Assembly (NCBI RefSeq): GCF_021129305.1
Contig: NZ_JAJOMB010000005.1
Location: forward strand, 248,001 to 312,000
Direction of reading: 5' to 3'
DNA from: Kineosporia babensis
Lineage (GTDB): Bacteria > Actinomycetota > Actinomycetes > Actinomycetales > Kineosporiaceae
Length of the DNA: 64,000 nucleotides
In this document: piece after piece, positions 1-64,000 of the stretch
Layout: each line of letters starts with the position of its first letter
How positions within the stretch are numbered: the stretch's first letter is position 1
Notes under the pieces: model-generated
What the model saw: only the letters and a program-made list of their open reading frames with translations
What the model was told of the DNA's origin: nothing
The model's database searches: none
Position numbers and translations under genes: made by a program

Positions 1-1
1 G

Positions 2-376
2 GCGGGCGGCGAACCGGACTGGCCGGTGCTGACCATGATGGGCCCGAAGATCTTCCGCTGGGCGGTCTGGCAGATGGCCGACGTGGCCCGCAAGGCGCTC
101 GAGGCGGCCGAGGTGGACGTGGCCGACCTGGCCGCCTTCGTCCCGCACCAGGCCAACATCCGGATCATCGACCAGATGGCCAAGCAGCTCAAGGTGCCCG
201 AGCACGTGGTGGTCGCGCGCGACGTGGTCGACGCCGGCAACACCACGGCCGGGAGTATCCCACTGGCCCTGGACCGCGTCGTCACCGAGGGCCAGGTACC
301 CTCCGGAGGGCTCGCCCTGCTGATCGGTTTCGGCGCCGGGCTGAGCTACTCGGCGCAGGTCGTCGCGCTCCCCTGA
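2..376 (+). CDS. fabH: 3-oxoacyl-ACP synthase III (KAS III), 3' part only
   Basis: The reading frame is open to the left edge, so this is the C-terminal third of a KAS III enzyme, which condenses an acyl-CoA starter with malonyl-ACP to begin fatty-acid synthesis in the cytoplasm. Two of the three catalytic residues are visible in their family motifs: the His of PHQANIR and the Asn of GNTTAGSIP. The catalytic Cys lies outside the window. The C terminus (GLALLIGFGAGLSYSAQV) is typical of the family. acpP and fabF follow on the same strand, the usual actinomycete order after fabD-fabH. Identification is secure; the start is not in the window. Confidence 0.95.
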   Translation, partial: AGGEPDWPVLTMMGPKIFRWAVWQMADVARKALEAAEVDVADLAAFVPHQANIRIIDQMAKQLKVPEHVVVARDVVDAGNTTAGSIPLALDRVVTEGQVPSGGLALLIGFGAGLSYSAQVVALP

Positions 377-497
377 TTTTCTCGCCCCTGGTGCATTCGG
401 CCGGGGCAGACACGGGTGGGGCCGGCGCCGACGCCGTACAGTCCTCACGCCGTACATCGCACCGCAAGAAGCAACACTGACGAAATGGAGCAAAACC

Positions 498-755
498 ATG
501 GCGCACACCCAGGACGAGATCCTCGCCGGACTCGCCGAGCTCGTCGCTGAGGAGACCGGCATCCCGGCCGGCGACGTGCAGCTGGAGAAGTCCTTCACCG
601 ACGACCTGGACATCGACTCGCTGTCGATGATGACGATCGTCGTCAACGCCCAGGACAAGTTCGACGTGGAGATCCCGGACGAGGCCGTGGGCGGCCTGAA
701 GACCGTCCAGGACGCCGTCTCCTACATCAGCAACGCCGAGACGGCGAAGGCCTGA
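498..755 (+). CDS. acpP: Acyl carrier protein
   Basis: This 85-residue acidic protein is the acyl carrier of type II fatty-acid synthesis. Ser41 in the DLDIDSLSMM motif is the 4'-phosphopantetheine attachment site. Length and the helical pattern match housekeeping ACPs. It starts at an ATG about 120 bases after fabH and is followed after 5 bases by fabF, so the three genes are probably one transcript. Its close link to fabH and fabF argues for the primary-metabolism ACP rather than a secondary-metabolite carrier. Confidence 0.96.
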   Translation: MAHTQDEILAGLAELVAEETGIPAGDVQLEKSFTDDLDIDSLSMMTIVVNAQDKFDVEIPDEAVGGLKTVQDAVSYISNAETAKA

Positions 756-760
756 CCTTC

Positions 761-2014
761 ATGCCGGGTTCAGACGACAGGGCGATCGCCGTCACCGGGC
801 TGGGTGCCACCAGCCCGCTCGGCGGCGACGTGCAGACCACCTGGGACGCGCTGCTCGCGGGCAGCTCCGGCGCCCGGCCGATCGGTGAGATCTGGACGGA
901 GCGGTACCCCACGCTTCCGGTCACGTTCGCCTGCAGCCTGGCCCAGCCCGCCTCGGAGAAGCTCACTCCGCAGGAGATCCGCCGGCTCGACCCCAGCGGT
1001 CAGTACGCGCTGATCGCGTCCCGGGAGGCGTGGGCCCACGCCGGCGCCCCCGAGGTCGAGAAGGAGCGTCTGGGCGTGTGCATGGCCTCCGGCATCGGCG
1101 GCCTGCACACCGTGCTCAACGCGTACGACACGCTGAACGACAAGGGCGCGCGGCGGATGCTGCCGATGACCGTGCCGATGCTGATGCCGAACGGCCCGGC
1201 CGCCGCGGTCGGGCTCGACCTCGGTGCCCGCGCCGGGGTGCACACGCCGGTCTCGGCGTGCGCGTCCGGGGCCGAGGCGATCGCCCAGGGCGCCGACCTG
1301 ATCCGTCGCGGTCTGGCGGACGTGGTGGTGGCCGGCGGTACCGAGGGCTGCATCCACCCGGTCACGATCGGCGCGTTCGCGGCGATGCAGGCGCTGTCGA
1401 AGTGGAACGACGACATCACCCGGGCCTCGCGCCCGTACGACGTCGAGCGCAACGGCTTCGTGATGGGTGAGGGTTCCGGCGCGGTGGTGCTGGAGTCGAT
1501 GGCCCACGCCAAGGCCCGCGGCGCCACGATCCACGCGGTGCTGGCCGGGGTCGGGGTCACCTCCGACGGCTATCACATCTCGGCTCCCGAGCCGGAGGGC
1601 AAGGGCGCGGCCCGGGCCATGCGGGCGGCGCTGGCCGACAGCGACCTGGCCGCCTCGGACATCGTGCACCTGAACGCGCACGCCACCTCCACCCCGGTCG
1701 GCGACGTCGCCGAGGCGCAGGCCATCCGCCTGGCCCTGGGCGAGGCGACCGACAGCGTGGCGGTCTCGGCGACCAAGTCGATGACCGGGCACCTGCTCGG
1801 CGCGGCGGGGGCGCTGGAGTCGATCTTCACGGTGCTGGCCGTGCGGGACGGGATCGCCCCGCCGACCACCAACCTGGACAGCCAGGACCCGAAGATCACC
1901 CTGGACGTGGTGAACAAGGATCCGCGCAAGCTGCCCGACGGTGAGCGCGCGGCGGTGAACAACGCCTTCGGGTTCGGCGGTCACAACGTCGGCCTGGTGT
2001 TCCGCAGCGCCTGA
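761..2014 (+). CDS. fabF: 3-oxoacyl-ACP synthase II (KAS II)
   Basis: This is a full-length (417 aa) beta-ketoacyl-ACP synthase that elongates acyl-ACP with malonyl-ACP. The Cys-His-His centre is visible: Cys167 in PVSACASGAEA, His307 in LNAHATSTPVGD, and Lys339 plus His344 in TKSMTGHLLGAAGALE. The glycine-rich C-terminal motif NNAFGFGGHN is intact. It begins 5 bases after acpP and ends before a strong hairpin shared with the convergent DUF3145 gene. A long antisense reading frame across it is a high-GC artefact. Confidence 0.96.
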   Translation: MPGSDDRAIAVTGLGATSPLGGDVQTTWDALLAGSSGARPIGEIWTERYPTLPVTFACSLAQPASEKLTPQEIRRLDPSGQYALIASREAWAHAGAPEVEKERLGVCMASGIGGLHTVLNAYDTLNDKGARRMLPMTVPMLMPNGPAAAVGLDLGARAGVHTPVSACASGAEAIAQGADLIRRGLADVVVAGGTEGCIHPVTIGAFAAMQALSKWNDDITRASRPYDVERNGFVMGEGSGAVVLESMAHAKARGATIHAVLAGVGVTSDGYHISAPEPEGKGAARAMRAALADSDLAASDIVHLNAHATSTPVGDVAEAQAIRLALGEATDSVAVSATKSMTGHLLGAAGALESIFTVLAVRDGIAPPTTNLDSQDPKITLDVVNKDPRKLPDGERAAVNNAFGFGGHNVGLVFRSA

Positions 2015-2022
2015 GCCGGCAG

Positions 2023-2074
2023 AACGTCGAAAGGGCCGGTCCCCCCGGGTTGGGGACCGGCCCTTTCCGACGTT
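2023..2074. terminator. Bidirectional terminator hairpin between fabF and the DUF3145 gene
   Basis: The arms at 2023-2044 and 2052-2074 are almost perfectly complementary, with one extra C at 2067 and a 7-base loop. Each strand shows AAAGGG and CCCTTT at the stem base rather than a long T run. The hairpin lies exactly between two convergent stop codons, so it probably ends both transcripts. Confidence 0.8.
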
Positions 2075-2083
2075 GCCGAAAGT

Positions 2084-2587
2084 TCAGCCGACGCGGTGCA
2101 GCCAGCGCACCGGGGCGCCGTCACCGGCGTAGCGGAACGGCTCGAGCTCGTCGTCCCAGGCCCGGCCCAGGGCCAGGTCGAGCTCGCGCTGCATCAGCAG
2201 CGGATCGGCATGACCGATCTCCATCGCGGCCCGGATCCGGTCCTCGGGCACCATCACGTTGCCGTGGACGTCCGTCACGGCATGGAAGATCCCCAGCTCC
2301 GGGGTATGGCTCCAACGGCCGCCGTCCACCCCCGCGCTGGCCTCCTCGGTCACCTCGAACCGAAGATGCGCCCAGCCGCGCAGGGCAGAGGTCAGCCGCG
2401 CACCCATACCCTGCGGTGCCTGCCAGGACAGCTCTGTCCGGTACAACCCTGGCGCCGCCGGCTGCTCGATCCAGTCCAGCGACAAGCGCAGCCCTAGTAC
2501 GCCGCCCGCTGCCCATTCCACATGTGGGCACAACGCGCTCGGCGCGGAATGCACAAACAGCACGCCTCGCGTGATGGCACCCGACAT
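2084..2587 (-). CDS. DUF3145 family protein
   Basis: This 167-residue cytoplasmic protein of unknown function belongs to DUF3145. The family is confined to actinobacteria and is often found next to the fabD-fabH-acpP-fabF cluster, as here. Features seen are an N-terminal FVHSAPSALCPHVEWA stretch and a C-terminal segment rich in acidic and aromatic residues. It has no membrane segment and no recognisable catalytic motif. The ATG at 2587 is supported by a GAGGAGGG ribosome binding site. It converges on fabF across a shared hairpin. The association suggests a role tied to lipid synthesis, but that is inference from position only. Confidence 0.85.
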   Translation of the reverse strand: MSGAITRGVLFVHSAPSALCPHVEWAAGGVLGLRLSLDWIEQPAAPGLYRTELSWQAPQGMGARLTSALRGWAHLRFEVTEEASAGVDGGRWSHTPELGIFHAVTDVHGNVMVPEDRIRAAMEIGHADPLLMQRELDLALGRAWDDELEPFRYAGDGAPVRWLHRVG

Positions 2588-2935
2588 CTGGCCCTCCTCG
2601 ACCCGGTTTGAGGTTCGTCTTCCCCAACGACCTCAACTCAGGCTTCTGAGCCGCAGGCACCCGTCCACGGACGCGTGTCGCCGATCATTGTGCCCGAGTC
2701 GGTCTCTCACCGCCAGGGTCGAACCCTCCACCGATCAGCGGAGATGCCCCCACCCTCGAGGTGAGGGCCAGGAGGCACCCGCGCGGTGGAACCGCACAGC
2801 GGGATCGCCGTCCGTGGCTGAGGTCGGGGCGCAACTCGGCGCAACGCCCGTGACCGCCTCTGCCGTGGTGACACACCGAGCGCATAGGGTCGTCAGCAGC
2901 CGGTTGAGTCAGAACGAACAGGAGGCCGGACGAGT
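2588..2935. other. Divergent intergenic region without a convincing gene
   Basis: These 348 bases separate the DUF3145 gene (minus) from the mycothiol-dependent dehydrogenase (plus). They hold an imperfect dyad at 2608-2636 and the AGGAGG ribosome binding site of the plus-strand gene at 2920-2925. Open frames here lack supporting starts or coding character. I see no RNA gene. Confidence 0.5.
2608..2636. promoter_or_regulatory. Imperfect inverted repeat upstream of the DUF3145 gene
   Basis: TTGAGGTTCGT and ACGACCTCAA form a dyad with one bulged base and an 8-base spacer. It begins about 20 bases upstream of the DUF3145 start codon, where an operator would sit. No specific regulator can be assigned from the sequence. 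Confidence 0.3.
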
Positions 2936-4021
2936 ATGTCGCAGCAGGTGCGCGGAGTTGTGTCACTGGCGAAGGGCGCGCCGGTGTCGATCGAGACGAT
3001 CACCGTCCCCGATCCGGGTCCGGGCGAGGCCGTGGTGAAGGTGCAGGCCTGCGGGGTCTGCCACACCGATCTGCACTATCGAGAAGGCGGCATCAACGAC
3101 GACTACCCCTTCCTGCTCGGCCACGAGGCGGCCGGGATCGTCGAGAGCGTGGGCGAGGGGGTCACCGACGTGGCCCCGGGCGACTTCGTGATCCTGAACT
3201 GGCGCGCGGTGTGCGGCTCGTGCCGGGCGTGTCTGCGGGGGCGCCCGCACCTGTGCTTCAACACCCACAACGCCCAGCAGAAGATGACCCTGCAGGACGG
3301 CACCGAACTGTCCCCCGCCCTGGGCATCGGCGCGTTCATCGAGAAGACCCTGGTCGCCGCCGGCCAGTGCACCAAGGTCGACCCGGCGGTCAAGCCCGAG
3401 GTGGCCGGGCTGCTCGGCTGCGGCGTGATGGCCGGGCTGGGCGCGGCCCTGAACACCGGCAACGTCGGCCGGGACGACACCGTCGCGGTGATCGGCTGCG
3501 GCGGCGTGGGCAACGCGGCGATCGCCGGGGCCCGGCTGGCCGGTGCCAAGACGATCATCGCCGTCGACCTGGACGACCAGAAGCTGGAATGGGCCAGGGA
3601 GTTCGGCGCCACCCACACGGTCAACTCCAGGTCGGGCGACCCGGTCAAGGCCGTTCAGGAGCTCACCGGTGGCTTCGGCGCCGACCTGGTGGTCGACGCG
3701 GTCGGCCGGCCGGAGACCTGGAAGACCGCGTTCTACGCGCGCGACCTGGCCGGGACCGTGGTCCTGGTCGGGGTGCCGGACCCCAGCATGCAACTGGAGG
3801 TCCCGCTGATCGACGTGTTCGGCCGGGGTGGCTCGCTGAAGTCCTCCTGGTACGGCGACTGCCTGCCCAGCCGCGACTTCCCGACGATGGTCGACCTGCA
3901 CCTGCAGGGCCGGCTGCCGCTGGAGAAGTTCGTCTCCGAGACGATCGGCCTGGAGGACGTCGAGGCCTCGTTCGCCAAGATGAAGACCGGCGAGGTCCTG
4001 CGCTCGGTGGTCCTGCTGTGA
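2936..4021 (+). CDS. mscR: S-(hydroxymethyl)mycothiol dehydrogenase
   Basis: A 361-residue zinc alcohol dehydrogenase that, in its family, oxidises the formaldehyde-mycothiol adduct (and reduces S-nitrosomycothiol) with NAD. The catalytic zinc region [13 protein letters not shown] and GHEAAG is near the N terminus. Structural-zinc cysteines follow in [15 protein letters not shown], and the NAD-binding GCGGVG lies near residue 185. ATG 2936 has an AGGAGG site about 10 bases upstream. A metallo-beta-lactamase-fold hydrolase overlaps its stop, a pairing seen in other mycothiol producers. It implies that the host makes mycothiol. The MscR/FadH/AdhE2 naming varies among genomes. Confidence 0.9.
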
Positions 4022-4644
4022 GCGGGCCGCTGCGGGTCGAGAAGGTGGTCACCAGCGGGGTGTTCTCGCTGGACGGCCAGAACTTCGACGTCGACAACAA
4101 CGTCTGGCTGCTCGGCGACGACGAGGAGGTGCTGGTGGTCGACGCGGCCCACCAGGCCGCCCCGATCCGCGCCGCGATCGGCTCGCGCACGCTGGTGGGC
4201 GTGGTGTGCACGCACGGGCACAACGACCACATCAACGCCGCGATCGAGGTGGCCGGGGACGCCCCGGTGTACCTGCACCCGCAGGACCGGATGCTCTGGG
4301 ACGTGGTGCACTCCGACTACGAGCCGAAGAAGCTGTCCGACCGGCAGATCATCACCGTGGCCGGGGCCGAGGTCCAGGTCCTGCACACGCCGGGGCACTC
4401 CCCCGGCGCGGTCTGCCTGTACGTACCGGCGCTGAACAAGCTGCTCAGCGGGGACACGCTGTTCTGCGGCGGACCGGGCGCCACCGGCCGTTCGTACAGC
4501 AGCTTCCCGACCATCCTGGACTCGATCCGGACCCGGCTGCTCACCCTCCCGGAGAACACCGAGGTGCTCACCGGGCACGGCGACTCCACGGTGATCGGCA
4601 CCGAGGGCAAGGACTACGACGCCTGGGTCACCCGCGGGCACTGA
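4018..4644 (+). CDS. Metallo-beta-lactamase-fold hydrolase coupled to mscR
   Basis: A 208-residue glyoxalase-II-like hydrolase. The start is GTG 4018, inside the GTGA overlap with the mscR stop, which implies translational coupling. The metal motif [10 protein letters not shown] (HxHxDH), the second ligand HTPGHSPGA, the bridging Asp in [10 protein letters not shown] and the last His in TGHGDST are all present. By position the likely substrate is S-formylmycothiol or a related mycothiol thioester made by MscR. That fits the family and the coupling but is not proven by the sequence. Confidence 0.85.
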
Positions 4645-4650
4645 ACCGCA

Positions 4651-4704
4651 GGGCATGATCGCGGCAAACGGCCCAAGAACTTTGCCACCGCCGCGATCAT
4701 GCCC
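4651..4704. repeat. Perfect 15-bp inverted repeat, REP-like or terminator
   Basis: GGGCATGATCGCGGC at 4651-4665 is repeated exactly as its reverse complement at 4690-4704, around a 24-base loop. It starts 6 bases after the hydrolase stop. It may act as a terminator, but there is no T run and both arms are perfect, so it could also be a dispersed palindromic repeat. Confidence 0.6.
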
Positions 4705-4730
4705 ACCCACCCCCGGCTTAGGGTCGGGGT

Positions 4731-5405
4731 ATGACCACCCCCGACTGGGGTAGCCCCGCCGCGAAAGCGTTCACCTCGGGCTCGCTGCTGGAGAGCCTGG
4801 CCCAGGCCGGCACGTTCACCGTCACCCGCTTCGCCCCGGACCGCGATCCGGAGACCTCCTCGCCGCAGCACTCCCACGAGATCCGCCCCACCGGCCACGA
4901 CATCGTGCTGGCCCGGCTGGAGAAGCTGAGTGCCCCGGCCAACTGGTTCCTCGGCGCGCTGCCGCCCACCCCTCACGTGCTCACCGAGCGCGAGACCCGC
5001 CGGAAGATCGCCGACCTGGTACGAGCCGGACGGTACGAACGCCGGCCCCGGCTGGACGTCTTCGATCCCAAGTCCGGGAAGCCGATCGGGACGATCGTGC
5101 GCGAGGCGCCGGCAACGTCCCCCCATTTGATCGTTGTCACTGCGGACGAACGGCTGATGCGGCTGAGCGGGCACGACTGGGCCGCCCCCGACTATCGCCT
5201 GAAGGACACTGGCGGCCGGGTGCTGGCCGAGGTCGCCCGGGAGAGCAACGGCTTCATGACCGGCACCTTCCGGTACGAGCTCACTTTCGATCCGGTGCTG
5301 GAGGCCCCGAACCGGATGCTGGCTCTCCTGGCGGTGACTTTTCTCGACGAACTCGGGCGGAAGAAGAAGGTGAACGCCGAGGTCTGGGGACGGCGCGCGG
5401 TCTAA
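4731..5405 (+). CDS. Scramblase/LURP-one-related protein, copy 1
   Basis: A 224-residue protein with the beta-rich Tubby-like fold of the phospholipid-scramblase/LURP-one family. Signs are repeated strand motifs such as FDPKSGKPIGTIVRE, the ESNGFMTGTFRYELTF segment and a hydrophobic C-terminal helix (MLALLAVTFLDEL). It starts PDWGSPAAK, a short motif repeated in the next gene. The downstream neighbour is a diverged paralogue 10 bases away, so the two form an operon. Bacterial members have no settled function. A membrane- or lipid-related role is inferred from the family name and the hydrophobic C-terminal helix. Confidence 0.7.
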   Translation: MTTPDWGSPAAKAFTSGSLLESLAQAGTFTVTRFAPDRDPETSSPQHSHEIRPTGHDIVLARLEKLSAPANWFLGALPPTPHVLTERETRRKIADLVRAGRYERRPRLDVFDPKSGKPIGTIVREAPATSPHLIVVTADERLMRLSGHDWAAPDYRLKDTGGRVLAEVARESNGFMTGTFRYELTFDPVLEAPNRMLALLAVTFLDELGRKKKVNAEVWGRRAV

Positions 5406-5415
5406 CCTCGGTTTC

Positions 5416-6138
5416 ATGACAGACCAGGGCAACCCCATCTGGGGCACACCGGAGCCTTCCGGGAGCGCTCCCGAGTGGGGTAACCCCACGCCTTCCACCG
5501 ACGCGCCGGCCTGGGGTACCCCAGGGGGCGAGGCTCCCCCGCCACCAGCGGCCGACGAGGGGCGGCTCACCTCCTCCCTGGAGGCCGCGCTCTTCAACAA
5601 CGCCGAACTCGAAGTGCTCGAGAACGCGGCGATGTTCGGGGAGGGCGGTTACACAGTGCACACCCCGCAGCACCAGCCGGTCGCCTCCCTAAGCGCCGAC
5701 ACCTCCGCCGCCAGCATGTTCTTCGGCGGTCTGGTCACCAGCCGGCAGGTCTTCCACGACGCCGACGGGGTGATCGCGGCCGAGTTACAGCGCAGCGGCT
5801 CACTGTTCAACGACGGCACCTACGAGCTGTACGACGCGCAGGGGCTGGCGCTGGGCTCGATCTCCCGGGAGTTCGCGCTTTTCTCCTCCCGGCTGCGGAT
5901 TCTCTGCGTCACCGGCCGGCAGATGCTGCTGTCCGGAGCGTCGTGGGTGAGCAGCGAGTTCGAGGTGATCGACGCCGCGGACGAGACCGTTCTGGCCACC
6001 GTGCAGCGACTCAGCAACGGAATGTTCAGCGGCACCCACCACTACCCGATCCAGTTCGGCCCTGAGATCACCGTGCTGGAACGCTTCCTGGTGGTCACCG
6101 CCGCGATCTGCCTGGACCACGTGCAGGACAAGAACTGA
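5416..6138 (+). CDS. Scramblase/LURP-one-related protein, copy 2, with WGTP repeats
   Basis: A 240-residue paralogue of the preceding gene, with the same order of strands (EFEVIDAADETVLATVQ, LSNGMFSGTHHYPIQF) and the same C-terminal hydrophobic helix. The first 50 residues are a Pro/Gly-rich disordered leader with three copies of a P-x-W-G-(T/N)-P motif (NPIWGTP, SAPEWGNP, DAPAWGTP). Related motifs occur at the N terminus of the previous protein and in the membrane protein at 32.6 kb. The leader may be a docking segment. The function of the fold in bacteria is unknown. Confidence 0.7.
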   Translation: MTDQGNPIWGTPEPSGSAPEWGNPTPSTDAPAWGTPGGEAPPPPAADEGRLTSSLEAALFNNAELEVLENAAMFGEGGYTVHTPQHQPVASLSADTSAASMFFGGLVTSRQVFHDADGVIAAELQRSGSLFNDGTYELYDAQGLALGSISREFALFSSRLRILCVTGRQMLLSGASWVSSEFEVIDAADETVLATVQRLSNGMFSGTHHYPIQFGPEITVLERFLVVTAAICLDHVQDKN

Positions 6139-6170
6139 TTGAGGACGCGGCGCGCACCAAAGCGCGCAGC

Positions 6171-6878
6171 TCACCACCAAGCCACAGCAGTTTGGGTACC
6201 AGGAGCCACTTCGGTGAACCCGCCGTCGTGCACCGCGACCCTCGCCCGGCGCACCGCCTCGGCCCAGCCGGCTCCCTCCGGGGTGACCACCCGCACCGCC
6301 CAGCCGTTTTCCGCCCAACGTGAGCGCGCCTCGTCCCCCATCGACCGCAAAGCCAACTGGGCCGCGTGACCGCTCTGAGCCGCCGACTTCCCTGTAGTCA
6401 TCGGAGTCAGCGCCGTCAGCGCGATGGTGAGCCCGCCGTCCACCGGTTCAGAAGACTTTCCGGGCTCAGGCATGTCGGTACCCCCGACCTGCATTTTGGC
6501 CAGCGCCGCAGGTACCTGGTCGATCGGGCCGGGCACGAACGCGCGCACCTGAGCCCCCGCATGCTCCACCTCCACCCCGTCCAACTCCTGGACCTGGGTG
6601 AAGCGAATTCCCCTACCCCGGCGCACGACCTTACGGATCGGCCCCGAAGCCCAGTGGTGCACGAACGGGTACCACTCCCCGCCCGGCCCGCTGCGGGGAT
6701 CGGTCAGCAACCCGACCACGGCGCGCGCGGCGGCCTCACAGACGGCCAGATGCGTTGGCCGGGCGGCGCGTTCGTCGCGCATGGCCAGCTGCATGGCCCA
6801 GGGCTGGGTGGAGGCGAACGGGTCGGGCATCTCCTCAGGCGTTTCGGACACCGCGGCAGTATCCCAGGGCCCTGCCAC
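6171..6878 (-). CDS. Peptidyl-tRNA hydrolase II-like protein
   Basis: A 235-residue protein whose C-terminal half resembles the Pth2 fold: KSAAQSGHAAQLALRSM matches the family's conserved 'Q.aHAa' helix, followed by WAVRVVTPEGAGW. Pth2 enzymes release peptides from peptidyl-tRNA. Actinomycete members carry an extra N-terminal domain, as here (about residues 1-115). It lies 8 bases after the stop of a 102-residue gene and is probably co-transcribed with it from a promoter next to a LexA box. Housekeeping Pth1 is expected elsewhere, so this copy may be accessory or stress-linked. The activity is inferred from the family. Confidence 0.7.
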   Translation of the reverse strand: MAGPWDTAAVSETPEEMPDPFASTQPWAMQLAMRDERAARPTHLAVCEAAARAVVGLLTDPRSGPGGEWYPFVHHWASGPIRKVVRRGRGIRFTQVQELDGVEVEHAGAQVRAFVPGPIDQVPAALAKMQVGGTDMPEPGKSSEPVDGGLTIALTALTPMTTGKSAAQSGHAAQLALRSMGDEARSRWAENGWAVRVVTPEGAGWAEAVRRARVAVHDGGFTEVAPGTQTAVAWW

Positions 6879-6886
6879 CGGCCTGG

Positions 6887-7195
6887 CTACCAGCGGCCCT
6901 TCTGCCCGGAGACGGTGTGCGGGGGTAGCACCACGTCGTCGGCGAGGGTGGGTAGATCGATCTCCCGGGTGACGTCGGTGGCCGCGATCCAGTCGGTGCG
7001 TAGGCCCGCTCCGATCTCGGGCTCCCAGCTGATCTCCACGGCGTCCTTGGTCCAGGCGGTGGCGGTGGCCGGCACGGTGCGGTTGATGCCGTGGTGCCAG
7101 CGGATCAGGGCCACGACCGGCAGGCCCTCTCCGAGCTCGCGGCGGTAGACCGCACCGTGCGGGGCGGCGCGGCGGATACGAGGGACGCTGGGCAT
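6887..7195 (-). CDS. Small unknown protein, candidate SOS-regulated gene
   Basis: A 102-residue soluble protein that I do not recognise. It begins MPSVPRIRR, has a strand-rich middle (VVALIRWHHG, DAVEISWEPEIGAG) and ends LPPHTVSGQKGRW, with no membrane segment. ATG 7195 has a GGAGAAAG ribosome binding site 10 bases upstream. A perfect LexA-type palindrome lies 71 bases before the start, so expression after DNA damage is plausible. It is 8 bases from the Pth2-like gene and probably in the same transcript. The size and spacing support a real gene. Confidence 0.6.
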   Translation of the reverse strand: MPSVPRIRRAAPHGAVYRRELGEGLPVVALIRWHHGINRTVPATATAWTKDAVEISWEPEIGAGLRTDWIAATDVTREIDLPTLADDVVLPPHTVSGQKGRW

Positions 7196-7265
7196 CGGAT
7201 CCCGACTTTCTCCAGTGTGGACATTTCAGACAATACGCTCGACCCAGAACTCAACGGTAGTCGAT

Positions 7266-7283
7266 CTCGAACACATGTTCGAG
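7266..7283. promoter_or_regulatory. LexA (SOS) box
   Basis: CTCGAACACATGTTCGAG is a perfect 18-bp palindrome containing GAAC-N4-GTTC, the LexA operator form known from mycobacteria and other Gram-positives. It lies between two divergent genes: 71 bases from the start of the 102-residue gene (minus) and about 100-130 bases from the glycosyltransferase start (plus). Its position fits repression of the minus-strand pair best. Confidence 0.8.
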
Positions 7284-7382
7284 TGCAATATGGGTACAGG
7301 AACCGGGTTCACTCGAACGGCGGACGGTCACTCCCGGTGACCGAAATGTCTCACAGCAGACCCTCAGTCCGGATCCACGAAC

Positions 7383-8792
7383 GTGCCAGCGACGGCCGAC
7401 ATGGTTGTCACCATGACGGCGATCCCCGCGACCTCACAGACCCTGCCGGTGCCCGCCCCGATCCCGGCGGCCGGTGACCCCCGGCCTCTTTCCGTGCCCG
7501 CCCTGGACGTCGTCGTCCCGGTCTACAACGAGGAAGCCGGCCTGCAGCCGTGCGTCGAGCGGCTGCACGCCTACCTGAGCGACCACTTCCCCTACCGGTT
7601 CCGGATCACCATCGCCGACAACGCCAGTGTGGACCGCACTTTCGAGGTGGCCACCCAGCTGGCCGAGCGCTTCCCCGAGGTCGAGGTGGCACACCTGGAC
7701 CAGAAGGGCCGGGGTAGAGCGCTGCGGGCGGTCTGGTCGGCGTCCGACGCCACCGTGCTGGCCTACATGGACGTAGACCTCTCCACCGACCTGACGGCTC
7801 TCCTCCCCCTGGTGGCGCCGCTGCTGTCGGGGCACTCGGAACTGGCTATCGGCAGCCGGCTGGCCCGGGGGTCGCGGGTGGTCCGGGGCACCAAGCGCGA
7901 ACTGATCTCACGCTGCTACAACCTCATCCTGCGCGGCACCCTGGCCGCCGGGTTCACCGACGCCCAGTGTGGTTTCAAAGCCATCCGCGGCGACGTGGCC
8001 AAGCGTCTACTGCCGCTGGTCGAGGACACCGGCTGGTTCTTCGACACCGAACTGCTGGTCCTGGCCGAACGCGGCGGGCTGCGCATCCATGAGGTCCCGG
8101 TCGACTGGGTGGACGACCCCGACAGCCGCGTGGACATCGTCGCCACGGCAATGGCCGACCTACGCGGCGTGGTCCGGGTAGGTAAGGCCCTCACCACCGG
8201 GCAGCTTCCGCTGGCAGGGGTCCGGGCCGAGTTGCGCCCGTTGGGTTTCCGGCCAACTGGAGACGTCGTTGCGGACCCGGCGACGGAAGTCGCCACCTCG
8301 GGGGCAACGGTCCCCCTGCCAGGCGCCCAGCCGTCCTCTGGTGGCTCGGTCATCTCGGCAACCGGTCGCACCGTCGACCCGGAGGGCGTACCCCCGGGCC
8401 TGACCGGGCAACTCATCCGCTTCGCAACCGTCGGCCTGGTCAGCACCGTGGCCTACGTGGTGCTCTACGCCCTGCTGCGCTACGGCTTCGGGGCCCAGGC
8501 CGCCAACCTGATCGCGCTGCTGCTGACCACCATCGGCAACACCGCCGCCAACCGCAGCCTGACCTTCGGCGTGCACGGCCCGCACCGCTGGTGGCGCCAC
8601 CAGTTCCAGGGCCTGGCCGTCTTCGCCCTCACCCTGGTCCTGACCAGTGGCTCGCTCGCCCTGCTGGGCTCGGTGGCCGGCTCGGCGCACCACGTCGTCG
8701 AAGTCACAGTCCTGGTCCTGGCCAGCCTGCTGGCCACCGCGTTGCGCTTCACCCTGCTGCGGACCTGGGTGTTCCGTGCCCACCTGCGGTGA
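7383..8792 (+). CDS. GT2 glycosyltransferase fused to a GtrA-like membrane domain
   Basis: A 469-residue fusion. Residues about 35-270 are a family 2 glycosyltransferase of the dolichyl/polyprenyl-phosphate sugar synthase type: VVVPVYNEEAGL at the nucleotide site, the acidic motif AYMDVDLSTD, and the acceptor-loop sequence DAQCGFKAIRGD. Residues about 340-467 form four membrane helices of the GtrA family, which is linked to polyprenyl-sugar flipping. It probably makes a lipid-linked sugar for envelope glycosylation. Starts at GTG 7383, ATG 7401 or ATG 7413 are all possible, with no clear ribosome binding site. A hairpin with five Ts follows the stop. Confidence 0.85.
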   Translation: MPATADMVVTMTAIPATSQTLPVPAPIPAAGDPRPLSVPALDVVVPVYNEEAGLQPCVERLHAYLSDHFPYRFRITIADNASVDRTFEVATQLAERFPEVEVAHLDQKGRGRALRAVWSASDATVLAYMDVDLSTDLTALLPLVAPLLSGHSELAIGSRLARGSRVVRGTKRELISRCYNLILRGTLAAGFTDAQCGFKAIRGDVAKRLLPLVEDTGWFFDTELLVLAERGGLRIHEVPVDWVDDPDSRVDIVATAMADLRGVVRVGKALTTGQLPLAGVRAELRPLGFRPTGDVVADPATEVATSGATVPLPGAQPSSGGSVISATGRTVDPEGVPPGLTGQLIRFATVGLVSTVAYVVLYALLRYGFGAQAANLIALLLTTIGNTAANRSLTFGVHGPHRWWRHQFQGLAVFALTLVLTSGSLALLGSVAGSAHHVVEVTVLVLASLLATALRFTLLRTWVFRAHLR

Positions 8793-8807
8793 TATGAACC
8801 GAACCGG

Positions 8808-8844
8808 CGCTGCGTCGGCTTCCGCTACGCAGCGTCGACTTTTT
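8808..8844 (+). terminator. Rho-independent terminator after the GT2-GtrA gene
   Basis: CGCTGCGT at 8808-8815 pairs with ACGCAGCG at 8827-8834, and five Ts follow at 8840-8844. It begins 15 bases after the stop codon. Confidence 0.7.
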
Positions 8845-8912
8845 GGCACTTGCCCGGTCCGGCCCGTTACGGTGATCAGTCGTGATCGTTGGAACAGTAA
8901 GGAGCCGGACCC

Positions 8913-9680
8913 TTGGGTGAGCGGGAGCTCGATCAGGCAAGAACCCTGGAGGAGCGTTTCGCCGAGCTCGCCGAGTCCGGCGACACTCAGGGCGCTCTGG
9001 CGGCCATCGACGAGGCCGTGAGCCTGCGCCGGGCCGAGGGCACGCCGGACGGCCAGGCGCGCAACGCCCTGGCGAACGCGCTGTACAGCCGCAGCCTGGT
9101 GCTGGCGGCCACCGGCTCGGCCGAGCCCGCGCTGGCCGCGATCACCGAGGCCACCCAGCTGTGGCGTCAGGTGGCCGAGGAGGACCAGGCGGTCGGCATG
9201 CCGAACCTGGGCCTGGCCCTGACCGCGATGTCGGACCAGTACGCGGCGGCCGGCGACGACGTGGCCGCGCTCAAGGCGGTCGACGAGGCCGTCAAGATCT
9301 ACACCTTCCTGCAGACCGTGGTGCCCGACGAGGCGATGCTGCCGACCGCGAACGCGCTCAGCGGGGTGGCCACCATCCGGTTCCGCACCGGCGACCACGA
9401 GGGTGGTCTGGCCGCGATGGGCGAGGCCGCGCGGATCGTGCGCCAGCTGGCCGAGAAGAACCCCCAGCAGTACCGCGAGCCGCTCGCGGTGGCGCTCAAC
9501 AACCTGGCCACGCTGCAGGTGCGGGCCGGGGAGATCGCCGCGGCGGTGGCCTCGCTGGAGGAGGTGGCCACGATCGTCGGCTCGCTGGCCGAGGCCGACC
9601 CGGACACCTACAAGCCGGTGCTCGACACCGTGCTGACCAACCTGCAGCAGGCTCGTTCCCAGGTCGCCCCGACCGCCTGA
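8913..9680 (+). CDS. TPR-type repeat protein
   Basis: A 255-residue all-helical, alanine-rich protein with tetratricopeptide-like repeats: pairs of helices recur in segments such as ARNALANALYSRSLVLAATG and AVALNNLATLQVRAGEIAAA. It should be a cytoplasmic scaffold for protein contacts and has no enzymatic motif. The start is TTG 8913, chosen because AAGGAG lies about 9 bases upstream and no ATG fits; the nearby GTG is out of frame. It stands alone between the glycosyltransferase and the convergent EF-hand gene, with terminators on both sides. Its partner is unknown. Confidence 0.75.
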   Translation: MGERELDQARTLEERFAELAESGDTQGALAAIDEAVSLRRAEGTPDGQARNALANALYSRSLVLAATGSAEPALAAITEATQLWRQVAEEDQAVGMPNLGLALTAMSDQYAAAGDDVAALKAVDEAVKIYTFLQTVVPDEAMLPTANALSGVATIRFRTGDHEGGLAAMGEAARIVRQLAEKNPQQYREPLAVALNNLATLQVRAGEIAAAVASLEEVATIVGSLAEADPDTYKPVLDTVLTNLQQARSQVAPTA

Positions 9681-9697
9681 GCACCCGCAGTTCGCGA

Positions 9698-9734
9698 GAA
9701 GGCCCGGCTTCCCTGGATGGGAGCCGGGCCTTTT
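9698..9734. terminator. Bidirectional terminator between the TPR and EF-hand genes
   Basis: AAGGCCCGGCT at 9698-9708 pairs with AGCCGGGCCTT at 9722-9732. A CCC/GGG extension adds to the stem, and a TTTT tract follows on the plus strand. It lies between convergent stop codons. Confidence 0.85.
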
Positions 9735-9744
9735 CGAGTCTGCT

Positions 9745-9969
9745 TCAGCGGGGCGCGTTCTCGCTGAGGTAGTCGGCCAGCTCGGGCAGCGAGACCAGCC
9801 CGTCGCCGTCCTCGTCGATCGCTGCGAGCGCGGCCAGGGCGGCCTCGTCGGTGACCTCGGCGGCACCGAGCGCGACCATCAGGCCCTTCAGCTCGGCGGC
9901 CGAGATCAGGCCGTCGCCGTCGACGTCGATCAGGTCGAAAGTAGCCTGGTAGTCGGCATTCTCACTCAT
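9745..9969 (-). CDS. Small EF-hand calcium-binding protein
   Basis: A 74-residue acidic protein with two canonical EF-hand loops, DVDGDGLISAAE and DEDGDGLVSLPE. Each has Asp at positions 1, 3 and 5 and Glu at position 12, so both should bind calcium. It resembles a single calmodulin lobe and the small bacterial 'calmodulin-like' proteins of streptomycetes. ATG 9969 (MSENADYQ) is chosen over an upstream in-frame start because the extra 41 residues look non-coding. It has no signal peptide, so it acts in the cytoplasm, probably as a Ca buffer or sensor. Confidence 0.85.
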   Translation of the reverse strand: MSENADYQATFDLIDVDGDGLISAAELKGLMVALGAAEVTDEAALAALAAIDEDGDGLVSLPELADYLSENAPR

Positions 9970-10094
9970 GGTTGCATCCCGTCCCTGGACCGTCCGGCAA
10001 GATCTTCGCCGGCCGAAAGTACCGCGAGCCGCCCCGGACCGCCAGGGCACCCACCCCCGCCCTGCCCGTCTCAGCCCCGCCGAGCTGCCCACTC

Positions 10095-10251
10095 AGCCCA
10101 GCCACGCACGTCCTCACCACTTACCTCGGGCCCCCATCAACGCCCGGCTCCCCGAAAGCCAGCCACGCACGTCCCCAAGCACTTACCCCCACGCCGCTAC
10201 TCACGCCCGGCCGCCCCGCAAGCCAGCCACGCGCGTCCTCAAGCACTTACC
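10095..10251. repeat. Three direct repeats downstream of the SIMPL gene
   Basis: A unit of about 31 bases, best copy AGCCAGCCACGCRCGTCC followed by TCAAGCACTTACC, occurs at 10095-10125, 10157-10187 and 10221-10251. The periods are 62 and 64 bases, and the copies preceded by ACGCCCGGC extend the similarity. The last copy contains the stop codon of the SIMPL gene, so the other two look like duplications of its 3' end. No frame is conserved across the copies. Confidence 0.75.
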
Positions 10252-10912
10252 CCACGTCCTGGAGCAGGAACGCCACGGTGACCGCCCCCTCCACCCGTAC
10301 CGGCTCGGTGTTGCTCAGATCGATCTCCGGCCGGTCCGCAGCGCTCTCCCGATGCGCCCTCCCGAATCCGGCCGCCATCGCGAACATCGGCCGCGCGCAC
10401 CCGGTTTCCGGATCGTTCACGCTCAGCACCGGCCCGAGCCGCAGACCCAGCGCCGCCGCGTAGTCCTCCGCCGCCTCGCGGGCCTCGGCGATCGCCTTGA
10501 CCCGGGCCTGCCGCCGCAGCTCCCGCAGATTCGCCACCTCCCACTGAAGGTGCTCCAGGCCAAGCCTTTCCGCCTCCAGCACCCGCTCGACCAGACCGGC
10601 CAGCAGGCTCAGATCCGTAACCGTGACGGTGATCTGGCCGGTGACCTGATGCCGCGAGCGCCGATCCTCCTGCCGGCCACCGTCCCACGAGGCCACCGAG
10701 CCCACCTGATAGGTGCAGCCCAGCTCGTCCAGCAACCCGCGGGCCCCGGCCAGCGCCTGGGCAAAGGCATCCGCCGCGGCCTTCGCCGACGACTCGGCCG
10801 CCCGCACCCGCAGGTGCAGCCGGGCCCGGTCGGGCATCGCCTCGGCGTAGGCCGAGCCGGAGACGGTGGCCACAACGCCTTCACCCGGGCGCTGACCAGG
10901 GCCGGAGGTCAC
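10247..10912 (-). CDS. SIMPL (DUF541) domain protein
   Basis: A 221-residue protein with the SIMPL/DUF541 domain: an N-terminal VVATVSGSAYAEAMPDRARL strand-turn, a central helix pair, and the ending VEGAVTVAFLLQDVG typical of these beta-alpha-beta proteins. Start GTG 10912 lies in a GTGA overlap with the stop of the preceding SRPBCC gene, so the two are translationally coupled. I see no signal peptide, unlike many Gram-negative members. Family members are poorly understood and are linked to oxidative stress or the cell surface. No specific role can be given here. Confidence 0.8.
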   Translation of the reverse strand: MTSGPGQRPGEGVVATVSGSAYAEAMPDRARLHLRVRAAESSAKAAADAFAQALAGARGLLDELGCTYQVGSVASWDGGRQEDRRSRHQVTGQITVTVTDLSLLAGLVERVLEAERLGLEHLQWEVANLRELRRQARVKAIAEAREAAEDYAAALGLRLGPVLSVNDPETGCARPMFAMAAGFGRAHRESAADRPEIDLSNTEPVRVEGAVTVAFLLQDVG

Positions 10913-11382
10913 GGGGCGTCCTGGGCGATCTGCTGCTGGAGCTGGTCGAGCTTGGCCCCGTAGATCTTCTTCAGCCCGCCCGGCGCGAAGGTGCGCTCGA
11001 AGAAGCCCTTCACCCCGCCCGCGCCCTGCCAGGTGATCTTCACGGTGACCTTGCTGCCCGCCGGCGCCGCCGCCACGTCCCACAGCACCCGCAGCGTGGA
11101 ACGGGTGTCGGACTCCAGCAGCTGCTGCCCGGCCGGCGGCTCGGTGATCACGGCCTCGACGTGCCGCACCCGCTTCTTGGTGGCGTGCAGGTCGTAGGTG
11201 ATGTGCGTGCCCTCACCGGTGCCTCCGGCGGTGACCTGGTAGCCGGTGAACTGCTCGGGCAGGATCTTCGGCCGCATGATCGAGTAGTCGGCCAGGGCGT
11301 CGAACGTCACGTCGGGCGGGGCGACGACATCGCGCTCCAGAACGACCAGGATCTCACTCACTGCTGTAGTCCCATCTGTCAT
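10909..11382 (-). CDS. SRPBCC (polyketide cyclase/START-like) protein
   Basis: A 157-residue protein with the helix-grip SRPBCC fold: an N-terminal strand LVVLERDVVAPPDVTFDALADY, ligand-cavity strands in the middle and a long C-terminal helix ending KLDQLQQQIAQ. Such proteins bind hydrophobic ligands; many have no enzyme activity. ATG 11382 is used here, and GTG 11361 (VSEILVV) is a good alternative that matches the usual family start. It is directly upstream of and overlaps the SIMPL gene. The ligand is not predictable. Confidence 0.8.
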   Translation of the reverse strand: MTDGTTAVSEILVVLERDVVAPPDVTFDALADYSIMRPKILPEQFTGYQVTAGGTGEGTHITYDLHATKKRVRHVEAVITEPPAGQQLLESDTRSTLRVLWDVAAAPAGSKVTVKITWQGAGGVKGFFERTFAPGGLKKIYGAKLDQLQQQIAQDAP

Positions 11383-11428
11383 GTACAGGGCGGGTATTTG
11401 GTCACCCTATGCCCTGGGTCCGACAGTC

Positions 11429-12364
11429 TCAGGCGGACACCCGGTACTCACTGGGGCTCATCCCGCGCACCCGTTTGAAGGCCGCACTCAATGCGAACGG
11501 GGTGGCGTAGCCGACCTGGCGGGCCACCGCGGCCAACGTCAGATCGGGCGAACGCAGCAGGTCAGCGGCCAGAGTCAGGCGCCAGTGGGTCAGGAAGGCC
11601 ATCGGCGGCTCACCGACCAGCTCGCGAAAGCGCCGGGCCAGGCCGGCCCGGGACACCCCGACCTCGGCGGCCAGCGACTCCACCGTCCAGGCCCGGGCCA
11701 CGTCCGCGTGGATCAGCCGCAGCGCCGGGCCGACCACCGGGTCTGCGTAGGCCGCGTACCAGCCCGGGGCCGCCACCTCCGGGCGGGCGAACCAGGCCCG
11801 CAGCACGCTCATCAGGGTCAGGTCGAGCAACCGGTCAAGCATCGTGCTCTGCCCCGGCTCGTCCCGCAGCATCTCCTCGGCCAGCAGCGCGGGCAGCGGG
11901 CTGCTCCAGTCCGCACCGGCCAGCACCACCAGTTCGGGCAGTGCATCGAGAAGGCGGCGGCTGGTGTCCCCCGGGAGCTGATAGGTGCCGATCACCAGCA
12001 CGGTGCCGCCGTCGCGGTGGTTGCCCCAACTGCGCGCCCCGAAGGAGGCCATCGGCAGATCACCGTCGAAGCCGGCGACCGGCCGGCAGTCCTGCCCGGG
12101 CAGGACATCGATCTGTGGCGGGGTACCCGGTTCATCGGCCAGCGTGTACGGCCGAGGGCCCTTGAACAGCGCCACATCACCTACCTGCAACCGGTGGACG
12201 CCGCCTTCGGCGGGAAGCGCACAGGCCGAGCCGGAGACCACCGTGCAAAGGGTGAGCGGGGCTTCGTCCACCACCCGGATCGACCAGGGCGGGGTGAGCG
12301 AGGCCCGCAGCAGGAACGCCTCCCGGGCGCGCGGCCCGTCGAGCAGCGCCGACATTCCGTCCAT
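11429..12364 (-). CDS. AraC-family transcriptional regulator
   Basis: A 311-residue regulator with an N-terminal cupin-type sensing domain (about residues 1-190, including LQVGDVALFKGPRPYTLADE) and a C-terminal AraC double helix-turn-helix (TVESLAAEVGVSRAGLARRF and LAAVARQVGYATPFALSAAF). ATG 12364 is preferred; ATG 12394 adds 10 residues. It is divergent from the DUF1772 gene and two NmrA-like oxidoreductases about 80 bases away and probably controls them. Cupin-AraC regulators of this layout commonly respond to small electrophiles or toxic organics. The inducer is unknown. Confidence 0.85.
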   Translation of the reverse strand: MDGMSALLDGPRAREAFLLRASLTPPWSIRVVDEAPLTLCTVVSGSACALPAEGGVHRLQVGDVALFKGPRPYTLADEPGTPPQIDVLPGQDCRPVAGFDGDLPMASFGARSWGNHRDGGTVLVIGTYQLPGDTSRRLLDALPELVVLAGADWSSPLPALLAEEMLRDEPGQSTMLDRLLDLTLMSVLRAWFARPEVAAPGWYAAYADPVVGPALRLIHADVARAWTVESLAAEVGVSRAGLARRFRELVGEPPMAFLTHWRLTLAADLLRSPDLTLAAVARQVGYATPFALSAAFKRVRGMSPSEYRVSA

Positions 12365-12445
12365 GTGAAGATCGTAGACGCTTGCGTATGCCACTGCGCG
12401 GTTCGGCCATGGAGAACGCTCAGCGGTCCGGGCTCAATAGACGTC

Positions 12446-12931
12446 ATGAACGAGATCAGCCGCACCTCGGAACTTGTCGTGGTCCTCACCGCCGCCGGCT
12501 GCGGTCTGCTCGCCGGCGTGCTCTTCGCCTTCTCCGGCTTCGTGATGGCCGGGCTGAACCGGCTCCCGCCCGGCCAGGCGGTCGCCGCGATGCAGGGCAT
12601 CAACGTCACCGCGGTCCGGCCACCGCTGATGCTGGCCATGCTCGCCACCGCAGCAGGCACCATCGCCGTCACGGTGATCGCGCTTCGCAGCACGGACGGC
12701 TCTACGCGGGCACTGCTGCTGGCCGGGGCCGTGCTGTATCTCCTTGGCGGCATTGGCATTACCGGTGCCTTCAACGTCCCGATGAACAACGCCCTGGACA
12801 CCGTCAGCCCCACCTCCGCCGACGTGGCCCAGCACTGGCAGCACTACCTGACCCGCTGGACCGCCTGGAACCACGTCCGTACCGCGGCCTGCCTGGCCGC
12901 CTCCGTCTGTCTCACTCTCGCACTGATCTGA
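12446..12931 (+). CDS. DUF1772 (anthrone-oxygenase-like) membrane protein
   Basis: A 161-residue integral membrane protein with four predicted helices, matching the DUF1772/anthrone-oxygenase-like family. Typical features are FSGFVMAGLNRLPP in the first helix region and FNVPMNNALDTV before the third loop, ending with TRWTAWNHVRTAACLAAS. Fungal relatives act on anthrones; bacterial ones are mostly uncharacterised and often accompany NAD(P)-binding reductases and a local regulator, as here. It is 16 bases upstream of the first NmrA-like gene and divergent from AraC. Biochemical role uncertain. Confidence 0.8.
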   Translation: MNEISRTSELVVVLTAAGCGLLAGVLFAFSGFVMAGLNRLPPGQAVAAMQGINVTAVRPPLMLAMLATAAGTIAVTVIALRSTDGSTRALLLAGAVLYLLGGIGITGAFNVPMNNALDTVSPTSADVAQHWQHYLTRWTAWNHVRTAACLAASVCLTLALI

Positions 12932-12947
12932 AAAGGGATAACCGACA

Positions 12948-13802
12948 ATGACTATCGTCGTCACCGCCGCCACCGGTCAGCTCGGCCGACTCGTACTCCC
13001 AGCCCTGCTGAAGCATGGCATTGCGGCCCAGCAGATCGTCGCCGGCGGTCGAAACCTCGCTCCTCTCAAACCCTTCGCCGACCAGGGCATCCAGCTCAAG
13101 GTGATCGACTACAACCGGCCGCAGACGCTGACCCAGGCCTTCGAGGACGCCGAGCGAGTGCTGTTCATCTCCGGAACCGAGATCGGCCGCCGGATCCAGC
13201 AACACCAGAACGTCGTGGACGCAGCGAAGGCGGCCGGGGTGAGCCTGATCGCCTACACCAGCGTGGCCCGCTGCGACACCACCACGGTCAGGCTGGCCTC
13301 CGAAGACCTGGTCACCGAGAACGCGCTGAAAGCCTCTGGCCTGCCTACGGTTCTGCTGCGGCACGGCTGGTACGCGGAGAACTACACCGACCAGATCCCG
13401 GCCGCGCTGGAGAGCGGCGCGATCATCGGGGCAGCCGGTTCCGGACGGGTCAGCGCGGCCACCCGGGCTGACCTGGCCGAGGCCGACGTGGTTGCGCTGC
13501 TGAACGGCAAGGGCGGCGAGATCTACGAGATGGGCGGCGACCAGGCCTTCACTCTGGCCGAACTGGCCGCCGAAGTGAGCCGCCAGACCGGCAGAACAGT
13601 TGGCTACCAGGATCTTCCCACCGAGGAGTATCAGAAGGTCTTGAGCAGCATCGGGATCCCACCACCGATGGACGATCTGCTCGCCGACGCCGATCGCGGC
13701 GTCAAAGAGGGTGAACTGCTGGTCCGCTCCGGCGACCTGTCCCACCTACTGGGCCGCCCCACGACCTCCCTCGCGGACATCATCCGCCGCGCCCTGCTCT
13801 AG
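12948..13802 (+). CDS. NmrA/QorB-like NAD(P)-dependent oxidoreductase, copy 1
   Basis: A 284-residue atypical short-chain dehydrogenase with the N-terminal nucleotide motif VVTAATGQLG, a VIDYNRPQTL strand 3 region and LIAYTSVARCDT at the position of strand 5. The pattern matches QorB-type quinone reductases and NmrA-like sensors. It forms an operon with the upstream DUF1772 gene and has a near-duplicate just downstream of identical length. Possible roles are reduction of quinones or reactive carbonyls. Substrate specificity cannot be read from the sequence. Confidence 0.85.
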   Translation: MTIVVTAATGQLGRLVLPALLKHGIAAQQIVAGGRNLAPLKPFADQGIQLKVIDYNRPQTLTQAFEDAERVLFISGTEIGRRIQQHQNVVDAAKAAGVSLIAYTSVARCDTTTVRLASEDLVTENALKASGLPTVLLRHGWYAENYTDQIPAALESGAIIGAAGSGRVSAATRADLAEADVVALLNGKGGEIYEMGGDQAFTLAELAAEVSRQTGRTVGYQDLPTEEYQKVLSSIGIPPPMDDLLADADRGVKEGELLVRSGDLSHLLGRPTTSLADIIRRALL

Positions 13803-13850
13803 GTCCTCCCATAGTCTGTCGCCCACCGTCAGCGAAAGCGAAGGAACCAC

Positions 13851-14705
13851 ATGAGCATCGTCGTCACCGCCGCCACCGGCAAGCTCGGCCGTCTCGCCCT
13901 GCAGGCACTGCTCGACCAGGGTGTCCCGGCGGCCGAGATCGTGGCCGGCGGCCGCAACCTCGAGCCCCTGCAGGCCTTCGCCGACCAAGGCGTCCAGCTC
14001 AAGGTGATCGACTACGACCGGCCCGAGACCCTGGCCGAGGCCTTCCAGGGTGCCGGCAAGCTGCTCTTCATCTCGGCCAGCGAGCCCGGCCGCCGGATCC
14101 CGCAGCACAAGAACGTGATCGACGCCGCCAAGGCCGCCCAGGTCGGGCTGATCGCCTACACCAGCATCGCCAACGCCGACCGCACCACCATGAAGCTGGC
14201 CTCCGACCACCTGGCCACCGAGGCCACCCTCAAGGCGTCCGGCCTGCCCGTGGTGCTGCTGCGGCACGGCTGGTACCTCGAGGTCTACACCGAGCAGATC
14301 CCCGGCTATCTGGAACGCGGCACGATCGCGGGCGCCGCCGGGAGCGGGCGGATCAGCGGGGCCAGCCGTGCCGATCTGGCCCAGGCCGACATCGCAGCAC
14401 TGCTCACGGCCAAGGGCGGCGAGGTCTACGAGCTGGGCGGTGACGAGTCGTTCACCCTGGCCGAGCTGGCCGCCGAGATCACCCGGCAGTCGGGCCAGGA
14501 GATCAAGTACCAGAACCTGCCCACCGAGAAGTACGCCGAGCTGCTGGCCGGGATCGGCCTGCCCGCGCCCCTGGCCCAGGTCCTGGCCGACTGCGACCGC
14601 GGCATCCGCGACGGTGAGCTGCAGGTGGACACCGGCGACCTCTCCACCCTGCTGAACCGCCCCACCACCTCGCTCGAGGATGCCGTGAAGGCCGCCCTGG
14701 CCTGA
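13851..14705 (+). CDS. NmrA/QorB-like NAD(P)-dependent oxidoreductase, copy 2
   Basis: A 284-residue paralogue of the preceding gene with no length difference and most residues shared (VVTAATGKLG, AYTSIANADRTT, PVVLLRHGWYLEVYTEQIPG). This indicates a fairly recent tandem duplication. It begins 48 bases after copy 1 with GAAGGAA ahead of the ATG and is followed by a GC-rich hairpin. Differences cluster around the presumed substrate pocket and C terminus, so the copies may have split substrates. Probably the last gene of the AraC-linked cassette. Confidence 0.85.
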   Translation: MSIVVTAATGKLGRLALQALLDQGVPAAEIVAGGRNLEPLQAFADQGVQLKVIDYDRPETLAEAFQGAGKLLFISASEPGRRIPQHKNVIDAAKAAQVGLIAYTSIANADRTTMKLASDHLATEATLKASGLPVVLLRHGWYLEVYTEQIPGYLERGTIAGAAGSGRISGASRADLAQADIAALLTAKGGEVYELGGDESFTLAELAAEITRQSGQEIKYQNLPTEKYAELLAGIGLPAPLAQVLADCDRGIRDGELQVDTGDLSTLLNRPTTSLEDAVKAALA

Positions 14706-14720
14706 TCTTCCCTTCGCGGT

Positions 14721-14749
14721 CGTGCGGAACCCAGGGCGAGTTCCGCACG
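14721..14749. terminator. Hairpin after the second oxidoreductase gene
   Basis: CGTGCGGAAC and GTTCCGCACG form a perfect 10-bp stem with a 9-base loop, 16 bases after the stop. There is no T run, so termination is likely but not certain. Confidence 0.5.
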
Positions 14750-14855
14750 GCCACGGGTAAGTTCAAGAGCAACGGACGTCCGCGGCCGGGCCCGTGGGCC
14801 AGGAACCTTCGGGCGCGGCAAGAGAGCAGAGCCGATGACCGGCGAGCCATCGGTT

Positions 14856-15021
14856 CACGAGCGCCCCTCAGGTGACCGACCCTCTGGCCCCCGACCCTGT
14901 GGCCCCGGCCCCCTGGCCCCCTGCCCCCCCCCTGGCCCCCTGGCCCTCTGGCCCTCTGGCCCCCGGCCCCCGGCCCCCGGCCCTGGCCCTGGCCCTGGCC
15001 CTGGCCCACGAGCGCCCCTCA
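14856..15021. repeat. Cytosine-rich CCCTGGCCC array between 15-bp direct repeats
   Basis: From 14884 to 15006 the plus strand is almost only C, T and G in runs such as CCCTGGCCC and CCCCCGGCC. The minus strand therefore carries more than ten runs of three or more G, a strong candidate for G-quadruplex formation. CACGAGCGCCCCTCA occurs exactly at 14856-14870 and again at 15007-15021, framing the array. Confidence 0.75.
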
Positions 15022-15027
15022 TCCTTT

Positions 15028-15063
15028 TGTGTACACCTGGTACTCGATGTACCAAGGTGACAC
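15028..15063. repeat. 36-bp palindromic element, copy A
   Basis: TGTGTACACC then TGGTAC-TCGAT-GTACCA then AGGTGACAC make a long, nearly perfect dyad. A second copy in the opposite orientation lies at 27533-27568. It is intergenic, 117 bases upstream of the ROK repressor start. It could be an operator or a dispersed repeat. Confidence 0.65.
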
Positions 15064-15144
15064 ATTTCGGAATAGGCCCCAGAGGTCGCGCTACTCTCCG
15101 TCACCAGCTACCGGCGACAGCGGCAAGGCTGGGCAGATCGGGCC

Positions 15145-15179
15145 TTGACGGCGTTTTATAAAGACGCTTCACTAAAAAA
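15145..15179 (+). promoter_or_regulatory. Possible promoter of the ROK repressor gene
   Basis: TATAAA at 15157-15162 sits inside a small dyad (GCGT at 15151-15154 and its complement ACGC at 15164-15167), 17 bases before ATG 15180. It is a plausible -10 for a short-leader transcript. The nearby TTGACG (15145) is too close to serve as its -35. Confidence 0.3.
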
Positions 15180-16367
15180 ATGCCAGCCACCCCCGGGAAG
15201 GCGCTCCGCCCGACCACCAAGGTCATGCCTGGCCAGGCCCGCGTCTACAACCGGTCCCTGGTCCTGCAGTCGCTGTACAGCGACGGCCCGCAGAGCCGGG
15301 CCGACCTGGCGCGGGTCACGTCACTCACCCCGGTGACGATCGGCGCCCTGGTCAGCGAGCTGATCGCGGAGGGGCTGGCGGTCGAGCTGGGCACTCGGGC
15401 GGGCACCGCCCGGGTCGGGAAACCGGCCACGCTGGTGGGTTTCGAGCCTGCGGCGGCGCACATCGTCAGTCTTGACCTGAACCCCGACGTGGTGTTCCGC
15501 GGTGCGGTGCTCGACCTGGCCGGCACCGTGCTGGCCACCCGCCAGGTTCCTCGTGAGGGCCGCACCGGCGAGGCGGCGGCGACGGCCGTCATCGAGTTGG
15601 CGCTGGAACTGCTCGAGTTGGCCGAGCGTCCGGTGCTCGGGATCGGCGTGGGCAGCCCGGGTGTGGTGGACCAGCAGGGCACCGTCATCAACGCGCCCAA
15701 CCTCGGCTGGTCGAACATGCCGTTGGCCGAGATTCTGCGCAAGGCCACCGACCGGCCGGTGCACGTGGCCAACGACGCGAACGCCGCCGCCCTGGCCGAG
15801 CACAGCTTCGGTGGGGCCGGGACGAGAACGGTCTCCGGTCCCGAGGGCTCGGGTGGGCGGACGGACGGTGAAAGGTCCAGCGGCGTGCTGGTACTCACCG
15901 TCGGCATGGGCGTCGGGGCCGGGATCCTGCTCGACGGTGCGCTGGTCCAGGGTGACCGGTTCGCCGCCGGGGAAATCGGTCATCTGATCGTCGAGGAGCC
16001 CGGTCTGCCCTGCGCCTGCGGTCGCTCCGGCTGCCTGGAGCGGCTGCTCTCGGTCGGTCATCTGCGCGAAAGGCTCGAGGGCCTGAGCGATTCCGAGCAG
16101 CAGGAGGTGCTGGCCCAGGCCGGTACCAGCCTCGGGACCGCGCTCGCCCCGGTGATCAGCACGCTCGACCTCGCCGAGGTCGTGCTCACCGGCCCGCCGG
16201 ACCTGCTCGGCGGAGCTCTCCTCGAGGCGGCCGGCGCCGCGATCCGGCGGCGGGTGCTGCCGGTGGTCGGGCAGGCCCTCGAGATCCGTCTGTCCACGCT
16301 CCACGAGAACAGCATCCTGCTCGGTTCGGCCGTGCTGGTGCTCTCCGGTGAACTCGGAGTCTCCTGA
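15180..16367 (+). CDS. ROK-family transcriptional repressor
   Basis: A 395-residue NagC/XylR-type regulator. Residues about 20-85 are a winged helix (SRADLARVTSLTPVTIGALVSEL). The rest is a ROK sugar-binding domain with VANDANAAALAEHSFGG, GMGVGAGILLDG and the zinc motif CACGRSGCLE. It precedes the sugar ABC, hexosaminidase, kinase and deaminase genes and is the obvious local regulator, with GlcNAc, its 6-phosphate or a disaccharide as likely inducer. ATG 15180 lacks a ribosome binding site; ATG 15225 (MPGQARVYNRS) is a good alternative and closer to family starts. Confidence 0.9.
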   Translation: MPATPGKALRPTTKVMPGQARVYNRSLVLQSLYSDGPQSRADLARVTSLTPVTIGALVSELIAEGLAVELGTRAGTARVGKPATLVGFEPAAAHIVSLDLNPDVVFRGAVLDLAGTVLATRQVPREGRTGEAAATAVIELALELLELAERPVLGIGVGSPGVVDQQGTVINAPNLGWSNMPLAEILRKATDRPVHVANDANAAALAEHSFGGAGTRTVSGPEGSGGRTDGERSSGVLVLTVGMGVGAGILLDGALVQGDRFAAGEIGHLIVEEPGLPCACGRSGCLERLLSVGHLRERLEGLSDSEQQEVLAQAGTSLGTALAPVISTLDLAEVVLTGPPDLLGGALLEAAGAAIRRRVLPVVGQALEIRLSTLHENSILLGSAVLVLSGELGVS

Positions 16368-16531
16368 ACCGAACCACATCAGCGACGTCCCGGTCGCAAC
16401 CGGCGAAACGCCAGTAAGGACGTCTCAAAACAGGTCCCGCCAGAACCAGGCAAGAACGGTCCGGCTGCAGCAGCGAGCCGGACCGGTGCTCCCACACACC
16501 CATTTTCGCTCTCGTTCCAACGGAGGAAACA

Positions 16532-17812
16532 GTGAAGATCCGTGCTCTGGCCGCAGTGGGCCTCGCCACCGCCCTCGCCCTTTCGGCCTGTGGTGGCGGC
16601 AGCGACAGCGACGACGCCGGCAGTGAAGGCGAAGCGCAGACCGGCACGATCCGGCTCTGGCTGAACGGCGAGGACACCCCGCAGGAACTCGTCGACTACG
16701 CCAAGGCCGAGTTCGAGAAGGCTAATCCGGGCTCCACCCTGGAGTTCGAGCGGCAGCAGTGGACCGGCATCGTGGAGAAGCTGACCACCTCGCTGTCCAG
16801 CAGCGACAGCCCGGACGTGGTGGAACTGGGCAACACCCAGGCGCAGGCCTTCGAGGCAGCCGGGGCGCTGCTCGACATCACCGACCAGAAGGAGGCGCTG
16901 GGCGGCGACGACCTGGTGCAGAGCCTGGTCGAGTCGGGCACCTACGACGGCAAGTTCTACGGCGTGCCCTACTACGGCGGTGCCCGGGTGGTGTTCTACC
17001 GCAAGGACCTGATGGAGAAGTCCAAGCTCGAGATCCCCACCTCCACCGAGGAGTTCGTGGCCGCCGGCGTCAAGCTCAAGCAGGACAACGCGAGCGAGTC
17101 CGACTTCTCGGGGATCTACTACCCCGGCAAGTACTGGTACGCGGCGCTGCCGTTCATCTGGGACGAGGGCGGCGACATCGCGGTCAAGGAGGGCGAGAGC
17201 TGGGTGGGCAAGCTCTCCAGCCCCGAGTCGATCGCCGGGCTGACCACGGTGAAGAAGATCATGGACGAGGCCTCCGGGGCCCCGAAGGACGCCGACGAGG
17301 CCAAGGACTACCTGGACTTCTGCAAGGGCAAGGTCGGGATGCTGATGGGCCCGGGCTGGAAGCTCGGCCAGATCATCAACGAGGAGGACGGCTGCCCCGA
17401 GCTGGAGAAGCAGATCGGCGCTTTCGCCCTGCCCGGCAAGACCGCCGGCAGCACGGCCCCGGCCTTCCTGGGCGGCTCCAACCTGGCCGTCTCGGCCAAG
17501 TCGGAGCACCCACAGCTGGCCACCAGCCTGCTGAAGATCCTGGCCGGCGACGGCTACCAGACCAAGCTGGCCGACCTGGGCCTGCTGCCGGTGAAGAAGA
17601 CGCTGCTGAGCGAGGTCTCCGGTGACGAGGCCGCGGTGGCCCAGGCCAAGGCGGCCGAGAACACCCGGTTCACCCCGGCCAGCGAGAACTGGGCCGGGAT
17701 CGAGGCCGGTTCGGTGCTGCCGGACATGCTGGTCGCGATCGCTCAGGGCAAGGACGTGGCCGCCGAGGCCAAGACCGCCGACGAAGCCATCGCCGCGGCC
17801 CTGAACCAGTAA
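16532..17812 (+). CDS. ABC sugar-binding lipoprotein (GlcNAc/chitobiose type, inferred)
   Basis: A 426-residue family 1 solute-binding protein with a lipoprotein signal ending LALSACGGG, so it is anchored outside the membrane. The body contains the family's PDVVELGNTQAQAFEAAGALLDI and GVPYYGGARVVFYRKDLME segments. GTG 16532 has a GGAGG site 6 bases upstream. The stop overlaps the first permease start by one base. Amino-sugar specificity is inferred from the downstream hexosaminidase, ROK kinase and NagB; streptomycete NgcE and DasA are functional models. Confidence 0.88.
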   Translation: MKIRALAAVGLATALALSACGGGSDSDDAGSEGEAQTGTIRLWLNGEDTPQELVDYAKAEFEKANPGSTLEFERQQWTGIVEKLTTSLSSSDSPDVVELGNTQAQAFEAAGALLDITDQKEALGGDDLVQSLVESGTYDGKFYGVPYYGGARVVFYRKDLMEKSKLEIPTSTEEFVAAGVKLKQDNASESDFSGIYYPGKYWYAALPFIWDEGGDIAVKEGESWVGKLSSPESIAGLTTVKKIMDEASGAPKDADEAKDYLDFCKGKVGMLMGPGWKLGQIINEEDGCPELEKQIGAFALPGKTAGSTAPAFLGGSNLAVSAKSEHPQLATSLLKILAGDGYQTKLADLGLLPVKKTLLSEVSGDEAAVAQAKAAENTRFTPASENWAGIEAGSVLPDMLVAIAQGKDVAAEAKTADEAIAAALNQ

Positions 17813-18768
17813 TGAGCACCCTTCCCCCGCTCGCTCCGCCGCAGGCCGAAAAGCCTGCGGCGGGGCAGGGCCCCAAGAAGCCCGCAGGCCTCAAAGCCCT
17901 CCCGTACGCGCTGCTGCTACCGGCGTCCCTGGTTCTGATCCTGGTTCTGGGTTACCCGTTCGGCCGGCTGTTCGTGCTCTCGATGCAGAAGTTCGGCCTC
18001 AAGCAGCAGTTCGGCGCCCCGCCGGACTGGATCGGCCTGGACAACTACACCGGTATCTTCCAGGACTCGCAGTTCTGGGTGGTGCTGGCCCGGACCATCG
18101 GGTTCTGCGCCGCCGCCGTCGTCCTCACGATGGTCCTGGGCATGCTGGTGGCCCTGCTCACCCGCCGGGTGGGCCGGGTGCTGCGGATGGCCCTGATCGT
18201 CTCGCTGCTGTTCGCCTGGGCGATGCCCCCGCTGTCCGCGACCGTGGTCTGGCAGTGGCTCTTCGACACCCGCTACGGCCTGGTGAACTGGCTGCTCTCC
18301 CAGTTCGGCGGGGACTTCCACGGCCATTCCTGGCTGAGCAACCCCTGGTCGTTCTTCGGTGTCGCGCTGATCATCGTGGTCTGGATGGGCATCCCGTTCG
18401 TCGCCTTCACCCTGTACGCCGGCCTGACCCAGGTGCCCGGCGAGGTGCTGGAGGCGGCCGAGCTCGACGGTGCCGGGGCCGCCCAGCGCTTCCGCTACGT
18501 GATCCTGCCGTTCCTGCGCCCGGTGATCCTGATCCTCACCGCGCTGTCGGTGCTCTGGGACCTGCGCGTGTTCACCCAGTTCTACGTGCTGCAGAAGGCC
18601 GGCGGAATCGCCCGGGACACCAACGTTCTGGGGGTGTACGCCTACCGGCTGGCCTTCGGCGAGAACAAGTTCGACGTCGGCGCCGCGGTGGCCGTGGTGA
18701 TGCTCCTGATCACCCTGCTGTTCACCGTGTTCTACCTGCGCCAGATCACCCGTCAGGAGGAGCTGTGA
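17812..18768 (+). CDS. ABC sugar permease, MalF type
   Basis: A 318-residue membrane protein with six predicted helices and the EAA loop EAAELDGAGAAQRFRYVILPF, which docks the ABC ATPase. The first helix (LLLPASLVLILVLGYPFGRLF) follows a Pro-rich cytoplasmic start. It is paired with the next permease and with the upstream binding protein, overlapping both by 1-4 bases. There is no ATPase gene in the cluster, so a shared MsiK-like ATPase encoded elsewhere is expected. Confidence 0.92.
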   Translation: MSTLPPLAPPQAEKPAAGQGPKKPAGLKALPYALLLPASLVLILVLGYPFGRLFVLSMQKFGLKQQFGAPPDWIGLDNYTGIFQDSQFWVVLARTIGFCAAAVVLTMVLGMLVALLTRRVGRVLRMALIVSLLFAWAMPPLSATVVWQWLFDTRYGLVNWLLSQFGGDFHGHSWLSNPWSFFGVALIIVVWMGIPFVAFTLYAGLTQVPGEVLEAAELDGAGAAQRFRYVILPFLRPVILILTALSVLWDLRVFTQFYVLQKAGGIARDTNVLGVYAYRLAFGENKFDVGAAVAVVMLLITLLFTVFYLRQITRQEEL

Positions 18769-19667
18769 GCCTCACCAGCCCACCCAAGGTGAGCCAGCCG
18801 CCCCAGGCGCCCACCACGTCCCCGATCAAACAGACCAAGCGCCGCCGACCCGGTGACCTGGCCGCGAACCTGGCCGCCGTCGTCGTGGTGATCATCGCGA
18901 TGTTCCCGGTGTACTGGATGATCAACACCTCGTTCCAGCGCGGGGTGGACATCCAGAGCGACACCCCCAACTTCCTGCCCTGGAACGCCACCCTGGGCAA
19001 CTACCGCAAGGCTTTTGAGCAGGGCGACTTCCTCAGCGCCCTGCGCAACAGCCTGACCGTCACGCTGATCACGGTCGTGGTGGCGATCGTCTTCGCGTTG
19101 CTGGCCGCGGTCGCCGTGAGCCGATTCCGGTTCCGCGGCCGCACCACGTTCATCGTCGCCGTGCTGGTGGTCCAGATGATCCCGGCCGAGGCCATGGTGA
19201 TCTCGCTGTTCAAGGTGCTGGACGGCTGGCAGCTGGTGAACACCGTGCTCGGCCTGACCCTGGTGTACCTGGTGGTGGTGCTGCCGTTCACGATCTGGAC
19301 GCTGCGCGGTTTCGTCGCCGGGGTGCCGCTGGAACTCGAGGAGGCCGCGATGGTGGACGGCTGCAGTCGCTTCCAGGCCTTCACCAAGGTGACGTTCCCG
19401 CTGATGGCGCCCGGGCTGGTGGCCACCGGCACGTTCGCCTTCATCCAGGCCTGGAACGAGTTCACCTTCGCCCTGGTGCTGATGAACAAGCCGGCGAACC
19501 AGACCCTGCCGGTGTGGCTGCAGACGTTCAACGAGGGCGCCAAGGGCACCGACTGGGGCGGGGTGATGGCCGGCTCGACGCTGATGGCGATCCCGGTCAT
19601 CGTGTTCTTCATGATCGTGCAGGGACGGATGACCGAGGGTCTGGTAGCGGGAGCGGTCAAGGGATGA
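18765..19667 (+). CDS. ABC sugar permease, MalG type
   Basis: A 300-residue permease with six predicted helices. The start is GTG 18765, in the GTGA overlap with the previous stop. The EAA loop is EEAAMVDGCSRFQAFTKVTF, and the motif FIQAWNEFTFALVL is typical of the MalG branch. It completes the transmembrane part of the importer. The stop overlaps the hexosaminidase start by four bases (ATGA), showing tight coupling of uptake and hydrolysis. Confidence 0.92.
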   Translation: MSLTSPPKVSQPPQAPTTSPIKQTKRRRPGDLAANLAAVVVVIIAMFPVYWMINTSFQRGVDIQSDTPNFLPWNATLGNYRKAFEQGDFLSALRNSLTVTLITVVVAIVFALLAAVAVSRFRFRGRTTFIVAVLVVQMIPAEAMVISLFKVLDGWQLVNTVLGLTLVYLVVVLPFTIWTLRGFVAGVPLELEEAAMVDGCSRFQAFTKVTFPLMAPGLVATGTFAFIQAWNEFTFALVLMNKPANQTLPVWLQTFNEGAKGTDWGGVMAGSTLMAIPVIVFFMIVQGRMTEGLVAGAVKG

Positions 19668-21226
19668 GCGACGTAGCGCGGCAGGCCCACCGGGTGCTGA
19701 TGGCCTCCTTCCACGGCCTGGAGCTGCCCGGATGGCTGGCCGGCAGGCTGGAGCAGGGGCTGGGTTCGGTGTGCCTGTTCGGGACCAACCTGAGCGGTTC
19801 CGACGCCCAGGCCACCGAGCTGACCGGGCAGATCCAGCAGAGCTCGACGGACGGCTGCCTGGTCACCTTGGACGAAGAAGGCGGCGACGTAACTCGTTTG
19901 GACGCCCGGCGCGGTGGTAGCACGGCCGGGCATGCGGTGCTCGGGGCGGTGGACGACGTCGCGCTGACCCGGGCGGTCGGCCAGGACATCGGTAAACGTC
20001 TGCGGGAGATCGGGATCGGGCTGAATCTGGGCCCGGTGGCCGACGTGAACTGCGAGCCGGACAACCCGGTGATCGGGGTGCGGAGTTTCGGCGCCACCCC
20101 TGAGCTGGTCGGACGGCATGCGGTGGCCTACACGAACGGGCTGCACGCGGCCGGGGTGGCGGCATGTGTGAAGCACTTCCCTGGTCACGGGGCCACGGTG
20201 GAGGACTCACACCTGTCGATGCCGCGGCTGGACATCGAACTGGAGACGGCGCGACTGCGTGAGCTGGCCCCCTTTGCGACCGCGGTGGCCGCCGGGGTGC
20301 CGGCGGTGATGACCTCGCACGTGGTGCTGGCGGCGGTGGATGCGGCCAATCCGGCCACGACCAGTTCGGCGGTGCTCGGGATCCTGCGGGACGAGTTGGG
20401 CTTCGACGGCGTGATCGTGACCGATGCGCTGGACATGGCCGGGGTGGCCGGGCCTTACGGCGGTCCGGGGCGGGCGGCGGTGGCTGCACTGGCGGCGGGG
20501 GCGGATCTGTTGTGCATCGGTCCGGAACGGGCGCCCGGCGAGATGGAGTCAGTACTGAGCTGGATTGTGGACGATGTCCTCGCCGCGGTCTCGGACGGCC
20601 GGTTGGCCCCGGAGCGGCTCGCGGAGGCTGCTCGGCGGGTGGATGCGCTGGTTGCCGCGGTACGGTCGGGCGATCTGCCGACCGGACCGACGCCCGGGGA
20701 TGGCGGGAATGCGACGTCAGGTTCGGTGGACGGGACCGGGCCGGTCGCGGACGCTAGCCTGGAGGCAGCGCGACGGGCTCTTCACGTTCGCGGCCAGAGC
20801 CAGATCCCCGACCTGAAAAATGCTCTGCTGCTTGAGTTTCACGTCACACCGGGGATCGCCGCGGGAGAGGTACCGTGGACCTTGCCACTCGAGGTCGCGG
20901 TGAAACGTTCTCTCTCCCCCGCCGACGACGTGGTGGCGGTGCTGGCGCAGGTGCCGGAGCGGCCGGTGGTTGCGCTGGTGCGGGACGCGCATCGGCACGC
21001 CTGGGTGGCCGACCGGCTGGAGCAGATCGCCCGGGCCCGCCCGGACCTGATCACGGTCGAGACCGGGTGGCCGGTCGTGGATGCCGAGGGCCGGCCCACG
21101 GGAGTGCCAGGTGCAGTGGCGGTATGGACGTACGGAGGATCGTCGGTGAGTCTGCGAGCGGCTGCGGAAAGACTGGGTACGGCTCAGGTGAGGGCTCAGG
21201 GTACGGGTGCGGGCGATTCCCGGTGA
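19664..21226 (+). CDS. GH3 beta-N-acetylhexosaminidase (NagZ-like)
   Basis: A 520-residue glycoside hydrolase family 3 enzyme. The NagZ signature KHFPGHGATVEDSH supplies the His-Asp general acid/base, and the nucleophile Asp is in VTDALDMAGV. It has no signal peptide, so it acts on imported oligosaccharides in the cytoplasm, releasing terminal GlcNAc from chitobiose or cell-wall fragments. An extra C-terminal region (from about residue 340) exceeds the minimal NagZ length and is of the type found in larger actinobacterial members. Flanked by the permease and ROK kinase with four-base overlaps. Confidence 0.9.
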   Translation: MSDVARQAHRVLMASFHGLELPGWLAGRLEQGLGSVCLFGTNLSGSDAQATELTGQIQQSSTDGCLVTLDEEGGDVTRLDARRGGSTAGHAVLGAVDDVALTRAVGQDIGKRLREIGIGLNLGPVADVNCEPDNPVIGVRSFGATPELVGRHAVAYTNGLHAAGVAACVKHFPGHGATVEDSHLSMPRLDIELETARLRELAPFATAVAAGVPAVMTSHVVLAAVDAANPATTSSAVLGILRDELGFDGVIVTDALDMAGVAGPYGGPGRAAVAALAAGADLLCIGPERAPGEMESVLSWIVDDVLAAVSDGRLAPERLAEAARRVDALVAAVRSGDLPTGPTPGDGGNATSGSVDGTGPVADASLEAARRALHVRGQSQIPDLKNALLLEFHVTPGIAAGEVPWTLPLEVAVKRSLSPADDVVAVLAQVPERPVVALVRDAHRHAWVADRLEQIARARPDLITVETGWPVVDAEGRPTGVPGAVAVWTYGGSSVSLRAAAERLGTAQVRAQGTGAGDSR

Positions 21227-22365
21227 GTGAGCGCAAGGTGCTGGCCGGGCTGGACATCGGCGGTTCCAAGGTGCTGGCCGTGGCGGTGGAGATCGCGGAG
21301 CCGGACGGCCGGGCCGAGGTGATCGAATCCGTTCGGCTCAGCACCGGTCTCGGGCCGGAGGGTGTGGTCGACACCGCGGCCCGGGCCCTGGAGGCTCTGG
21401 CCGAGCGGTTGTCGGACCGGGGCGCCGGGCGTTCCGCTTCCGACCCGCTGCCGGCCCGGCCTGGCCGCGTCGTCCCACCACCTCGTGACCTGTTCAGCGG
21501 CGTCGGCATCGGCATCCCCGGCCTGGTGGACGCCGCCCGCGGCCACATCACCCACGCGGTGAACCTGGGCGTCGGCCCCGGCGGGCTTCCCCTGGCCGAG
21601 CGCCTCGGCCGACGGCTGGACCTGCCCGTGGTGGTGGAGAACGACGTCAACGCGGCCGCGCTGGGGGCGGCGGCGCACCTGCGGCTGGGCCGGGTGGACA
21701 TGGCCTACCTCAGTATCGGCACCGGCATCGCGGCGGGCGTCGTGCTCGACGGTGAACTGCGCCGAGGGCCGCACAATGCGGCCGGCGAGATCGGGCACAT
21801 CCCGGTGGATTCGGCCGGTCCGGTGTGCAGCTGCGGTCAGCGCGGTTGCCTGGAATCGGTGGCCTCCGGCAGCGCGATCGCCGAACGCTGGAGCACCCGC
21901 CCGGGCAGCGACCTGCCGTCCGGCCAGGACCTGTTCGCGGCCGCCGCCGACGGCGATCCTTCGGCCAAGGCACTGCGGGAAGAGGTGGCCGACTCGCTGG
22001 CCGCCGGAGTCCGCATGCTGGCGCTCACCGTCGACGTAGACCTGGTCGTCCTCGGCGGTGGGGTGGCCGAGATCGGTGAACCGCTGCGTCACGCCGTGGC
22101 CAAGGCCCTGGAACGGCAGGCGACGGGCTCGGCCTTCCTGCGCGGCCTCGATCTGGCGGCCCGGCTCACCGTCGTGCCCCGCGACCAGCCGGTTGCCGCG
22201 ATCGGCGCCGCACTGCTGGCCCTCAACCCACCTCTGCTGCCCATCGACACCGCCGGCCCGGCCAACCCGCCTGCACCAACTGGCCCGGCTGATCCGCCCT
22301 CGGCGAAGGCAGCGGTGAAGGCCACCACCGCCGCTCCTCCCGGAGCAGAATGGACCGTCGCCTGA
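21223..22365 (+). CDS. ROK sugar kinase, probable N-acetylglucosamine kinase
   Basis: A 380-residue ROK kinase: phosphate loop AGLDIGGSKVLAVAVE at the N terminus, VVENDVNAAALGAAAHL, GTGIAAGVVLDGELRRG, the catalytic-region motif AAGEIGHIPVD and the zinc motif CSCGQRGCLE. The start is GTG 21223 in the overlap with the hexosaminidase stop. It has no helix-turn-helix, unlike the regulator at the head of the cluster. Position between the hexosaminidase and NagB suggests it phosphorylates GlcNAc or GlcN. Glucokinase activity cannot be excluded from sequence alone. Confidence 0.88.
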   Translation: MSERKVLAGLDIGGSKVLAVAVEIAEPDGRAEVIESVRLSTGLGPEGVVDTAARALEALAERLSDRGAGRSASDPLPARPGRVVPPPRDLFSGVGIGIPGLVDAARGHITHAVNLGVGPGGLPLAERLGRRLDLPVVVENDVNAAALGAAAHLRLGRVDMAYLSIGTGIAAGVVLDGELRRGPHNAAGEIGHIPVDSAGPVCSCGQRGCLESVASGSAIAERWSTRPGSDLPSGQDLFAAAADGDPSAKALREEVADSLAAGVRMLALTVDVDLVVLGGGVAEIGEPLRHAVAKALERQATGSAFLRGLDLAARLTVVPRDQPVAAIGAALLALNPPLLPIDTAGPANPPAPTGPADPPSAKAAVKATTAAPPGAEWTVA

Positions 22366-23147
22366 TGGAAGTCATTGTCCTCCCCACCCCTCTCGAGACC
22401 GCCGCGCTGGCCGCCGACATCATCGAGACGCTGCTGCGCACCAAGCCGGACCCGGTGCTCGGCCTGGCCACCGGCTCCACCCCGGGCCCGCTGTACGAGG
22501 AACTCACCCGCCGGCACAAGGACGGCGGGCTGAGCTTCACCCACGCCCGGGCCTTCATGCTCGACGAGTACGTGGGCCTGCCCAAGGACCATCCGGAACG
22601 CTACGCCGCGGTGATCCAGCGCGAGGTGACCGACCGGCTGGACATCCCGGCGACCGCCGTGCAGGGCCCGGACGGCTCGGCCGAGGACCCGATCGCCGAG
22701 TGCGCCCGCTACGAGCAGGCGATCATCGACGCGGGCGGGATCGACGTGCAGATCGCCGGGATCGGCTCGAACGGGCACATCGCCTTCAACGAGCCCGGCT
22801 CCGCGCTGACCTCGCTGACCCGGCCGAAGACCCTGAACGCCCGTACCCGGCAGGACAACGCGCGCTTCTTCAGCTCCCTCGACGAGGTGCCCAGGCACGT
22901 CCTCACCCAGGGGTTGGGCACTATCGGCCGTTCTCGCCACCTGCTGATGCTGGCCAGCGGCGAGGGCAAGGCCGAGGCGGTGGCCCAGGCGCTGGAGGGC
23001 CCGCTCGCGGCCGTGTGCCCGGCCTCGATCGTCCAGTTGCACCGGCACGCAACGGTTCTGCTCGACGAGGCGGCGGCTTCCGGTCTGCGGCTGCGGGAGT
23101 ACTACGACGACATCTGGGCCAACCGGCCCGCCTGGCAACCGCTTTAG
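22365..23147 (+). CDS. nagB: Glucosamine-6-phosphate deaminase
   Basis: A 260-residue enzyme converting glucosamine-6-phosphate to fructose-6-phosphate and ammonia, the entry to glycolysis. Catalytic motifs are ATGSTPGPLY, FMLDEYVGLP (proton-transfer Asp) and GIGSNGHIAFNEPGS (ring-opening His). ATG 22365 overlaps the kinase stop by one base; an earlier ATG five codons upstream is less likely. It ends the amino-sugar operon, and its stop overlaps that of the convergent methyltransferase-like gene. NagA, needed before this step for N-acetylated sugar, is not in the window. Confidence 0.94.
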   Translation: MEVIVLPTPLETAALAADIIETLLRTKPDPVLGLATGSTPGPLYEELTRRHKDGGLSFTHARAFMLDEYVGLPKDHPERYAAVIQREVTDRLDIPATAVQGPDGSAEDPIAECARYEQAIIDAGGIDVQIAGIGSNGHIAFNEPGSALTSLTRPKTLNARTRQDNARFFSSLDEVPRHVLTQGLGTIGRSRHLLMLASGEGKAEAVAQALEGPLAAVCPASIVQLHRHATVLLDEAAASGLRLREYYDDIWANRPAWQPL

Positions 23148-24007
23148 CCCTTGAAAAGCCCCTGCGGCGGCTCGGGCGAGCGTTCGGCCACCGCATCGCT
23201 GACCGGCCCGGCCCCGGCCACGAAGTTCTCCAGGTCGGTGCCGGCCAGCACCCGGGCCGCGAACACGTCCGAAGCAGTACGCCGGGCCAGCACCCGCAGC
23301 GGCAACGGCCCGGTACCGGCGACCAGCACCAGGTTGCCGAACCGGCGGCCCCGCAGCACCGGAGGCTGGGCCACGATGGCGGTCTCCCGGAACAGGGTCT
23401 GGGCGGTGGCCACCTGCCCCCGGGCGAAGTTCAGACCCGGGCCGTCGGCCAGATTCGCCGCGTAGATCCCGCCCGGCCGCAGCACGCGCGCGGCCTGCTC
23501 GGTGAACTCGGCCGAGGTGAGGTGGGCGGGGATCCGGGCGCCGCTGAACACGTCCACGATCATCAGGTCCACGCTGTCCTCGGTCAGCCCGCTCAGCACC
23601 TCGCGGGCGTCCCCGGCCCGGACCCGGATGTTCGAGTTCTTCGGCAACGGCAGATGCTCACGGACGAACTCGATCAGCGGCTCGTCGATCTCCACCACCC
23701 GCTGCCGCGAGCCCGGCCGGGTGTGCGCGACGTAGCGCGGCAGGGTCCAGGCGCCGCCGCCCAGATGCAGCACGTTGATCGGCTGCCCGGGTTCGGCGGC
23801 CAGGTCGATCAGGAAGCCCAGCCAGCGCATGTACTCGAACTCGAGACGGGTGGGGTCGGCCAGGTCGACATGCGACTGGGCGGTGCCCTCGACCGTCAGG
23901 GTGAACGAGTCGGGGCGCTCGGGGTCGGGGACGATCTCGGCCGTGCCCTGTGCTACCTGCTTACGGGCGTGCGCATCCATACGCCGTACCTGACCACGTG
24001 ACCCCAC
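23144..24007 (-). CDS. Spermidine-synthase-like protein (SAM-fold transferase)
   Basis: A 287-residue protein with the Rossmann fold of spermidine synthases and SAM methyltransferases: VLHLGGGAWTLPRYVA as nucleoside motif, VVEIDEPLIEFVRE with the acidic ribose-binding residue, AGDAREVL, and DLMIVDVFSGARIPAHL replacing the usual polyamine-synthase DSTDP-type motif. That replacement makes true spermidine synthase activity doubtful. The stop codon overlaps the nagB stop on the other strand. Typical of many actinomycete proteins annotated as 'fused MFS/spermidine synthase' but without membrane helices. Confidence 0.75.
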   Translation of the reverse strand: MGSRGQVRRMDAHARKQVAQGTAEIVPDPERPDSFTLTVEGTAQSHVDLADPTRLEFEYMRWLGFLIDLAAEPGQPINVLHLGGGAWTLPRYVAHTRPGSRQRVVEIDEPLIEFVREHLPLPKNSNIRVRAGDAREVLSGLTEDSVDLMIVDVFSGARIPAHLTSAEFTEQAARVLRPGGIYAANLADGPGLNFARGQVATAQTLFRETAIVAQPPVLRGRRFGNLVLVAGTGPLPLRVLARRTASDVFAARVLAGTDLENFVAGAGPVSDAVAERSPEPPQGLFKG

Positions 24008-24045
24008 GGCGTCGATGATGTCAGACGGTGGGATAGGAAGAGCGC

Positions 24046-24771
24046 ATGAGCGACATCGGGATCCACCAGTTCAACGACAACAATCTGGCCCGGTGGAGCG
24101 CCATGGGCTTTCCCACCGGCGGCCTGCCCGACACCGAGGACGTTTTCTCCCGGCACACTTTCGGCGGGGGTCAGATCGTGGTGCGCCGTCCGTTGCCGGC
24201 GGCCCGAATCGAAGAACTCTTCGCCGAGCCGGTGCGCGGGCGCCGGAACATGATCGAGGACACGTTCGGGGTCGGCGGGGTGCGGGTGCCGGATGACGTG
24301 ACGCCGTTAACCTACCCGGTGATGGTGCGCCCGGCCGGGCCGGTGGCGGTGGCCTTGCGGGCGGGCGTCGAGGTGGTTGCCGTGTCGTCTCAGGCCGAAC
24401 TGGAGACGGCCGAGCGCGTCATCGTGGACGGGTTCCCCCGGCCGGAGGTGCAGCCTTGGGTGAAGGGCGGATTCATCCCCCCGGCTGTGCTGGGCGATCC
24501 CGGTTGGCGCACCTGGCTGGCCCGGCGGGACGGAGTGCCCGGGGCGGCGGCGGTGAGTTACGACGACGGCGAAGTTCTGGGCATCTACTGGCTGGCCACC
24601 CTGCCGGAGCATCGGGGCGCCGGACTGGCATCTGCGGTGATGACCTCGATCCTGGCCTCCCGGCCCGAACGGGCGTCGGCGCTGGTCGCGACCGTGGCCG
24701 GGCTGCCCTTGTACGAACGTCTGGGTTACCAGAGGGTGGCCGAGGGGATCTGGTACGCACGCCGCAGTTGA
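24046..24771 (+). CDS. GNAT-family N-acetyltransferase
   Basis: A 241-residue protein with a C-terminal GNAT domain: motif A is LATLPEHRGAGLASAVM, with the acetyl-CoA-binding R-G-A-G-L-A turn, followed by LYERLGYQRVAEGIWY. The N-terminal half (about 110 residues) is a separate domain that could bind the acceptor. AGGAAG precedes the ATG by about 7 bases. Acceptor unknown. It is followed after about 40 bases by a Nudix gene on the same strand. Confidence 0.8.
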   Translation: MSDIGIHQFNDNNLARWSAMGFPTGGLPDTEDVFSRHTFGGGQIVVRRPLPAARIEELFAEPVRGRRNMIEDTFGVGGVRVPDDVTPLTYPVMVRPAGPVAVALRAGVEVVAVSSQAELETAERVIVDGFPRPEVQPWVKGGFIPPAVLGDPGWRTWLARRDGVPGAAAVSYDDGEVLGIYWLATLPEHRGAGLASAVMTSILASRPERASALVATVAGLPLYERLGYQRVAEGIWYARRS

Positions 24772-24812
24772 AGGCTCGTTGAACTGGATGGGCCGGTGAA
24801 CCGGGTTCCGGC

Positions 24813-25310
24813 ATGATGGCGCCCGTGGTGAAGAGAAGCGCAGCGATGCTGGTCTACCGGTTCGACCACGACGGCGACCTCGAGGTGCTGATCGCACACA
24901 TGGGTGGGCCGCTGTGGGCGCGCAAGGAGGAGCACGCCTGGTCGATCCCGAAGGGGCTGTTCGAGCCGGGCGAGGACGCCCTGGCCGCGGCCTTGCGGGA
25001 GTTCCGGGAAGAGATGGGCTCGCCCGCGCCGGAGGGCCCGTATCTGGAGCTGGGCGACACCAAGCAGTCCAGCGGCAAGGTGATCACCACCTTCGCGGTG
25101 CACGGTGAGCACGACGTCAGCACCTTCTCCAGCAACCTGTTCGAGATGGAGTGGCCGCGCGGCTCGGGGAAGATGCAGTGGTTCCCGGAGATGGACCGGG
25201 CGGCCTGGTTCGACCTGCCCACCGCCGCGACCAAGCTGGTCAAGGGCCAGCTGCCGATTCTCGACGCGCTGAGCGCAGCCGTCCGCCGGCCGCTAGAACT
25301 GGATCTTTGA
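24813..25310 (+). CDS. Nudix hydrolase
   Basis: A 165-residue Nudix protein with a complete Nudix box (G-x5-E-x7-RE-F-R-EE-M-G) starting at GLFEPGEDALAAALREF. Metal-dependent hydrolysis of a nucleoside diphosphate-linked compound is expected. The N terminus KRSAAMLVYRFDHDGDLEVL is usual for short actinobacterial members, and MQWFPEMDRAAWFDL is the C-terminal lid. Its 3' end overlaps the convergent PLD-like gene by 18 bases. The start could be ATG 24813 or a codon further in. Substrate unknown. Confidence 0.85.
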   Translation: MMAPVVKRSAAMLVYRFDHDGDLEVLIAHMGGPLWARKEEHAWSIPKGLFEPGEDALAAALREFREEMGSPAPEGPYLELGDTKQSSGKVITTFAVHGEHDVSTFSSNLFEMEWPRGSGKMQWFPEMDRAAWFDLPTAATKLVKGQLPILDALSAAVRRPLELDL

Positions 25311-27005
25311 GCGTAGACGACGGGGACGGTCGTCCGGATCGTAGACGGTCCGGTACACCGGGGTGGCCCACAGGCGGGTAAGTCGTCCGATCGGCTCCGG
25401 GCGGTGCACCCGGGCGTGCCCGCCCGGCCTCTCCCCCGTGCGACCGCCGGCGTGCCAATCGTCCATTGCTTGTGCTCTTTCGGCCCACAGGTCGAAGGCC
25501 GAAGCGGGGTCGAGCAGGCGCGGGTCGTCGGTTCCGAGGCCGAGGTGCTCCGCCCACAGCTGCAACCTCAGCTCGCGCGGCAGCTTACGGGCGCCCAGCT
25601 GACGAGGCTCACGCGGATCGTGCTCCGGGTCCAGCACGGCGCAGGTGAGCTCGCTGTCGTTGGTCCAGGACCGGCGATTGAAATTGTCCGAACCGCAGGT
25701 CATCCACACGTCGTCGACCACGCACACCTTGGCGTGCACATAGATCGGCACGCCCTCGGCATTCTCCAGGTCGTACACCGCGAACCGTTCCGGCGCGGCC
25801 TCTTTCAGCGTGCGGATGGCATCCAGCTGACCCAGCCGATTCGGCGGCGTGTTCTGGTCCGGATACCGCGGCACCACCGCGATCACCCTCAGCTCGGGCT
25901 CCCGCCGCAGAGCCTCGGCAATGCCCGCGGCCACGACTTTCGACCACAAGTACTGGTCCTCGAAATAGATCAGGCTCCTGGCCTGGCGAAAAGCCTTCTC
26001 GTAAGCCCGGGCCACACTCCGCTCGCCATCGGCGGCAAAGGGATACCGCGGCCGCTTGGCACCGTACGTACGCAGGATCTGCACGGCATGACGGCCGCTG
26101 GGCTGCGGATCCGGGAAGGACTCGGGCAACTTCTTCGGCCGACGCGGCATATGGGCCCGGCGCTGGATCAGCATACGATAGGGAGTACGGCGATCCAGCG
26201 GCGTCGGATCATCCCAGCGTTCAATGAAAGTCCGCAGCAGATCACCCACGATCGGCCCGCGCAGTTCCAGCGCTGCATCGTGCCAGGGCGCCCGCCCCTG
26301 ATACCGCTGATCCATCGGCGCCTGCTGCGGATCCCCGTGGTGCTCGGCATCGTCCCGGCGCGAATAACACAGGTCGATACCGCCGACGAAGGCCACGTCC
26401 CGATCAGGCTCACCCCGGTGCCGGATCACGAAAAGCTTCTGATGATGCGCCCCGAAGCGCCGAACCCGCTGATCCAGAAGAACTTCCCCACCGGCCAGAT
26501 TGATCTCCGTGCCGAGCCGCTGATTCTCCTGAGCACTGAACGCGAAGCTGTCCGAATGCGAGCGCCACAGAAGCCCTCTCACCTCAACGCCGTTCTTGGC
26601 CAGACCGGTCAGCATCTCCCCGATCGTCGGCCCGTCCTCCAGCAGCTTCTCGTCCCGGTCACCGCGCCAGTCGGTAAAGTACAGCCGATCGCCACTTTTC
26701 AGCGCGTCGAGCTCTTCGTGGAGCCGGCGGAAATACTGGGCTCCGTGCACCACCGGGCGCACCTGATTACCGGCAACCCAGCCCCGGCCGTCGTCCCTGG
26801 GCACCCGGTCGATCGAGGACGAGGGGTTGCCCCGCTCGCTCGGAGTGAGGAACCAGGTGCGGGTGGCCGGGTCCTCCGCCTCATCGACACCCGCCACGTC
26901 GATGTCCGGCTCCGGATCGATGTCCGGCGCGGCCTCCCCCTCTTCGTCAACGTTGGGCAGGCCATCAAGATCGCGCTCACCAGCGCCGTCGCCAGTACGA
27001 GTCAT
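25293..27005 (-). CDS. Phospholipase D-like protein with two HKD motifs
   Basis: A 570-residue cytoplasmic PLD-superfamily protein. The second motif, VHAKVCVVDDVWMTCGSDN, is canonical HxKx4D. The first, HHQKLFVIRHRGEPD, has Arg where the Asp is expected, a deviation I believe also occurs in related actinomycete PLD-like proteins. An acidic, disordered N-terminal tail precedes the catalytic part. No signal peptide or membrane anchor is seen, so it may act on intracellular lipid or nucleic acid. ATG 27005 is preferred; GTG 27026 and ATG 27050 are also open. Upstream lies a 1.1-kb gene-poor region. Confidence 0.8.
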   Translation of the reverse strand: MTRTGDGAGERDLDGLPNVDEEGEAAPDIDPEPDIDVAGVDEAEDPATRTWFLTPSERGNPSSSIDRVPRDDGRGWVAGNQVRPVVHGAQYFRRLHEELDALKSGDRLYFTDWRGDRDEKLLEDGPTIGEMLTGLAKNGVEVRGLLWRSHSDSFAFSAQENQRLGTEINLAGGEVLLDQRVRRFGAHHQKLFVIRHRGEPDRDVAFVGGIDLCYSRRDDAEHHGDPQQAPMDQRYQGRAPWHDAALELRGPIVGDLLRTFIERWDDPTPLDRRTPYRMLIQRRAHMPRRPKKLPESFPDPQPSGRHAVQILRTYGAKRPRYPFAADGERSVARAYEKAFRQARSLIYFEDQYLWSKVVAAGIAEALRREPELRVIAVVPRYPDQNTPPNRLGQLDAIRTLKEAAPERFAVYDLENAEGVPIYVHAKVCVVDDVWMTCGSDNFNRRSWTNDSELTCAVLDPEHDPREPRQLGARKLPRELRLQLWAEHLGLGTDDPRLLDPASAFDLWAERAQAMDDWHAGGRTGERPGGHARVHRPEPIGRLTRLWATPVYRTVYDPDDRPRRLRSKIQF

Positions 27006-27265
27006 CGAGCCACGACCATCCTCCACGTCCCGCCCTGCACGCCCGGCCATTTCCCGCCTCGCCGGGTGGCCGGGGCCTCATCACCCGCAAAACTCCCGCC
27101 CGTCCACTTCCTCCCGAGATTAACCCCGCGCCTCCCATCCGCACCTCCACGCCGTGCTGCGGTCCAATGCCGCGAGAGGAGGGCGAGTTTCGGGCGACTC
27201 CCCCAGGCGGCACAGGCAGTTCCAGAAGCACAGACAGACGTGGGCGCGGGGACTGTGCGGGGACC

Positions 27266-27325
27266 GGGTACGGGTTGCCTGGGTGCGGGTTGCCTGGGTG
27301 CGAGTTCACTGGGCGCGAGTTCACT
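27266..27325. repeat. Four tandem 15-bp repeats
   Basis: Units GGGTACGGGTTGCCT, GGGTGCGGGTTGCCT, GGGTGCGAGTTCACT and GGGCGCGAGTTCACT follow one another without gaps. The first two and last two are most alike, suggesting duplication in steps. A period of 15 would keep a reading frame, but no convincing gene surrounds it. Confidence 0.8.
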
Positions 27326-27532
27326 GGGCGGCGCGTGGAGCGCCGGTGCAGGCCGGCAACGGGCCGCGGGGTTGCGAGGCGTGGCCACGGAATGTGGATA
27401 CGGAGTGTGGGCGCAGGTGCGGGGTGAGTTCATCAGCGCGGGCAAGGGCCCGTCCGCCGAGCCGGACCAGGGCTGCGACTCGGTTCGCCGGCAAAACCGA
27501 GAATGGGCGGCCGCTGGGGAGGCGGCCGCAAC

Positions 27533-27568
27533 GTGTCCATGTGGTACGTCCGGTACCAGGTGTACACA
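27533..27568. repeat. 36-bp palindromic element, copy B (inverted relative to copy A)
   Basis: GTGTCCATG, then TGGTAC-GTCCG-GTACCA, then GGTGTACACA. Read on the minus strand it starts TGTGTACACCTGGTAC exactly as copy A at 15028, and the similarity continues for over 40 bases with about 80 percent identity. It is in the gene-poor island. Confidence 0.65.
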
Positions 27569-27700
27569 TTTTCGAATGCTCGTCAGCTTCGCTGAGGTGC
27601 CACCCACAAGAAGCCGCGGAAATCTGGGCCCGTACCGCCACCCAGCCCTGGCTTGTTCCTTCTCCACCCCTGCCACTACCCGGCGAAATCACGACATCAT

Positions 27701-27734
27701 GTAAACAAAGTGCGCCCTCCGGCACTTTGTTTAC
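27701..27734. repeat. Perfect 13-8-13 palindrome
   Basis: GTAAACAAAGTGC at 27701-27713 and its exact reverse complement at 27722-27734 flank the 8-base core GCCCTCCG. The arms are unusually A/T-rich for this genome. There is no T run beside it. It may be an operator, a dispersed repeat or a recombinase site. Confidence 0.7.
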
Positions 27735-27877
27735 GCACTCTCGAATCGCCCGAACCAGCGCCCGCCCAACCCCTCACGGTCGGGGACTGCCTCTCCTTGC
27801 CGGGCGCGATGCGGTGGCGCACACTCCCCGGCCCGCCCATACCCGCAAGGCCGCCACCCCAAGGCGACCCCGGCGCC

Positions 27878-28032
27878 GCGCACACTCCCCCAGCGCACAC
27901 TCCCTCCAGCTGCACACTCCCCCAGCCGCGCACTCCCTCCAGCCGCGCACTCCCCCAGCGCGCACTCCACCAGCGCGCACTCCACCAGCCGCACGCTCCC
28001 CCAGCCGCACGCTCCCCCAGCGCAGGCTCTCC
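27878..28032. repeat. Array of nine to ten 15-17-bp repeats
   Basis: Degenerate units of the form CCGCGCACTCCCCCAG and CGCGCACTCCACCAG are joined head to tail with no spacers. Several adjacent pairs are identical, which suggests growth by slippage. Unit lengths of 15, 16 and 17 break any reading frame. Confidence 0.75.
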
Positions 28033-28072
28033 GGGATGGAGCAGCCGCGATGAGCCCCCTGGAAAGCGGAAA

Positions 28073-28110
28073 GCCGGTGCCTGGACGCTGTTCAGCGTCC
28101 AGGCACCGGC
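28073..28110 (-). terminator. valS terminator
   Basis: A perfect 18-bp stem (28073-28090 with 28093-28110) sits 14 bases beyond the valS stop. The minus-strand stem ends with CTTTCC. Placement and stem strength make termination very likely. Confidence 0.85.
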
Positions 28111-28124
28111 TCTCGGCAAGAAGG

Positions 28125-30743
28125 TCAGCCGGCGGTGGGTTCGGCTTCCTTCAGGGTGACCTCTACCTTGGCGTCGGCCTCGTCGACCGGCACGGTGACC
28201 AGCTCGGCGACCGTGCCGGCGGCGCGCAGGTCTCCGATCACGGCCTGGACGGCGGCGATCCGGGCCGGGGTGTCGGAGACCACGACCTTTTCCACCTCGG
28301 CGCGGACCGACTTCTTGGCGTCGGACTTGGTCTTACGGATCTGGCGCAGCACGTCGGCGGCCACCGCGAGCACCGAGAGCTCGCCGGTGGCGGGCTCGTC
28401 GGAGTTCTGCAGCAGTTCGCGGACCTCGACCGGGGCGGGCCAGGCAGCGCGGTGGATCGAGCCGGCCCCGAAGCCGGGCAGGCGCTTGCCGTCTTCCGAG
28501 GTGGCCATCGACCAGGCCTCTTCGGTGACGTAGGGCAGGAACGGCGCGAACAGGCGCAGCAGCACCGAGACCGCGGTCCGCAGCGCGGTCTGGGCGGAGA
28601 CCGCACCGGCGCCCTCGCCGTAGGCCCGGTCCTTCACCAGTTCCAGGTAGTCGTCGCAGAACTGCCAGAAGAACTCTTCGGTCAGCTTCAGCGCGCGCGA
28701 GTAGTCGTAGGCCGTGAACGCCTTGGTGGCTTCCTCGACCAGGACGATCAGCTGGGTCAGCACGGCCTCGTCGACCGGCTCGACGATCGTGCCCTCGGTG
28801 ACCGCCCCGGCCGCGGAGCCGAAGCCGAGCGCGAACTTGGAGGCGTTGACGATCTTCATCGCCAGCCGCCGGCCGATCTTCATCTGGCCCGGGTCGAAGG
28901 CGGTGTCCACGCCGAGGCGGGCGCTGCTGGCCCAGTACCGCACCGCATCGGCGCCGTGCTGCTCCAGCAGGTCGGTCGGGACCACGACGTTGCCCTTGGA
29001 CTTGGACATCTTCTTGCGGTCCGGGTCGAGGATCCACCCCGAGAGCGCGGCGTGCTTCCACGGCACCTGGCCGAACTCGTGGGCGCTGCGCACCACGGTG
29101 GAGAACAGCCAGGTCCGGATGATGTCGTGGCCCTGCGGGCGCAGGTCCATCGGGAAGGTGCGGGCGTGCAGGTCCTCGTCCTCGCTCCACCCGGTGACGA
29201 TCTGCGGGGTGAGCGAGGAGGTGGCCCAGGTGTCCATCACGTCCGGGTCACCGGTGAAACCGCCCGGCTGGTCGCGCTGCTCGGCGGTGTACCCGGCCGG
29301 GACGTGCGACTGCGGGTCGACCGGCAGCTGCGCGTCGTCCGGGACCAGCGGCTTGTCGTACTGCGGCTCGCCGTCGGCGTTCAGCGAGTACCACAGCGGG
29401 ATCGGCACCCCGAAGAAACGCTGCCGGGAGACCAGCCAGTCGCCGTTCAGGCCCTCGACCCAGTTGTCGTACCGGTGCCGCATGTGCTCCGGGTGCCACT
29501 CGATCTCGCTGCTGCGGCCCACGAAGGCGGTGCGCAGCTCCTCCGAGCGGCCACCGTTGCGGATGTACCACTGCCGGCTGGTGACGATCTCGAGCGGGCG
29601 GTCACCCTTCTCGAAGAACTTGACCGGGTGGGTGATCGGCTTCGGGTCGGCCAGCAGGTCGCCGGCCTCCTTCAGCATCTCGACCGTCTCCTGCTGGGCG
29701 CCGTAGACCGACTTGCCGGCGATCCGGGCGAAGGCGGCGCGCCCGGCCTCGGTCTCCAGCCAGGCCGGGGTCTCCGAGGTGAGCCGGCCGGTCTTGGTGA
29801 TGATCGCCCGGGTGGGCAGCTCCAGCTCACGCCACCAGATGACGTCGGTGGTGTCACCGAACGTGCAGATCATCGCGATGCCGGTGCCCTTGTCGGGCTG
29901 GGCCAGACGGTGCGCCACGATCGGCACCTCGACCCCGAACACCGGCGTGGTGACGGTGGTGCCGAACAGCGGCTGGTACCGCTCGTCGTCCGGGTGGGCG
30001 ACCAGCGCCACGCAGGCCGACAACAGCTCGGGCCGGGTGGTGGAGATGGTGACGCTCTGGCCGTCGGCCCGGTGGAAACGCAGGTCGTGGTAGGCGCCCG
30101 GGCGCTCCCGGTCCTCCAGCTCGGCCTGGGCCACCGCGGTCTGGAAGGTGGTGTCCCACAGGCTGGGCGCGTCCGAGGAGTACGCCTCGCCGCGCTCGTA
30201 GTTCTTCAGGAACGCCCGCTGGCTGATCTTCTGCGAGTACTGCGAGACCGTGGCGTAGGTCAGCGACCAGTCGACCGACAGGCCGAGGGTGCGCCACAGC
30301 TGCTCGAAGACCTTCTCGTCGGTGGCGGTGAGCTGCTCGCACAGCTCGACGAAGTTGCGCCGGCTGACCGCGACGAAGTCCTGCCGCTTGGACGGAACCT
30401 TGGCCGGCGGCGTGAAGTCCTCGACGTACGGGACCGACGGGTCGCACCGGACGCCGTAGAAGTTCTCCACCCGGCGCTCGGTGGGCAGGCCGTTGTCGTC
30501 CCAGCCCATCGGGTAGAAGACCTCACGGCCGCACATCCGCTGGAACCGGGCGATGGTGTCGGTCTGGGTGTAGCTGAAGACGTGGCCGACGTGCAGGGAG
30601 CCCGATACGGTCGGCGGCGGGGTGTCGATGGAGTAGACCTCGGAGCGCTCACGGGTCCGGTCGAACCGGTACGTACCTTCTCGCTCCCAGGTCTCGCCCC
30701 ATTTGGCTTCGAGACCGTCGACTGCAGATTTCGGGCTTCCCAT
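28125..30743 (-). CDS. valS: Valyl-tRNA synthetase, archaeal/rickettsial-type sequence
   Basis: An 872-residue class I synthetase. The ATP-site HIGH motif is HVGH in SGSLHVGHVFSY, the KMSKS loop is KKMSKSKGN, and the editing domain lies between them. The sequence after HIGH reads MGWDDNGLPTERRVE, as in archaeal and rickettsial ValS, where the common bacterial form has DHAGIATQ. This suggests an ancient replacement of the bacterial enzyme. The C terminus carries a helical tRNA-binding region. It follows recQ by 55 bases on the same strand and ends at a perfect hairpin. ValS identity rather than IleS or LeuS is supported by overall pattern and length. Confidence 0.93.
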   Translation of the reverse strand: MGSPKSAVDGLEAKWGETWEREGTYRFDRTRERSEVYSIDTPPPTVSGSLHVGHVFSYTQTDTIARFQRMCGREVFYPMGWDDNGLPTERRVENFYGVRCDPSVPYVEDFTPPAKVPSKRQDFVAVSRRNFVELCEQLTATDEKVFEQLWRTLGLSVDWSLTYATVSQYSQKISQRAFLKNYERGEAYSSDAPSLWDTTFQTAVAQAELEDRERPGAYHDLRFHRADGQSVTISTTRPELLSACVALVAHPDDERYQPLFGTTVTTPVFGVEVPIVAHRLAQPDKGTGIAMICTFGDTTDVIWWRELELPTRAIITKTGRLTSETPAWLETEAGRAAFARIAGKSVYGAQQETVEMLKEAGDLLADPKPITHPVKFFEKGDRPLEIVTSRQWYIRNGGRSEELRTAFVGRSSEIEWHPEHMRHRYDNWVEGLNGDWLVSRQRFFGVPIPLWYSLNADGEPQYDKPLVPDDAQLPVDPQSHVPAGYTAEQRDQPGGFTGDPDVMDTWATSSLTPQIVTGWSEDEDLHARTFPMDLRPQGHDIIRTWLFSTVVRSAHEFGQVPWKHAALSGWILDPDRKKMSKSKGNVVVPTDLLEQHGADAVRYWASSARLGVDTAFDPGQMKIGRRLAMKIVNASKFALGFGSAAGAVTEGTIVEPVDEAVLTQLIVLVEEATKAFTAYDYSRALKLTEEFFWQFCDDYLELVKDRAYGEGAGAVSAQTALRTAVSVLLRLFAPFLPYVTEEAWSMATSEDGKRLPGFGAGSIHRAAWPAPVEVRELLQNSDEPATGELSVLAVAADVLRQIRKTKSDAKKSVRAEVEKVVVSDTPARIAAVQAVIGDLRAAGTVAELVTVPVDEADAKVEVTLKEAEPTAG

Positions 30744-30798
30744 GCCGAAGACTCTATCGGTTTCGGGCGACCGCTTTTCTCGCCTGTGGACAACCGCC

Positions 30799-32481
30799 CT
30801 AGTCCTCGCGGACCAGCAACGTTGCGTCCGCGGCGATCACGGCCAGGGCCAGCGTCCGGTAGCCCACCTGCTCGAACAGCACGGTGATCCGGTCGGCCTC
30901 GTCCCGCATCACCACGCCCGGGCCCCACTCCCGGTGCCGGACCCGCTGGTTGGTCTCGAACTGCACCGCCGCGACCTCCGGCGGCACCTCCTCGGCCTCG
31001 GCCTCCTGCTCGGCGGTGGAGCCGGACTTGCAGGAGTCGCAGTTGCCGCAGCCACCGTCCGGGTGTTCCTCGCCGAAGTAGCCCAGGAGGAAGTCGCGCC
31101 GGCACCCCGTCGTCTCGGCGTACCCCCGCATCATCGACACCCGCGACTTGTCCATCTGGGTGTGCTCTTCGTCGATCGCCTCGGCCGCCGCGACAGCAGC
31201 CGCCGCCGGGACGTCCACGTCGGTGTACGACAGGGCCGAGTCCTTCAGCGCGAGCGCCCCGGCCTGTTCCAGCAGATTGACGGCGCCGGTGAGCTTGGTG
31301 TGGGTCAACTCCAGTTCGCGACGCAGTTCGACCACGCCGACCGACCCGTCCGTCTTGGTGTGCTCGAGTACCGCACCGGCCACCGTCGCCAGCAACTCCT
31401 CGTCCGCGCCGGCGGAGGCGAAGAAATTACGCAGCGAGAGGTCCTCGGGGCGGTAGTAGAGGCAGGCCAGGGCCGGGTTGCCGTCGCGCCCGGCCCGGCC
31501 GATCTCCTGGTAGTAGGAGTCGATCGAATCGGGGACGTCCGCGTGGACGACGAACCGGACGTCCGCCTTGTTGATCCCCATCCCGAACGCGTTGGTGGCC
31601 ACCACCACGTCCACCTCACCGGCCAGGAACGCGTGGTGCACCTCCTCGCGTTCGGCCGCCTTCAGTCCCGCGTGGTAGGCCCGGGCCGTACGGCCCTGGG
31701 CGCGCAACTGCTCGGCGTACTCCTCGGTGGCACGCCGGGTGGCCGCGTAGACCAGGCCGCTGCCCTCGAGCCCGGCGACCCGCTCGACGACCGCCTTCTC
31801 CTTGTGCCGGGCCTCGGTGAAGCGCCGCACCTCCAGCTCCAGGTTGGGCCGGTCGAATCCGGTGACCAGCTGGACCGGGTTGCTCATCCGCAGCCGCTCG
31901 ACGATCTCGGCCCGCACCGGCGGGGCGGCGGTGGCGGTGAGCGCCAGAACCCGGGGGCGGCCCAGCGTCTCGACCACGTCGCCCAGGCGCAGGTAGTCCG
32001 GCCGGAAGTCGTGCCCCCAGGCCGAGACGCAGTGCGCCTCGTCGATCGCGATCAGTGAGACCTTGAGCTCGGAGAGCCTTTTCAGGACGTCCTGGTTGGC
32101 CAGCTGCTCCGGGGCCAGGAAGACGAACTCGGCGTCACCGGCGGTCAGCGACTCCCAGGCCTCGTCGGTCCGGCCCCGGCTCTGCGCCGAGTTGACCGCG
32201 ACCGCGCCCAGGCCCGCGTTCTCTCCGTGCCGGGCCAGGTTGGCCAGCTGGTCGCGCTGCAGGGCGATCAGCGGGGAGACCACCACGGTCGGGCCGTCCA
32301 GCAGCAGGCCGGCCAGCTGGTACACCGCCGACTTGCCCGCGCCGGTGGGCATCACGACCATCACGTCCCGGCCCTTGGCCAGGGCCTTCACGGCCTCGAG
32401 CTGACCAGGGCGCAGGCGGGGCAGGCCGAGCCGGGTACGGGCCAGCCGGCGGATCCGCATCGAAAGGGGAACCAACTTCAC
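30799..32481 (-). CDS. recQ: RecQ-type DNA helicase with C-terminal Tudor-like motif
   Basis: A superfamily 2 3'-5' helicase (560 aa from GTG 32481; the frame opens at 32556). Motif I is MPTGAGKSAVYQL, motif II IDEAHCVSAWGHDFRP, motif III LALTATA, and motif VI YQEIGRAGRDG. The RecQ zinc-binding cysteines are in CRRDFL and CGNCDSC, followed by a winged-helix-like region. No HRDC domain is seen. Instead the last 60 residues read RVRHREWGPGVVMRD then ITVLFEQVGYRTL, matching the Tudor-like C-terminal motif of UvrD/PcrA helicases. It likely acts in recombination and fork repair. Upstream of valS and possibly co-transcribed. Confidence 0.9.
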   Translation of the reverse strand: MKLVPLSMRIRRLARTRLGLPRLRPGQLEAVKALAKGRDVMVVMPTGAGKSAVYQLAGLLLDGPTVVVSPLIALQRDQLANLARHGENAGLGAVAVNSAQSRGRTDEAWESLTAGDAEFVFLAPEQLANQDVLKRLSELKVSLIAIDEAHCVSAWGHDFRPDYLRLGDVVETLGRPRVLALTATAAPPVRAEIVERLRMSNPVQLVTGFDRPNLELEVRRFTEARHKEKAVVERVAGLEGSGLVYAATRRATEEYAEQLRAQGRTARAYHAGLKAAEREEVHHAFLAGEVDVVVATNAFGMGINKADVRFVVHADVPDSIDSYYQEIGRAGRDGNPALACLYYRPEDLSLRNFFASAGADEELLATVAGAVLEHTKTDGSVGVVELRRELELTHTKLTGAVNLLEQAGALALKDSALSYTDVDVPAAAAVAAAEAIDEEHTQMDKSRVSMMRGYAETTGCRRDFLLGYFGEEHPDGGCGNCDSCKSGSTAEQEAEAEEVPPEVAAVQFETNQRVRHREWGPGVVMRDEADRITVLFEQVGYRTLALAVIAADATLLVRED

Positions 32482-32644
32482 GCGCCCATCCTGCTGGAAA
32501 CCGGTGCCAAGAGCACGTCCGGCACTTTTCCGTACCGAACGTTGCTCATCGATCACGCTACTGGACCACCCGGATCCGGCGACTCCAGCGGACTCCGGCC
32601 AAGTGATTAGCGGGCCTTGCGACGACCGCGCGGACTGTGAGGGA

Positions 32645-33415
32645 ATGACCGGACCCGCTCTGTTCTGCCGACCCGAGGCCGCAGTTGTGAACCCGCTGTA
32701 CGGAACGCCGGAAGAAGCCGCAAAGTCACCGGGCGGCGAAGGTATTCAGGATCGGCCGGCCGGTGAACACCAGGCCCCCGGCTGGGGAACTCCCGGCGAG
32801 GCGAAGGCCAAGAACTCCCCGCAGCTGCGGCGCCGGAAGGTGCCCTGGGGCCGCCGCAACGGTGCCCCCGAGTGGGCCCAGATGGTAGTGATGAGCGTGG
32901 GCACCGTGGTGATCGGCCTGGTCGGCTGGGGCGCGTTCAGCGTGTTCGACCGGCCCGGGAACGACAGCCTCGAGTGCTACATGCTGCCGTTGGCGGACGT
33001 GAACCAGATCCTCGGCGGAGAGGCCGACTACGAGCGCTCGGAGCACGACGGCTGGTGCACCTGGAGCCTGGACGACTCGGTCCTGGGCGAGGACGCGACG
33101 ATGACGATGACCTCACGCCCCTCCACCCTGGACCGGATCGACACCGAACTGCGGGAGCGGGACATCGCCGCGTCCGAGCAGGAGGTGGCCGAGGGCCAAC
33201 TCGAACTCATCCCAGGCCTCGGCGATTTCGCGGTCTGGAACCCGCGTAGCCGCAGCCTGGACTGGTACGCCCAGCAGCGCACGTACTACCTGGACCTGAG
33301 CGCCACCGGCAGCCTCTCCGAGGCCGAGACCCTGGACAAGGCAAGGCAACTCGCGGCCAAGGCGACGGCCAACACCGAACCGGCCCTCGACCGGGCCGGC
33401 AGCCTCGACGACTGA
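32645..33415 (+). CDS. Single-pass membrane protein with P-x-W-G-T-P motifs
   Basis: A protein of about 256 residues. The N-terminal cytoplasmic part is Pro/Gly-rich and contains NPLYGTPEEA and APGWGTPGEA, the same kind of motif found in the scramblase-like pair at 4.7-6.1 kb. A basic stretch (RRRKVPWGRR) precedes one membrane helix (MVVMSVGTVVIGLVGWGAF). The extracellular part has two cysteines (SLECYML, DGWCTWSL) likely to form a disulphide. Family unknown. ATG 32645 is used; GTG 32687 is a strong alternative because it places the motif near the N terminus. Confidence 0.65.
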   Translation: MTGPALFCRPEAAVVNPLYGTPEEAAKSPGGEGIQDRPAGEHQAPGWGTPGEAKAKNSPQLRRRKVPWGRRNGAPEWAQMVVMSVGTVVIGLVGWGAFSVFDRPGNDSLECYMLPLADVNQILGGEADYERSEHDGWCTWSLDDSVLGEDATMTMTSRPSTLDRIDTELRERDIAASEQEVAEGQLELIPGLGDFAVWNPRSRSLDWYAQQRTYYLDLSATGSLSEAETLDKARQLAAKATANTEPALDRAGSLDD

Positions 33416-33445
33416 ACCCGGCAGCGGCCGGTGCGCACACCGTCC

Positions 33446-34963
33446 TCAATCGGGCTCCGGTCTCTTGAGCAGCCCGGGGTGGTAGGCCTGGATCCGGCCC
33501 TTGCCGTGCGCTTTGGCCGCATACATGGCCACGTCGGCATGCACCAGCAGGTCCTCGATCCGCACCTTGGCCGAGGCCATCGCCACCCCGATGCTGGCCC
33601 CCACCTCGAGGCCGTTGGTCACCTCCAGCACCGAGACGCCCAGCACGATCCGCTCGGCTACCTGCTCAGCGATCTCCAGCGGGGTGTTGTGCAACAGGAC
33701 GGCGAACTCGTCGCCGCCCAGCCGGGCCACCACGTCCACCTGCGCCCGGGTCACACTGCGCAGCAGATTCGCCACCTGGAGCAGCAGTTCGTCGCCGGCC
33801 TTGTGGCCGAGCGTGTCGTTGACCTCCTTGAAGTCGTCCAGGTCGACGAACAGGACGGCCAGCGACTGGTCTTCGCGCCGGGCCGACATCTGGTGCACCG
33901 CCTCGGTGAAACCGGCCCGGTTGGCCAGCCCGGTCAGGCCGTCGGTGAGCGCCTGTTCGCTGAGCTGGCTGTGCACCCGGCTGTTCTGCATGGCCAGCGC
34001 GGTCTGGTTGCACACGCTGCGCACCGCGGACAGCAGCTCCGGTTCCAGCCGTTGCGGGTGCCCGAGAACGATGTACGCCACGAAACCGTAGTTGCTGAAC
34101 CGCAGGACCATCCAGGTGCAGGCCCGGCCGACAGCCCGGTCGAGCAGCGGAATCGCCAGCGGGCCGATCACCCCGTCCTCGTGGTCCAGCCCCTCGGAAG
34201 GGTCCACCCCGATGTCGGCCAAGGTCATCGGCCCGACCTCAGCGGCGAAAGTCCCCAGTGTGCGGTCCAGGACCAGTCCCTCGCCCCGCATGTCGAGCTT
34301 GACTATCCGCAAATCCTTGGACGAACGGACGATCTCGGCATGGGCGGACCAGGCGATCTCGCGGATCGCGGCCGGATCGGTGAGTCCGAGCAGAGCGGTA
34401 CCCTTTTCGGCCACCATGCGCTCACGGCCCACGCTCAGGTCCCGGCCGATGCTCTCGGCCCCGACCCAGCGACCGGCCAGACCGCTGGCCACGTAACCGG
34501 TCATCCCGCCGAGCAGGAAGGCCCAGGCGTGCGGATCGTCGGGCTGCCCGAGCAGGTGCGAGGCCGGTACCTCCAAGATCAGCGAGATCTCGTACAGCAC
34601 GATCCGCACCGCCACCTGGAGGTTGGAGCCGTACAGCGAGCGGAACCAGATCATCGGGAAGACGAAGCCGAACGCCACCGCGGGCTCGTCCAGGCTGGAC
34701 ATCACCCCGATCAGGGCCAGGGCCTCGGCCACGTCGTTGAAGATGCCGACCCGGGCGAGGCGGTAGCTGACCGTCCAGGACACCAGCAGGATGACGAGCG
34801 AGACGCTCAGGGTGTCCCAGTCGTCGGCGGCCGCGGCCAGCATGTGCGGCATGGTGAACACGGTGGAGGCCAGCGTGAGCACGCCGAAGATCCATCGTGA
34901 CCGCTCCAGGGTCGTGCCGGAACGCCCGGTCCACGACACCCTGGTCCCCTCCGGATCCTGCAT
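33446..34963 (-). CDS. Diguanylate cyclase, membrane-bound
   Basis: A 505-residue protein. Several hydrophobic helices occupy residues about 20-150, a GAF-like sensing region about 180-320, and a GGDEF domain the remainder (RLGGDEFAV active site; LTGLANRAGF start). It should make c-di-GMP from two GTP. The product-inhibition site, normally RxxD five residues before GGDEF, reads AQVD, so feedback inhibition is probably lost. ATG 34963 is chosen because the upstream extension lacks coding character. A second, very different cyclase lies at 50.3 kb. Confidence 0.88.
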   Translation of the reverse strand: MQDPEGTRVSWTGRSGTTLERSRWIFGVLTLASTVFTMPHMLAAAADDWDTLSVSLVILLVSWTVSYRLARVGIFNDVAEALALIGVMSSLDEPAVAFGFVFPMIWFRSLYGSNLQVAVRIVLYEISLILEVPASHLLGQPDDPHAWAFLLGGMTGYVASGLAGRWVGAESIGRDLSVGRERMVAEKGTALLGLTDPAAIREIAWSAHAEIVRSSKDLRIVKLDMRGEGLVLDRTLGTFAAEVGPMTLADIGVDPSEGLDHEDGVIGPLAIPLLDRAVGRACTWMVLRFSNYGFVAYIVLGHPQRLEPELLSAVRSVCNQTALAMQNSRVHSQLSEQALTDGLTGLANRAGFTEAVHQMSARREDQSLAVLFVDLDDFKEVNDTLGHKAGDELLLQVANLLRSVTRAQVDVVARLGGDEFAVLLHNTPLEIAEQVAERIVLGVSVLEVTNGLEVGASIGVAMASAKVRIEDLLVHADVAMYAAKAHGKGRIQAYHPGLLKRPEPD

Positions 34964-35104
34964 CCCTGGTCCGATCCCCCGCCCGAATCTGCCCCAGCTG
35001 GTTGTCGTCCCGATCACCGGAGCACTTGAGGCGTTTCGGTCCAGCTGAGAGAGCCCTGAGTCGGCGTTCTCCCGATTCCGGCGCTGCGAACGTAGCCTGG
35101 GGAC

Positions 35105-36184
35105 ATGTCCTTCCCCGCCGCCAGTGCCCGCCTGATCCCGGTACCCCGCTTCACCCGCCGGGCCGGACTGGGTGCGCTGGTGGCCGCCGGACTGACCGCC
35201 TGCACAGGAAAATCTCAGGACAGCGCCGCCGAAACCCCGCAAACCGCGGAAACTACCGAAAGCCCGGCCGACGTCTACACTCGTCACATCGATCTCTCCT
35301 ACGCCGAAAATGTGGGACGAGGGCACCTCCTCGATCTCTACGTCCCGTCCGTGGGCGAAGGGCCTTTTCCGGTCGTCCTTTTCCAGGCCGGATCGGCCTT
35401 CGGCAGTGACGACACCAAATCCACCTCGTCCGAGCTCAGCGGCGCCACCACCGCCGAAGGCCTGGCCGATCGGTGGGCCCCGCACGGCTACGCGGTGGTG
35501 GGCGTGAACGTCCGCAGCTCGGACCAGGCGAAGTTCCCCGCCCAGGTGCACGACATCAAGGCCGCGATCCGCTGGCTGCGTGCCCACGCCGGCGAATACA
35601 ACCTGGACAAGAGCCGTTTCGCGGCCATGGGCACGAGCAGCGGAGGCTGGGGCGCCGTGATGGCCGGGGTATCGGCCGGAAGTGACTTCCTCGAGGGCGA
35701 TCTCGGTAATGCCTCGGAATCCAGCGCGGTCCAGGCGGTCATCGATCTCTTCGGTCCCACGGACTTCCTCTCCATGGACGAGCACCGAATCCGGGGCGGC
35801 CAGAAGCACAACCCCGCCTCGTCCCCGGAATCCCAGCTGATGGGTTTCGCCATCCAGTCCGATCCCAAGGCCACCCGCCGGGCCAACCCGACCACGTACG
35901 TCACCAGTTCCGCGCCGCCGATCTGGATTGCGCACGGCAGCACCGACGCCCTCGTGCCCTACAACCAGTCCCAGCTGCTCTTCGCCGCCTACAACAACGC
36001 CGGCGCCCCAGCCACTTTCACGCTCGTGCAGGACGTCGGCCACACCGATGCCTACCTGAGCGGCGCCGACCCGGCCCCGAGCGTCGTGGTCCACACCAGC
36101 CGCAACGGCCAGGTCAGCCGGTCCGACAGCCCCGCCCCCACGTTCGACGCCCTACTGGCCTTCCTGGACCAGCACCTTCAGTAG
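35105..36184 (+). CDS. Secreted alpha/beta-hydrolase, esterase type
   Basis: A 359-residue exported hydrolase with a twin-Arg-like FTRRAGLGALVAAG segment and a lipobox-like LTAC, so it is probably a lipoprotein translocated by Tat. The nucleophile elbow is GTSSGGWG (GxSxG), the acid is in HGSTDALVPY and the His in VGHTDAYL. The sequence resembles feruloyl/acetyl-esterase-type (BD-FAE) and carboxylesterase families acting on plant or ester substrates. It converges with the next gene and overlaps its stop by seven bases. Exact substrate unknown; a GH43 arabinanase 3 kb away makes plant polysaccharide use plausible. Confidence 0.82.
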   Translation: MSFPAASARLIPVPRFTRRAGLGALVAAGLTACTGKSQDSAAETPQTAETTESPADVYTRHIDLSYAENVGRGHLLDLYVPSVGEGPFPVVLFQAGSAFGSDDTKSTSSELSGATTAEGLADRWAPHGYAVVGVNVRSSDQAKFPAQVHDIKAAIRWLRAHAGEYNLDKSRFAAMGTSSGGWGAVMAGVSAGSDFLEGDLGNASESSAVQAVIDLFGPTDFLSMDEHRIRGGQKHNPASSPESQLMGFAIQSDPKATRRANPTTYVTSSAPPIWIAHGSTDALVPYNQSQLLFAAYNNAGAPATFTLVQDVGHTDAYLSGADPAPSVVVHTSRNGQVSRSDSPAPTFDALLAFLDQHLQ

Positions 36185-36795
36185 AGGCCGTGCCGGGAGT
36201 CCAGGGCGAGCATGTCGTCGATCACCTGGGCCTCGACCTGGAGGTTGCGCTGGCTCTTGGCGATCTGGCCACCGGTGGGCACCGCCTTGCGCTCGGGCCA
36301 GGTGCCGGTGTCCCAGATCCTGGAGCGCACGAACGCCTTGCTGCAGTGGCTGAACAGTTCTTCCACGGTGATCTCGACGCTCAGGTGCGGGGTGCTGCCC
36401 TGCACCGTCATCCGCTCCAGGTAGGGCGCCTCGGCGACGATCCGGGCCGTGCCGTTCACCCGGATCGTGTCGCTGATCCCCGGCACCACGAAGAGCATGC
36501 CCACCCGCGGCGACTGCAGGATGTTGCGCAGGCTGTCCAGGCGGCGATTGCCCTTGCGGTCGCCGAACGCGATCGTCTTCTCGTCCAGCACCAGCACGTT
36601 GCCGGCCGGGTCGCCCCGGGGCGAGACGTCGCAGCTGCCGTCCGGCGCGGTGGTGGCCAGCAGGAAGAACGGGCTGAGCTCGATGAACCGCCGGGACTCG
36701 GGGTCGATCCGGTCGACCGCCTTGTTCGCGATGTCCGGGTGGGGCAGTTCGACGATCTCGCGCAGCTGCGCCTCGTTCGTGATCACTCGGCTCAT
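36178..36795 (-). CDS. Pyridoxamine-5'-phosphate-oxidase-like FMN-binding protein
   Basis: A 205-residue protein of the split-barrel PNPOx-like superfamily: an FFLLATTAPDGSCDVSPRGD strand pair at the flavin site, RLDSLRNILQSPRVGMLFVVPG, and a C-terminal SHCSKAFVRSRIW helix. Members bind FMN or F420 and reduce or sense small molecules; only some are true pyridoxamine oxidases. ATG 36795 (MSRVITNEAQ) fits the usual start. It is divergent from the nucleotidyltransferase gene at 36.9 kb. Cofactor and substrate are not determined by sequence. Confidence 0.8.
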   Translation of the reverse strand: MSRVITNEAQLREIVELPHPDIANKAVDRIDPESRRFIELSPFFLLATTAPDGSCDVSPRGDPAGNVLVLDEKTIAFGDRKGNRRLDSLRNILQSPRVGMLFVVPGISDTIRVNGTARIVAEAPYLERMTVQGSTPHLSVEITVEELFSHCSKAFVRSRIWDTGTWPERKAVPTGGQIAKSQRNLQVEAQVIDDMLALDSRHGLY

Positions 36796-36902
36796 CTGCC
36801 GTACCACCGCACCGTTCTTCTGGGGGGACCGAAAACAAATCGCGTGCGCCGGGGGCGCCGGATGTTGCACGATATCCGACTGCCCAAAACCAGGAGGTCG
36901 TC

Positions 36903-37697
36903 ATGGGTGCGCGAGAACTGCTGGCCGTTCCGGTACTGGAGTACGGGGACCGGGAGGTGGCCGAGACCGGCCAGATCCTGCGCTCCACGGTGGGCTCGGG
37001 GCTGCACGGCATCGCGATCGCGGGCACCGACGACCATGACGAGATGGGCGTGTACGTCGAGCCGGCCCACTGGCTGCTCGGGCTGCGCAGCGTGCGCGAC
37101 AGCTATGTGGCCCGGTCGCAGGCCGAAGGAGCGCGCTCCGGACCAGGTGACACCGATCTGGTGATGTACGGCCTGCGCAAGTATCTGCAGCTGGCGGTGA
37201 AGGGGAACCCGACCGCGCTGCTGCCGCTGTTCGCCCCCGAGTCGCAGCTGATGTTCTGCAACGAGCTCGGGCACGAGCTGCGGGGGCTGCAGCAGGCGTT
37301 CCTGTCGCAGGAGGCGGCCCGGCGTTTCCTGGGCTTCATGCAGGCCCAGCGCGATGCCCTGACCAACGGTGGGCGCAAGGTGCCGAACCGACCTGAGCTG
37401 GTCGAACGGTTCGGATACGACGTGAAGTACGCCTCCCACGCCCTGCGGCTGGCGATGCAGGGCCGGGAACTGGTGCAGCACGGCCGGCTGACTCTGCCGA
37501 TGCCGCAGGACGAGCGGCAGCGGGTGCTGGAGGTGAAGTCCGGGCAGGTGCGAGAGCTGAGCGTGGTGCTGGCCGAGATCGACGCGGTCGCGGCCGAGGT
37601 GGTGCAGGCGCTGGAGACCGGGCGCACTCCCCTGCCCGCCGAGCCCGATCTGGCCACGATCGAGGAATGGGCGGTCAGCGTCTACCGGCGTCAGTGA
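36903..37697 (+). CDS. Predicted nucleotidyltransferase (pol-beta superfamily, COG3541-like)
   Basis: A 264-residue protein of the polymerase-beta-like nucleotidyltransferase group: the signature VGSGLHGIAIAGTDDHDEMG contains the G-S...H-G turn and the D-D-x-D metal ligands. A helical C-terminal half follows, including KYASHALRLAMQG. An ideal AGGAGG site lies about 6 bases before the ATG. Family members have no established substrate and often stand alone, as here. It overlaps the convergent GNAT gene by 7 bases. Confidence 0.8.
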   Translation: MGARELLAVPVLEYGDREVAETGQILRSTVGSGLHGIAIAGTDDHDEMGVYVEPAHWLLGLRSVRDSYVARSQAEGARSGPGDTDLVMYGLRKYLQLAVKGNPTALLPLFAPESQLMFCNELGHELRGLQQAFLSQEAARRFLGFMQAQRDALTNGGRKVPNRPELVERFGYDVKYASHALRLAMQGRELVQHGRLTLPMPQDERQRVLEVKSGQVRELSVVLAEIDAVAAEVVQALETGRTPLPAEPDLATIEEWAVSVYRRQ

Positions 37698-38287
37698 CGC
37701 CACATCATCCAGTGCGGCGGGCCTGAGGTCACCGGCACCTGGCCGGTCACCTCGAACCCGTGGCGCCGGTAGAAGGGCAGGTTTCGGGGGTTCGACGACT
37801 CCAGGTACACCGGGGCGCCGTCGAACCGCCCGAACGCCTCGCCGAGCAGGGCGGTTCCGTGCCCTTGGCCCCGAACCGGGGCGGCCGTGCCGATGAACTC
37901 CAGGTACCAGTGCCCCGGCGGCTGCTGGTGATGCGTTCGCTCGATCTCGCCGAGCCGGCGCAGCAGCCGGGGCAGGCGGGGGCCAGCGCTGCGGATCAGG
38001 TGCGGCGCCGCACGCGCTACCGAGGGCAGGGGAAGTTGCCATTGGCCCGGCGCCGACCACACCGCCACGGCTTGCCGGTCCAGCGTCGTCCGGACCTGCC
38101 CGCGAGGCAGGGCATGCCCGAGCAACGCCCCGAAAAGCCTGGTCAGGCGCCGGTGCCGGTCGCGATCGGGAATCATCCACGTCCACACCGGATCCTGACC
38201 GAAGGCGTCCGCGAGGGTCGCCGCCAAGGCGGGGAGGTCCTCGGCGGTGGCGACGCGAACGTCCACGCCGACATCATCACGTGTCAT
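37691..38287 (-). CDS. GNAT-family N-acetyltransferase
   Basis: A protein of about 198 residues with the GNAT fold: the N terminus VRVATAEDLPALAATLADAF, motif A GTAAPVRGQGHGTALL (acetyl-CoA loop RGQGHG), and the ending LPFYRRHGFEVTGQV. It is of the type found in many antibiotic or small-molecule acetyltransferases, acceptor unknown. ATG 38287 is preferred to GTG 38302. Convergent with the nucleotidyltransferase. Confidence 0.82.
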   Translation of the reverse strand: MTRDDVGVDVRVATAEDLPALAATLADAFGQDPVWTWMIPDRDRHRRLTRLFGALLGHALPRGQVRTTLDRQAVAVWSAPGQWQLPLPSVARAAPHLIRSAGPRLPRLLRRLGEIERTHHQQPPGHWYLEFIGTAAPVRGQGHGTALLGEAFGRFDGAPVYLESSNPRNLPFYRRHGFEVTGQVPVTSGPPHWMMWRH

Positions 38288-38440
38288 CGAGGTGAAGGGC
38301 ACATAACGGACGAGTGGCGTGGTTCACATCCACAGTCACGCGCACCTCGGAAGGCGTGCCCGCCGACGGCCGCGGCCCTTGTCAGATCAGCCGTTCACTG
38401 AGCACGATGCTGGCCCGAGATGTGCGCAGAAGGGTGATTC

Positions 38441-38980
38441 ATGGCGGACGACAACGGCCGGCGCCGTCCCAGCCCGCCCAGCCGTCCCGATCCCCGCGGT
38501 GGGCCCGGTGCCATGCTCTCGGCCCTGGCCGTGGCCGGACTGCTGTTCGGCGGCGCGATCGCCCTGCACTACGGCAAGCTCCCGGTCTTCCTGACCCCGG
38601 CCACCGCGCTGGGTGAGGAGGCGACGGTCGAGGGCCAACTGACGAACGGATCGACGGTCACGGATGTCACGCTGGTGGTGTCGGTGCCGGAGAAGGCCAA
38701 GATCTCCGAGCCCAAGGACAAGGCCGAGGACCAGCACGTGGCCACTGTTGCGGTGAGGGTGCAGAACACCTCCGAGCAGCCGATCGGTGTGGCCGGACCC
38801 GGTCAGTCGCTGCGCACCGATCTGGCCAAGTCCTACGACAGCCTGACCGAGAAGACGGTGGAAGTGGCGGCGGGCAAGACCAGGACGGTGAAGCTGCAGT
38901 TCCTGATCCCCTCGAACGAGGACCCGGACACGCTGAGCCTGAAGGTGGCCGAGCAGACGACGAAGCTCGACGTGCGTTAG
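38441..38980 (+). CDS. Single-pass exported protein, DUF4352-like
   Basis: A 179-residue protein with a basic, Pro-rich cytoplasmic start, one membrane helix (MLSALAVAGLLFGGAIAL) and an extracellular beta-sandwich-like domain. Segments such as VATVAVRVQNTSEQPIGV and KTRTVKLQFLIPSNEDPDTLSLKV resemble DUF4352-type immunoglobulin-fold domains. The same layout recurs in the three-gene operon at 55.9-59.1 kb. Role unknown. Confidence 0.65.
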   Translation: MADDNGRRRPSPPSRPDPRGGPGAMLSALAVAGLLFGGAIALHYGKLPVFLTPATALGEEATVEGQLTNGSTVTDVTLVVSVPEKAKISEPKDKAEDQHVATVAVRVQNTSEQPIGVAGPGQSLRTDLAKSYDSLTEKTVEVAAGKTRTVKLQFLIPSNEDPDTLSLKVAEQTTKLDVR

Positions 38981-39143
38981 AGCAGGTCCAGCAGAGGTTT
39001 CATCTGCCCGGCATCGAAACGGCTCACCAGTCGTTCGCTTTCCCCTTGCCGAGCGTTGGGGAACCTATGATTCCGGCCGACCACAGCGTCCGCAATTGGT
39101 TCTGCCGCAGGCATACTGAAACCGGATACCCGAAACCCGCAGG

Positions 39144-39179
39144 CCCGACTCCCGGCGACGGGGGCAGCCGGGAGTCGGG
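39144..39179. terminator. Hairpin between convergent genes
   Basis: CCCGACTCCCGGC at 39144-39156 and its exact reverse complement at 39167-39179 form a 13-bp stem with a 10-base loop. It lies between the DUF4352-like gene and the GH43 gene and may end both transcripts. Confidence 0.6.
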
Positions 39180-39226
39180 AGTTCAGCCGAGGGACGCTTG
39201 TCGGCCCGCCTCGGAGTCGGCGAGTG

Positions 39227-40252
39227 TCAGCTCACGAAGGGCCAGTTCGACGAATCCCAGCTGATCCGGTTGATTCCCAGCTTGGCCACGCCGTTGTCGG
39301 CGCCGTCGTAGTAGTGGTAGACGAGCACGTCACCGTCGCCGTCCTGGATCAGCGACTGCCCGCCCGGGCCGATGACGGTGCCGTGCGTGCCCAGCACCTG
39401 AGTGCCACCGCCCTCGGTGAGCAGCTTGCCCGGCCGGTCCTTATACGGGCCGGTGATGGTCTTGGACCGGCCGACCATGATCTTGTAGGTGCTGTCCTTG
39501 CCCTTGCAGCAGCTGTCCCACGAGGTGAACAGGTAGTAGTAGCCGGCGTGGTAGATGATCGCCGGCGCCTCGAGCGCGGTGCTGCCCGGCCGGCTCGCGA
39601 TGCTGTGCACCGTCGAGCTGCCCGAGATCCGCTTGCCCGTGCTGGGATTCAGCTCGATCATCTTGATGCCCGACCAGAACGATCCGAGCGAGAGCCACCA
39701 CTTGCCCTGCCGGTCGACGATCAGGTTGGGGTCGATCGCGTTGTGGTTGCTGCTGGTGGTGGTCGAGTAGATCTTGCCCTGGTTGGTCCAGCTGCCGGGC
39801 CTGCCGGTGGTGCTGGTGGCCAGGAAGATCGCCGACTTGTTCTTCCCGAACGAGGAGGCCGAGTAGTACAGGTAGTACTTGCCGTTGCGGTACGACAGGT
39901 CCGGCGCCCACAGGTTGCCGTCCTTGGTGCCGGTGTATTCATCCGTCCAGGTGGCACTTCCGTTGGGGAAGGCCAGGCCGGTGTAGCTGAACTTGGTTCG
40001 GTCGGTGGACGTGCGCAGGGCGATCCCGGGAGCCGTGGCGGCCATCAGGTAGGTGCCGTCCGGGCCCTTCACCATCGTGGGGTCGTGCACCGTGATGTTC
40101 CCCGACACCACACCCGGGCCCGGGTATTCGGCCGCGTCCGCAGAACGGATGTGCAGGACGGCCGGGACGGCCGCCGCGATCACGAGGGCGGCGGCAAGCA
40201 GCCCGGCCAGCCGGAACCGGGACCTCGGCCGGGCTGAGAAGACGCTGGACAT
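39227..40252 (-). CDS. Secreted GH43 arabinan endo-1,5-alpha-L-arabinanase
   Basis: A 341-residue enzyme with a Sec signal peptide (LLAAALVIAAAVPAV before RSADAAEYPGP). The five-bladed propeller signatures of GH43 endo-arabinanases are visible: NITVHDPTMVKGPDG with the catalytic Asp, LWAPDLSYRNGKYYLYYS, NHNAIDPNLIVD and TALEAPAIIYHAGYYYLF with the general-acid Glu. It should cut 1,5-linked arabinan of plant cell walls outside the cell. GGAAAGG precedes the ATG. No other arabinan genes adjoin it, so uptake is handled elsewhere. Confidence 0.9.
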   Translation of the reverse strand: MSSVFSARPRSRFRLAGLLAAALVIAAAVPAVLHIRSADAAEYPGPGVVSGNITVHDPTMVKGPDGTYLMAATAPGIALRTSTDRTKFSYTGLAFPNGSATWTDEYTGTKDGNLWAPDLSYRNGKYYLYYSASSFGKNKSAIFLATSTTGRPGSWTNQGKIYSTTTSSNHNAIDPNLIVDRQGKWWLSLGSFWSGIKMIELNPSTGKRISGSSTVHSIASRPGSTALEAPAIIYHAGYYYLFTSWDSCCKGKDSTYKIMVGRSKTITGPYKDRPGKLLTEGGGTQVLGTHGTVIGPGGQSLIQDGDGDVLVYHYYDGADNGVAKLGINRISWDSSNWPFVS

Positions 40253-40352
40253 GGCACCTTTCCTGATGCACCGGACCGGCTGGATACCGGTCGATGCTGA
40301 TCAGGTCGGTTGCCGGCCCGGCGAGGTTGCTTGCCGGTCGGTCAAATCGAGG

Positions 40353-40838
40353 TCAAGTTCCCGGTGGGATCTCGGGCTCGGTCTTCTTGCGGACGATCGG
40401 CTCGGCGGGCGGGCTCTGGCTGCGGCCGTAGCGCGCGACCTCGTCCGTCGCGCCGAAGATCAGGCTCTGCCCGTCGACCTCGACCCGGGTGGCCCGGTCC
40501 ATCACGGTGTGGTGCGGGACGTTGGCGCAGGCCATCCTGGTCGACGTCAACTGCTCCAGCTCGAACGCCCCGTCGGCCTCGAGCCGGTACGTGCCGCGCA
40601 CCTGGTTGCACCCGTCGCTGCCCACCACCTTGCCGTCGCTGAACTCCAGATACGCCTCGGCGTAGGAGTCCGCGTTCAACGGATCGACGGTGTACCCGGC
40701 AATCTCCTGCGGATACCAGGTGCCCGCGATCGCCTCCCGGGGGTCCGCGCCCACCGTCACCGCCTCCTGATCAGCCTTGTCCTCACCGCAGCCGGCCAGG
40801 AGCAGAGCCGGCAGGACCATCCATGCACCACGCCTCAT
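40353..40838 (-). CDS. META/HslJ-domain lipoprotein
   Basis: A 161-residue lipoprotein: signal peptide ending LLLAGCGED with the acylated Cys, then a META domain with the diagnostic YLEFSDGKVVGSDGCNQVRG and LTSTRMACANVP segments. META/HslJ proteins are small exported beta-rich proteins of unclear function, linked to stress and drug phenotypes. ATG 40838 is the natural start; the longer open frame upstream is not coding. It is in the same orientation as the GH43 gene but separated by about 100 bases. Confidence 0.85.
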   Translation of the reverse strand: MRRGAWMVLPALLLAGCGEDKADQEAVTVGADPREAIAGTWYPQEIAGYTVDPLNADSYAEAYLEFSDGKVVGSDGCNQVRGTYRLEADGAFELEQLTSTRMACANVPHHTVMDRATRVEVDGQSLIFGATDEVARYGRSQSPPAEPIVRKKTEPEIPPGT

Positions 40839-41017
40839 GACCCGTCCTTCGCTCGTCGGCACCCTGCTTGGACGACTCCCGGCCGCACCGGGTTCCGTGT
40901 CCGGCGCGGGACACACTGGGAAGGATCTGCGGATTTGCCACGGCGTACCCACACTGCCGGTAACCTTGCTTCGCGGCGCCCTTGGGTGCTGCCTGCCCAC
41001 ATCGGCGTGAGCAGACC

Positions 41018-41091
41018 GGGGCAGTAGCTCAATAGGTTAGAGCAGCGGACTCATAATCCGTCGGTCGCGGGTTCGAACCCCGCCTGCCCCA
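41018..41091 (+). tRNA. tRNA with CAT anticodon (Met, or Ile2)
   Basis: A full cloverleaf: acceptor GGGGCAG with CTGCCCC, D-arm GCTC/GAGC, anticodon stem GCGGA/TCCGT with loop CTCATAA (anticodon CAT at 41052-41054), and TTCGAAC T-loop. No CCA is encoded. The elongator Met and lysidine-modified Ile2 tRNAs both read CAT. It lacks the unpaired first acceptor base and GGG/CCC anticodon stem of initiator tRNA, so it is not initiator. Confidence 0.9.
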
Positions 41092-41244
41092 CTCCCGTCC
41101 TCCAGAGTCCTACCCGTGCTCAACCCAGGCCTGAGTGATCCGGACAACAACACCGATCTGTGGCATTGCATGCAACGCTGTCAGCACGTCGGTGCGTCTG
41201 AGAGGCTGATACCGGCGGACGACAGACGGGAACGATCGGTACGG

Positions 41245-41670
41245 GTGAAGACTCGACGACGCAGCACCTTGGTGGTGGCCAGCGGCACGGCGCTGTTCGC
41301 AGCGGCGGTACTCACCGGGTGCGGGAACAGCGTAGAGCGCGATCATCAGGGCGTCTGCGTGGACAAGAGCACCCAGAAGCGTGTTGCCGACGATGAGTGC
41401 GACGAGGACGACGAGGGTGCGCGCAGCGGGTACTACGGCGGCACCCACGCTTGGCGGTTGTACGGCTCGGGCCTGCGGTTCCCGCCGGTCGGGGGCCGGA
41501 TCGCGGACTACCCCGGGTCGGTGAGCACGCTGCCGTCCGGGCACGGAGCCACCTTCGGCGGGGCCGAGCGCAACGGTGGCACGGTGAGCAAGTCGAGCGT
41601 GAAGACGGCGGCCGACCGGGGCGGGTTCGGCAAGACCAGCCGCAGCAGCAGCGGGAGCGTGGGCGGTTGA
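41245..41670 (+). CDS. Small lipoprotein (YgiB-like context)
   Basis: A 141-residue lipoprotein with a basic N terminus (VKTRRRSTLVVASG), lipobox VLTGC, an acidic Cys-containing middle (GVCVDKSTQ ... DDECDEDDEG) and a Gly/Ser-rich tail ending SSSGSVGG. The layout and linkage to a glutathionylspermidine-synthase-like gene parallel enterobacterial ygiB-ygiC. GTG 41245 is the start; its stop overlaps the TTG start of the next gene (TTGA). It probably sits on the outer face of the membrane. Function unknown. Confidence 0.7.
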   Translation: MKTRRRSTLVVASGTALFAAAVLTGCGNSVERDHQGVCVDKSTQKRVADDECDEDDEGARSGYYGGTHAWRLYGSGLRFPPVGGRIADYPGSVSTLPSGHGATFGGAERNGGTVSKSSVKTAADRGGFGKTSRSSSGSVGG

Positions 41671-42872
41671 TCCGGCTGCCGCAGACCCCCCGCCCGGACG
41701 CGTACCAGCTGGTCGAGGCCGAGGGCCTGGCCTACGCCCGGGAGCGCAACGACTCCTCCGACGAGTTGCCCTACTGGTTCGAGGGGGCGGCCTACCGGTT
41801 CACCGAGCCGCAGATCGACGAGCTGGAGCGGGTCACCGACGAACTGCACGCGATGGCGATGCATGCCACCCGGGTGATGTGTCACGACCCCGCCACCCTG
41901 CAGCGCCTGCGGATTCCGGAGTACGCGTGGCCGTATCTGCGTAAGTCCGTGGAGGAGGACTGGACGCTGTACGGGCGTTTCGATCTGCTCTGGGACGGCA
42001 GTAGCGCGCCGAAGATGCTGGAGTACAACGCGGACACCCCGGCGGCCCTGGTCGAGACCGCGGTGACGCAGTGGTCCTGGCTGGAGACGGTCCAGCCCGA
42101 GCGTGATCAGTGGAACATGCTGCACGAGCGGCTGGTTCACACCTGGCGCCGGCATCTGAAGGACAACGAGTTCGTGCACCTGGTGGCCGGGGTCGCCGAG
42201 CCGCTGGAGGACTGGAACACCATTGCCTACCTGGCCGACACGGTGCGCGAGGCCGGTGGGCGGCCGATCACCCTGCCGATCGACCAGATCGGCCTGGTAC
42301 CCGGCTCGAACACCTTCGTCGGCCTGGAGAACGACCCGATCAGCCTGTGTTTCGCGATGTATCCGTGGGAATGGATGCTGGCCGAGGACTTCGGGCGGGC
42401 GGCCCTGGAAAGCGCCGTGAACTGGCTGGAACCGGTGCACAAAGTGCTCACCGGCTCCAAGGCGGTGCTGGCCACGATGTGGGAGCTGTACCCCGATCAC
42501 CCGAATCTGCTGCCCGCGTACTGGTCGCCGGACAAGCTCGGCCCGGACTACGTGATGAAGCCGGTGCACGGCTGGGAAGGCGCCGGGGTCAAGGTGATTC
42601 GCAACGGCGAGACCGCGGCCAGCGTGGCCGACCGGCACACCGAGGGGCAGCAGGCGATCTTCCAGCACTACTACGAGATCCCGCGGATCGGCGACTGCCT
42701 TCCGGTGCTCGGCACCTGGGTGATCGGCGGGCACGCAGCCGGTCTCGGTATCCGGGAGACCGACGCAGGCCGGCTGATCACCGACACCCAGGCCCGCTTC
42801 GTCCCCCATTTCATCGACGCTCCGCGCACCAGCGCCGCGCAGGTGCAGAGCTGGATCGATGAAGAGCAGTAA
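41667..42872 (+). CDS. ATP-grasp amide ligase, glutathionylspermidine-synthase-like (YgiC type)
   Basis: A 401-residue protein matching the C-terminal synthetase domain of glutathionylspermidine synthase: LEYNADTPAALVE, FCFAMYPWEWM-like LCFAMYPWEWM, NLLPAYWSP and VMKPVHGWEGAGV with the ATP-grasp Lys, ending with TWVIGGHAAGLGIRETD. It lacks the amidase domain. It should form an amide bond with ATP. The organism probably uses mycothiol, not glutathione, so the true substrate is unknown. The TTG start overlaps the lipoprotein stop, so the pair is coupled. Confidence 0.82.
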   Translation: MIRLPQTPRPDAYQLVEAEGLAYARERNDSSDELPYWFEGAAYRFTEPQIDELERVTDELHAMAMHATRVMCHDPATLQRLRIPEYAWPYLRKSVEEDWTLYGRFDLLWDGSSAPKMLEYNADTPAALVETAVTQWSWLETVQPERDQWNMLHERLVHTWRRHLKDNEFVHLVAGVAEPLEDWNTIAYLADTVREAGGRPITLPIDQIGLVPGSNTFVGLENDPISLCFAMYPWEWMLAEDFGRAALESAVNWLEPVHKVLTGSKAVLATMWELYPDHPNLLPAYWSPDKLGPDYVMKPVHGWEGAGVKVIRNGETAASVADRHTEGQQAIFQHYYEIPRIGDCLPVLGTWVIGGHAAGLGIRETDAGRLITDTQARFVPHFIDAPRTSAAQVQSWIDEEQ

Positions 42873-42944
42873 CTAGAGACGTTGTGGGCGCCGAGAGCGC
42901 AGTGGTCCGGGCGGTTTTCGGTGAAGGAAACCTCCCGGACGATC

Positions 42945-43811
42945 TCAGGCGGCGGCTCGCGCAGCCAGTAGCTGCTCGACCGAACGGGCGGCCAGCATCG
43001 CCACCTCGACCGGGTTGCGGGCGTCCAGTTCGTCGGAGAGCACCTCGACCGCAAGCGGCAGGTTCACCCCGATCTCGCTCAGCGCACCGAGGAATCCGTG
43101 CAGGTCGACCACACCGCCACCGGGCAGCAGACGGTGGTGGCGGCCTTCCTCGCGCAGGTCCTCGGCGGGTGTGGCCGAGGCGTCGCACAGCTGCACGGCC
43201 AGCACTTCGGTGGCAGACAGGGTGCGTAGTTCCTCGAGGGTGCCGCCCGAGCGGTGCCAGTGCCAGGCATCCAGCATCAGCCCAGCGTTGCCGGTGTCGG
43301 CGTGGGAGACGAGTTCGCGGGCCTGAGCCAGGTTACGCAGCGAGCTGTACGGCATGAACTCCAGCGCGACCTTCACGTCGTGGTCCGCGGCCCGGCGGCA
43401 GAGCCGGCGGAACTGCTGCTTCTGCACCTCCAGCGGCACATCAGCGAACAGGCCCACGTTGATCTGCGGCACGCCGAGCAGGTCGGCCAGGTAGAAGAGC
43501 AGATCCTCCTCCAGGCGCACGCCGCGCACGTCGGCCTCACGCCACCAGTCGGTGAGGAACTCCAGCTCCACCACCCGCAGCCCGTGCCGGGCCACGTAGT
43601 CGGCCAGCTGCTCCTCGGAGAACTCGGAACGGCGGGCGTCGAGGTAGTCGACCGCGCCCAGACCGATGCCGGTGAAGCCCGCGGCGGCCGCGGCGAGCAC
43701 TCGATCGGAGAAGCCGACGTAACGCAGAGTCATCGCCGATAAGTTCAGATCGACGGGACTGGTCCGAACGGGAGCACGGCGGGTGGACCAGGGGCCGGGA
43801 GCGTCGATCAT
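42945..43811 (-). CDS. Sugar-phosphate isomerase/epimerase-like TIM-barrel protein
   Basis: A 288-residue xylose-isomerase-like TIM barrel (AP-endonuclease family 2 fold). Metal-ligand-like segments are VALEFMPYSSL (Glu), LMLDAWHWHRSGG (Asp, His), VQLCDASATP and LAVEVLSDEL (Glu). It is probably an isomerase, epimerase or dehydratase acting on a small carbohydrate or polyol. The start may be ATG 43811 or ATG 43733 (MTLRYVGFSD), which matches the family better. It is divergent from the NRPS-like gene across about 260 bases that may hold promoters for both. Confidence 0.75.
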   Translation of the reverse strand: MIDAPGPWSTRRAPVRTSPVDLNLSAMTLRYVGFSDRVLAAAAAGFTGIGLGAVDYLDARRSEFSEEQLADYVARHGLRVVELEFLTDWWREADVRGVRLEEDLLFYLADLLGVPQINVGLFADVPLEVQKQQFRRLCRRAADHDVKVALEFMPYSSLRNLAQARELVSHADTGNAGLMLDAWHWHRSGGTLEELRTLSATEVLAVQLCDASATPAEDLREEGRHHRLLPGGGVVDLHGFLGALSEIGVNLPLAVEVLSDELDARNPVEVAMLAARSVEQLLAARAAA

Positions 43812-44069
43812 CCGTTCACTCTACGAAATCAATGGAACCGGTGAAGCCCTTCTCCGATTTCTCTCAGCCATTAGTGACTATCCTGACTACCGAAACCACC
43901 ATATCCGCGCTTAAGTCTGACATTTCCCAGGCCTCTGACCAGCACTCTTGTGAACCGGAGGGGCGCGGACCCAGGATTCCTTGGCATATTGGTTGCCGAC
44001 GGACTCAACACTCCCGGAATATCCGAAATGCAAGTTTCTGATGGGGCGGGAGCAATCGGGAGGGGATCC

Positions 44070-46715
44070 ATGACAGCGCCGACGGTGCGGACCGGACGCC
44101 GGGCTGATCCGCTGACCCATGCGGATATCGAGGCCGGGACCGTGGCACGACTACGCCATGTAGTCACCGCCCAGTCCGATGCCGTCGCTGTCTACGACGA
44201 CGAACTGAGCCTGACCTACGGCGAGTTCGCGCTGCGAGTGGCCGCCGTGCGCCGTCAGGTCTTCGCCGCAGTGCACCAAGAGGCCGACGCCCCGGCCGAG
44301 CGCCCGGTCGCGTTGCTGTACTCGCACGGCGCGGCCGCCGTAGCCGCTCTCTGGGGGATCGTCACCTCTGGCCAGCCGATCCTGGTGCTCGACCCGCGTA
44401 CTCCCCCGGCCCGCCTGCAGGCGTTCGTCGATCGCGTGGACGTGCGACTGTGCCTGACCGACCAGGCCAACGCGGCCACCGCCGCCGAGCTCGTCGAGCA
44501 GGTCCTGGTGGACGCCTCCGCCGAGAACACCGGCACCGAAGCCGATCTTGACGCGATGTGGGCCACCGCGCCGCGCCCGGGTGACGCTGCGGCCTACGCA
44601 TTCACCTCCGGCTCCACCGGCCGGCCCAAGGTCGTGGTCAACGACCACCGGATGCTGGTGCGCGACGCCTGGGCCAATGCCCGGGCCACCGACTGCTACG
44701 ACGCCGACGACGTGGTCGCCCACACCCTCCCGATGGCCTTCCACGCCGGGCTGATGGCCACCTGCGCAGGCATTCTCGTCGGCACCACGCTGGCCATGTA
44801 CGACATTCGGGCGCGCGGCATCAACAGCCTGCCCGGCTGGATCGAGCAGAATCAGGTCACCATCGTCCAGGCCAGCCCGGCCATCCTGCGCAACCTGGTC
44901 GGCATCGCCCCGGACCCGCAGCACCTGGCCCGGCTGCGCTCTATCACCATCGCCGGTGAGGCCGCCTACGGCCCGGACATCGAGGCCGCCCGCAGCCTGC
45001 TGCCGCCCGACTGCCTGCTGCGCAACCGCTACGGCTCGTCCGAGACCAGCCTGCTCACCGAGTACCAGGTGGACTGCACGCACCCGCCGCTGGAGGGGCT
45101 GCTGCCGGTCGGCCGCCCGATCCCGGACATCGAGCTCAGAATCGTTGACGCCGAAGGGGTTCCGGTTCCGCCCGGGGGTTCCGGCACGGTCACGCTGAGC
45201 GGGCGCAACCTGGCCTCCGGCTATCTGGGCGATCCAGAGGCCACCGACCGGGCCTTCACCCCCGACCCCGACGGGCTCACCCGCACCTATCGCAGCAGCG
45301 ATGTCGGCACGGTGGACGAGACCGGTGCGCTGCGGCTGCTCGGCCGTCGGGACCACAGCGTCAAGATCCGCGGCTATCTGGTGGAGCCGGGCGAGGTCGA
45401 CGCCGCCCTGTCGGCGCTGGACGAGGTACGCGAATCGCTGACGATCGGGGCTGAGAAGAGCGGCGAGAGCGGGGGTAAGCGGCTGGTCTCGTACATCGTC
45501 TCCACCGCGGACCGGCCCAGCGCGGCCGCGATGCGCCAGCACCTGGCCGGGGTCCTGCCCTCGTACATGGTCCCCGAGAGCATCGTGTTCATCGAGGCCC
45601 TGCCCCGCACCGACCGCGGAAAGCTCGACCGGAACGCGCTTCCCGAGCCGCCCGAGGTGACTGCCGGGGGTAGTACCGAGCAGCTCAGCGAGTGGGAAGA
45701 GGTGGTCCGGGCGCTGTGGTGCAGCGTGCTGGCGCTGCCCGACATCAGCCTGGACGACGACTTCTTCGAGCTCGGTGGGGATTCGCTGGCCGCCGAGAGC
45801 CTGATGAGCCGGATGGCCTCCGAGCTCGGGGTGGCCGCCACTGAGGCGCAGACCACCGTGCTGGTGCAGGCGCCCACGCTGCGGGAGTTCGCCGAGCGGG
45901 TCACCCGCAAGGTCAGCGCAGCCAACCAGACCCTGGTCCCGTTGCGCGGCAGCGGTTCCCGTCCCCCGCTGTTCCTGCTCACCGGCGGTGGCGGGCTCGG
46001 CGTGACGCTGGTTCCGCTGGTCCGGCACCTGCCGGAAGACCTACCGGTCTACGCGCTGCAGGCCTACGGGCTGGAGGCGCGGGGCGTTCCGGACTGGAGC
46101 GTGGAGGCCTCGGCCCGCCGGCACATCAAGACGCTGCGCTCGATCCAGCCGGTCGGGCCGTACTTCATCGGTGGGCACTCGTTCGGTGGGGTGCTGGCCC
46201 TGGAAGTGGCCCAGCAGTTGCGTGAGGCCGGGCAGCAGGTCGAGCTCCTCGTGGTGATCGACTCGTTCCCGCCGGACCGCAAATCCCATGCACCGCTGGA
46301 GGGTTCGACGGTGCAGAAGCTGCGGACCGCGCTGGGGGTGGCCACCACCGGCCTGCGCGGCACGCCGGGCGACGACCAGTACTGGCGGTTCTGGCGGCAG
46401 AGCAACTACCTGCACCAGCGCTACCGGGCCAAGCCCTACGACGGCGAGACGCTGATCATCGTGGCCGCCGACAGCGAGGAGAAGCACGAGCGCCGGGCCT
46501 GGGCGCCGTACCTGACCGGCACCTGGCGGCTCACCCACGTGCCCGGCGACCACATGTCGATCCTGCGGGACCCGTTCGCCGGCAAGACTTCCGAGGTGAT
46601 CTGGGAGCAGCTGGAGCCGGCCCAGCAGCGGGACCCGGCCGAGGCCCGCCCGCGCCGGGAGCAGGCCCGGCCCAGGCTGGTGCGTAGGAGCAAGGCCTGG
46701 CCCGACCAGTTCTAG
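44070..46715 (+). CDS. NRPS-like A-T-TE tridomain enzyme with non-amino-acid A domain
   Basis: An 881-residue protein with three domains. Adenylation (about 1-535) has YAFTSGSTGRPKVVV (A3), RYGSSETSLL (A5), YRSSDVG (A7), LGRRDHSVKIRGYLVEPGE (A8) and RTDRGKLDRN (A10). The carrier domain has Ser572 in DDFFELGGDSLAAESLM. The thioesterase has Ser704 in GGHSFGG and His828 in PGDHMS. There is no condensation domain. Where amino-acid-activating domains keep Asp (FDxS), this one has FHAG (His225), so a carboxylate without an alpha-amine is the likelier substrate. GGGAGGGG precedes ATG 44070. Domain order resembles quinone/furanone synthetases that join two aryl-pyruvates. Confidence 0.85.
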   Translation: MTAPTVRTGRRADPLTHADIEAGTVARLRHVVTAQSDAVAVYDDELSLTYGEFALRVAAVRRQVFAAVHQEADAPAERPVALLYSHGAAAVAALWGIVTSGQPILVLDPRTPPARLQAFVDRVDVRLCLTDQANAATAAELVEQVLVDASAENTGTEADLDAMWATAPRPGDAAAYAFTSGSTGRPKVVVNDHRMLVRDAWANARATDCYDADDVVAHTLPMAFHAGLMATCAGILVGTTLAMYDIRARGINSLPGWIEQNQVTIVQASPAILRNLVGIAPDPQHLARLRSITIAGEAAYGPDIEAARSLLPPDCLLRNRYGSSETSLLTEYQVDCTHPPLEGLLPVGRPIPDIELRIVDAEGVPVPPGGSGTVTLSGRNLASGYLGDPEATDRAFTPDPDGLTRTYRSSDVGTVDETGALRLLGRRDHSVKIRGYLVEPGEVDAALSALDEVRESLTIGAEKSGESGGKRLVSYIVSTADRPSAAAMRQHLAGVLPSYMVPESIVFIEALPRTDRGKLDRNALPEPPEVTAGGSTEQLSEWEEVVRALWCSVLALPDISLDDDFFELGGDSLAAESLMSRMASELGVAATEAQTTVLVQAPTLREFAERVTRKVSAANQTLVPLRGSGSRPPLFLLTGGGGLGVTLVPLVRHLPEDLPVYALQAYGLEARGVPDWSVEASARRHIKTLRSIQPVGPYFIGGHSFGGVLALEVAQQLREAGQQVELLVVIDSFPPDRKSHAPLEGSTVQKLRTALGVATTGLRGTPGDDQYWRFWRQSNYLHQRYRAKPYDGETLIIVAADSEEKHERRAWAPYLTGTWRLTHVPGDHMSILRDPFAGKTSEVIWEQLEPAQQRDPAEARPRREQARPRLVRRSKAWPDQF

Positions 46716-46718
46716 GGC

Positions 46719-48014
46719 CTAGCGGCGGGACTGGCCGAAGCTGGTGAGACTGGTGGTCTCACCGGGTTCGGCCACCCGTGGTGAGAGCCCGCCGAGCAGT
46801 TCGTCGTACGAGGTCTTCAGCGTCTTGGGCATCCGCCAGCCCCAGACCCCGTACGGCTTCCAGACCGCCTCGACCAGCAGGATCCGGCCCTCGACGGGGA
46901 TGAAGGTGGCGCGGACCCGGGCGTCGTTGGTGATCTGGGTGCACTCCCGGCCGGAGGGGCGCGAGCTGGAACGGTAGACGCTGGTGTTGTTCAGGTCCTG
47001 GCTCTTCCAGCCGCAGAACAGGGGCAGCCGGGCGTAGCGGCTCTGCGGTTCGGCCATCGACGAACGCCGGTAGTCCATCTGGGTGGCAGTGCGGCCGTCT
47101 ATCTCGACCGTGCGTACCCCGCTCACGAAGACGTCTGGGTGGCTACGGAGCCAGCCTGCCGGGTCGAGCGGCATCGGGGCACGTTCGCCGCTGGGTAGGA
47201 CCACTTCTTCGGGCACGGTGGCCAGAACCCAGCCCCCGCTGGAGAACTTCACCCCTACGTAGCTTTCGTCGGCCGTGGCCACTGCGCCCTCCGGGAGGTT
47301 CAGAGCTACGGGGGCGGCCAGGTGTGAACCTAGGACGACGGTCTCGCCTTCGGGCTCTTCCGGCTCGTCGGACAGGATCGCGGGAATGGACAGACCGGCC
47401 ACCACGGCCGCGAGTACCGCCGCCGCGACCATGAACACCTTGCGCCGGAGGGGGTCTGGGGGTGCGGCTTTACCCCCTTCGTCGATCCATCCGTCGGGCT
47501 GATCGAGGTCGGTGGCCCAGTTGGAGGGGTTGCCCTGGGGTAGGTCGTCGGTCGGGAGCGGAGCGGACGGGCGGGTGCCCAGGTCGTACTCCCAGACCCC
47601 TCCCTGACCGTCGATCGCCTCCACGGCCGGGGCTGAGCCTCCGCCATGCTGAGCGGCCAGAATGGGGGACGTCGAGGGCGGCGCGCCGAGCACACGTCCA
47701 GTTCCCGAGGCCACCAGTTGGGGAGCGTCCGCGCTGGGCACCTCGATGACAGGAGCCTGGTCGTCAGTCGCAGAGCCGGACGCCCCCGGCGCGGCCCAGT
47801 CGGATGACTCCCAACCGGCCGCACCTGGCTCGTTCGCCTCGGGCGGCGGCTCGGACTGGGGCTGGGACGGCGGCTTGGACGGCGGTGCAGCGACTCGGCC
47901 ATCCCGGCTCGCACCGGTGGAGATGATCACTGGTTCTTGTCCCGGAGGGCCCCAGAGCGCAGCCAGTTCTTCCGGTGACATGTCTCCTGAAGCCCGCGAC
48001 ATCGCGTCCGCCAT
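46719..48014 (-). CDS. Single-pass membrane protein with long Pro-rich cytoplasmic tail
   Basis: A 431-residue protein of unknown family. Residues about 1-205 are Pro/Ser/Glu-rich and disordered, beginning with ELAALWGPPGQEP. A membrane helix (VFMVAAAVLAAVVAGLSIPAIL) follows a basic RRK stretch. The extracellular part has conserved-looking segments (GVKFSSGGWVLATVPEEVVL, LPLFCGWKSQDLNN, PSGRECTQIT) with two Cys. ATG 48014 has an excellent AAGGAG site. It converges on the NRPS-like gene with a 3-base gap. Role unknown. Confidence 0.65.
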   Translation of the reverse strand: MADAMSRASGDMSPEELAALWGPPGQEPVIISTGASRDGRVAAPPSKPPSQPQSEPPPEANEPGAAGWESSDWAAPGASGSATDDQAPVIEVPSADAPQLVASGTGRVLGAPPSTSPILAAQHGGGSAPAVEAIDGQGGVWEYDLGTRPSAPLPTDDLPQGNPSNWATDLDQPDGWIDEGGKAAPPDPLRRKVFMVAAAVLAAVVAGLSIPAILSDEPEEPEGETVVLGSHLAAPVALNLPEGAVATADESYVGVKFSSGGWVLATVPEEVVLPSGERAPMPLDPAGWLRSHPDVFVSGVRTVEIDGRTATQMDYRRSSMAEPQSRYARLPLFCGWKSQDLNNTSVYRSSSRPSGRECTQITNDARVRATFIPVEGRILLVEAVWKPYGVWGWRMPKTLKTSYDELLGGLSPRVAEPGETTSLTSFGQSRR

Positions 48015-48305
48015 TGCCGACTCCTTGTTCAAACCCGCACCTGCCCGGAATATTGTCACATCCCGATAACGATTCGGCCTGTCGGGTGACAACGGAGGGT
48101 CTGATCAGGAGGTTCCCAAGATCGTCAGGTGAGTCGACGAGCGTCGGCGCGCACCCCGTCCCCAGTTTTGAAGCTCTTGAACCGGATCTCAGACGCCCTC
48201 GGCCCGGGGGCGACGGGCTGTCCGCCGCCCCCGAACCCAGCGCCGCCAGCACGATCCCCTCGGCCACTCCGGCGTAGGTACCGGCCACGCGTAGCTCAGG
48301 TCAGT

Positions 48306-48998
48306 TCAGGCCGCGCCCAGGAAGGACGATTCGCTGGACCCCGGAGTCCCGCCGTCCTCGTCGTTCTGATCGCTGCCCTGTTCATCCGTCGCCCCAGGGC
48401 CGCCTCGGTGGAAGAAGCGCGGCCCGTCGCCCCCCTTACCTGGCAGCTTGGGCAGGCCGTTCTCGACGACATCCGTGATCCGCTCCTCAAGGTGAGACTT
48501 CACCTCGTTCGCGTTCTCCTGGGAGATGCGCCCCTCGTCCACTGCTTCGTCGACCTTCTCCGAAGCGGCCGCGACCAGAGCGTCGACCACCGCGCCGACG
48601 TCCTTACCCTGCTCCTCGGCGAGCTCCTTCACCGACTTGCCGTCGGCCAGGCCGCTCTCCACCTCCGCACGAGAAAGCCCGAGCACCTCCGCGACCTCGT
48701 CCAGCGCTACCCCGAACGGTCCCCCGGCCCGCGGATTCACGTGCGGGCCCCTGAGATCGGCGTCGGACAGCTCCTCCGCCACCTTGTCCGACTGTTCCTG
48801 GGTGAGCGTGCCGTCCTCGACCAGATTCTTCAGCGCCTCGCTGATCCGGTCCTCCCGGTCGCCGCCCCTGGGCTCGGTACTCGCTGCCGGCGGACTGCCG
48901 GGCGTGTCATCGGCGAAGGCGGGGTAGGCCACAAAGCCCGCCGCCCCCAAGGCGATGGCCCCCGAGGCCACCGCCACAGTCAGACGTCTGGTGCGCAT
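48306..48998 (-). CDS. Secreted helical protein, unknown
   Basis: A 230-residue exported protein: signal peptide LTVAVASGAIALGAAGFVAY with cleavage after AFA, then an acidic, helical body. Two copies of a short helix-cap motif, EDGTLTQEQSDKV and DEGRISQENANEV, recur about 100 residues apart; many secreted actinomycete proteins have such repeats without known function. The C-terminal tail is Gly/Ser/Asp-rich. ATG 48998 has GAGGGGAA upstream. The neighbouring tRNA-Asn is on the other strand. Confidence 0.7.
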   Translation of the reverse strand: MRTRRLTVAVASGAIALGAAGFVAYPAFADDTPGSPPAASTEPRGGDREDRISEALKNLVEDGTLTQEQSDKVAEELSDADLRGPHVNPRAGGPFGVALDEVAEVLGLSRAEVESGLADGKSVKELAEEQGKDVGAVVDALVAAASEKVDEAVDEGRISQENANEVKSHLEERITDVVENGLPKLPGKGGDGPRFFHRGGPGATDEQGSDQNDEDGGTPGSSESSFLGAA

Positions 48999-49274
48999 GT
49001 CTGTTTTCCCCTCGTTACGGACCGTCCACGCTGATTCCCCGGACCTGAACCGGGTGGGGACCGTCCTCCACCATCGAAGCTCGACCTGCCACCTGTGGCC
49101 CGGCTTGGCCGCCCCTGGCAGTTCCCTGTGAAGCTGTGAGCACGCTGTGCTACCCCTGTGATCCAGCTCCCAGAGCCCGGACGCCACGCCCTGTACGGGT
49201 TGGTCAAGAGCACCGTCGGATCTTTGGTAGAGTTCTTCTCGCCGGAGGGAACTGCGGCAAACACAACAGAACAA

Positions 49275-49347
49275 TCCCCCGTAGCTCAATTGGCAGAGCA
49301 TTCGACTGTTAATCGAAGGGTTACTGGTTCAAGTCCAGTCGGGGGAG
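49275..49347 (+). tRNA. tRNA-Asn (GTT)
   Basis: Cloverleaf with acceptor TCCCCCG/CGGGGGA, D-arm GCTC/GAGC, anticodon stem TTCGA/TCGAA, loop CTGTTAA with anticodon GTT at 49308-49310, and T-loop TTCAAGT. Discriminator G; no encoded CCA. A strong terminator follows about 30 bases downstream. Confidence 0.97.
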
Positions 49348-49377
49348 CCTGAGTCGCAGATCAGCGGCTAACCTCTC

Positions 49378-49405
49378 AAGGCCTCGCCAACGGCGAGGCC
49401 TTTTT
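49378..49405 (+). terminator. Rho-independent terminator after tRNA-Asn
   Basis: AAGGCCTCGCC pairs exactly with GGCGAGGCCTT around an AAC loop, and the stem runs into a TTTTT tract. One of the clearest intrinsic terminators in the window. Confidence 0.93.
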
Positions 49406-49440
49406 GAGTTCCCCAAGCGCGCCGGCCGGAGCGAGTTGGT

Positions 49441-50280
49441 ATGCCTTCCACGAATCCGTACATGCTCGTCAGCACCGCCACACTGCGCGGCGACGGGCTC
49501 AGGAACCAGGACTCGGTCGTCGTAACCGATCGAGCAGCCGCAGTTCTCGACGGCGCATCAGCCTGGTACCCACAAGCACCCGGTCGGGACGGCGGCTGGT
49601 ACGCCGAGAACCTGGGTGCCCGGCTGATGAACTCGCTGGACGAGGAACGGCCCCTGGCCGACATCGTTCACGATGCGATCGAGGACATGTGCCGCACGTT
49701 CGGTCTCGAGCCTGGTCAGTCACCGGAGAGCACCGTCACCATCGCTCGCTGGGATGCCCAGCACGTCGAGGTTTACGTACTGTGCGACAGCCCCGCGGTG
49801 ATCTTCAGCCCCGAAGCCGATCCGGTCATCCTGCTCGATGAACGTCTGCAGTGCGCGGCGGTCCAGGCTCGAACCATCTACCGCGACTACCTCCGCGCCG
49901 GCCACGGGTACGGTCCCGAACTCAAGCCGATGCTCGCCCGGCTTCAGGAGGACGAGCGCCGGGAGCGGAACCGGGAAGGGGGCCATTGGGTTGCCGGGGC
50001 CGTACCGGCGGCAGCCCATCACGCCCTGACCGCCGAGTACCCCCTGGACCAGGTTGCCGCCGTCCTCCTGCTGTCAGATGGAGCATCGGCCGGAGTGGAC
50101 GAGTACGGGTCGCCCGCCGACTGGGCCACAGCACGGCAGTCGGCGATCACCAGCCCGGCGCAGTTCATCGCGGACGTCCATCGAGTCGAGGACAGCGACC
50201 CCAACGGTCAGCGCTGGCCCCGGGCCAAGTGTCACGACGACAAGACCATCGCGGTGATCCAGCCGCTCACCGCGCATTGA
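49441..50280 (+). CDS. PP2C-like protein phosphatase
   Basis: A 279-residue PPM/PP2C-fold protein: metal-binding Asp residues in RNQDSVVVTD, VLDGASAW, LLLSDGASAG and CHDDKTIAVI are in the family order. The usual DGMGG is reduced to DGAS, as in a distinct actinomycete branch. It has no membrane helix and is likely a cytoplasmic Ser/Thr phosphatase, with no linked kinase in the window. It begins just downstream of the tRNA-Asn terminator and overlaps the convergent cyclase by 14 bases. Confidence 0.8.
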   Translation: MPSTNPYMLVSTATLRGDGLRNQDSVVVTDRAAAVLDGASAWYPQAPGRDGGWYAENLGARLMNSLDEERPLADIVHDAIEDMCRTFGLEPGQSPESTVTIARWDAQHVEVYVLCDSPAVIFSPEADPVILLDERLQCAAVQARTIYRDYLRAGHGYGPELKPMLARLQEDERRERNREGGHWVAGAVPAAAHHALTAEYPLDQVAAVLLLSDGASAGVDEYGSPADWATARQSAITSPAQFIADVHRVEDSDPNGQRWPRAKCHDDKTIAVIQPLTAH

Positions 50281-52864
50281 GCCGCACCACCCCCTTCCCC
50301 TCCCGCTTGGCCGCATACATCGCCTGATCCGCGGCATGCAGCAACTCCGGCCCGGTGTCCCCCTCGACCGCCACCGCCACCCCGATGCTCGCCCCAACCC
50401 GCGCCCGCGTCTGCGAGAGGTCGAACTCCAGCGACAGCGCGGCCAGGATCCGCCGGCCGGTCCGCATCGCCGTCTCCACGTCCGGAATGCCCGGGCACAG
50501 CACCGCGAACTCGTCGCCGCCGAGCCGGGCCACCACGTCGCCCGAGCGCACCGAGGCCGCGATCCGGTCGGCCACCTGCACCAGCAGCTCGTCCCCGGCG
50601 CCGTGCCCCTGCGAGTCGTTGACCGCCTTGAACCCGTCCAGGTCCAGGTAGAGCACGGCCACCGATCCGCCCGAATCACGTTCCTGGAGTTCCCGTTCCA
50701 GCTGGCGGTGCAGGTGCAGGCGGTTGGGCAGGCCGGTCAGCGAGTCGTGGGCGGCCTCGTGCTGGAGCCGCTCGGTCAGGGCCTTGCGCGCGGTGATGTC
50801 CTCGACCAGCAGGATCAGGTAGGGGTCGCGGCCCCGGCCGGGGCGCACCGCCGAGGCGGAGACCTTGCCCCAGCGCTCGCCGCCGTCCGGGCGGTACAGG
50901 TGGCGGTCGACGGTCACCGAGTCACGGCTGCCGTTCATCATGGCGACCAGGTTGGCCATCGCTTCCTGGAGATGTTCGCCGTCGCCGAGGAAGTCACCCA
51001 CGGTGGAGCCCAGCAGCACCGCTTCGCCGACCCCGGCGAATTCGCACAGGGCGTCGTTCACCCGCAGGAACCGGCCCGGCTCGGCGGGGGCCAGCGAGAC
51101 CACCGCCATGCCCATCGGTGAGGTGTCGAAGGCCAGGCGGAAACGTTTTTCGCTCTCGGCCAGCTCTTCCTGGGCCTGCAGCACCCCGGTCAGGTCGGTG
51201 ATCACACCGATGAAACCGAGCGGCCGGTCGTCGGAGCCCTGGTGCGAGGTAATGGTCAGCTGGCCGGGGAACCTCGAGCCGTCCTGCCGGACGAAATTCC
51301 TCTGGGCACTGTAGGTTCCGTGGGCCCGGACCGCTGCCAGGATCTCCTCGCCCGGATCCTGACCGTCGAAGTCGGCCTGGTCGTGCAGGTCCAGGGCGCG
51401 CATCCGGCCGATCACCTCCTCGGCCCGGTAGCCGAACATCCGCTCGGCGCCGATGTTGAAAAAGCTTATTCGTCCGTCTTTTCCGTTGGTCCCGAGAATG
51501 GCGGTACCGGTCACCGCGTTCAGCACCGCGGCCAGCTCGGCGTGCGCCTTGGTCACCTCGGCCGCGGCGGCGCGGGCCTGGGTGACATCCTGCACGGTGG
51601 CGAAGACCTGGTCCCGGACGCCTCCGGGGGCACGCTCGATCACGGTCTGGATGGCGACGGTCCGCACGTCTCCGTCTGTCCGGACGATCCGGTACTCCAG
51701 GGCCTCGGCGTTGCCCATGTCGTTACGGATCCGCTCACCGTCGGCCCTCACCCGGGGCAGGTCTTCCGGATGGACGAACGTGTCGTACACCGCCGCGCTC
51801 GGTCTGACCTTGGCCGGGTCGGCCCCGAGGAGCAGATGCAGCCCGTCGCTCCAGGCCTGGGCGTCGGTGGTCGGGTCCCAGCGCACCGAGCCCAGGCCGG
51901 CCAGCCGCTCGGCGGTGTTCAGGTCCTGGGTGCGCTGGCGCAGCAGGTTGGTGGCCCGTTCCCGCAGCCGCGCGCTGATCGAGGTGGCGATCACCACCAG
52001 CGACAGCGTGGCGAGCGCGGTCTGCAGGGTGAGCAGTTCCTCGGCGGACCGGTCGAGCAGGGCGATCCGGCCCAGGCCGTGGTTGGTGCCGAGAGTGATG
52101 ATCAGGGCCGAGGCCAGCAGGCTGATCGTGGCCCGCAGGGCCCCCAGCCGGGTCGCGCCCCAGATCAGCGGCAGCACCAGCAGCGTGCTGGAGACCACCC
52201 GCTGGTAGGTCAGGAACAGCAGCGCCGCAACCGACATGGTCGCGGCCAGCTGAGCCAGCCATTCCAGGTTGCGCCGGTGATCGCGCAGCTGGGCCAGCAC
52301 CTCCCCGCGGCTGAGGTGGACCACCAGGCAGGGGCCGATCAGCATCAGCGCCAGCACGTGGTTGCGCACGAACTCGGACCACAGGCCGAGCGCGGTCCGG
52401 TCCCCCGGGCTGCCGAGCAGGGCGAACACCACCGACGCGACCGTGCTGGCGACCAGCAGGCAGATGAGGACCCGGACCGCGTCGATCAGCCGTTCTTCCA
52501 GGGCCTGGCGCGGTCGCAGACGGCGCAGCAGCACCGCGACCAACAAGTTCTCGCACAGCCCGGCGGTCAGGCCGGCGTAGTTGACCACGGTCTGCGAGAG
52601 CACCAGAACGGACGTGGTGGAGCCGAGCGCGATACCGGCCACGATCGCGGGCCACCAGCGGGAGGGGCTGTAGACCAGCAGCGCGGCGCCGAAGGCGGCC
52701 AGCGGCCACCAGGCGGGTTGCCCGGCGCCGGGGTTGCGCAGCGGTTCCAGGCCCATCCAGCTGAAGCCGAGCGCGGCCAGGGCCGTGGCCAGGAACACGA
52801 TGGTGCGCGCACCCAGCCTCGGCACCCTCGCCCTCCGCTTCGCCCCGATCCCTGCCTGATTCAC
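50267..52864 (-). CDS. Diguanylate cyclase with MASE1-like membrane and PAS domains
   Basis: An 865-residue sensor. Residues about 20-310 form eight or more helices of MASE1 type. Three PAS-like domains follow: one around FVHPEDLPRVRADGERI, a second with ILGTNGKDGRISFFN, and a third with RLAFDTSPMGMAVVSL and PAC segments. The GGDEF domain (LTGLPNRLHL to C terminus) has an intact RLGGDEFAV site, and the inhibitory RxxD is RSGD exactly five residues before it, so feedback control is expected. It has no EAL domain. It should convert a membrane or redox/ligand signal into c-di-GMP. It is divergent from the oxidase gene at 53.0 kb. Confidence 0.92.
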   Translation of the reverse strand: MNQAGIGAKRRARVPRLGARTIVFLATALAALGFSWMGLEPLRNPGAGQPAWWPLAAFGAALLVYSPSRWWPAIVAGIALGSTTSVLVLSQTVVNYAGLTAGLCENLLVAVLLRRLRPRQALEERLIDAVRVLICLLVASTVASVVFALLGSPGDRTALGLWSEFVRNHVLALMLIGPCLVVHLSRGEVLAQLRDHRRNLEWLAQLAATMSVAALLFLTYQRVVSSTLLVLPLIWGATRLGALRATISLLASALIITLGTNHGLGRIALLDRSAEELLTLQTALATLSLVVIATSISARLRERATNLLRQRTQDLNTAERLAGLGSVRWDPTTDAQAWSDGLHLLLGADPAKVRPSAAVYDTFVHPEDLPRVRADGERIRNDMGNAEALEYRIVRTDGDVRTVAIQTVIERAPGGVRDQVFATVQDVTQARAAAAEVTKAHAELAAVLNAVTGTAILGTNGKDGRISFFNIGAERMFGYRAEEVIGRMRALDLHDQADFDGQDPGEEILAAVRAHGTYSAQRNFVRQDGSRFPGQLTITSHQGSDDRPLGFIGVITDLTGVLQAQEELAESEKRFRLAFDTSPMGMAVVSLAPAEPGRFLRVNDALCEFAGVGEAVLLGSTVGDFLGDGEHLQEAMANLVAMMNGSRDSVTVDRHLYRPDGGERWGKVSASAVRPGRGRDPYLILLVEDITARKALTERLQHEAAHDSLTGLPNRLHLHRQLERELQERDSGGSVAVLYLDLDGFKAVNDSQGHGAGDELLVQVADRIAASVRSGDVVARLGGDEFAVLCPGIPDVETAMRTGRRILAALSLEFDLSQTRARVGASIGVAVAVEGDTGPELLHAADQAMYAAKREGKGVVRLNAR

Positions 52865-53032
52865 TTCAACGATCGGGGGACGCGTGCTTGCGCCTGAGTT
52901 GCTCGGCCCACCTCACCCGGTCGGCTCAGATCAGGGCGACGCAGAGTTAAGGGCACCGATGACGGACGGGTGCAGCCGGGTTGGTCCGGCGATGCCTGGA
53001 ACACCGGCGGGCGGGATTTCGTACCATTGCGC

Positions 53033-54214
53033 ATGACCTCGACACCGTCCCGTTCCGCCCGCCCGCTTCCGCCCGCCCAGGCCGATGTGGTCGTGATCGG
53101 CGGCGGGGTGATGGGCCTGAGCACCGCCTACCACCTGGCGGCGGCCGGGGTGGAGCGCGTGGTGCTGCTGGAGGGCCGGCAGCTGGGCAGCGGTTCCACC
53201 GGCAAGGCCGCGGGTGGGGTGCGGGCGCTGTTCTCGGACGAGGTCAACATCCGGCTGGGGCAGCGCGGTCTGGAGGCTCTGCACCGGTTCGGCCAGGACT
53301 TCGGTAAGGACGTCGACCTCGAGATCAGTGGGTATCTGTTCCTTCTGGACGACGCGGCCGATCTGGAGGCCTTCGCGGCGGGGGTCGAGCTGCAGCACTC
53401 CCTGGGCGTGAACAGCCGGCTGATCGACGTTGCCGAGGCGAAGCGGCTCTCCCCGTTGATCAGTACTGACGGTCTGCAGGGGGCGGTTTTCTCACCAGAG
53501 GACGGGTTTTGCACACCTGAGTCGGTGGTGGCCGGATACACCGGCGCCGCGCGGAAACTCGCCGTCGAGATTCTCACCGGGACCCCGGCGACCGGGGTTC
53601 ACATCGAGGGCGGCCAGATCCAGGCGGTGCTCAGCCCGGCCGGCCGGATCAGCACGAACACGGTGATCTGCACCGCCGGTGCCTGGTCGGGCCGGATCGG
53701 TGAGTGGGCCGGGGTGGACCTGCCGGTGCGGCCGCTGCGCAGGCAGGTGGCGATCAGCACGCCGATCCCCGACCTGCCGGCCGATCTGCCGTTCACCATC
53801 GACTTCGGCAGCTCGTTCTACTTCCACCGGGAGGGCCCGGGCCTGCTGCTGGGCGGCGCGGAGAAGGAGGACACCTGGGGCTTCGACCAGAACCCGACCG
53901 AGGACTGGCTGGGCGATCTGGCCGAGGCGATGGCGGCGCGGGTGCCCTCGCTGGGCGAGGTCGGGATCCGCAAGGGCTGGGCCGGGCTCTACGAGATGAC
54001 GCCCGACCACAACGCGCTGATCGGCGAGGCGCAAGGGGTTTCGCGGTTCCTGTACTGCACGGGATTCTCCGGGCACGGCTTCCTGATGGGCCCGGCCGCC
54101 GGTGAGGTGATGCGCGACCTCTACCTCGGGGTGACCCCTGCGATCGACGTGAGCGGCCTGTCCGCAACCCGTTTCGCCCACGACCGGCTCCGCCCGGAGC
54201 ACAACGTCGTCTGA
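53033..54214 (+). CDS. FAD-dependent amine/amino-acid oxidase (DAO family)
   Basis: A 393-residue flavoprotein with the N-terminal FAD motif DVVVIGGGVMGLSTAYHLAAAG, the DAO-family GSGSTGKAAGGVRALFS loop, and the C-terminal FAD-contact segment FLYCTGFSGHGFLMGPAAGE. Relatives include sarcosine, glycine, proline and pipecolate oxidases. It is next to an ALDH7-type dehydrogenase, and in pseudomonads a pipecolate oxidase (AmaA) works with such an enzyme (AmaB), which makes pipecolate the best guess. ATG 53033 is chosen; an upstream in-frame start adds 21 residues without family support. Confidence 0.85.
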   Translation: MTSTPSRSARPLPPAQADVVVIGGGVMGLSTAYHLAAAGVERVVLLEGRQLGSGSTGKAAGGVRALFSDEVNIRLGQRGLEALHRFGQDFGKDVDLEISGYLFLLDDAADLEAFAAGVELQHSLGVNSRLIDVAEAKRLSPLISTDGLQGAVFSPEDGFCTPESVVAGYTGAARKLAVEILTGTPATGVHIEGGQIQAVLSPAGRISTNTVICTAGAWSGRIGEWAGVDLPVRPLRRQVAISTPIPDLPADLPFTIDFGSSFYFHREGPGLLLGGAEKEDTWGFDQNPTEDWLGDLAEAMAARVPSLGEVGIRKGWAGLYEMTPDHNALIGEAQGVSRFLYCTGFSGHGFLMGPAAGEVMRDLYLGVTPAIDVSGLSATRFAHDRLRPEHNVV

Positions 54215-54250
54215 GTCCGCCGTCTGACCGCGTCGTCTGATCGGAGAGCC

Positions 54251-55777
54251 ATGAGCAGCCTGATCCCCGGTTCCGAAGCCCTGAGTCTGCGTGCCCGTAC
54301 CGCCGCCGAACGCTGCGGGGTTCACGGTGAATCGCTGGCCGGTTCGCACCCTGTGCTCTCCCCCGTCAACGGCCTGCCGATCGGCGCGGTGGACTGGGCG
54401 ACGTCCGTCGACGACTCACTCGAGCGGGCTCAGGCTGCGTTCCTGATCTGGCGGAAGGTGCCCGCTCCGGCCCGGGGCGCGGTGATCAAGCGGTTCGGCG
54501 AGCTGCTCACCGAGTTCCAGGCCGACCTGGGCACGCTGGTCAGCCTGGAGGCGGGCAAGATCACCTCGGAGGCGCTCGGCGAGGTGCAGGAAATGATCGA
54601 CATCTGTGACTTCGCGGTGGGCCTGTCCCGGCAGCTCTACGGCCGCACGATGGTCTCCGAGCGGCCCGGGCACCGGCTGGCCGAGACCTGGCACCCGCTC
54701 GGCGTGGTCGGGGTGATCAGCGCGTTCAACTTCCCGGTGGCGGTCTGGTCCTGGAACACCGCGCTGGCCCTGGTCTGCGGCGATCCGGTGGTCTGGAAGC
54801 CCTCGGAGAAGACCCCGCTGACCGCGCTGGCGGCCGACGCCCTGCTGCGGCGGGCCCTGCGGGAAAGCGGCCATCCCGAGGACGTGTCGCAGGTGGTGCT
54901 GGGCGACGGTGCGCTGGGCGCCGAGCTGGTGAATCATCCCGGCGTGAAGCTGCTCAGCGCCACCGGCTCGACCCGGATGGGCCGCCAGGTCGGGCCGCAG
55001 GTGGCGCAGCGGTTCGGGCGGAGCCTGCTGGAACTCGGCGGGAACAACGCGGCGGTGGTCGCGCCCTCGGCCGATCTGGATCTGGCCGTCCGCGGCATCG
55101 TCTTCTCCGCCGCGGGCACCGCCGGGCAACGTTGCACCACCCTGCGCCGGGCGATCGTGCACCGCAGCATCGCCGACGAGCTGGCCGGACGCCTCGAAGA
55201 GGTCTACCGACGGCTGCCGGTGGGTGATCCGACGGCCGAGGGCACTCTGGTGGGACCACTGATCGACGCGAGCGCACACACGTCTCTCATCGGTGCTCTG
55301 AAACAGGCCGTCGAAGAGGGCGGAAGCGTTGTCGCCGGCGGCGATCGGGAGCTGGAAACCGCGGCGCCGGAGGCCTTCTACCACCGGCCGGCCCTGGTCC
55401 GGATGCCTGGGCAGAGCCCGATCGTGCAGGCCGAGACCTTCGCGCCGATCCTCTATCTGCTCACCTACGACGATTTCGCCGAGGCGATCGCCCTGAACAA
55501 CGCCGTTGCGCAGGGCCTCTCGTCGGCGGTCTTCACCCGTGACCAGGCCGAGGCCGAGCTGTTCCTGTCGGCCGAGGGCTCGGACTGCGGCATCGTCAAC
55601 GTCAACATCGGCACTTCCGGCGCCGAGATCGGCGGGGCGTTCGGCGGCGAGAAGGAGACCGGCGGCGGCCGGGAGTCCGGATCCGACGCCTGGCGGGCCT
55701 ACATGCGGCGGGCGACGAACACGGTCAACTACTCGGGCGAGCTTCCGCTGGCGCAGGGCGTGGACTTCACGGTGTGA
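54251..55777 (+). CDS. ALDH7-type aldehyde dehydrogenase (aminoadipate semialdehyde dehydrogenase)
   Basis: A 508-residue NAD-dependent aldehyde dehydrogenase. The catalytic Cys is in GTAGQRCTTLRR and the Glu in LLELGGNNAAVV. The family-7 hallmark GAEIGGAFGGEKETGGG followed by RESGSDAWRAYMRR is characteristic of antiquitin/AmaB, which oxidises alpha-aminoadipate semialdehyde (piperideine-6-carboxylate). Following a DAO-type oxidase by 36 bases, it completes a two-step route from pipecolate to 2-aminoadipate in lysine catabolism. Substrate assignment is inferred from the family motif and context. Confidence 0.88.
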   Translation: MSSLIPGSEALSLRARTAAERCGVHGESLAGSHPVLSPVNGLPIGAVDWATSVDDSLERAQAAFLIWRKVPAPARGAVIKRFGELLTEFQADLGTLVSLEAGKITSEALGEVQEMIDICDFAVGLSRQLYGRTMVSERPGHRLAETWHPLGVVGVISAFNFPVAVWSWNTALALVCGDPVVWKPSEKTPLTALAADALLRRALRESGHPEDVSQVVLGDGALGAELVNHPGVKLLSATGSTRMGRQVGPQVAQRFGRSLLELGGNNAAVVAPSADLDLAVRGIVFSAAGTAGQRCTTLRRAIVHRSIADELAGRLEEVYRRLPVGDPTAEGTLVGPLIDASAHTSLIGALKQAVEEGGSVVAGGDRELETAAPEAFYHRPALVRMPGQSPIVQAETFAPILYLLTYDDFAEAIALNNAVAQGLSSAVFTRDQAEAELFLSAEGSDCGIVNVNIGTSGAEIGGAFGGEKETGGGRESGSDAWRAYMRRATNTVNYSGELPLAQGVDFTV

Positions 55778-55892
55778 ATCCGGCGCCGGTGAGCCACCAG
55801 ATGTAAACCCGCTGTAGTCGGACTGCTCCGGGCAGTCATATACCCCAATAAGCGCGTCCAACCCAGTGAGCTTGTCCCTAGAATCCGTCCCG

Positions 55893-56633
55893 ATGTCCCA
55901 ACCGTCCCTGCCCCCTGAAGAACCGGCGCCGGCCGGCAGCCGGGTGGCCGCTCGCCTGCTCGAGCAGCCCCTGCGCAACCTCGGCGTCGGTGTGACCGCG
56001 GTCGTGCTGGGCACGACCGCGGCTTTCGGCGGTCTCGAAGAGGCCCGGCCGAGCACCACCCAAGAGGTCAAGGTCGGCACCACGATGACCGCCGACCCGT
56101 TCGAGATCACCGTCAAGCGCCTGCTCTGGGTGAACGAGCTGCCCGGTTACCCGACCAACGACGAGGGCAACCGCTGGCTGGCGATCGTCGCCGACGTGAC
56201 GAACACCGGCGACGAGACGCTGCTGCCGTATCTGGCCGGCGAGGCGATCACGGTCAACGGGGTCGAGGGGCTGACCAAGACGCCGGAGCCGGACCTGACC
56301 ACGACGCGCGACCTGGACGACCGCACCGATCGGGTGTCCTCGGACCGGCTGGTGCACTTCCCCGACAGCACGCTGCTCAACCCGCTCCAGCCGGGGCTGA
56401 CCTATCAGGCCGTGTACCTGTACGAGCAGAAGGGCTCGGCCGACGCCGCGGCGGAGGTGTCGGTTCAGCTGGTCGGGCACACCTTGCGGCCGAACGCCTT
56501 CGACCAGGTGGAGATGTGGCTGGACCCGACGGTGATCGCCGAGTCCCGCCTGCCGGTGCTGCCCCCGGAAGACACGAGCGAGCCGGCTGATTCGCTTGAC
56601 ACCGTTGCGGCCGGCGAGGGGGCCGCCGGATGA
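55893..56633 (+). CDS. Exported single-pass protein, first of three coupled genes
   Basis: A 246-residue protein with one hydrophobic helix near residues 33-54 (LGVGVTAVVLGTTAAFGGL) and a large extracellular domain with beta-sandwich character, for example WLAIVADVTNTGDETLLPYL, reminiscent of DUF4352. ATG 55893 is preferred; GTG 55866 adds nine residues. Its stop overlaps the start of the next gene (ATGA), and that gene likewise overlaps the third, so all three are translationally coupled. Function unknown. Confidence 0.7.
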   Translation: MSQPSLPPEEPAPAGSRVAARLLEQPLRNLGVGVTAVVLGTTAAFGGLEEARPSTTQEVKVGTTMTADPFEITVKRLLWVNELPGYPTNDEGNRWLAIVADVTNTGDETLLPYLAGEAITVNGVEGLTKTPEPDLTTTRDLDDRTDRVSSDRLVHFPDSTLLNPLQPGLTYQAVYLYEQKGSADAAAEVSVQLVGHTLRPNAFDQVEMWLDPTVIAESRLPVLPPEDTSEPADSLDTVAAGEGAAG

Positions 56634-58489
56634 GCAACCAGAACGACTACGGTCGACCGCCGGTGGCAGTCACCGGTCCGGGCGGGACTTCGGCTCCCCG
56701 GAACGAGCCGGAAGAGCTGTCCAGCGCGCGGCCGGGTGCTCAGCCGAACGGTTCCGGCGACGCGGCCTGGCCGCCGCCGGTGTACCGCGATGTCACCGGG
56801 CGGCCAATTCCGCTGGCCGCGGGCTGGGAAAGGCCGGACGGCGAGCGCCCGCGCGATCACGCCCATCAACGGTGGGCCGGTGCCGCGGCGGCGATGAAGG
56901 ACGAGGCCGCCAGCCTGTTCGCGGCCGACACCCGGCAGTCCGGCACGGACTACGAGCCTCCGGTTTCGTACCCGGCCACGGCCGGGGGCAGCGCGTTCTT
57001 CTCCGGTGCCCGGCAGGCCGCCAGTGAGCAGCAGACCGCGCGAGCAGAGTCCGGCGCTCAGCCGGTGTACCCCGCTGCGGAGAAGACACGGCCGGAGACT
57101 CAGCCTCCGCCGCCTCCGGCTGTTCAGCCGCAGGCAAGCCCTTACGATGACTACCCGCAGACCGCTCCTGGGGGATTGCGGCAGCCATACACGCCTTTCG
57201 AGGATTACCAGACCGGCGCGCAGCCACAGGTTCAGGACTGGGACGACCGGGACTCGCAGGGATACGAAGGCCACCCGGGCGGATATCAGGACGACCAGTA
57301 CCAGGACGATCGGCAGACGCCGGGGTGGCAGCAGGTTCAGCCCTCGCAGCAGCTCGGCGGTTACGCGAACACCGGTGGCTACCCCGCGCAGGACGAGACC
57401 CGGCGCGCGGACTGGAGCGACGCCACCGGCCCGATGCAGCGGCGCGGCCAGAACCCCGGCTACAACAACGACTACAGCAACGACGCCCGGAACAAGATCC
57501 GGCCGTGGGCCGACGACGCTCCGGACGTCCATCAGCAGCAGGGGTGGGCGCCGCCGGCCCCTCAGGAGCCTTACGAGCCTGACCCGTACGCTGCCTCCGG
57601 TCCTTACTACGGGGGTGCGCCGGTCGAGTCGCGTACCGGCGGTTTCCCCGATCCTGAGCGCGAATACGACCAGATCCGGCAGCGCGGCGGACGGCTGCTC
57701 GACAGCCCCGGCCCGGACCACTACGACCGCGATGAGTACGACGACTACGAGGCGGGCCACGACGGGCTGCCCCCACAGCAACGTCAGGCTCCGGGTTTTC
57801 CCGGCAACCCTCCGAACGGCGGCAAGAAGGTTCGTCGCCGGATCGGGTACCGGCGCCGGGCCGGAGCGGCGGTCCTGATCGTCGCTGCGCTCGCGGTCGG
57901 CCGGTTCGTCAGCCAGTTCGAGACCGACGATTTCGGTCAGACCCGCCCGTTCCTGCTCGAGGGCCGCCTCGGCTCCGCCGTCGAGTTGCGCTCGGCCCAG
58001 ATCACCGCCACCGAGGTGGACGGCTCGGCCTGCGTCTCGGCCGGTTTCTACGGGACGTTCCGCTCCCCCGGGGTTTTCGTCGTGGTACCGGTCAAGATCG
58101 TGGCCAAGGGCAAGACCGCGAACATGGAGTACGCCGCCATCGAGGACTCCGAGGGCCGGCTGTACACCACCTCGACGAACGGCCGTTCCTCGTTCGAGGC
58201 CGGCACCGCCCAGGCCGGGATCACCCGCTACGCCACGGTGGCGATCGAGATGCCGAAGGACCGGGTGGCCGGGGCCCGGCTGCGGATCGCGCTCAACGAC
58301 CTGTACCTGAACCAGGACGACATGACCGACATCGACCTGGGCATCACCCAGAAGGACGTGGACGGCTGGGTGCGCAACCAGGAGACGCTCGCGGTGACCG
58401 AGTCGTCGAACTTCCCGCCCGGTCAGCAGCCGGACGACTCCACTGATGAGCCCTTGGCCGCCTGCGCGGGTCCGGTGGTACCGGAATGA
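56630..58489 (+). CDS. Membrane protein with 400-residue disordered tail and exported domain
   Basis: A 619-residue protein. The first 400 or so residues are rich in Pro, Gln, Gly, Asp, Arg and Tyr with no predicted fold, for example PGYNNDYSNDARNKIRPW and many YDD/DDY clusters. A basic stretch (KKVRRRIGYRRR) precedes a helix (GAAVLIVAALAVGRFV), and an exported domain of about 180 residues with strands and a DMTDIDLGITQKDVDGW segment ends the protein. The tail probably stays in the cytoplasm as a scaffold or phosphorylation target. Coupled to both neighbours by four-base overlaps. Confidence 0.7.
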   Translation: MSNQNDYGRPPVAVTGPGGTSAPRNEPEELSSARPGAQPNGSGDAAWPPPVYRDVTGRPIPLAAGWERPDGERPRDHAHQRWAGAAAAMKDEAASLFAADTRQSGTDYEPPVSYPATAGGSAFFSGARQAASEQQTARAESGAQPVYPAAEKTRPETQPPPPPAVQPQASPYDDYPQTAPGGLRQPYTPFEDYQTGAQPQVQDWDDRDSQGYEGHPGGYQDDQYQDDRQTPGWQQVQPSQQLGGYANTGGYPAQDETRRADWSDATGPMQRRGQNPGYNNDYSNDARNKIRPWADDAPDVHQQQGWAPPAPQEPYEPDPYAASGPYYGGAPVESRTGGFPDPEREYDQIRQRGGRLLDSPGPDHYDRDEYDDYEAGHDGLPPQQRQAPGFPGNPPNGGKKVRRRIGYRRRAGAAVLIVAALAVGRFVSQFETDDFGQTRPFLLEGRLGSAVELRSAQITATEVDGSACVSAGFYGTFRSPGVFVVVPVKIVAKGKTANMEYAAIEDSEGRLYTTSTNGRSSFEAGTAQAGITRYATVAIEMPKDRVAGARLRIALNDLYLNQDDMTDIDLGITQKDVDGWVRNQETLAVTESSNFPPGQQPDDSTDEPLAACAGPVVPE

Positions 58490-59133
58490 ACGTCTTCGCG
58501 CGGCATTCCAACCGCAGCACCGGCTGGCTCTCACGTAACCGCTGGGGGCTGGGCCTGCTGCCGCTGGCCGTCGTGCTGGCCCTGGCCGCCAGTTCCGACC
58601 GGGTGAAGCCGTACTGGTGGGACTCCGATCTGCACGAGCCGCAGCCGGCCGTGCAGGGCGAGTGGTTCAGCCACTCCGAGCCGTACGAGCTGAAGACCGG
58701 TGAGCAGACCATGTCGCTGCGCCTGCGGCTGGACTCGGTCCGCACGATGAGCGAGCAGGAGCTCGCCGACCCGCTCGGCGAAGAGCTGCCCCCGGGCACC
58801 AAGGCGGTCGAGGTGACGATGTCGTTCGAGGCCGACCCGGGCACCCCACTGGGCGGTTGTCAGGCGATGGTCCGCGACCAGGACGGCACCCAGTACACCT
58901 ACCAGCAGGACCGGGTGGGTGCGGTCGAGGCCGGCTCGCCCTGTACCCCGGTGGGCGCCGGTGGACCTTCGGTGCTGTTCGGTGAGCTCGAGATGCCCGG
59001 CCCGGACGACAAGGAACGGCCGGAGAAGTACAGCGTCAAGCGGGCCTGGGTGCTGCCGGAGAAGGCCGTCGTCACCGAGGTCGACCTGTGGTGGACGGTC
59101 CCGCAGTACATCGCCTTCCGGGCCGGCAGCTAA
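58486..59133 (+). CDS. Exported single-pass protein, third of three coupled genes
   Basis: A 215-residue protein: short basic N terminus, one helix (WGLGLLPLAVVLALAASS) and an extracellular domain with two cysteines (LGGCQAMVRD, GSPCTPVG) that could pair. The layout parallels the two preceding genes. ATG 58486 overlaps the upstream stop. It converges with the polytopic membrane protein gene 20 bases downstream. No recognised family. Confidence 0.7.
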   Translation: MNVFARHSNRSTGWLSRNRWGLGLLPLAVVLALAASSDRVKPYWWDSDLHEPQPAVQGEWFSHSEPYELKTGEQTMSLRLRLDSVRTMSEQELADPLGEELPPGTKAVEVTMSFEADPGTPLGGCQAMVRDQDGTQYTYQQDRVGAVEAGSPCTPVGAGGPSVLFGELEMPGPDDKERPEKYSVKRAWVLPEKAVVTEVDLWWTVPQYIAFRAGS

Positions 59134-59152
59134 GACCCGCCCTGGCCGGTTC

Positions 59153-60415
59153 TCAGGCCGGCTGCCTGGTCCGCTCGGTCTCTTCCTCGTCGTCCCGGAC
59201 GGCACCGCCGGTGGCCAGCACCCGCTCCACCGCGGCGGCCAGCAGGCACATCGTCACGGTCAGCCCGATCGCCCGGGTGAAGATGGTGATGTGCGGGGTG
59301 AAAGCCAGGTACTGCGAGGCACTCTGCGGCCCGATGATCCAGCGGGCCAGCTCGTTCAGGCCGTCCTCCAGGCGCTTCGAGGCCAGGAACGCCACCACGA
59401 ACATCAGCATCGGGGCCAGGCCTGCCACCGCGAGCTGCCGCAGCCCGCCGAACAGGCCGTGGAAGCGCTCGGTCACCTCGCTCGAGAGCTCCAGGCCGGC
59501 CCGGCGCACCGGACCAGGCACCATCCGCAGCAGGCGCGGCTGCGGCGGCGGGGACGGCTCGACCAGTTTGTGCCCGTAGACCACGGCGCCCACGGTGAGC
59601 CAGGCGATCGGCACGATGATCAGCGAGTCGACGTTGGCCGCCACGTTGATCGCGAAACTGCCCACCGCATCGACGACGTCGGCGAACGGGCCGAGTTTGG
59701 ACAACATCGCCTCCCAGCCGTCGACGAACATCTCCACCCCGCGGCGGCTCTCCACCCAGTCCCAGGCAATGTCCTTGTAGATGGTCAGGTAGGTGGCGAT
59801 CGCGGCCAGCCAGAGTGCCTCGACGTAGGCCCCGAGCAGCCCCAGCCCCCAGCCGGACTTGCGTCCTTCCAGCTTGGCCAGGCCGAACTTGAGCACGACG
59901 GCGCTGACGATGACCACCGGCAGGACCCAGCCGGTGCCGATCTCGAACCGGGAGCCGTCGCTGAGCTCCCCGCTGAAGAAGTCGGCCTGCGCGTACTCCT
60001 CGCCGTACAGCGAGTTGTAGAAGCGGAACAGGTCTTCCTTCAGGAAGCCGTAGGAGGCGTAGACCGCCAGGAACGGCACCAGGACGCTGGCCAGCATGTC
60101 GATCAGCCGGCGCTCCCGATGGCGCAGCGGGTCTTCCGGGGCGGTGGTGTCGGCGGCCCGGGTCAGGGCCGGCATCGAGTGCCGCAGGGTGTAGAGCATC
60201 AGCACGATGCCGGTCACCGCCGAGAGCGGGCCGAACACCAGGGCGAGCCAGCCCAGGGTGTTGTAGATGTCGCTCAGGCGCAGAGCGGCCCACTGCGCGC
60301 CCATCCGGCCCGCCAGGGCGAGGAGCGCGATGGTCAGCAGCACCGGCCAGTGCTTCAGCCAGAGCTTCGCCCCGGCTCCCACCACGGAGAACGCCTCACC
60401 GACCGCTTTCAGCAC
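59153..60415 (-). CDS. Polytopic membrane protein of unknown function
   Basis: A 420-residue protein with about eight predicted membrane helices (for example VLLTIALLALAGRMGAQ, GWLALVFGPLSAVTGIVLML and LAPMLMFVVAFLASKRL). An acidic extracellular or cytoplasmic loop near residues 150-185 and a charged C-terminal tail (RDDEEETERT) are seen. No transporter or enzyme motif is recognised. It faces the three-gene exported-protein operon in convergent orientation, so a shared function is possible but not shared transcription. Confidence 0.65.
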   Translation of the reverse strand: MLKAVGEAFSVVGAGAKLWLKHWPVLLTIALLALAGRMGAQWAALRLSDIYNTLGWLALVFGPLSAVTGIVLMLYTLRHSMPALTRAADTTAPEDPLRHRERRLIDMLASVLVPFLAVYASYGFLKEDLFRFYNSLYGEEYAQADFFSGELSDGSRFEIGTGWVLPVVIVSAVVLKFGLAKLEGRKSGWGLGLLGAYVEALWLAAIATYLTIYKDIAWDWVESRRGVEMFVDGWEAMLSKLGPFADVVDAVGSFAINVAANVDSLIIVPIAWLTVGAVVYGHKLVEPSPPPQPRLLRMVPGPVRRAGLELSSEVTERFHGLFGGLRQLAVAGLAPMLMFVVAFLASKRLEDGLNELARWIIGPQSASQYLAFTPHITIFTRAIGLTVTMCLLAAAVERVLATGGAVRDDEEETERTRQPA

Positions 60416-60488
60416 AGCAGGACAATAGGCGAATCCCAGGGGTTGCGGTTCGACTCCGGAGAATCAGGGTTAACCCCGGCACGGTCAG

Positions 60489-61727
60489 TCACGCCAGCTC
60501 ACGCAATCGGCCGAGCAGGGCCTCGCGCTCGCGGCGATTGCTGCTCAGCGCGGCCGCCCGCTCGAACTCGGCCCGGGCCTCCTCGGTGCGGCCCAGCCGG
60601 GCCAGCAGGTCGGCGCGGACTCCGGGCAGCAGGTGGTAGTTGCGCATGGCCGGTTCGTCGGCCTCGGCGAGTACGTCCACCGCGTCCAGCCCGGCCTGCG
60701 GGCCGAACGCCATCCCGAACGCGACGGCCCGGTTCAGCGCCACCACCGGCGAGGGCAGCACCGTGAACAGCACCTGGTACAGCGCCGCGATCCGTTTCCA
60801 GTCGGTCTCTTCCGGGGTGCGGGCCCGGGCGTGAGCGGCGGCGATCGCGGCCTGCAGGGTGTACGGGCCGAAGCTCCCGCCCAGCGCCTGGGCCTTCTCC
60901 AGGGCGGCCAGCCCCCGCCGGATCAGCAACTGGTCCCACCGCGCCCGGTTCTGCTCGCCCAGCACCACCGCCTCGCCGTTCGGTCCGGTGCGGGCGCGCA
61001 GCCGCGAGGCCTGGAGCTCCATCAGCGCGGTCAGCCCGTGCACCTCGGGCTCGTCCGGCATCAGGGCGGCCAGGCTGCGGCCGAGGTGCAACGCGTCCTG
61101 ACAGAGCGCCGGGCGCAGCAGATCGTCCCCGGCGCTGGCGCTGTAGCCCTCGTTGAAGATCAGGTAGATGACCTCCAGCACCGAGGTCAGCCGCTGCGGC
61201 CGGTCCGCACCGGTGGGCACCTCGAACGGCACCTGCTTGTCGGCCAGGGTGCGCTTGGCCCGGCTGATCCGCTGGGCCACGGTGGCTTCCGGAACCAGGA
61301 AGGCCCGGGCGATCTCGGCGGCCCTCAGGCCGCCGAGCAACCGCAGGGCCAGCGCCACCCGGCTCTGCGCGGCCAGCACCGGGTGGCAGGCCACGAAGAC
61401 CAACCGCAGCACATCGTCCTCGATCTGGTCCGGCTCCACCTCGAGATCGCTCTCGCCGGGCAGCCGGTGCCCGAGCTCGGCCAGGTTGGCGGCCAGCCTC
61501 TGGTCCCGCCGGATCCGGTCGACGGCCCGGTTGCGCGCGGTGGTCATCAGCCAGGCCGCCGGGTTGTCCGGCGGACCCTTCACCGGCCACTGCTCCAGCG
61601 CGGTGACCAGGCAGTCCTGGGCGATCTCCTCGGCCACGCCGACGTCGCGCACCATCCGGGCGACGGTCGCGACGATCCGCGTGGCCTCGACCTTCCAGAC
61701 ACCTTCTACCAGGGCGCGGGTCTGCAC
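60489..61727 (-). CDS. ECF sigma factor with long C-terminal domain (ECF42 type)
   Basis: A 412-residue sigma-70-family regulator. Region 2 is near the N terminus (IAQDCLVTALEQWP, MTTARNRAVDRIRRDQR), and region 4 is around residues 110-170 (LLGGLRAAEIARAFLVPEATVAQRISRAKR). A TPR-like C-terminal extension of over 200 residues (YHLLPGVRADLLARLGRTEEA) is typical of the ECF42 group. That group is regularly linked to DGPF-motif proteins, and one lies 16 bases upstream here. No anti-sigma factor is seen; the extension probably controls activity. Start GTG 61727. Confidence 0.88.
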   Translation of the reverse strand: MQTRALVEGVWKVEATRIVATVARMVRDVGVAEEIAQDCLVTALEQWPVKGPPDNPAAWLMTTARNRAVDRIRRDQRLAANLAELGHRLPGESDLEVEPDQIEDDVLRLVFVACHPVLAAQSRVALALRLLGGLRAAEIARAFLVPEATVAQRISRAKRTLADKQVPFEVPTGADRPQRLTSVLEVIYLIFNEGYSASAGDDLLRPALCQDALHLGRSLAALMPDEPEVHGLTALMELQASRLRARTGPNGEAVVLGEQNRARWDQLLIRRGLAALEKAQALGGSFGPYTLQAAIAAAHARARTPEETDWKRIAALYQVLFTVLPSPVVALNRAVAFGMAFGPQAGLDAVDVLAEADEPAMRNYHLLPGVRADLLARLGRTEEARAEFERAAALSSNRREREALLGRLRELA

Positions 61728-61743
61728 CCCGGCAGTGAAACAT

Positions 61744-62127
61744 CTACTCCGGGAAGTTGGCGAAGTCCTCCGGGCCCATCACCTTGCGCACCTCGGACGT
61801 GCCCTCCCAGCCGGGCCAGAACTCCTGGTGCACCCGCATGAACCGGGTGGTCCACTCGATCGCTTCCTCCTGGCTGCGCAGCTCGTACATCGCGTAGCTC
61901 ACGATCGCCTCCTTGGCCTCGGTGAACGGGCCGTCGACGACCGAGATCTTCCCGCCCTCCAACTGCACCCGGGTGCCCGCCGCGGACGGCGTCAGACCGG
62001 CCGTGTCCAGCAGGATCCCGGCCTTGGTGGCTTCCTCGCCGAGCTTGGCGATCTCGGCGAACAGCTCCGGCGGCGGGGTGCCGCCCATCTGGTTCTCGGC
62101 GGCCTTGAGCAGGATCAGGTAACGCAC
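61744..62127 (-). CDS. YCII/DGPF-domain protein
   Basis: A 127-residue ferredoxin-fold protein with the hallmark VDGPFTEAKEAIVSY. DGPF/YCII proteins are partners of ECF42 sigma factors in many actinomycetes; a role as sensor or effector is assumed. The start is GTG 62127 with GAGGGAGAA upstream, 16 bases before the sigma gene, in one transcript. Confidence 0.88.
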   Translation of the reverse strand: MRYLILLKAAENQMGGTPPPELFAEIAKLGEEATKAGILLDTAGLTPSAAGTRVQLEGGKISVVDGPFTEAKEAIVSYAMYELRSQEEAIEWTTRFMRVHQEFWPGWEGTSEVRKVMGPEDFANFPE

Positions 62128-62234
62128 GATGCTTCTCCCTCGTCGGTACGGTCCGGCTGGTCTCAGCCTTCACCGAACTCGACGAACGCACGCACCGGTT
62201 CTCGACACGTCCGTAAAAAGTTTTTCTGAACCGG

Positions 62235-63506
62235 CTACCAGGTCGGCCGCAGCGGCGGGACGTCGTCCCCGGTCTGGGCCCGGATCAGCTGGGTCAGCCG
62301 GGTGCGCAACTCGGCCACCCCGTCCTCACCCAGGCGTTCGACCAGCCGGGCCTCCTGCCGCACCTGCACGTAGCCGGCCGCCCGCATGTACTGCTGGGCC
62401 TTGCTGTTGACCACGTACAACGGATGCCGGGCGCCCCGTGGACCCGGGGTGCGCCGCAGGTACCCCCGCTTCTCCAGCGTCTTGGTCAGCTGCACGGCCT
62501 CCGGGGCGGTCAGGCTGAGCGCCTCGGCCAAGTCCTCGACGGTCAGGCCGCCGCGTTCCTGGAGAACGGTGAAGACCATGTTGTCGAGCGGGCGCAGCTC
62601 TTCCAGGCCGACCGCGACCAGTTCGGCCGTGGTCTCGGCCCGCACCGTCTGCAGCGCCATCCGCAGCAGGTAGGTCAGCTCCGACTCGGCCAGCGGATCC
62701 GGGGGCTGCTCGGCGGTGACGGCCTCCGGCTCCTCGAAGACCTCCGGCTCGGGCTGATCGTTTTCCGGGGACCACTGACCGGCCTGCGGCGGGCCGGGCC
62801 ACGGCTCCGGAGGCGACTGCGGAACCGGTCGAGCGGGCGGCGTGGCCGGCGCAGGCTCCGGCCAGTTGTCGGCCTGGGGTTGCGCCCCAGACCAAGGCTC
62901 GGGCTGCGGGGGCTGCATGGGCTCGGGCTGCGCAGCCTGCCTGGGCTGGATGGGCGGAGCGGGCGGCATGGGCTCCGGCCAGGGATCGCCCTGGGTCTGC
63001 GGACCAGGCCACGGCTCGGTCTGCGCAGCTTGCCCGGGCTGAACCGGTTGCCTGGGCTCGGGCCAGGGGTCGCCCTGAGTTTGCGGACCAGGCCACGGCT
63101 CGACCTGCGCAGCTTGCCCGGGCTGAACCGGTTGCTGGGGCTCGCCCTGGGTCTGTGGACCAGGCCATGGCTCTTGCTGCGGCGCCCAGGGCTCCTCATG
63201 CTGCGGATCGAGCCAGGCCTGCGGATCGGACCAGGTCTGCCCCGGCTCCGCGGACTGCCCTGGCTCCCCGGCCCAGGACTGTCCTGGCGGTTCGCTCCAG
63301 GACTCCGGCTGCTGGTCCGCCCAGGACTGCCCCTCGGGCTGATTCGGAGACTGGTACTGGGATTCGGGTTCTGCTTCCGGTCGGGGCCGACTGTCCCGGG
63401 GCCGGGGACGCTCGTCCGCCGACCGCTGACCCCGCGACCAGTTCATCGGCGCGAACTGGAAGTCGTCCGAGCCACTCACCCCGTCTGCGCTGTCCATCAT
63501 CGCCAC
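62235..63506 (-). CDS. MarR-like winged-helix protein with long W/P/Q-rich repeat tail
   Basis: A 423-residue protein. The C-terminal 140 or so residues form a MarR-type winged helix (DNMVFTVLQERGGLTVEDLA, LTAPEAVQLTKTLEKRGYL, then a wing PGPRGARHPLYVV). The first 280 are disordered, with three near-identical blocks of EPWPGPQTQGDPWPEP and QPVQPGQAAQ (24, 28 and 31 residues). This is far longer than normal MarR proteins of about 150 residues. It may bind DNA through the C terminus and recruit partners through the tail. GTG 63506 or ATG 63500/63497 could start it. The stop of the upstream gene is four bases away. Confidence 0.75.
   Translation of the reverse strand: MAMMDSADGVSGSDDFQFAPMNWSRGQRSADERPRPRDSRPRPEAEPESQYQSPNQPEGQSWADQQPESWSEPPGQSWAGEPGQSAEPGQTWSDPQAWLDPQHEEPWAPQQEPWPGPQTQGEPQQPVQPGQAAQVEPWPGPQTQGDPWPEPRQPVQPGQAAQTEPWPGPQTQGDPWPEPMPPAPPIQPRQAAQPEPMQPPQPEPWSGAQPQADNWPEPAPATPPARPVPQSPPEPWPGPPQAGQWSPENDQPEPEVFEEPEAVTAEQPPDPLAESELTYLLRMALQTVRAETTAELVAVGLEELRPLDNMVFTVLQERGGLTVEDLAEALSLTAPEAVQLTKTLEKRGYLRRTPGPRGARHPLYVVNSKAQQYMRAAGYVQVRQEARLVERLGEDGVAELRTRLTQLIRAQTGDDVPPLRPTW
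62987..63160. repeat. DNA repeats encoding the W/P/Q-rich blocks
   Basis: Similar blocks starting CGCCCTGGGTCTGCGGACCA begin at 62987, 63071 and 63143, with periods of 84 and 72 bases (multiples of three). They encode the EPWPGPQTQG repeats of the MarR-like protein, so the array grows in frame. Confidence 0.75.
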
Positions 63507-63510
63507 CGGA

Positions 63511-64000
63511 TCACAGGGCCGGCGGAGCGCCGGCGTTCAAACCCTGCTCCCCCGCCTCGGCCCACAGATCGGCCAGCGCGCCGTCGATCACCGACTTCAC
63601 CTCGGGGGCGTCCGCCTTGACCCCCGGCGGCAGCAACGACTGCGCCAGCAGCCGGCCCTCCGGATCGCGGCGCAGCGCCACCCGGGCCGGTTTGCCCCGG
63701 GGCATCGGCACGGTGGCCGCCAGCACCACCGACGACTGCACCCGCTCGCGCACCACCTCGGGCAGCCGGCCGATGTCGTCCTGGATCTCCAGCGGCGTGT
63801 TCTTGCGGGTACCGACCCACGAGACCAGCAGCATCTGCGAGTCCTGGTCCCAGACCGCCTGGTCCACCGCGTCCCAGCTACGCACGATCGTCTCCCCTCT
63901 CGGCGTGACGATGCGCAGGTCACGCACCGTGGCCGCAGCGGCGCCGCCACCGACCAGGATCGACCAGGCCAGCAACCGGGGCGTCCCGGGCCGGTCCAGG
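63511..64000 (-). CDS. PH-domain-like protein, C-terminal part
   Basis: The frame is open to the right edge, so the N terminus is outside the window; a TTG at 63975 is not a needed start. The visible part has a small hydrophobic segment (LAWSILVGGGAAAA) then a strand-rich stretch VRDLRIVTPRGETIVRSWD and a helix, ending AEAGEQGLNAGAPPAL. The pattern resembles actinomycete bacterial-PH-domain membrane proteins, but the match is loose. It is four bases upstream of the MarR-like gene and probably co-transcribed. Confidence 0.55.
   Translation of the reverse strand, partial: LDRPGTPRLLAWSILVGGGAAAATVRDLRIVTPRGETIVRSWDAVDQAVWDQDSQMLLVSWVGTRKNTPLEIQDDIGRLPEVVRERVQSSVVLAATVPMPRGKPARVALRRDPEGRLLAQSLLPPGVKADAPEVKSVIDGALADLWAEAGEQGLNAGAPPAL

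What the first reader, a model, noticed from the sequence alone, without database searches (positions are those of the whole stretch)
44070..46715. Compact A-T-TE enzyme with no condensation domain and no amino-acid-binding Asp
The sequence shows a complete adenylation, carrier and thioesterase set in one 881-residue protein. Aligning the A4 region without gaps to amino-acid-activating domains puts His225 (FHAG) where the alpha-amine-binding Asp (FDxS) belongs. Established knowledge: A-T-TE enzymes such as AtrA and RalA load aryl-pyruvates and join two of them into quinones or furanones. Inference: this may be an uncharacterised keto- or hydroxy-acid dimerising or hydrolysing enzyme with a small local cluster.
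Basis: partly seen in the sequence, partly recalled or inferred. Interest (0 to 1): 0.7.

Follow-up and report, generated by a model that had tools for sequence, protein, structure and literature searches.

The report
Stand-alone synthetase that avoids amino acids
A soil bacterium carries a one-piece peptide-synthetase-like enzyme whose pocket has lost the residue that grips amino acids; it belongs to an apparently undescribed family that probably activates and joins or transfers some other organic acid.

Summary
Window 44070-46715 (+) encodes adenylation (A), carrier (T) and thioesterase (TE) domains with no condensation domain. His225 falls at the GrsA Asp235 position, and the whole 10-residue code (HAMQTARLLK) has no acidic residue to bind an amine.

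The gene belongs to a clade of 44 A-T-TE rows (100/100 support, stem 0.99). None has Asp235: the residue is His, Tyr, Ile, Ala or Gly by subclade. The orthologue is in 6 of 6 genomes of the genus searched, under purifying selection. It is divergently paired with a TIM-barrel isomerase-like gene across an intergenic stretch whose 13-mer occurs once per genome, only there. In Frankia-like genomes the Ile subclade is followed by an FMN alpha-hydroxy-acid dehydrogenase gene in 8 of 8 loci fetched, the best context support for keto/hydroxy-acid chemistry, though in a sister subclade.

Membership among the quinone/furanone synthetases (AtrA, RalA) is not shown: Val is their mark, this has His, and the pocket carries an Arg. 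Substrate and product are unproven. Verdict: new variant of a known kind.

The parts
44070..46715 (+). 881-aa A-T-TE protein (AMP-binding, AMP-binding_C, PP-binding, Thioesterase)
44742..44744 (+). codon of His225 at the GrsA Asp235 position
45027..45029 (+). codon of Arg320 at GrsA position 322; Arg or Lys in all 12 rows of the His/Tyr subclade
45036..45038 (+). codon of Ser323, where amino-acid A domains usually have the Pro of YGPTE (LgrA Pro483) and StsA has Met415
45783..45785 (+). codon of carrier Ser572 (phosphopantetheine site)
46179..46181 (+). codon of thioesterase nucleophile Ser704 (GHSFGG)
43812..44069 (.). divergent intergenic region shared by the A-T-TE and the TIM-barrel gene
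43980..43992 (+). CTTGGCATATTGG, once per genome in 6 of 6 genomes of the genus, always at this locus
43850..43867 (+). TTCTCCGATTTCTCTCAG, exact only here in 4 of 6 genomes, 1 mismatch in one, 3 in one
42945..43811 (-). AP_endonuc_2 TIM-barrel isomerase/epimerase-like protein (best PDB sequence matches Lmo2234 and IolI), conserved divergent partner
41397..42872 (+). YgiC/YjfC-like ATP-grasp acid-amine ligase, conserved neighbour but also found in genomes of the family without the A-T-TE; probably not part of the unit

Best explanation
This is a stand-alone, single-substrate synthetase of an apparently undescribed actinobacterial A-T-TE family. The A domain uses ATP to activate a carboxylic acid that has no alpha-amine, most likely a polar or acidic 2-hydroxy- or 2-oxo-acid held by His225 and Arg320. 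The acyl group goes to the phosphopantetheine on Ser572, then to Ser704 of the thioesterase, which releases it by joining it to a second acyl unit (self-dimerisation as in AtrA/RalA) or to a hydroxyl of another molecule. The divergent TIM-barrel isomerase probably makes or reshapes the acid. Shown: domains, catalytic residues, loss of Asp235, clade, conserved pair and cis elements. Inferred: substrate class, role of His/Arg, product.
For: Domains and catalytic residues are intact. The AlphaFold2 model (mean pLDDT 84) matches EntF, AB3403, ObiF1 and SrfA-C termination modules best. The code HAMQTARLLK has no acidic residue. The clade of 44 rows, none with Asp235, has 100/100 support; 18 of its members scanned with Pfam, 12 of them as whole open frames, show no condensation domain. 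Ile235 members are followed by an FMN_dh gene in 8 of 8 loci fetched. TIM-barrel partner in 6 of 6 genomes of the genus and 0 of 7 others of the family; locus-specific 13-mer in 6 of 6. Purifying selection.
Against: No characterised relative was found, so the substrate rests on pocket analogy. The keto- and hydroxy-acid A domains named in the passages I read have Val, Ile, Ala or Gly at position 235, not His, and one proposed keto-acid domain keeps Asp235 (HcaB), so the residue is not an absolute rule. The non-Pro YGxxE residue is weak evidence: several Asp235 domains of the same genome also lack Pro. FMN_dh is adjacent only in the Ile subclade, not in this genus. By sequence and fold the best matches are amino-acid NRPS modules.
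Confidence: 0.5

Rival explanations
1. It is a quinone/furanone synthetase of the AtrA/RalA/EchA kind that dimerises an aromatic 2-oxo acid such as phenylpyruvate or indolepyruvate.
For: Same three-domain layout without condensation domain, and loss of Asp235. Non-reducing A-T-TE enzymes are described as dimerising aromatic keto acids (PMC9047271 abstract start; PMC10316625 passages).
Against: Val is given as the first code residue of keto-acid-activating enzymes; here it is His, with Gln, Thr and Arg in the pocket. No aminotransferase or aromatic-amino-acid gene was seen among the neighbours scanned between 36 and 56 kb.
Confidence: 0.12
2. It activates an acid and transfers it to a nucleophile other than itself (a polyol, sugar, lipid head group or amine), an acyl-transferring synthetase rather than a dimerase.
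For: A thioesterase can use an outside nucleophile (established knowledge); the partner gene is sugar-isomerase-like; the main Ala subclade in Frankia-like genomes sits in a conserved neighbourhood (exonuclease III, HSP20, DUF4230, SpoIIE-type) with no visible pathway genes.
Against: No acceptor or acceptor-making gene is consistently linked; nothing tested separates this from dimerisation.
Confidence: 0.25
3. It still activates an amino acid (for example a beta- or amine-distal amino acid) with an unusual amine-binding mode.
For: Foldseek and phmmer best matches are amino-acid NRPS modules; three other domains of the same genome lack Asp235 but have Asp at 236.
Against: No acidic residue at any of the ten code positions, and Ala at 236; none of 44 clade rows has Asp235.
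Confidence: 0.1

Closest known systems
Fungal and bacterial A-T-TE quinone/furanone synthetases (AtrA, HapA, RalA, EchA; TdiA recalled)
   Same: A-T-TE layout, no condensation domain, Asp235 lost, catalytic TE residues present
   Different: His225 instead of Val, Arg320 in the pocket; kinship not tested because their sequences were not at hand
Keto-acid A domain StsA of cereulide-type synthetases
   Same: Asp235 lost and the YGPTE Pro replaced; the Frankia-like Ile subclade has the same residue as StsA
   Different: His rather than Ile here; no ketoreductase domain; A-T-TE protein
NRPS termination modules (EntF, SrfA-C, AB3403, ObiF1)
   Same: A-T-TE order and fold; best structural matches
   Different: They carry a C domain; EntF and the other Asp235 rows fall outside the family clade
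EntE aryl-acid ligase
   Same: Adenylates a non-amino acid
   Different: EntE groups with acyl-CoA-ligase-like rows away from this clade and uses a separate carrier protein (recalled)

Membership tests
AtrA/RalA-type quinone or furanone synthetase | A-T-TE without condensation domain | tested here: met
[quoted passage not shown]
   His225
AtrA/RalA-type quinone or furanone synthetase | Catalytic TE residues present | tested here: met
   Ser704, Asp731, His828
AtrA/RalA-type quinone or furanone synthetase | Common clade with RalA, EchA or AtrA | not tested
   Sequences not at hand; one request returned no record
AtrA/RalA-type quinone or furanone synthetase | Dimerises an aromatic 2-oxo acid | not testable with these tools
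   Needs an assay
Amino-acid-activating NRPS A domain | Asp235 for the alpha-amine | tested here: not met
Amino-acid-activating NRPS A domain | YGPTE proline | tested here: not met
   Ser323; weak, since several Asp235 domains of the genome also lack it
Amino-acid-activating NRPS A domain | Catalytic A10 lysine (GrsA Lys517) | tested here: met
   Lys518
StsA-type keto-acid A domain | Hydrophobic/aliphatic residue in place of Asp235 | tested here: not met
   His here; met in the Ile and Ala subclades
StsA-type keto-acid A domain | Non-proline at StsA Met415 / LgrA Pro483 | tested here: met
   Ser323
Actinobacterial Asp-less A-T-TE family (defined here) | Falls in the 44-row clade, A-T-TE, no Asp235 | tested here: met

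The most novel reading that the evidence does not exclude
An undescribed family of actinobacterial acid-joining synthetases, kept as a conserved gene in Kineosporia and as two paralogues in at least 10 Frankia-like genomes. Residue 235 has been retuned by subclade to different non-amino acids, and the His/Arg subclade uses a positively charged pocket to take a hydroxy- or oxo-dicarboxylic acid and make a new class of dimer or ester.
Probability: 0.25. Interest if true: 0.65.

Novelty: new variant of a known kind. Interest (0 to 1): 0.48.

Why it matters
If right, there is a clade of one-protein synthetases in soil actinomycetes and in nifH-bearing Frankia-like genomes, with an unknown but strongly conserved product. 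Searches keyed on condensation domains would miss them. The natural series His/Tyr/Ile/Ala/Gly at one pocket position is a ready set for learning how A domains move from amino acids to other acids.

Tried and rejected
Considered and set aside. (1) The TIM-barrel partner as a 3-dehydroshikimate dehydratase feeding an aryl acid: its QuiC match is weak (62.5 bits against a cut-off of 1200) and the best PDB sequence matches are Lmo2234 and IolI. A remote homologue beside one Frankia-like A-T-TE (L050) clustered only at blastp level and did not appear with tblastn at 1e-8, so I draw little from it. (2) The ATP-grasp neighbour as a partner: it occurs in 10 of 13 genomes of the family, three of them without the A-T-TE at 1e-100. 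(3) A Frankia hopanoid-ester role: one literature search listed nothing that I saw to bear on it. (4) The 13-mer as a sigma-70 or sigma-54 promoter: no sigma-70 match in 43700-46950, and a possible sigma-54 spacing is not kept in all six sequences (by eye). (5) The second copy of the TIM-barrel gene in G396 (L099) has no informative neighbour among eight proteins scanned. (6) Other members have scattered neighbours (BenE transporter, aldehyde dehydrogenase, aromatic lyase, 3-dehydroquinate synthase II) without a common theme. (7) Plasmid records: the 40 rows shown of 815 records are at about 29-34% identity and annotated, where annotated, mostly as NRPS. (8) Papers: the listings showed nothing that I recognised as describing this family; beyond listings I saw only passages of five papers. 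Most subscription papers are not in that library.

Rows dropped before counting: the tree leaves out L001, L002 and L010 (the same genes as other rows), all rows of L005 to L009 (fragments or other proteins) and segments under 250 residues (relatives) or 230 (other A domains); L023 and L050 are the same gene and both count among the 44. In one search, 6 of 9 proteins were slices around the match, 3 whole open frames; all 9 were whole open frames as held in the loci.

Full report
What is there. The frame at 44070-46715 (+) gives 881 residues with AMP-binding, AMP-binding_C, PP-binding and Thioesterase domains above Pfam cut-offs and no condensation domain. Codon bias favours this strand. The carrier serine (572) and the thioesterase Ser704, Asp731 and His828 are present; over the 58-row alignment, which includes some distant or partial rows, these columns read Ser in 58 of 58, Ser in 56 of 56 with a residue, Asp in 56 of 56, and His in 52 of 54 (one Arg, one Tyr). 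The AlphaFold2 model (33-row alignment, mean pLDDT 84.2, pTM 0.61) matches EntF, AB3403, ObiF1 and SrfA-C best by Foldseek. Relative domain placement is uncertain at that pTM.

The pocket. phmmer pairs FH with the FD of both LgrA A domains, with one-residue gaps a few positions away. A MAFFT alignment with GrsA, whose numbering was confirmed against 1amu, puts His225 at Asp235 with no gap between the two sequences there and gives the ten-residue code H A M Q T A R L L K. There is no acidic residue in the code, so no obvious counter-charge for a substrate amine. Arg320 sits at GrsA position 322 and is Arg or Lys in all 12 rows of the same subclade. Ser323 replaces the Pro of YGPTE; that Pro is LgrA Pro483 (my count from the alignment), the residue that is Met415 in the keto-acid domain StsA (PMC11253843, passages). 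This second mark is weak, because several Asp235 domains of the same genome also lack that Pro. As a control, 40 other A-domain rows from the same genome, taken from 20 fetched stretches, gave Asp in 30, another residue in 5 (three Val followed by Asp at 236, which I recall as a beta-alanine-like code, and two that look like acyl-CoA ligases) and no aligned residue in 5.

The family. A search of 394 genomes of the class found 121 with a match at 1e-60; many of these are ordinary NRPS modules in long frames, but the top of the list is A-T-TE proteins at 36-49% identity. Searches of the genus (6 genomes) and family (13) found orthologues in 6 of 6 and in 7 of 13 at 1e-100. Eighteen members scanned with Pfam show A, T and TE and no condensation domain; the only other families are alpha/beta-hydrolase models over the same TE (12 of the 18 were whole open frames). 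In a tree of 89 A domains, 44 rows form one clade with 100/100 support and a long stem (0.99 changes per column); none has Asp235 (bootstrap not fully settled, so values are rough; one gene is counted twice). The residue goes with subclade: His in this genus and in G402, G273 and G081; Tyr in the genus's second copies (3 of 6 genomes); Ile and Ala in family f26; Ala in G028; Gly in three members of f12. At least 10 genomes of f26 hold two copies of 40% identity or more (which scored only the best two candidates of each genome). The window genome is most likely a Kineosporia by its named relatives, K. rhizophila (86%) and K. mesophila (81%). A profile search of 396 genomes of the phylum found 5 with a match at 1e-180, the window's own included, so the family looks uncommon, although that sample gave no f26 match and so underweights it.

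Neighbours. In 6 of 6 genomes of the genus the A-T-TE is divergently paired with a TIM-barrel protein of the AP_endonuc_2 family that has no match at 1e-20 in the 7 other genomes of the family searched; G396 has a second copy elsewhere. The shared intergenic region holds CTTGGCATATTGG, which occurs exactly once in each of the 6 genomes and only there, with none for the reversed control, and TTCTCCGATTTCTCTCAG, exact only there in 4 of 6, with 1 mismatch in G398 and 3 in G394 (other 3-mismatch matches occur elsewhere). I read this as a co-regulated two-gene unit. The ATP-grasp gene further upstream is also conserved but occurs in genomes without the A-T-TE. Outer flanks differ between most of the species. 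In the Ile subclade of f26 an FMN-dependent alpha-hydroxy-acid dehydrogenase gene follows the A-T-TE in 8 of 8 loci fetched; it was not found by tblastn at 1e-8 at any other locus fetched by then, though many of those have only about 1.5 kb of flank. Such enzymes turn 2-hydroxy acids into 2-oxo acids (established knowledge), and Ile is the residue StsA has, so for that subclade a keto-acid substrate is a reasonable inference. For the window protein the step from sister subclade to substrate is an inference only.

How it most likely works. Shown: intact catalytic parts, loss of the amine-binding Asp, clade, pairing, selection (dN 0.08-0.14 against dS 0.45-0.55, five pairs). Inferred: ATP-dependent activation of a non-amino acid, probably a polar or acidic 2-hydroxy or 2-oxo acid; loading on Ser572; transfer to Ser704; release by condensation with a second acyl unit or an outside hydroxyl. 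Plain hydrolysis would be futile, so I rank joining or transfer above it. The dimerisation precedent comes from AtrA/RalA-type enzymes (PMC10316625 passages; PMC9047271 abstract start; RalA and EchA chemistry recalled), but the present protein fails their Val mark, so it is not filed among them.

Novelty. Stand-alone A-T-TE enzymes are known. A monophyletic actinobacterial branch with His or Tyr at position 235 and a charged pocket was not recognisable in the papers listed by my searches, which cover only an open-access library. PMC3848822 (passages) reports few NRPS clusters shared between Frankia strains; if f26 is Frankiaceae, this family may have been passed over there because it has no condensation domain (inference; I did not check that paper's method).

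Noticed in passing
window 52970-55777: FAD-dependent amine/amino-acid oxidase (DAO) followed by an L-piperidine-6-carboxylate dehydrogenase above NCBIfam cut-off (785.5 bits against 730): looks like a lysine or pipecolate breakdown pair.
   Followed up: no
window 50267-52864: MASE1-PAS-GGDEF diguanylate cyclase of 865 aa, conserved nearby in K. rhizophila.
   Followed up: no
window 36903-37697: RlaP-family (RNA repair pathway polymerase-beta-like) protein.
   Followed up: no
L080 (G000:C6:215000-230000): Three A domains in one frame with the code VDTLVSFGDK, which I recall as beta-alanine-like: an unexamined NRPS in the same genome.
   Followed up: no
L065, L066, L067: Second A-T-TE copy in 3 of 6 genomes of the genus, with Tyr at position 235 and unlike neighbours (one beside an aromatic amino acid lyase): possible neofunctionalised paralogue.
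   Followed up: partly
L042, L044, L046, L047, L049, L050: A-T-TE plus FMN alpha-hydroxy-acid dehydrogenase pair in Frankia-like genomes, with two 2-hydroxy-3-oxopropionate-reductase-like proteins and an SDR upstream in one (L050): a small uncharacterised cluster.
   Followed up: partly
L058:10994-11674: In G118 a 226-aa reading that matches only the first part of AMP-binding (positions 2-94 of 384) lies just upstream of the A-T-TE; possibly the remnant of a second adenylation gene.
   Followed up: no
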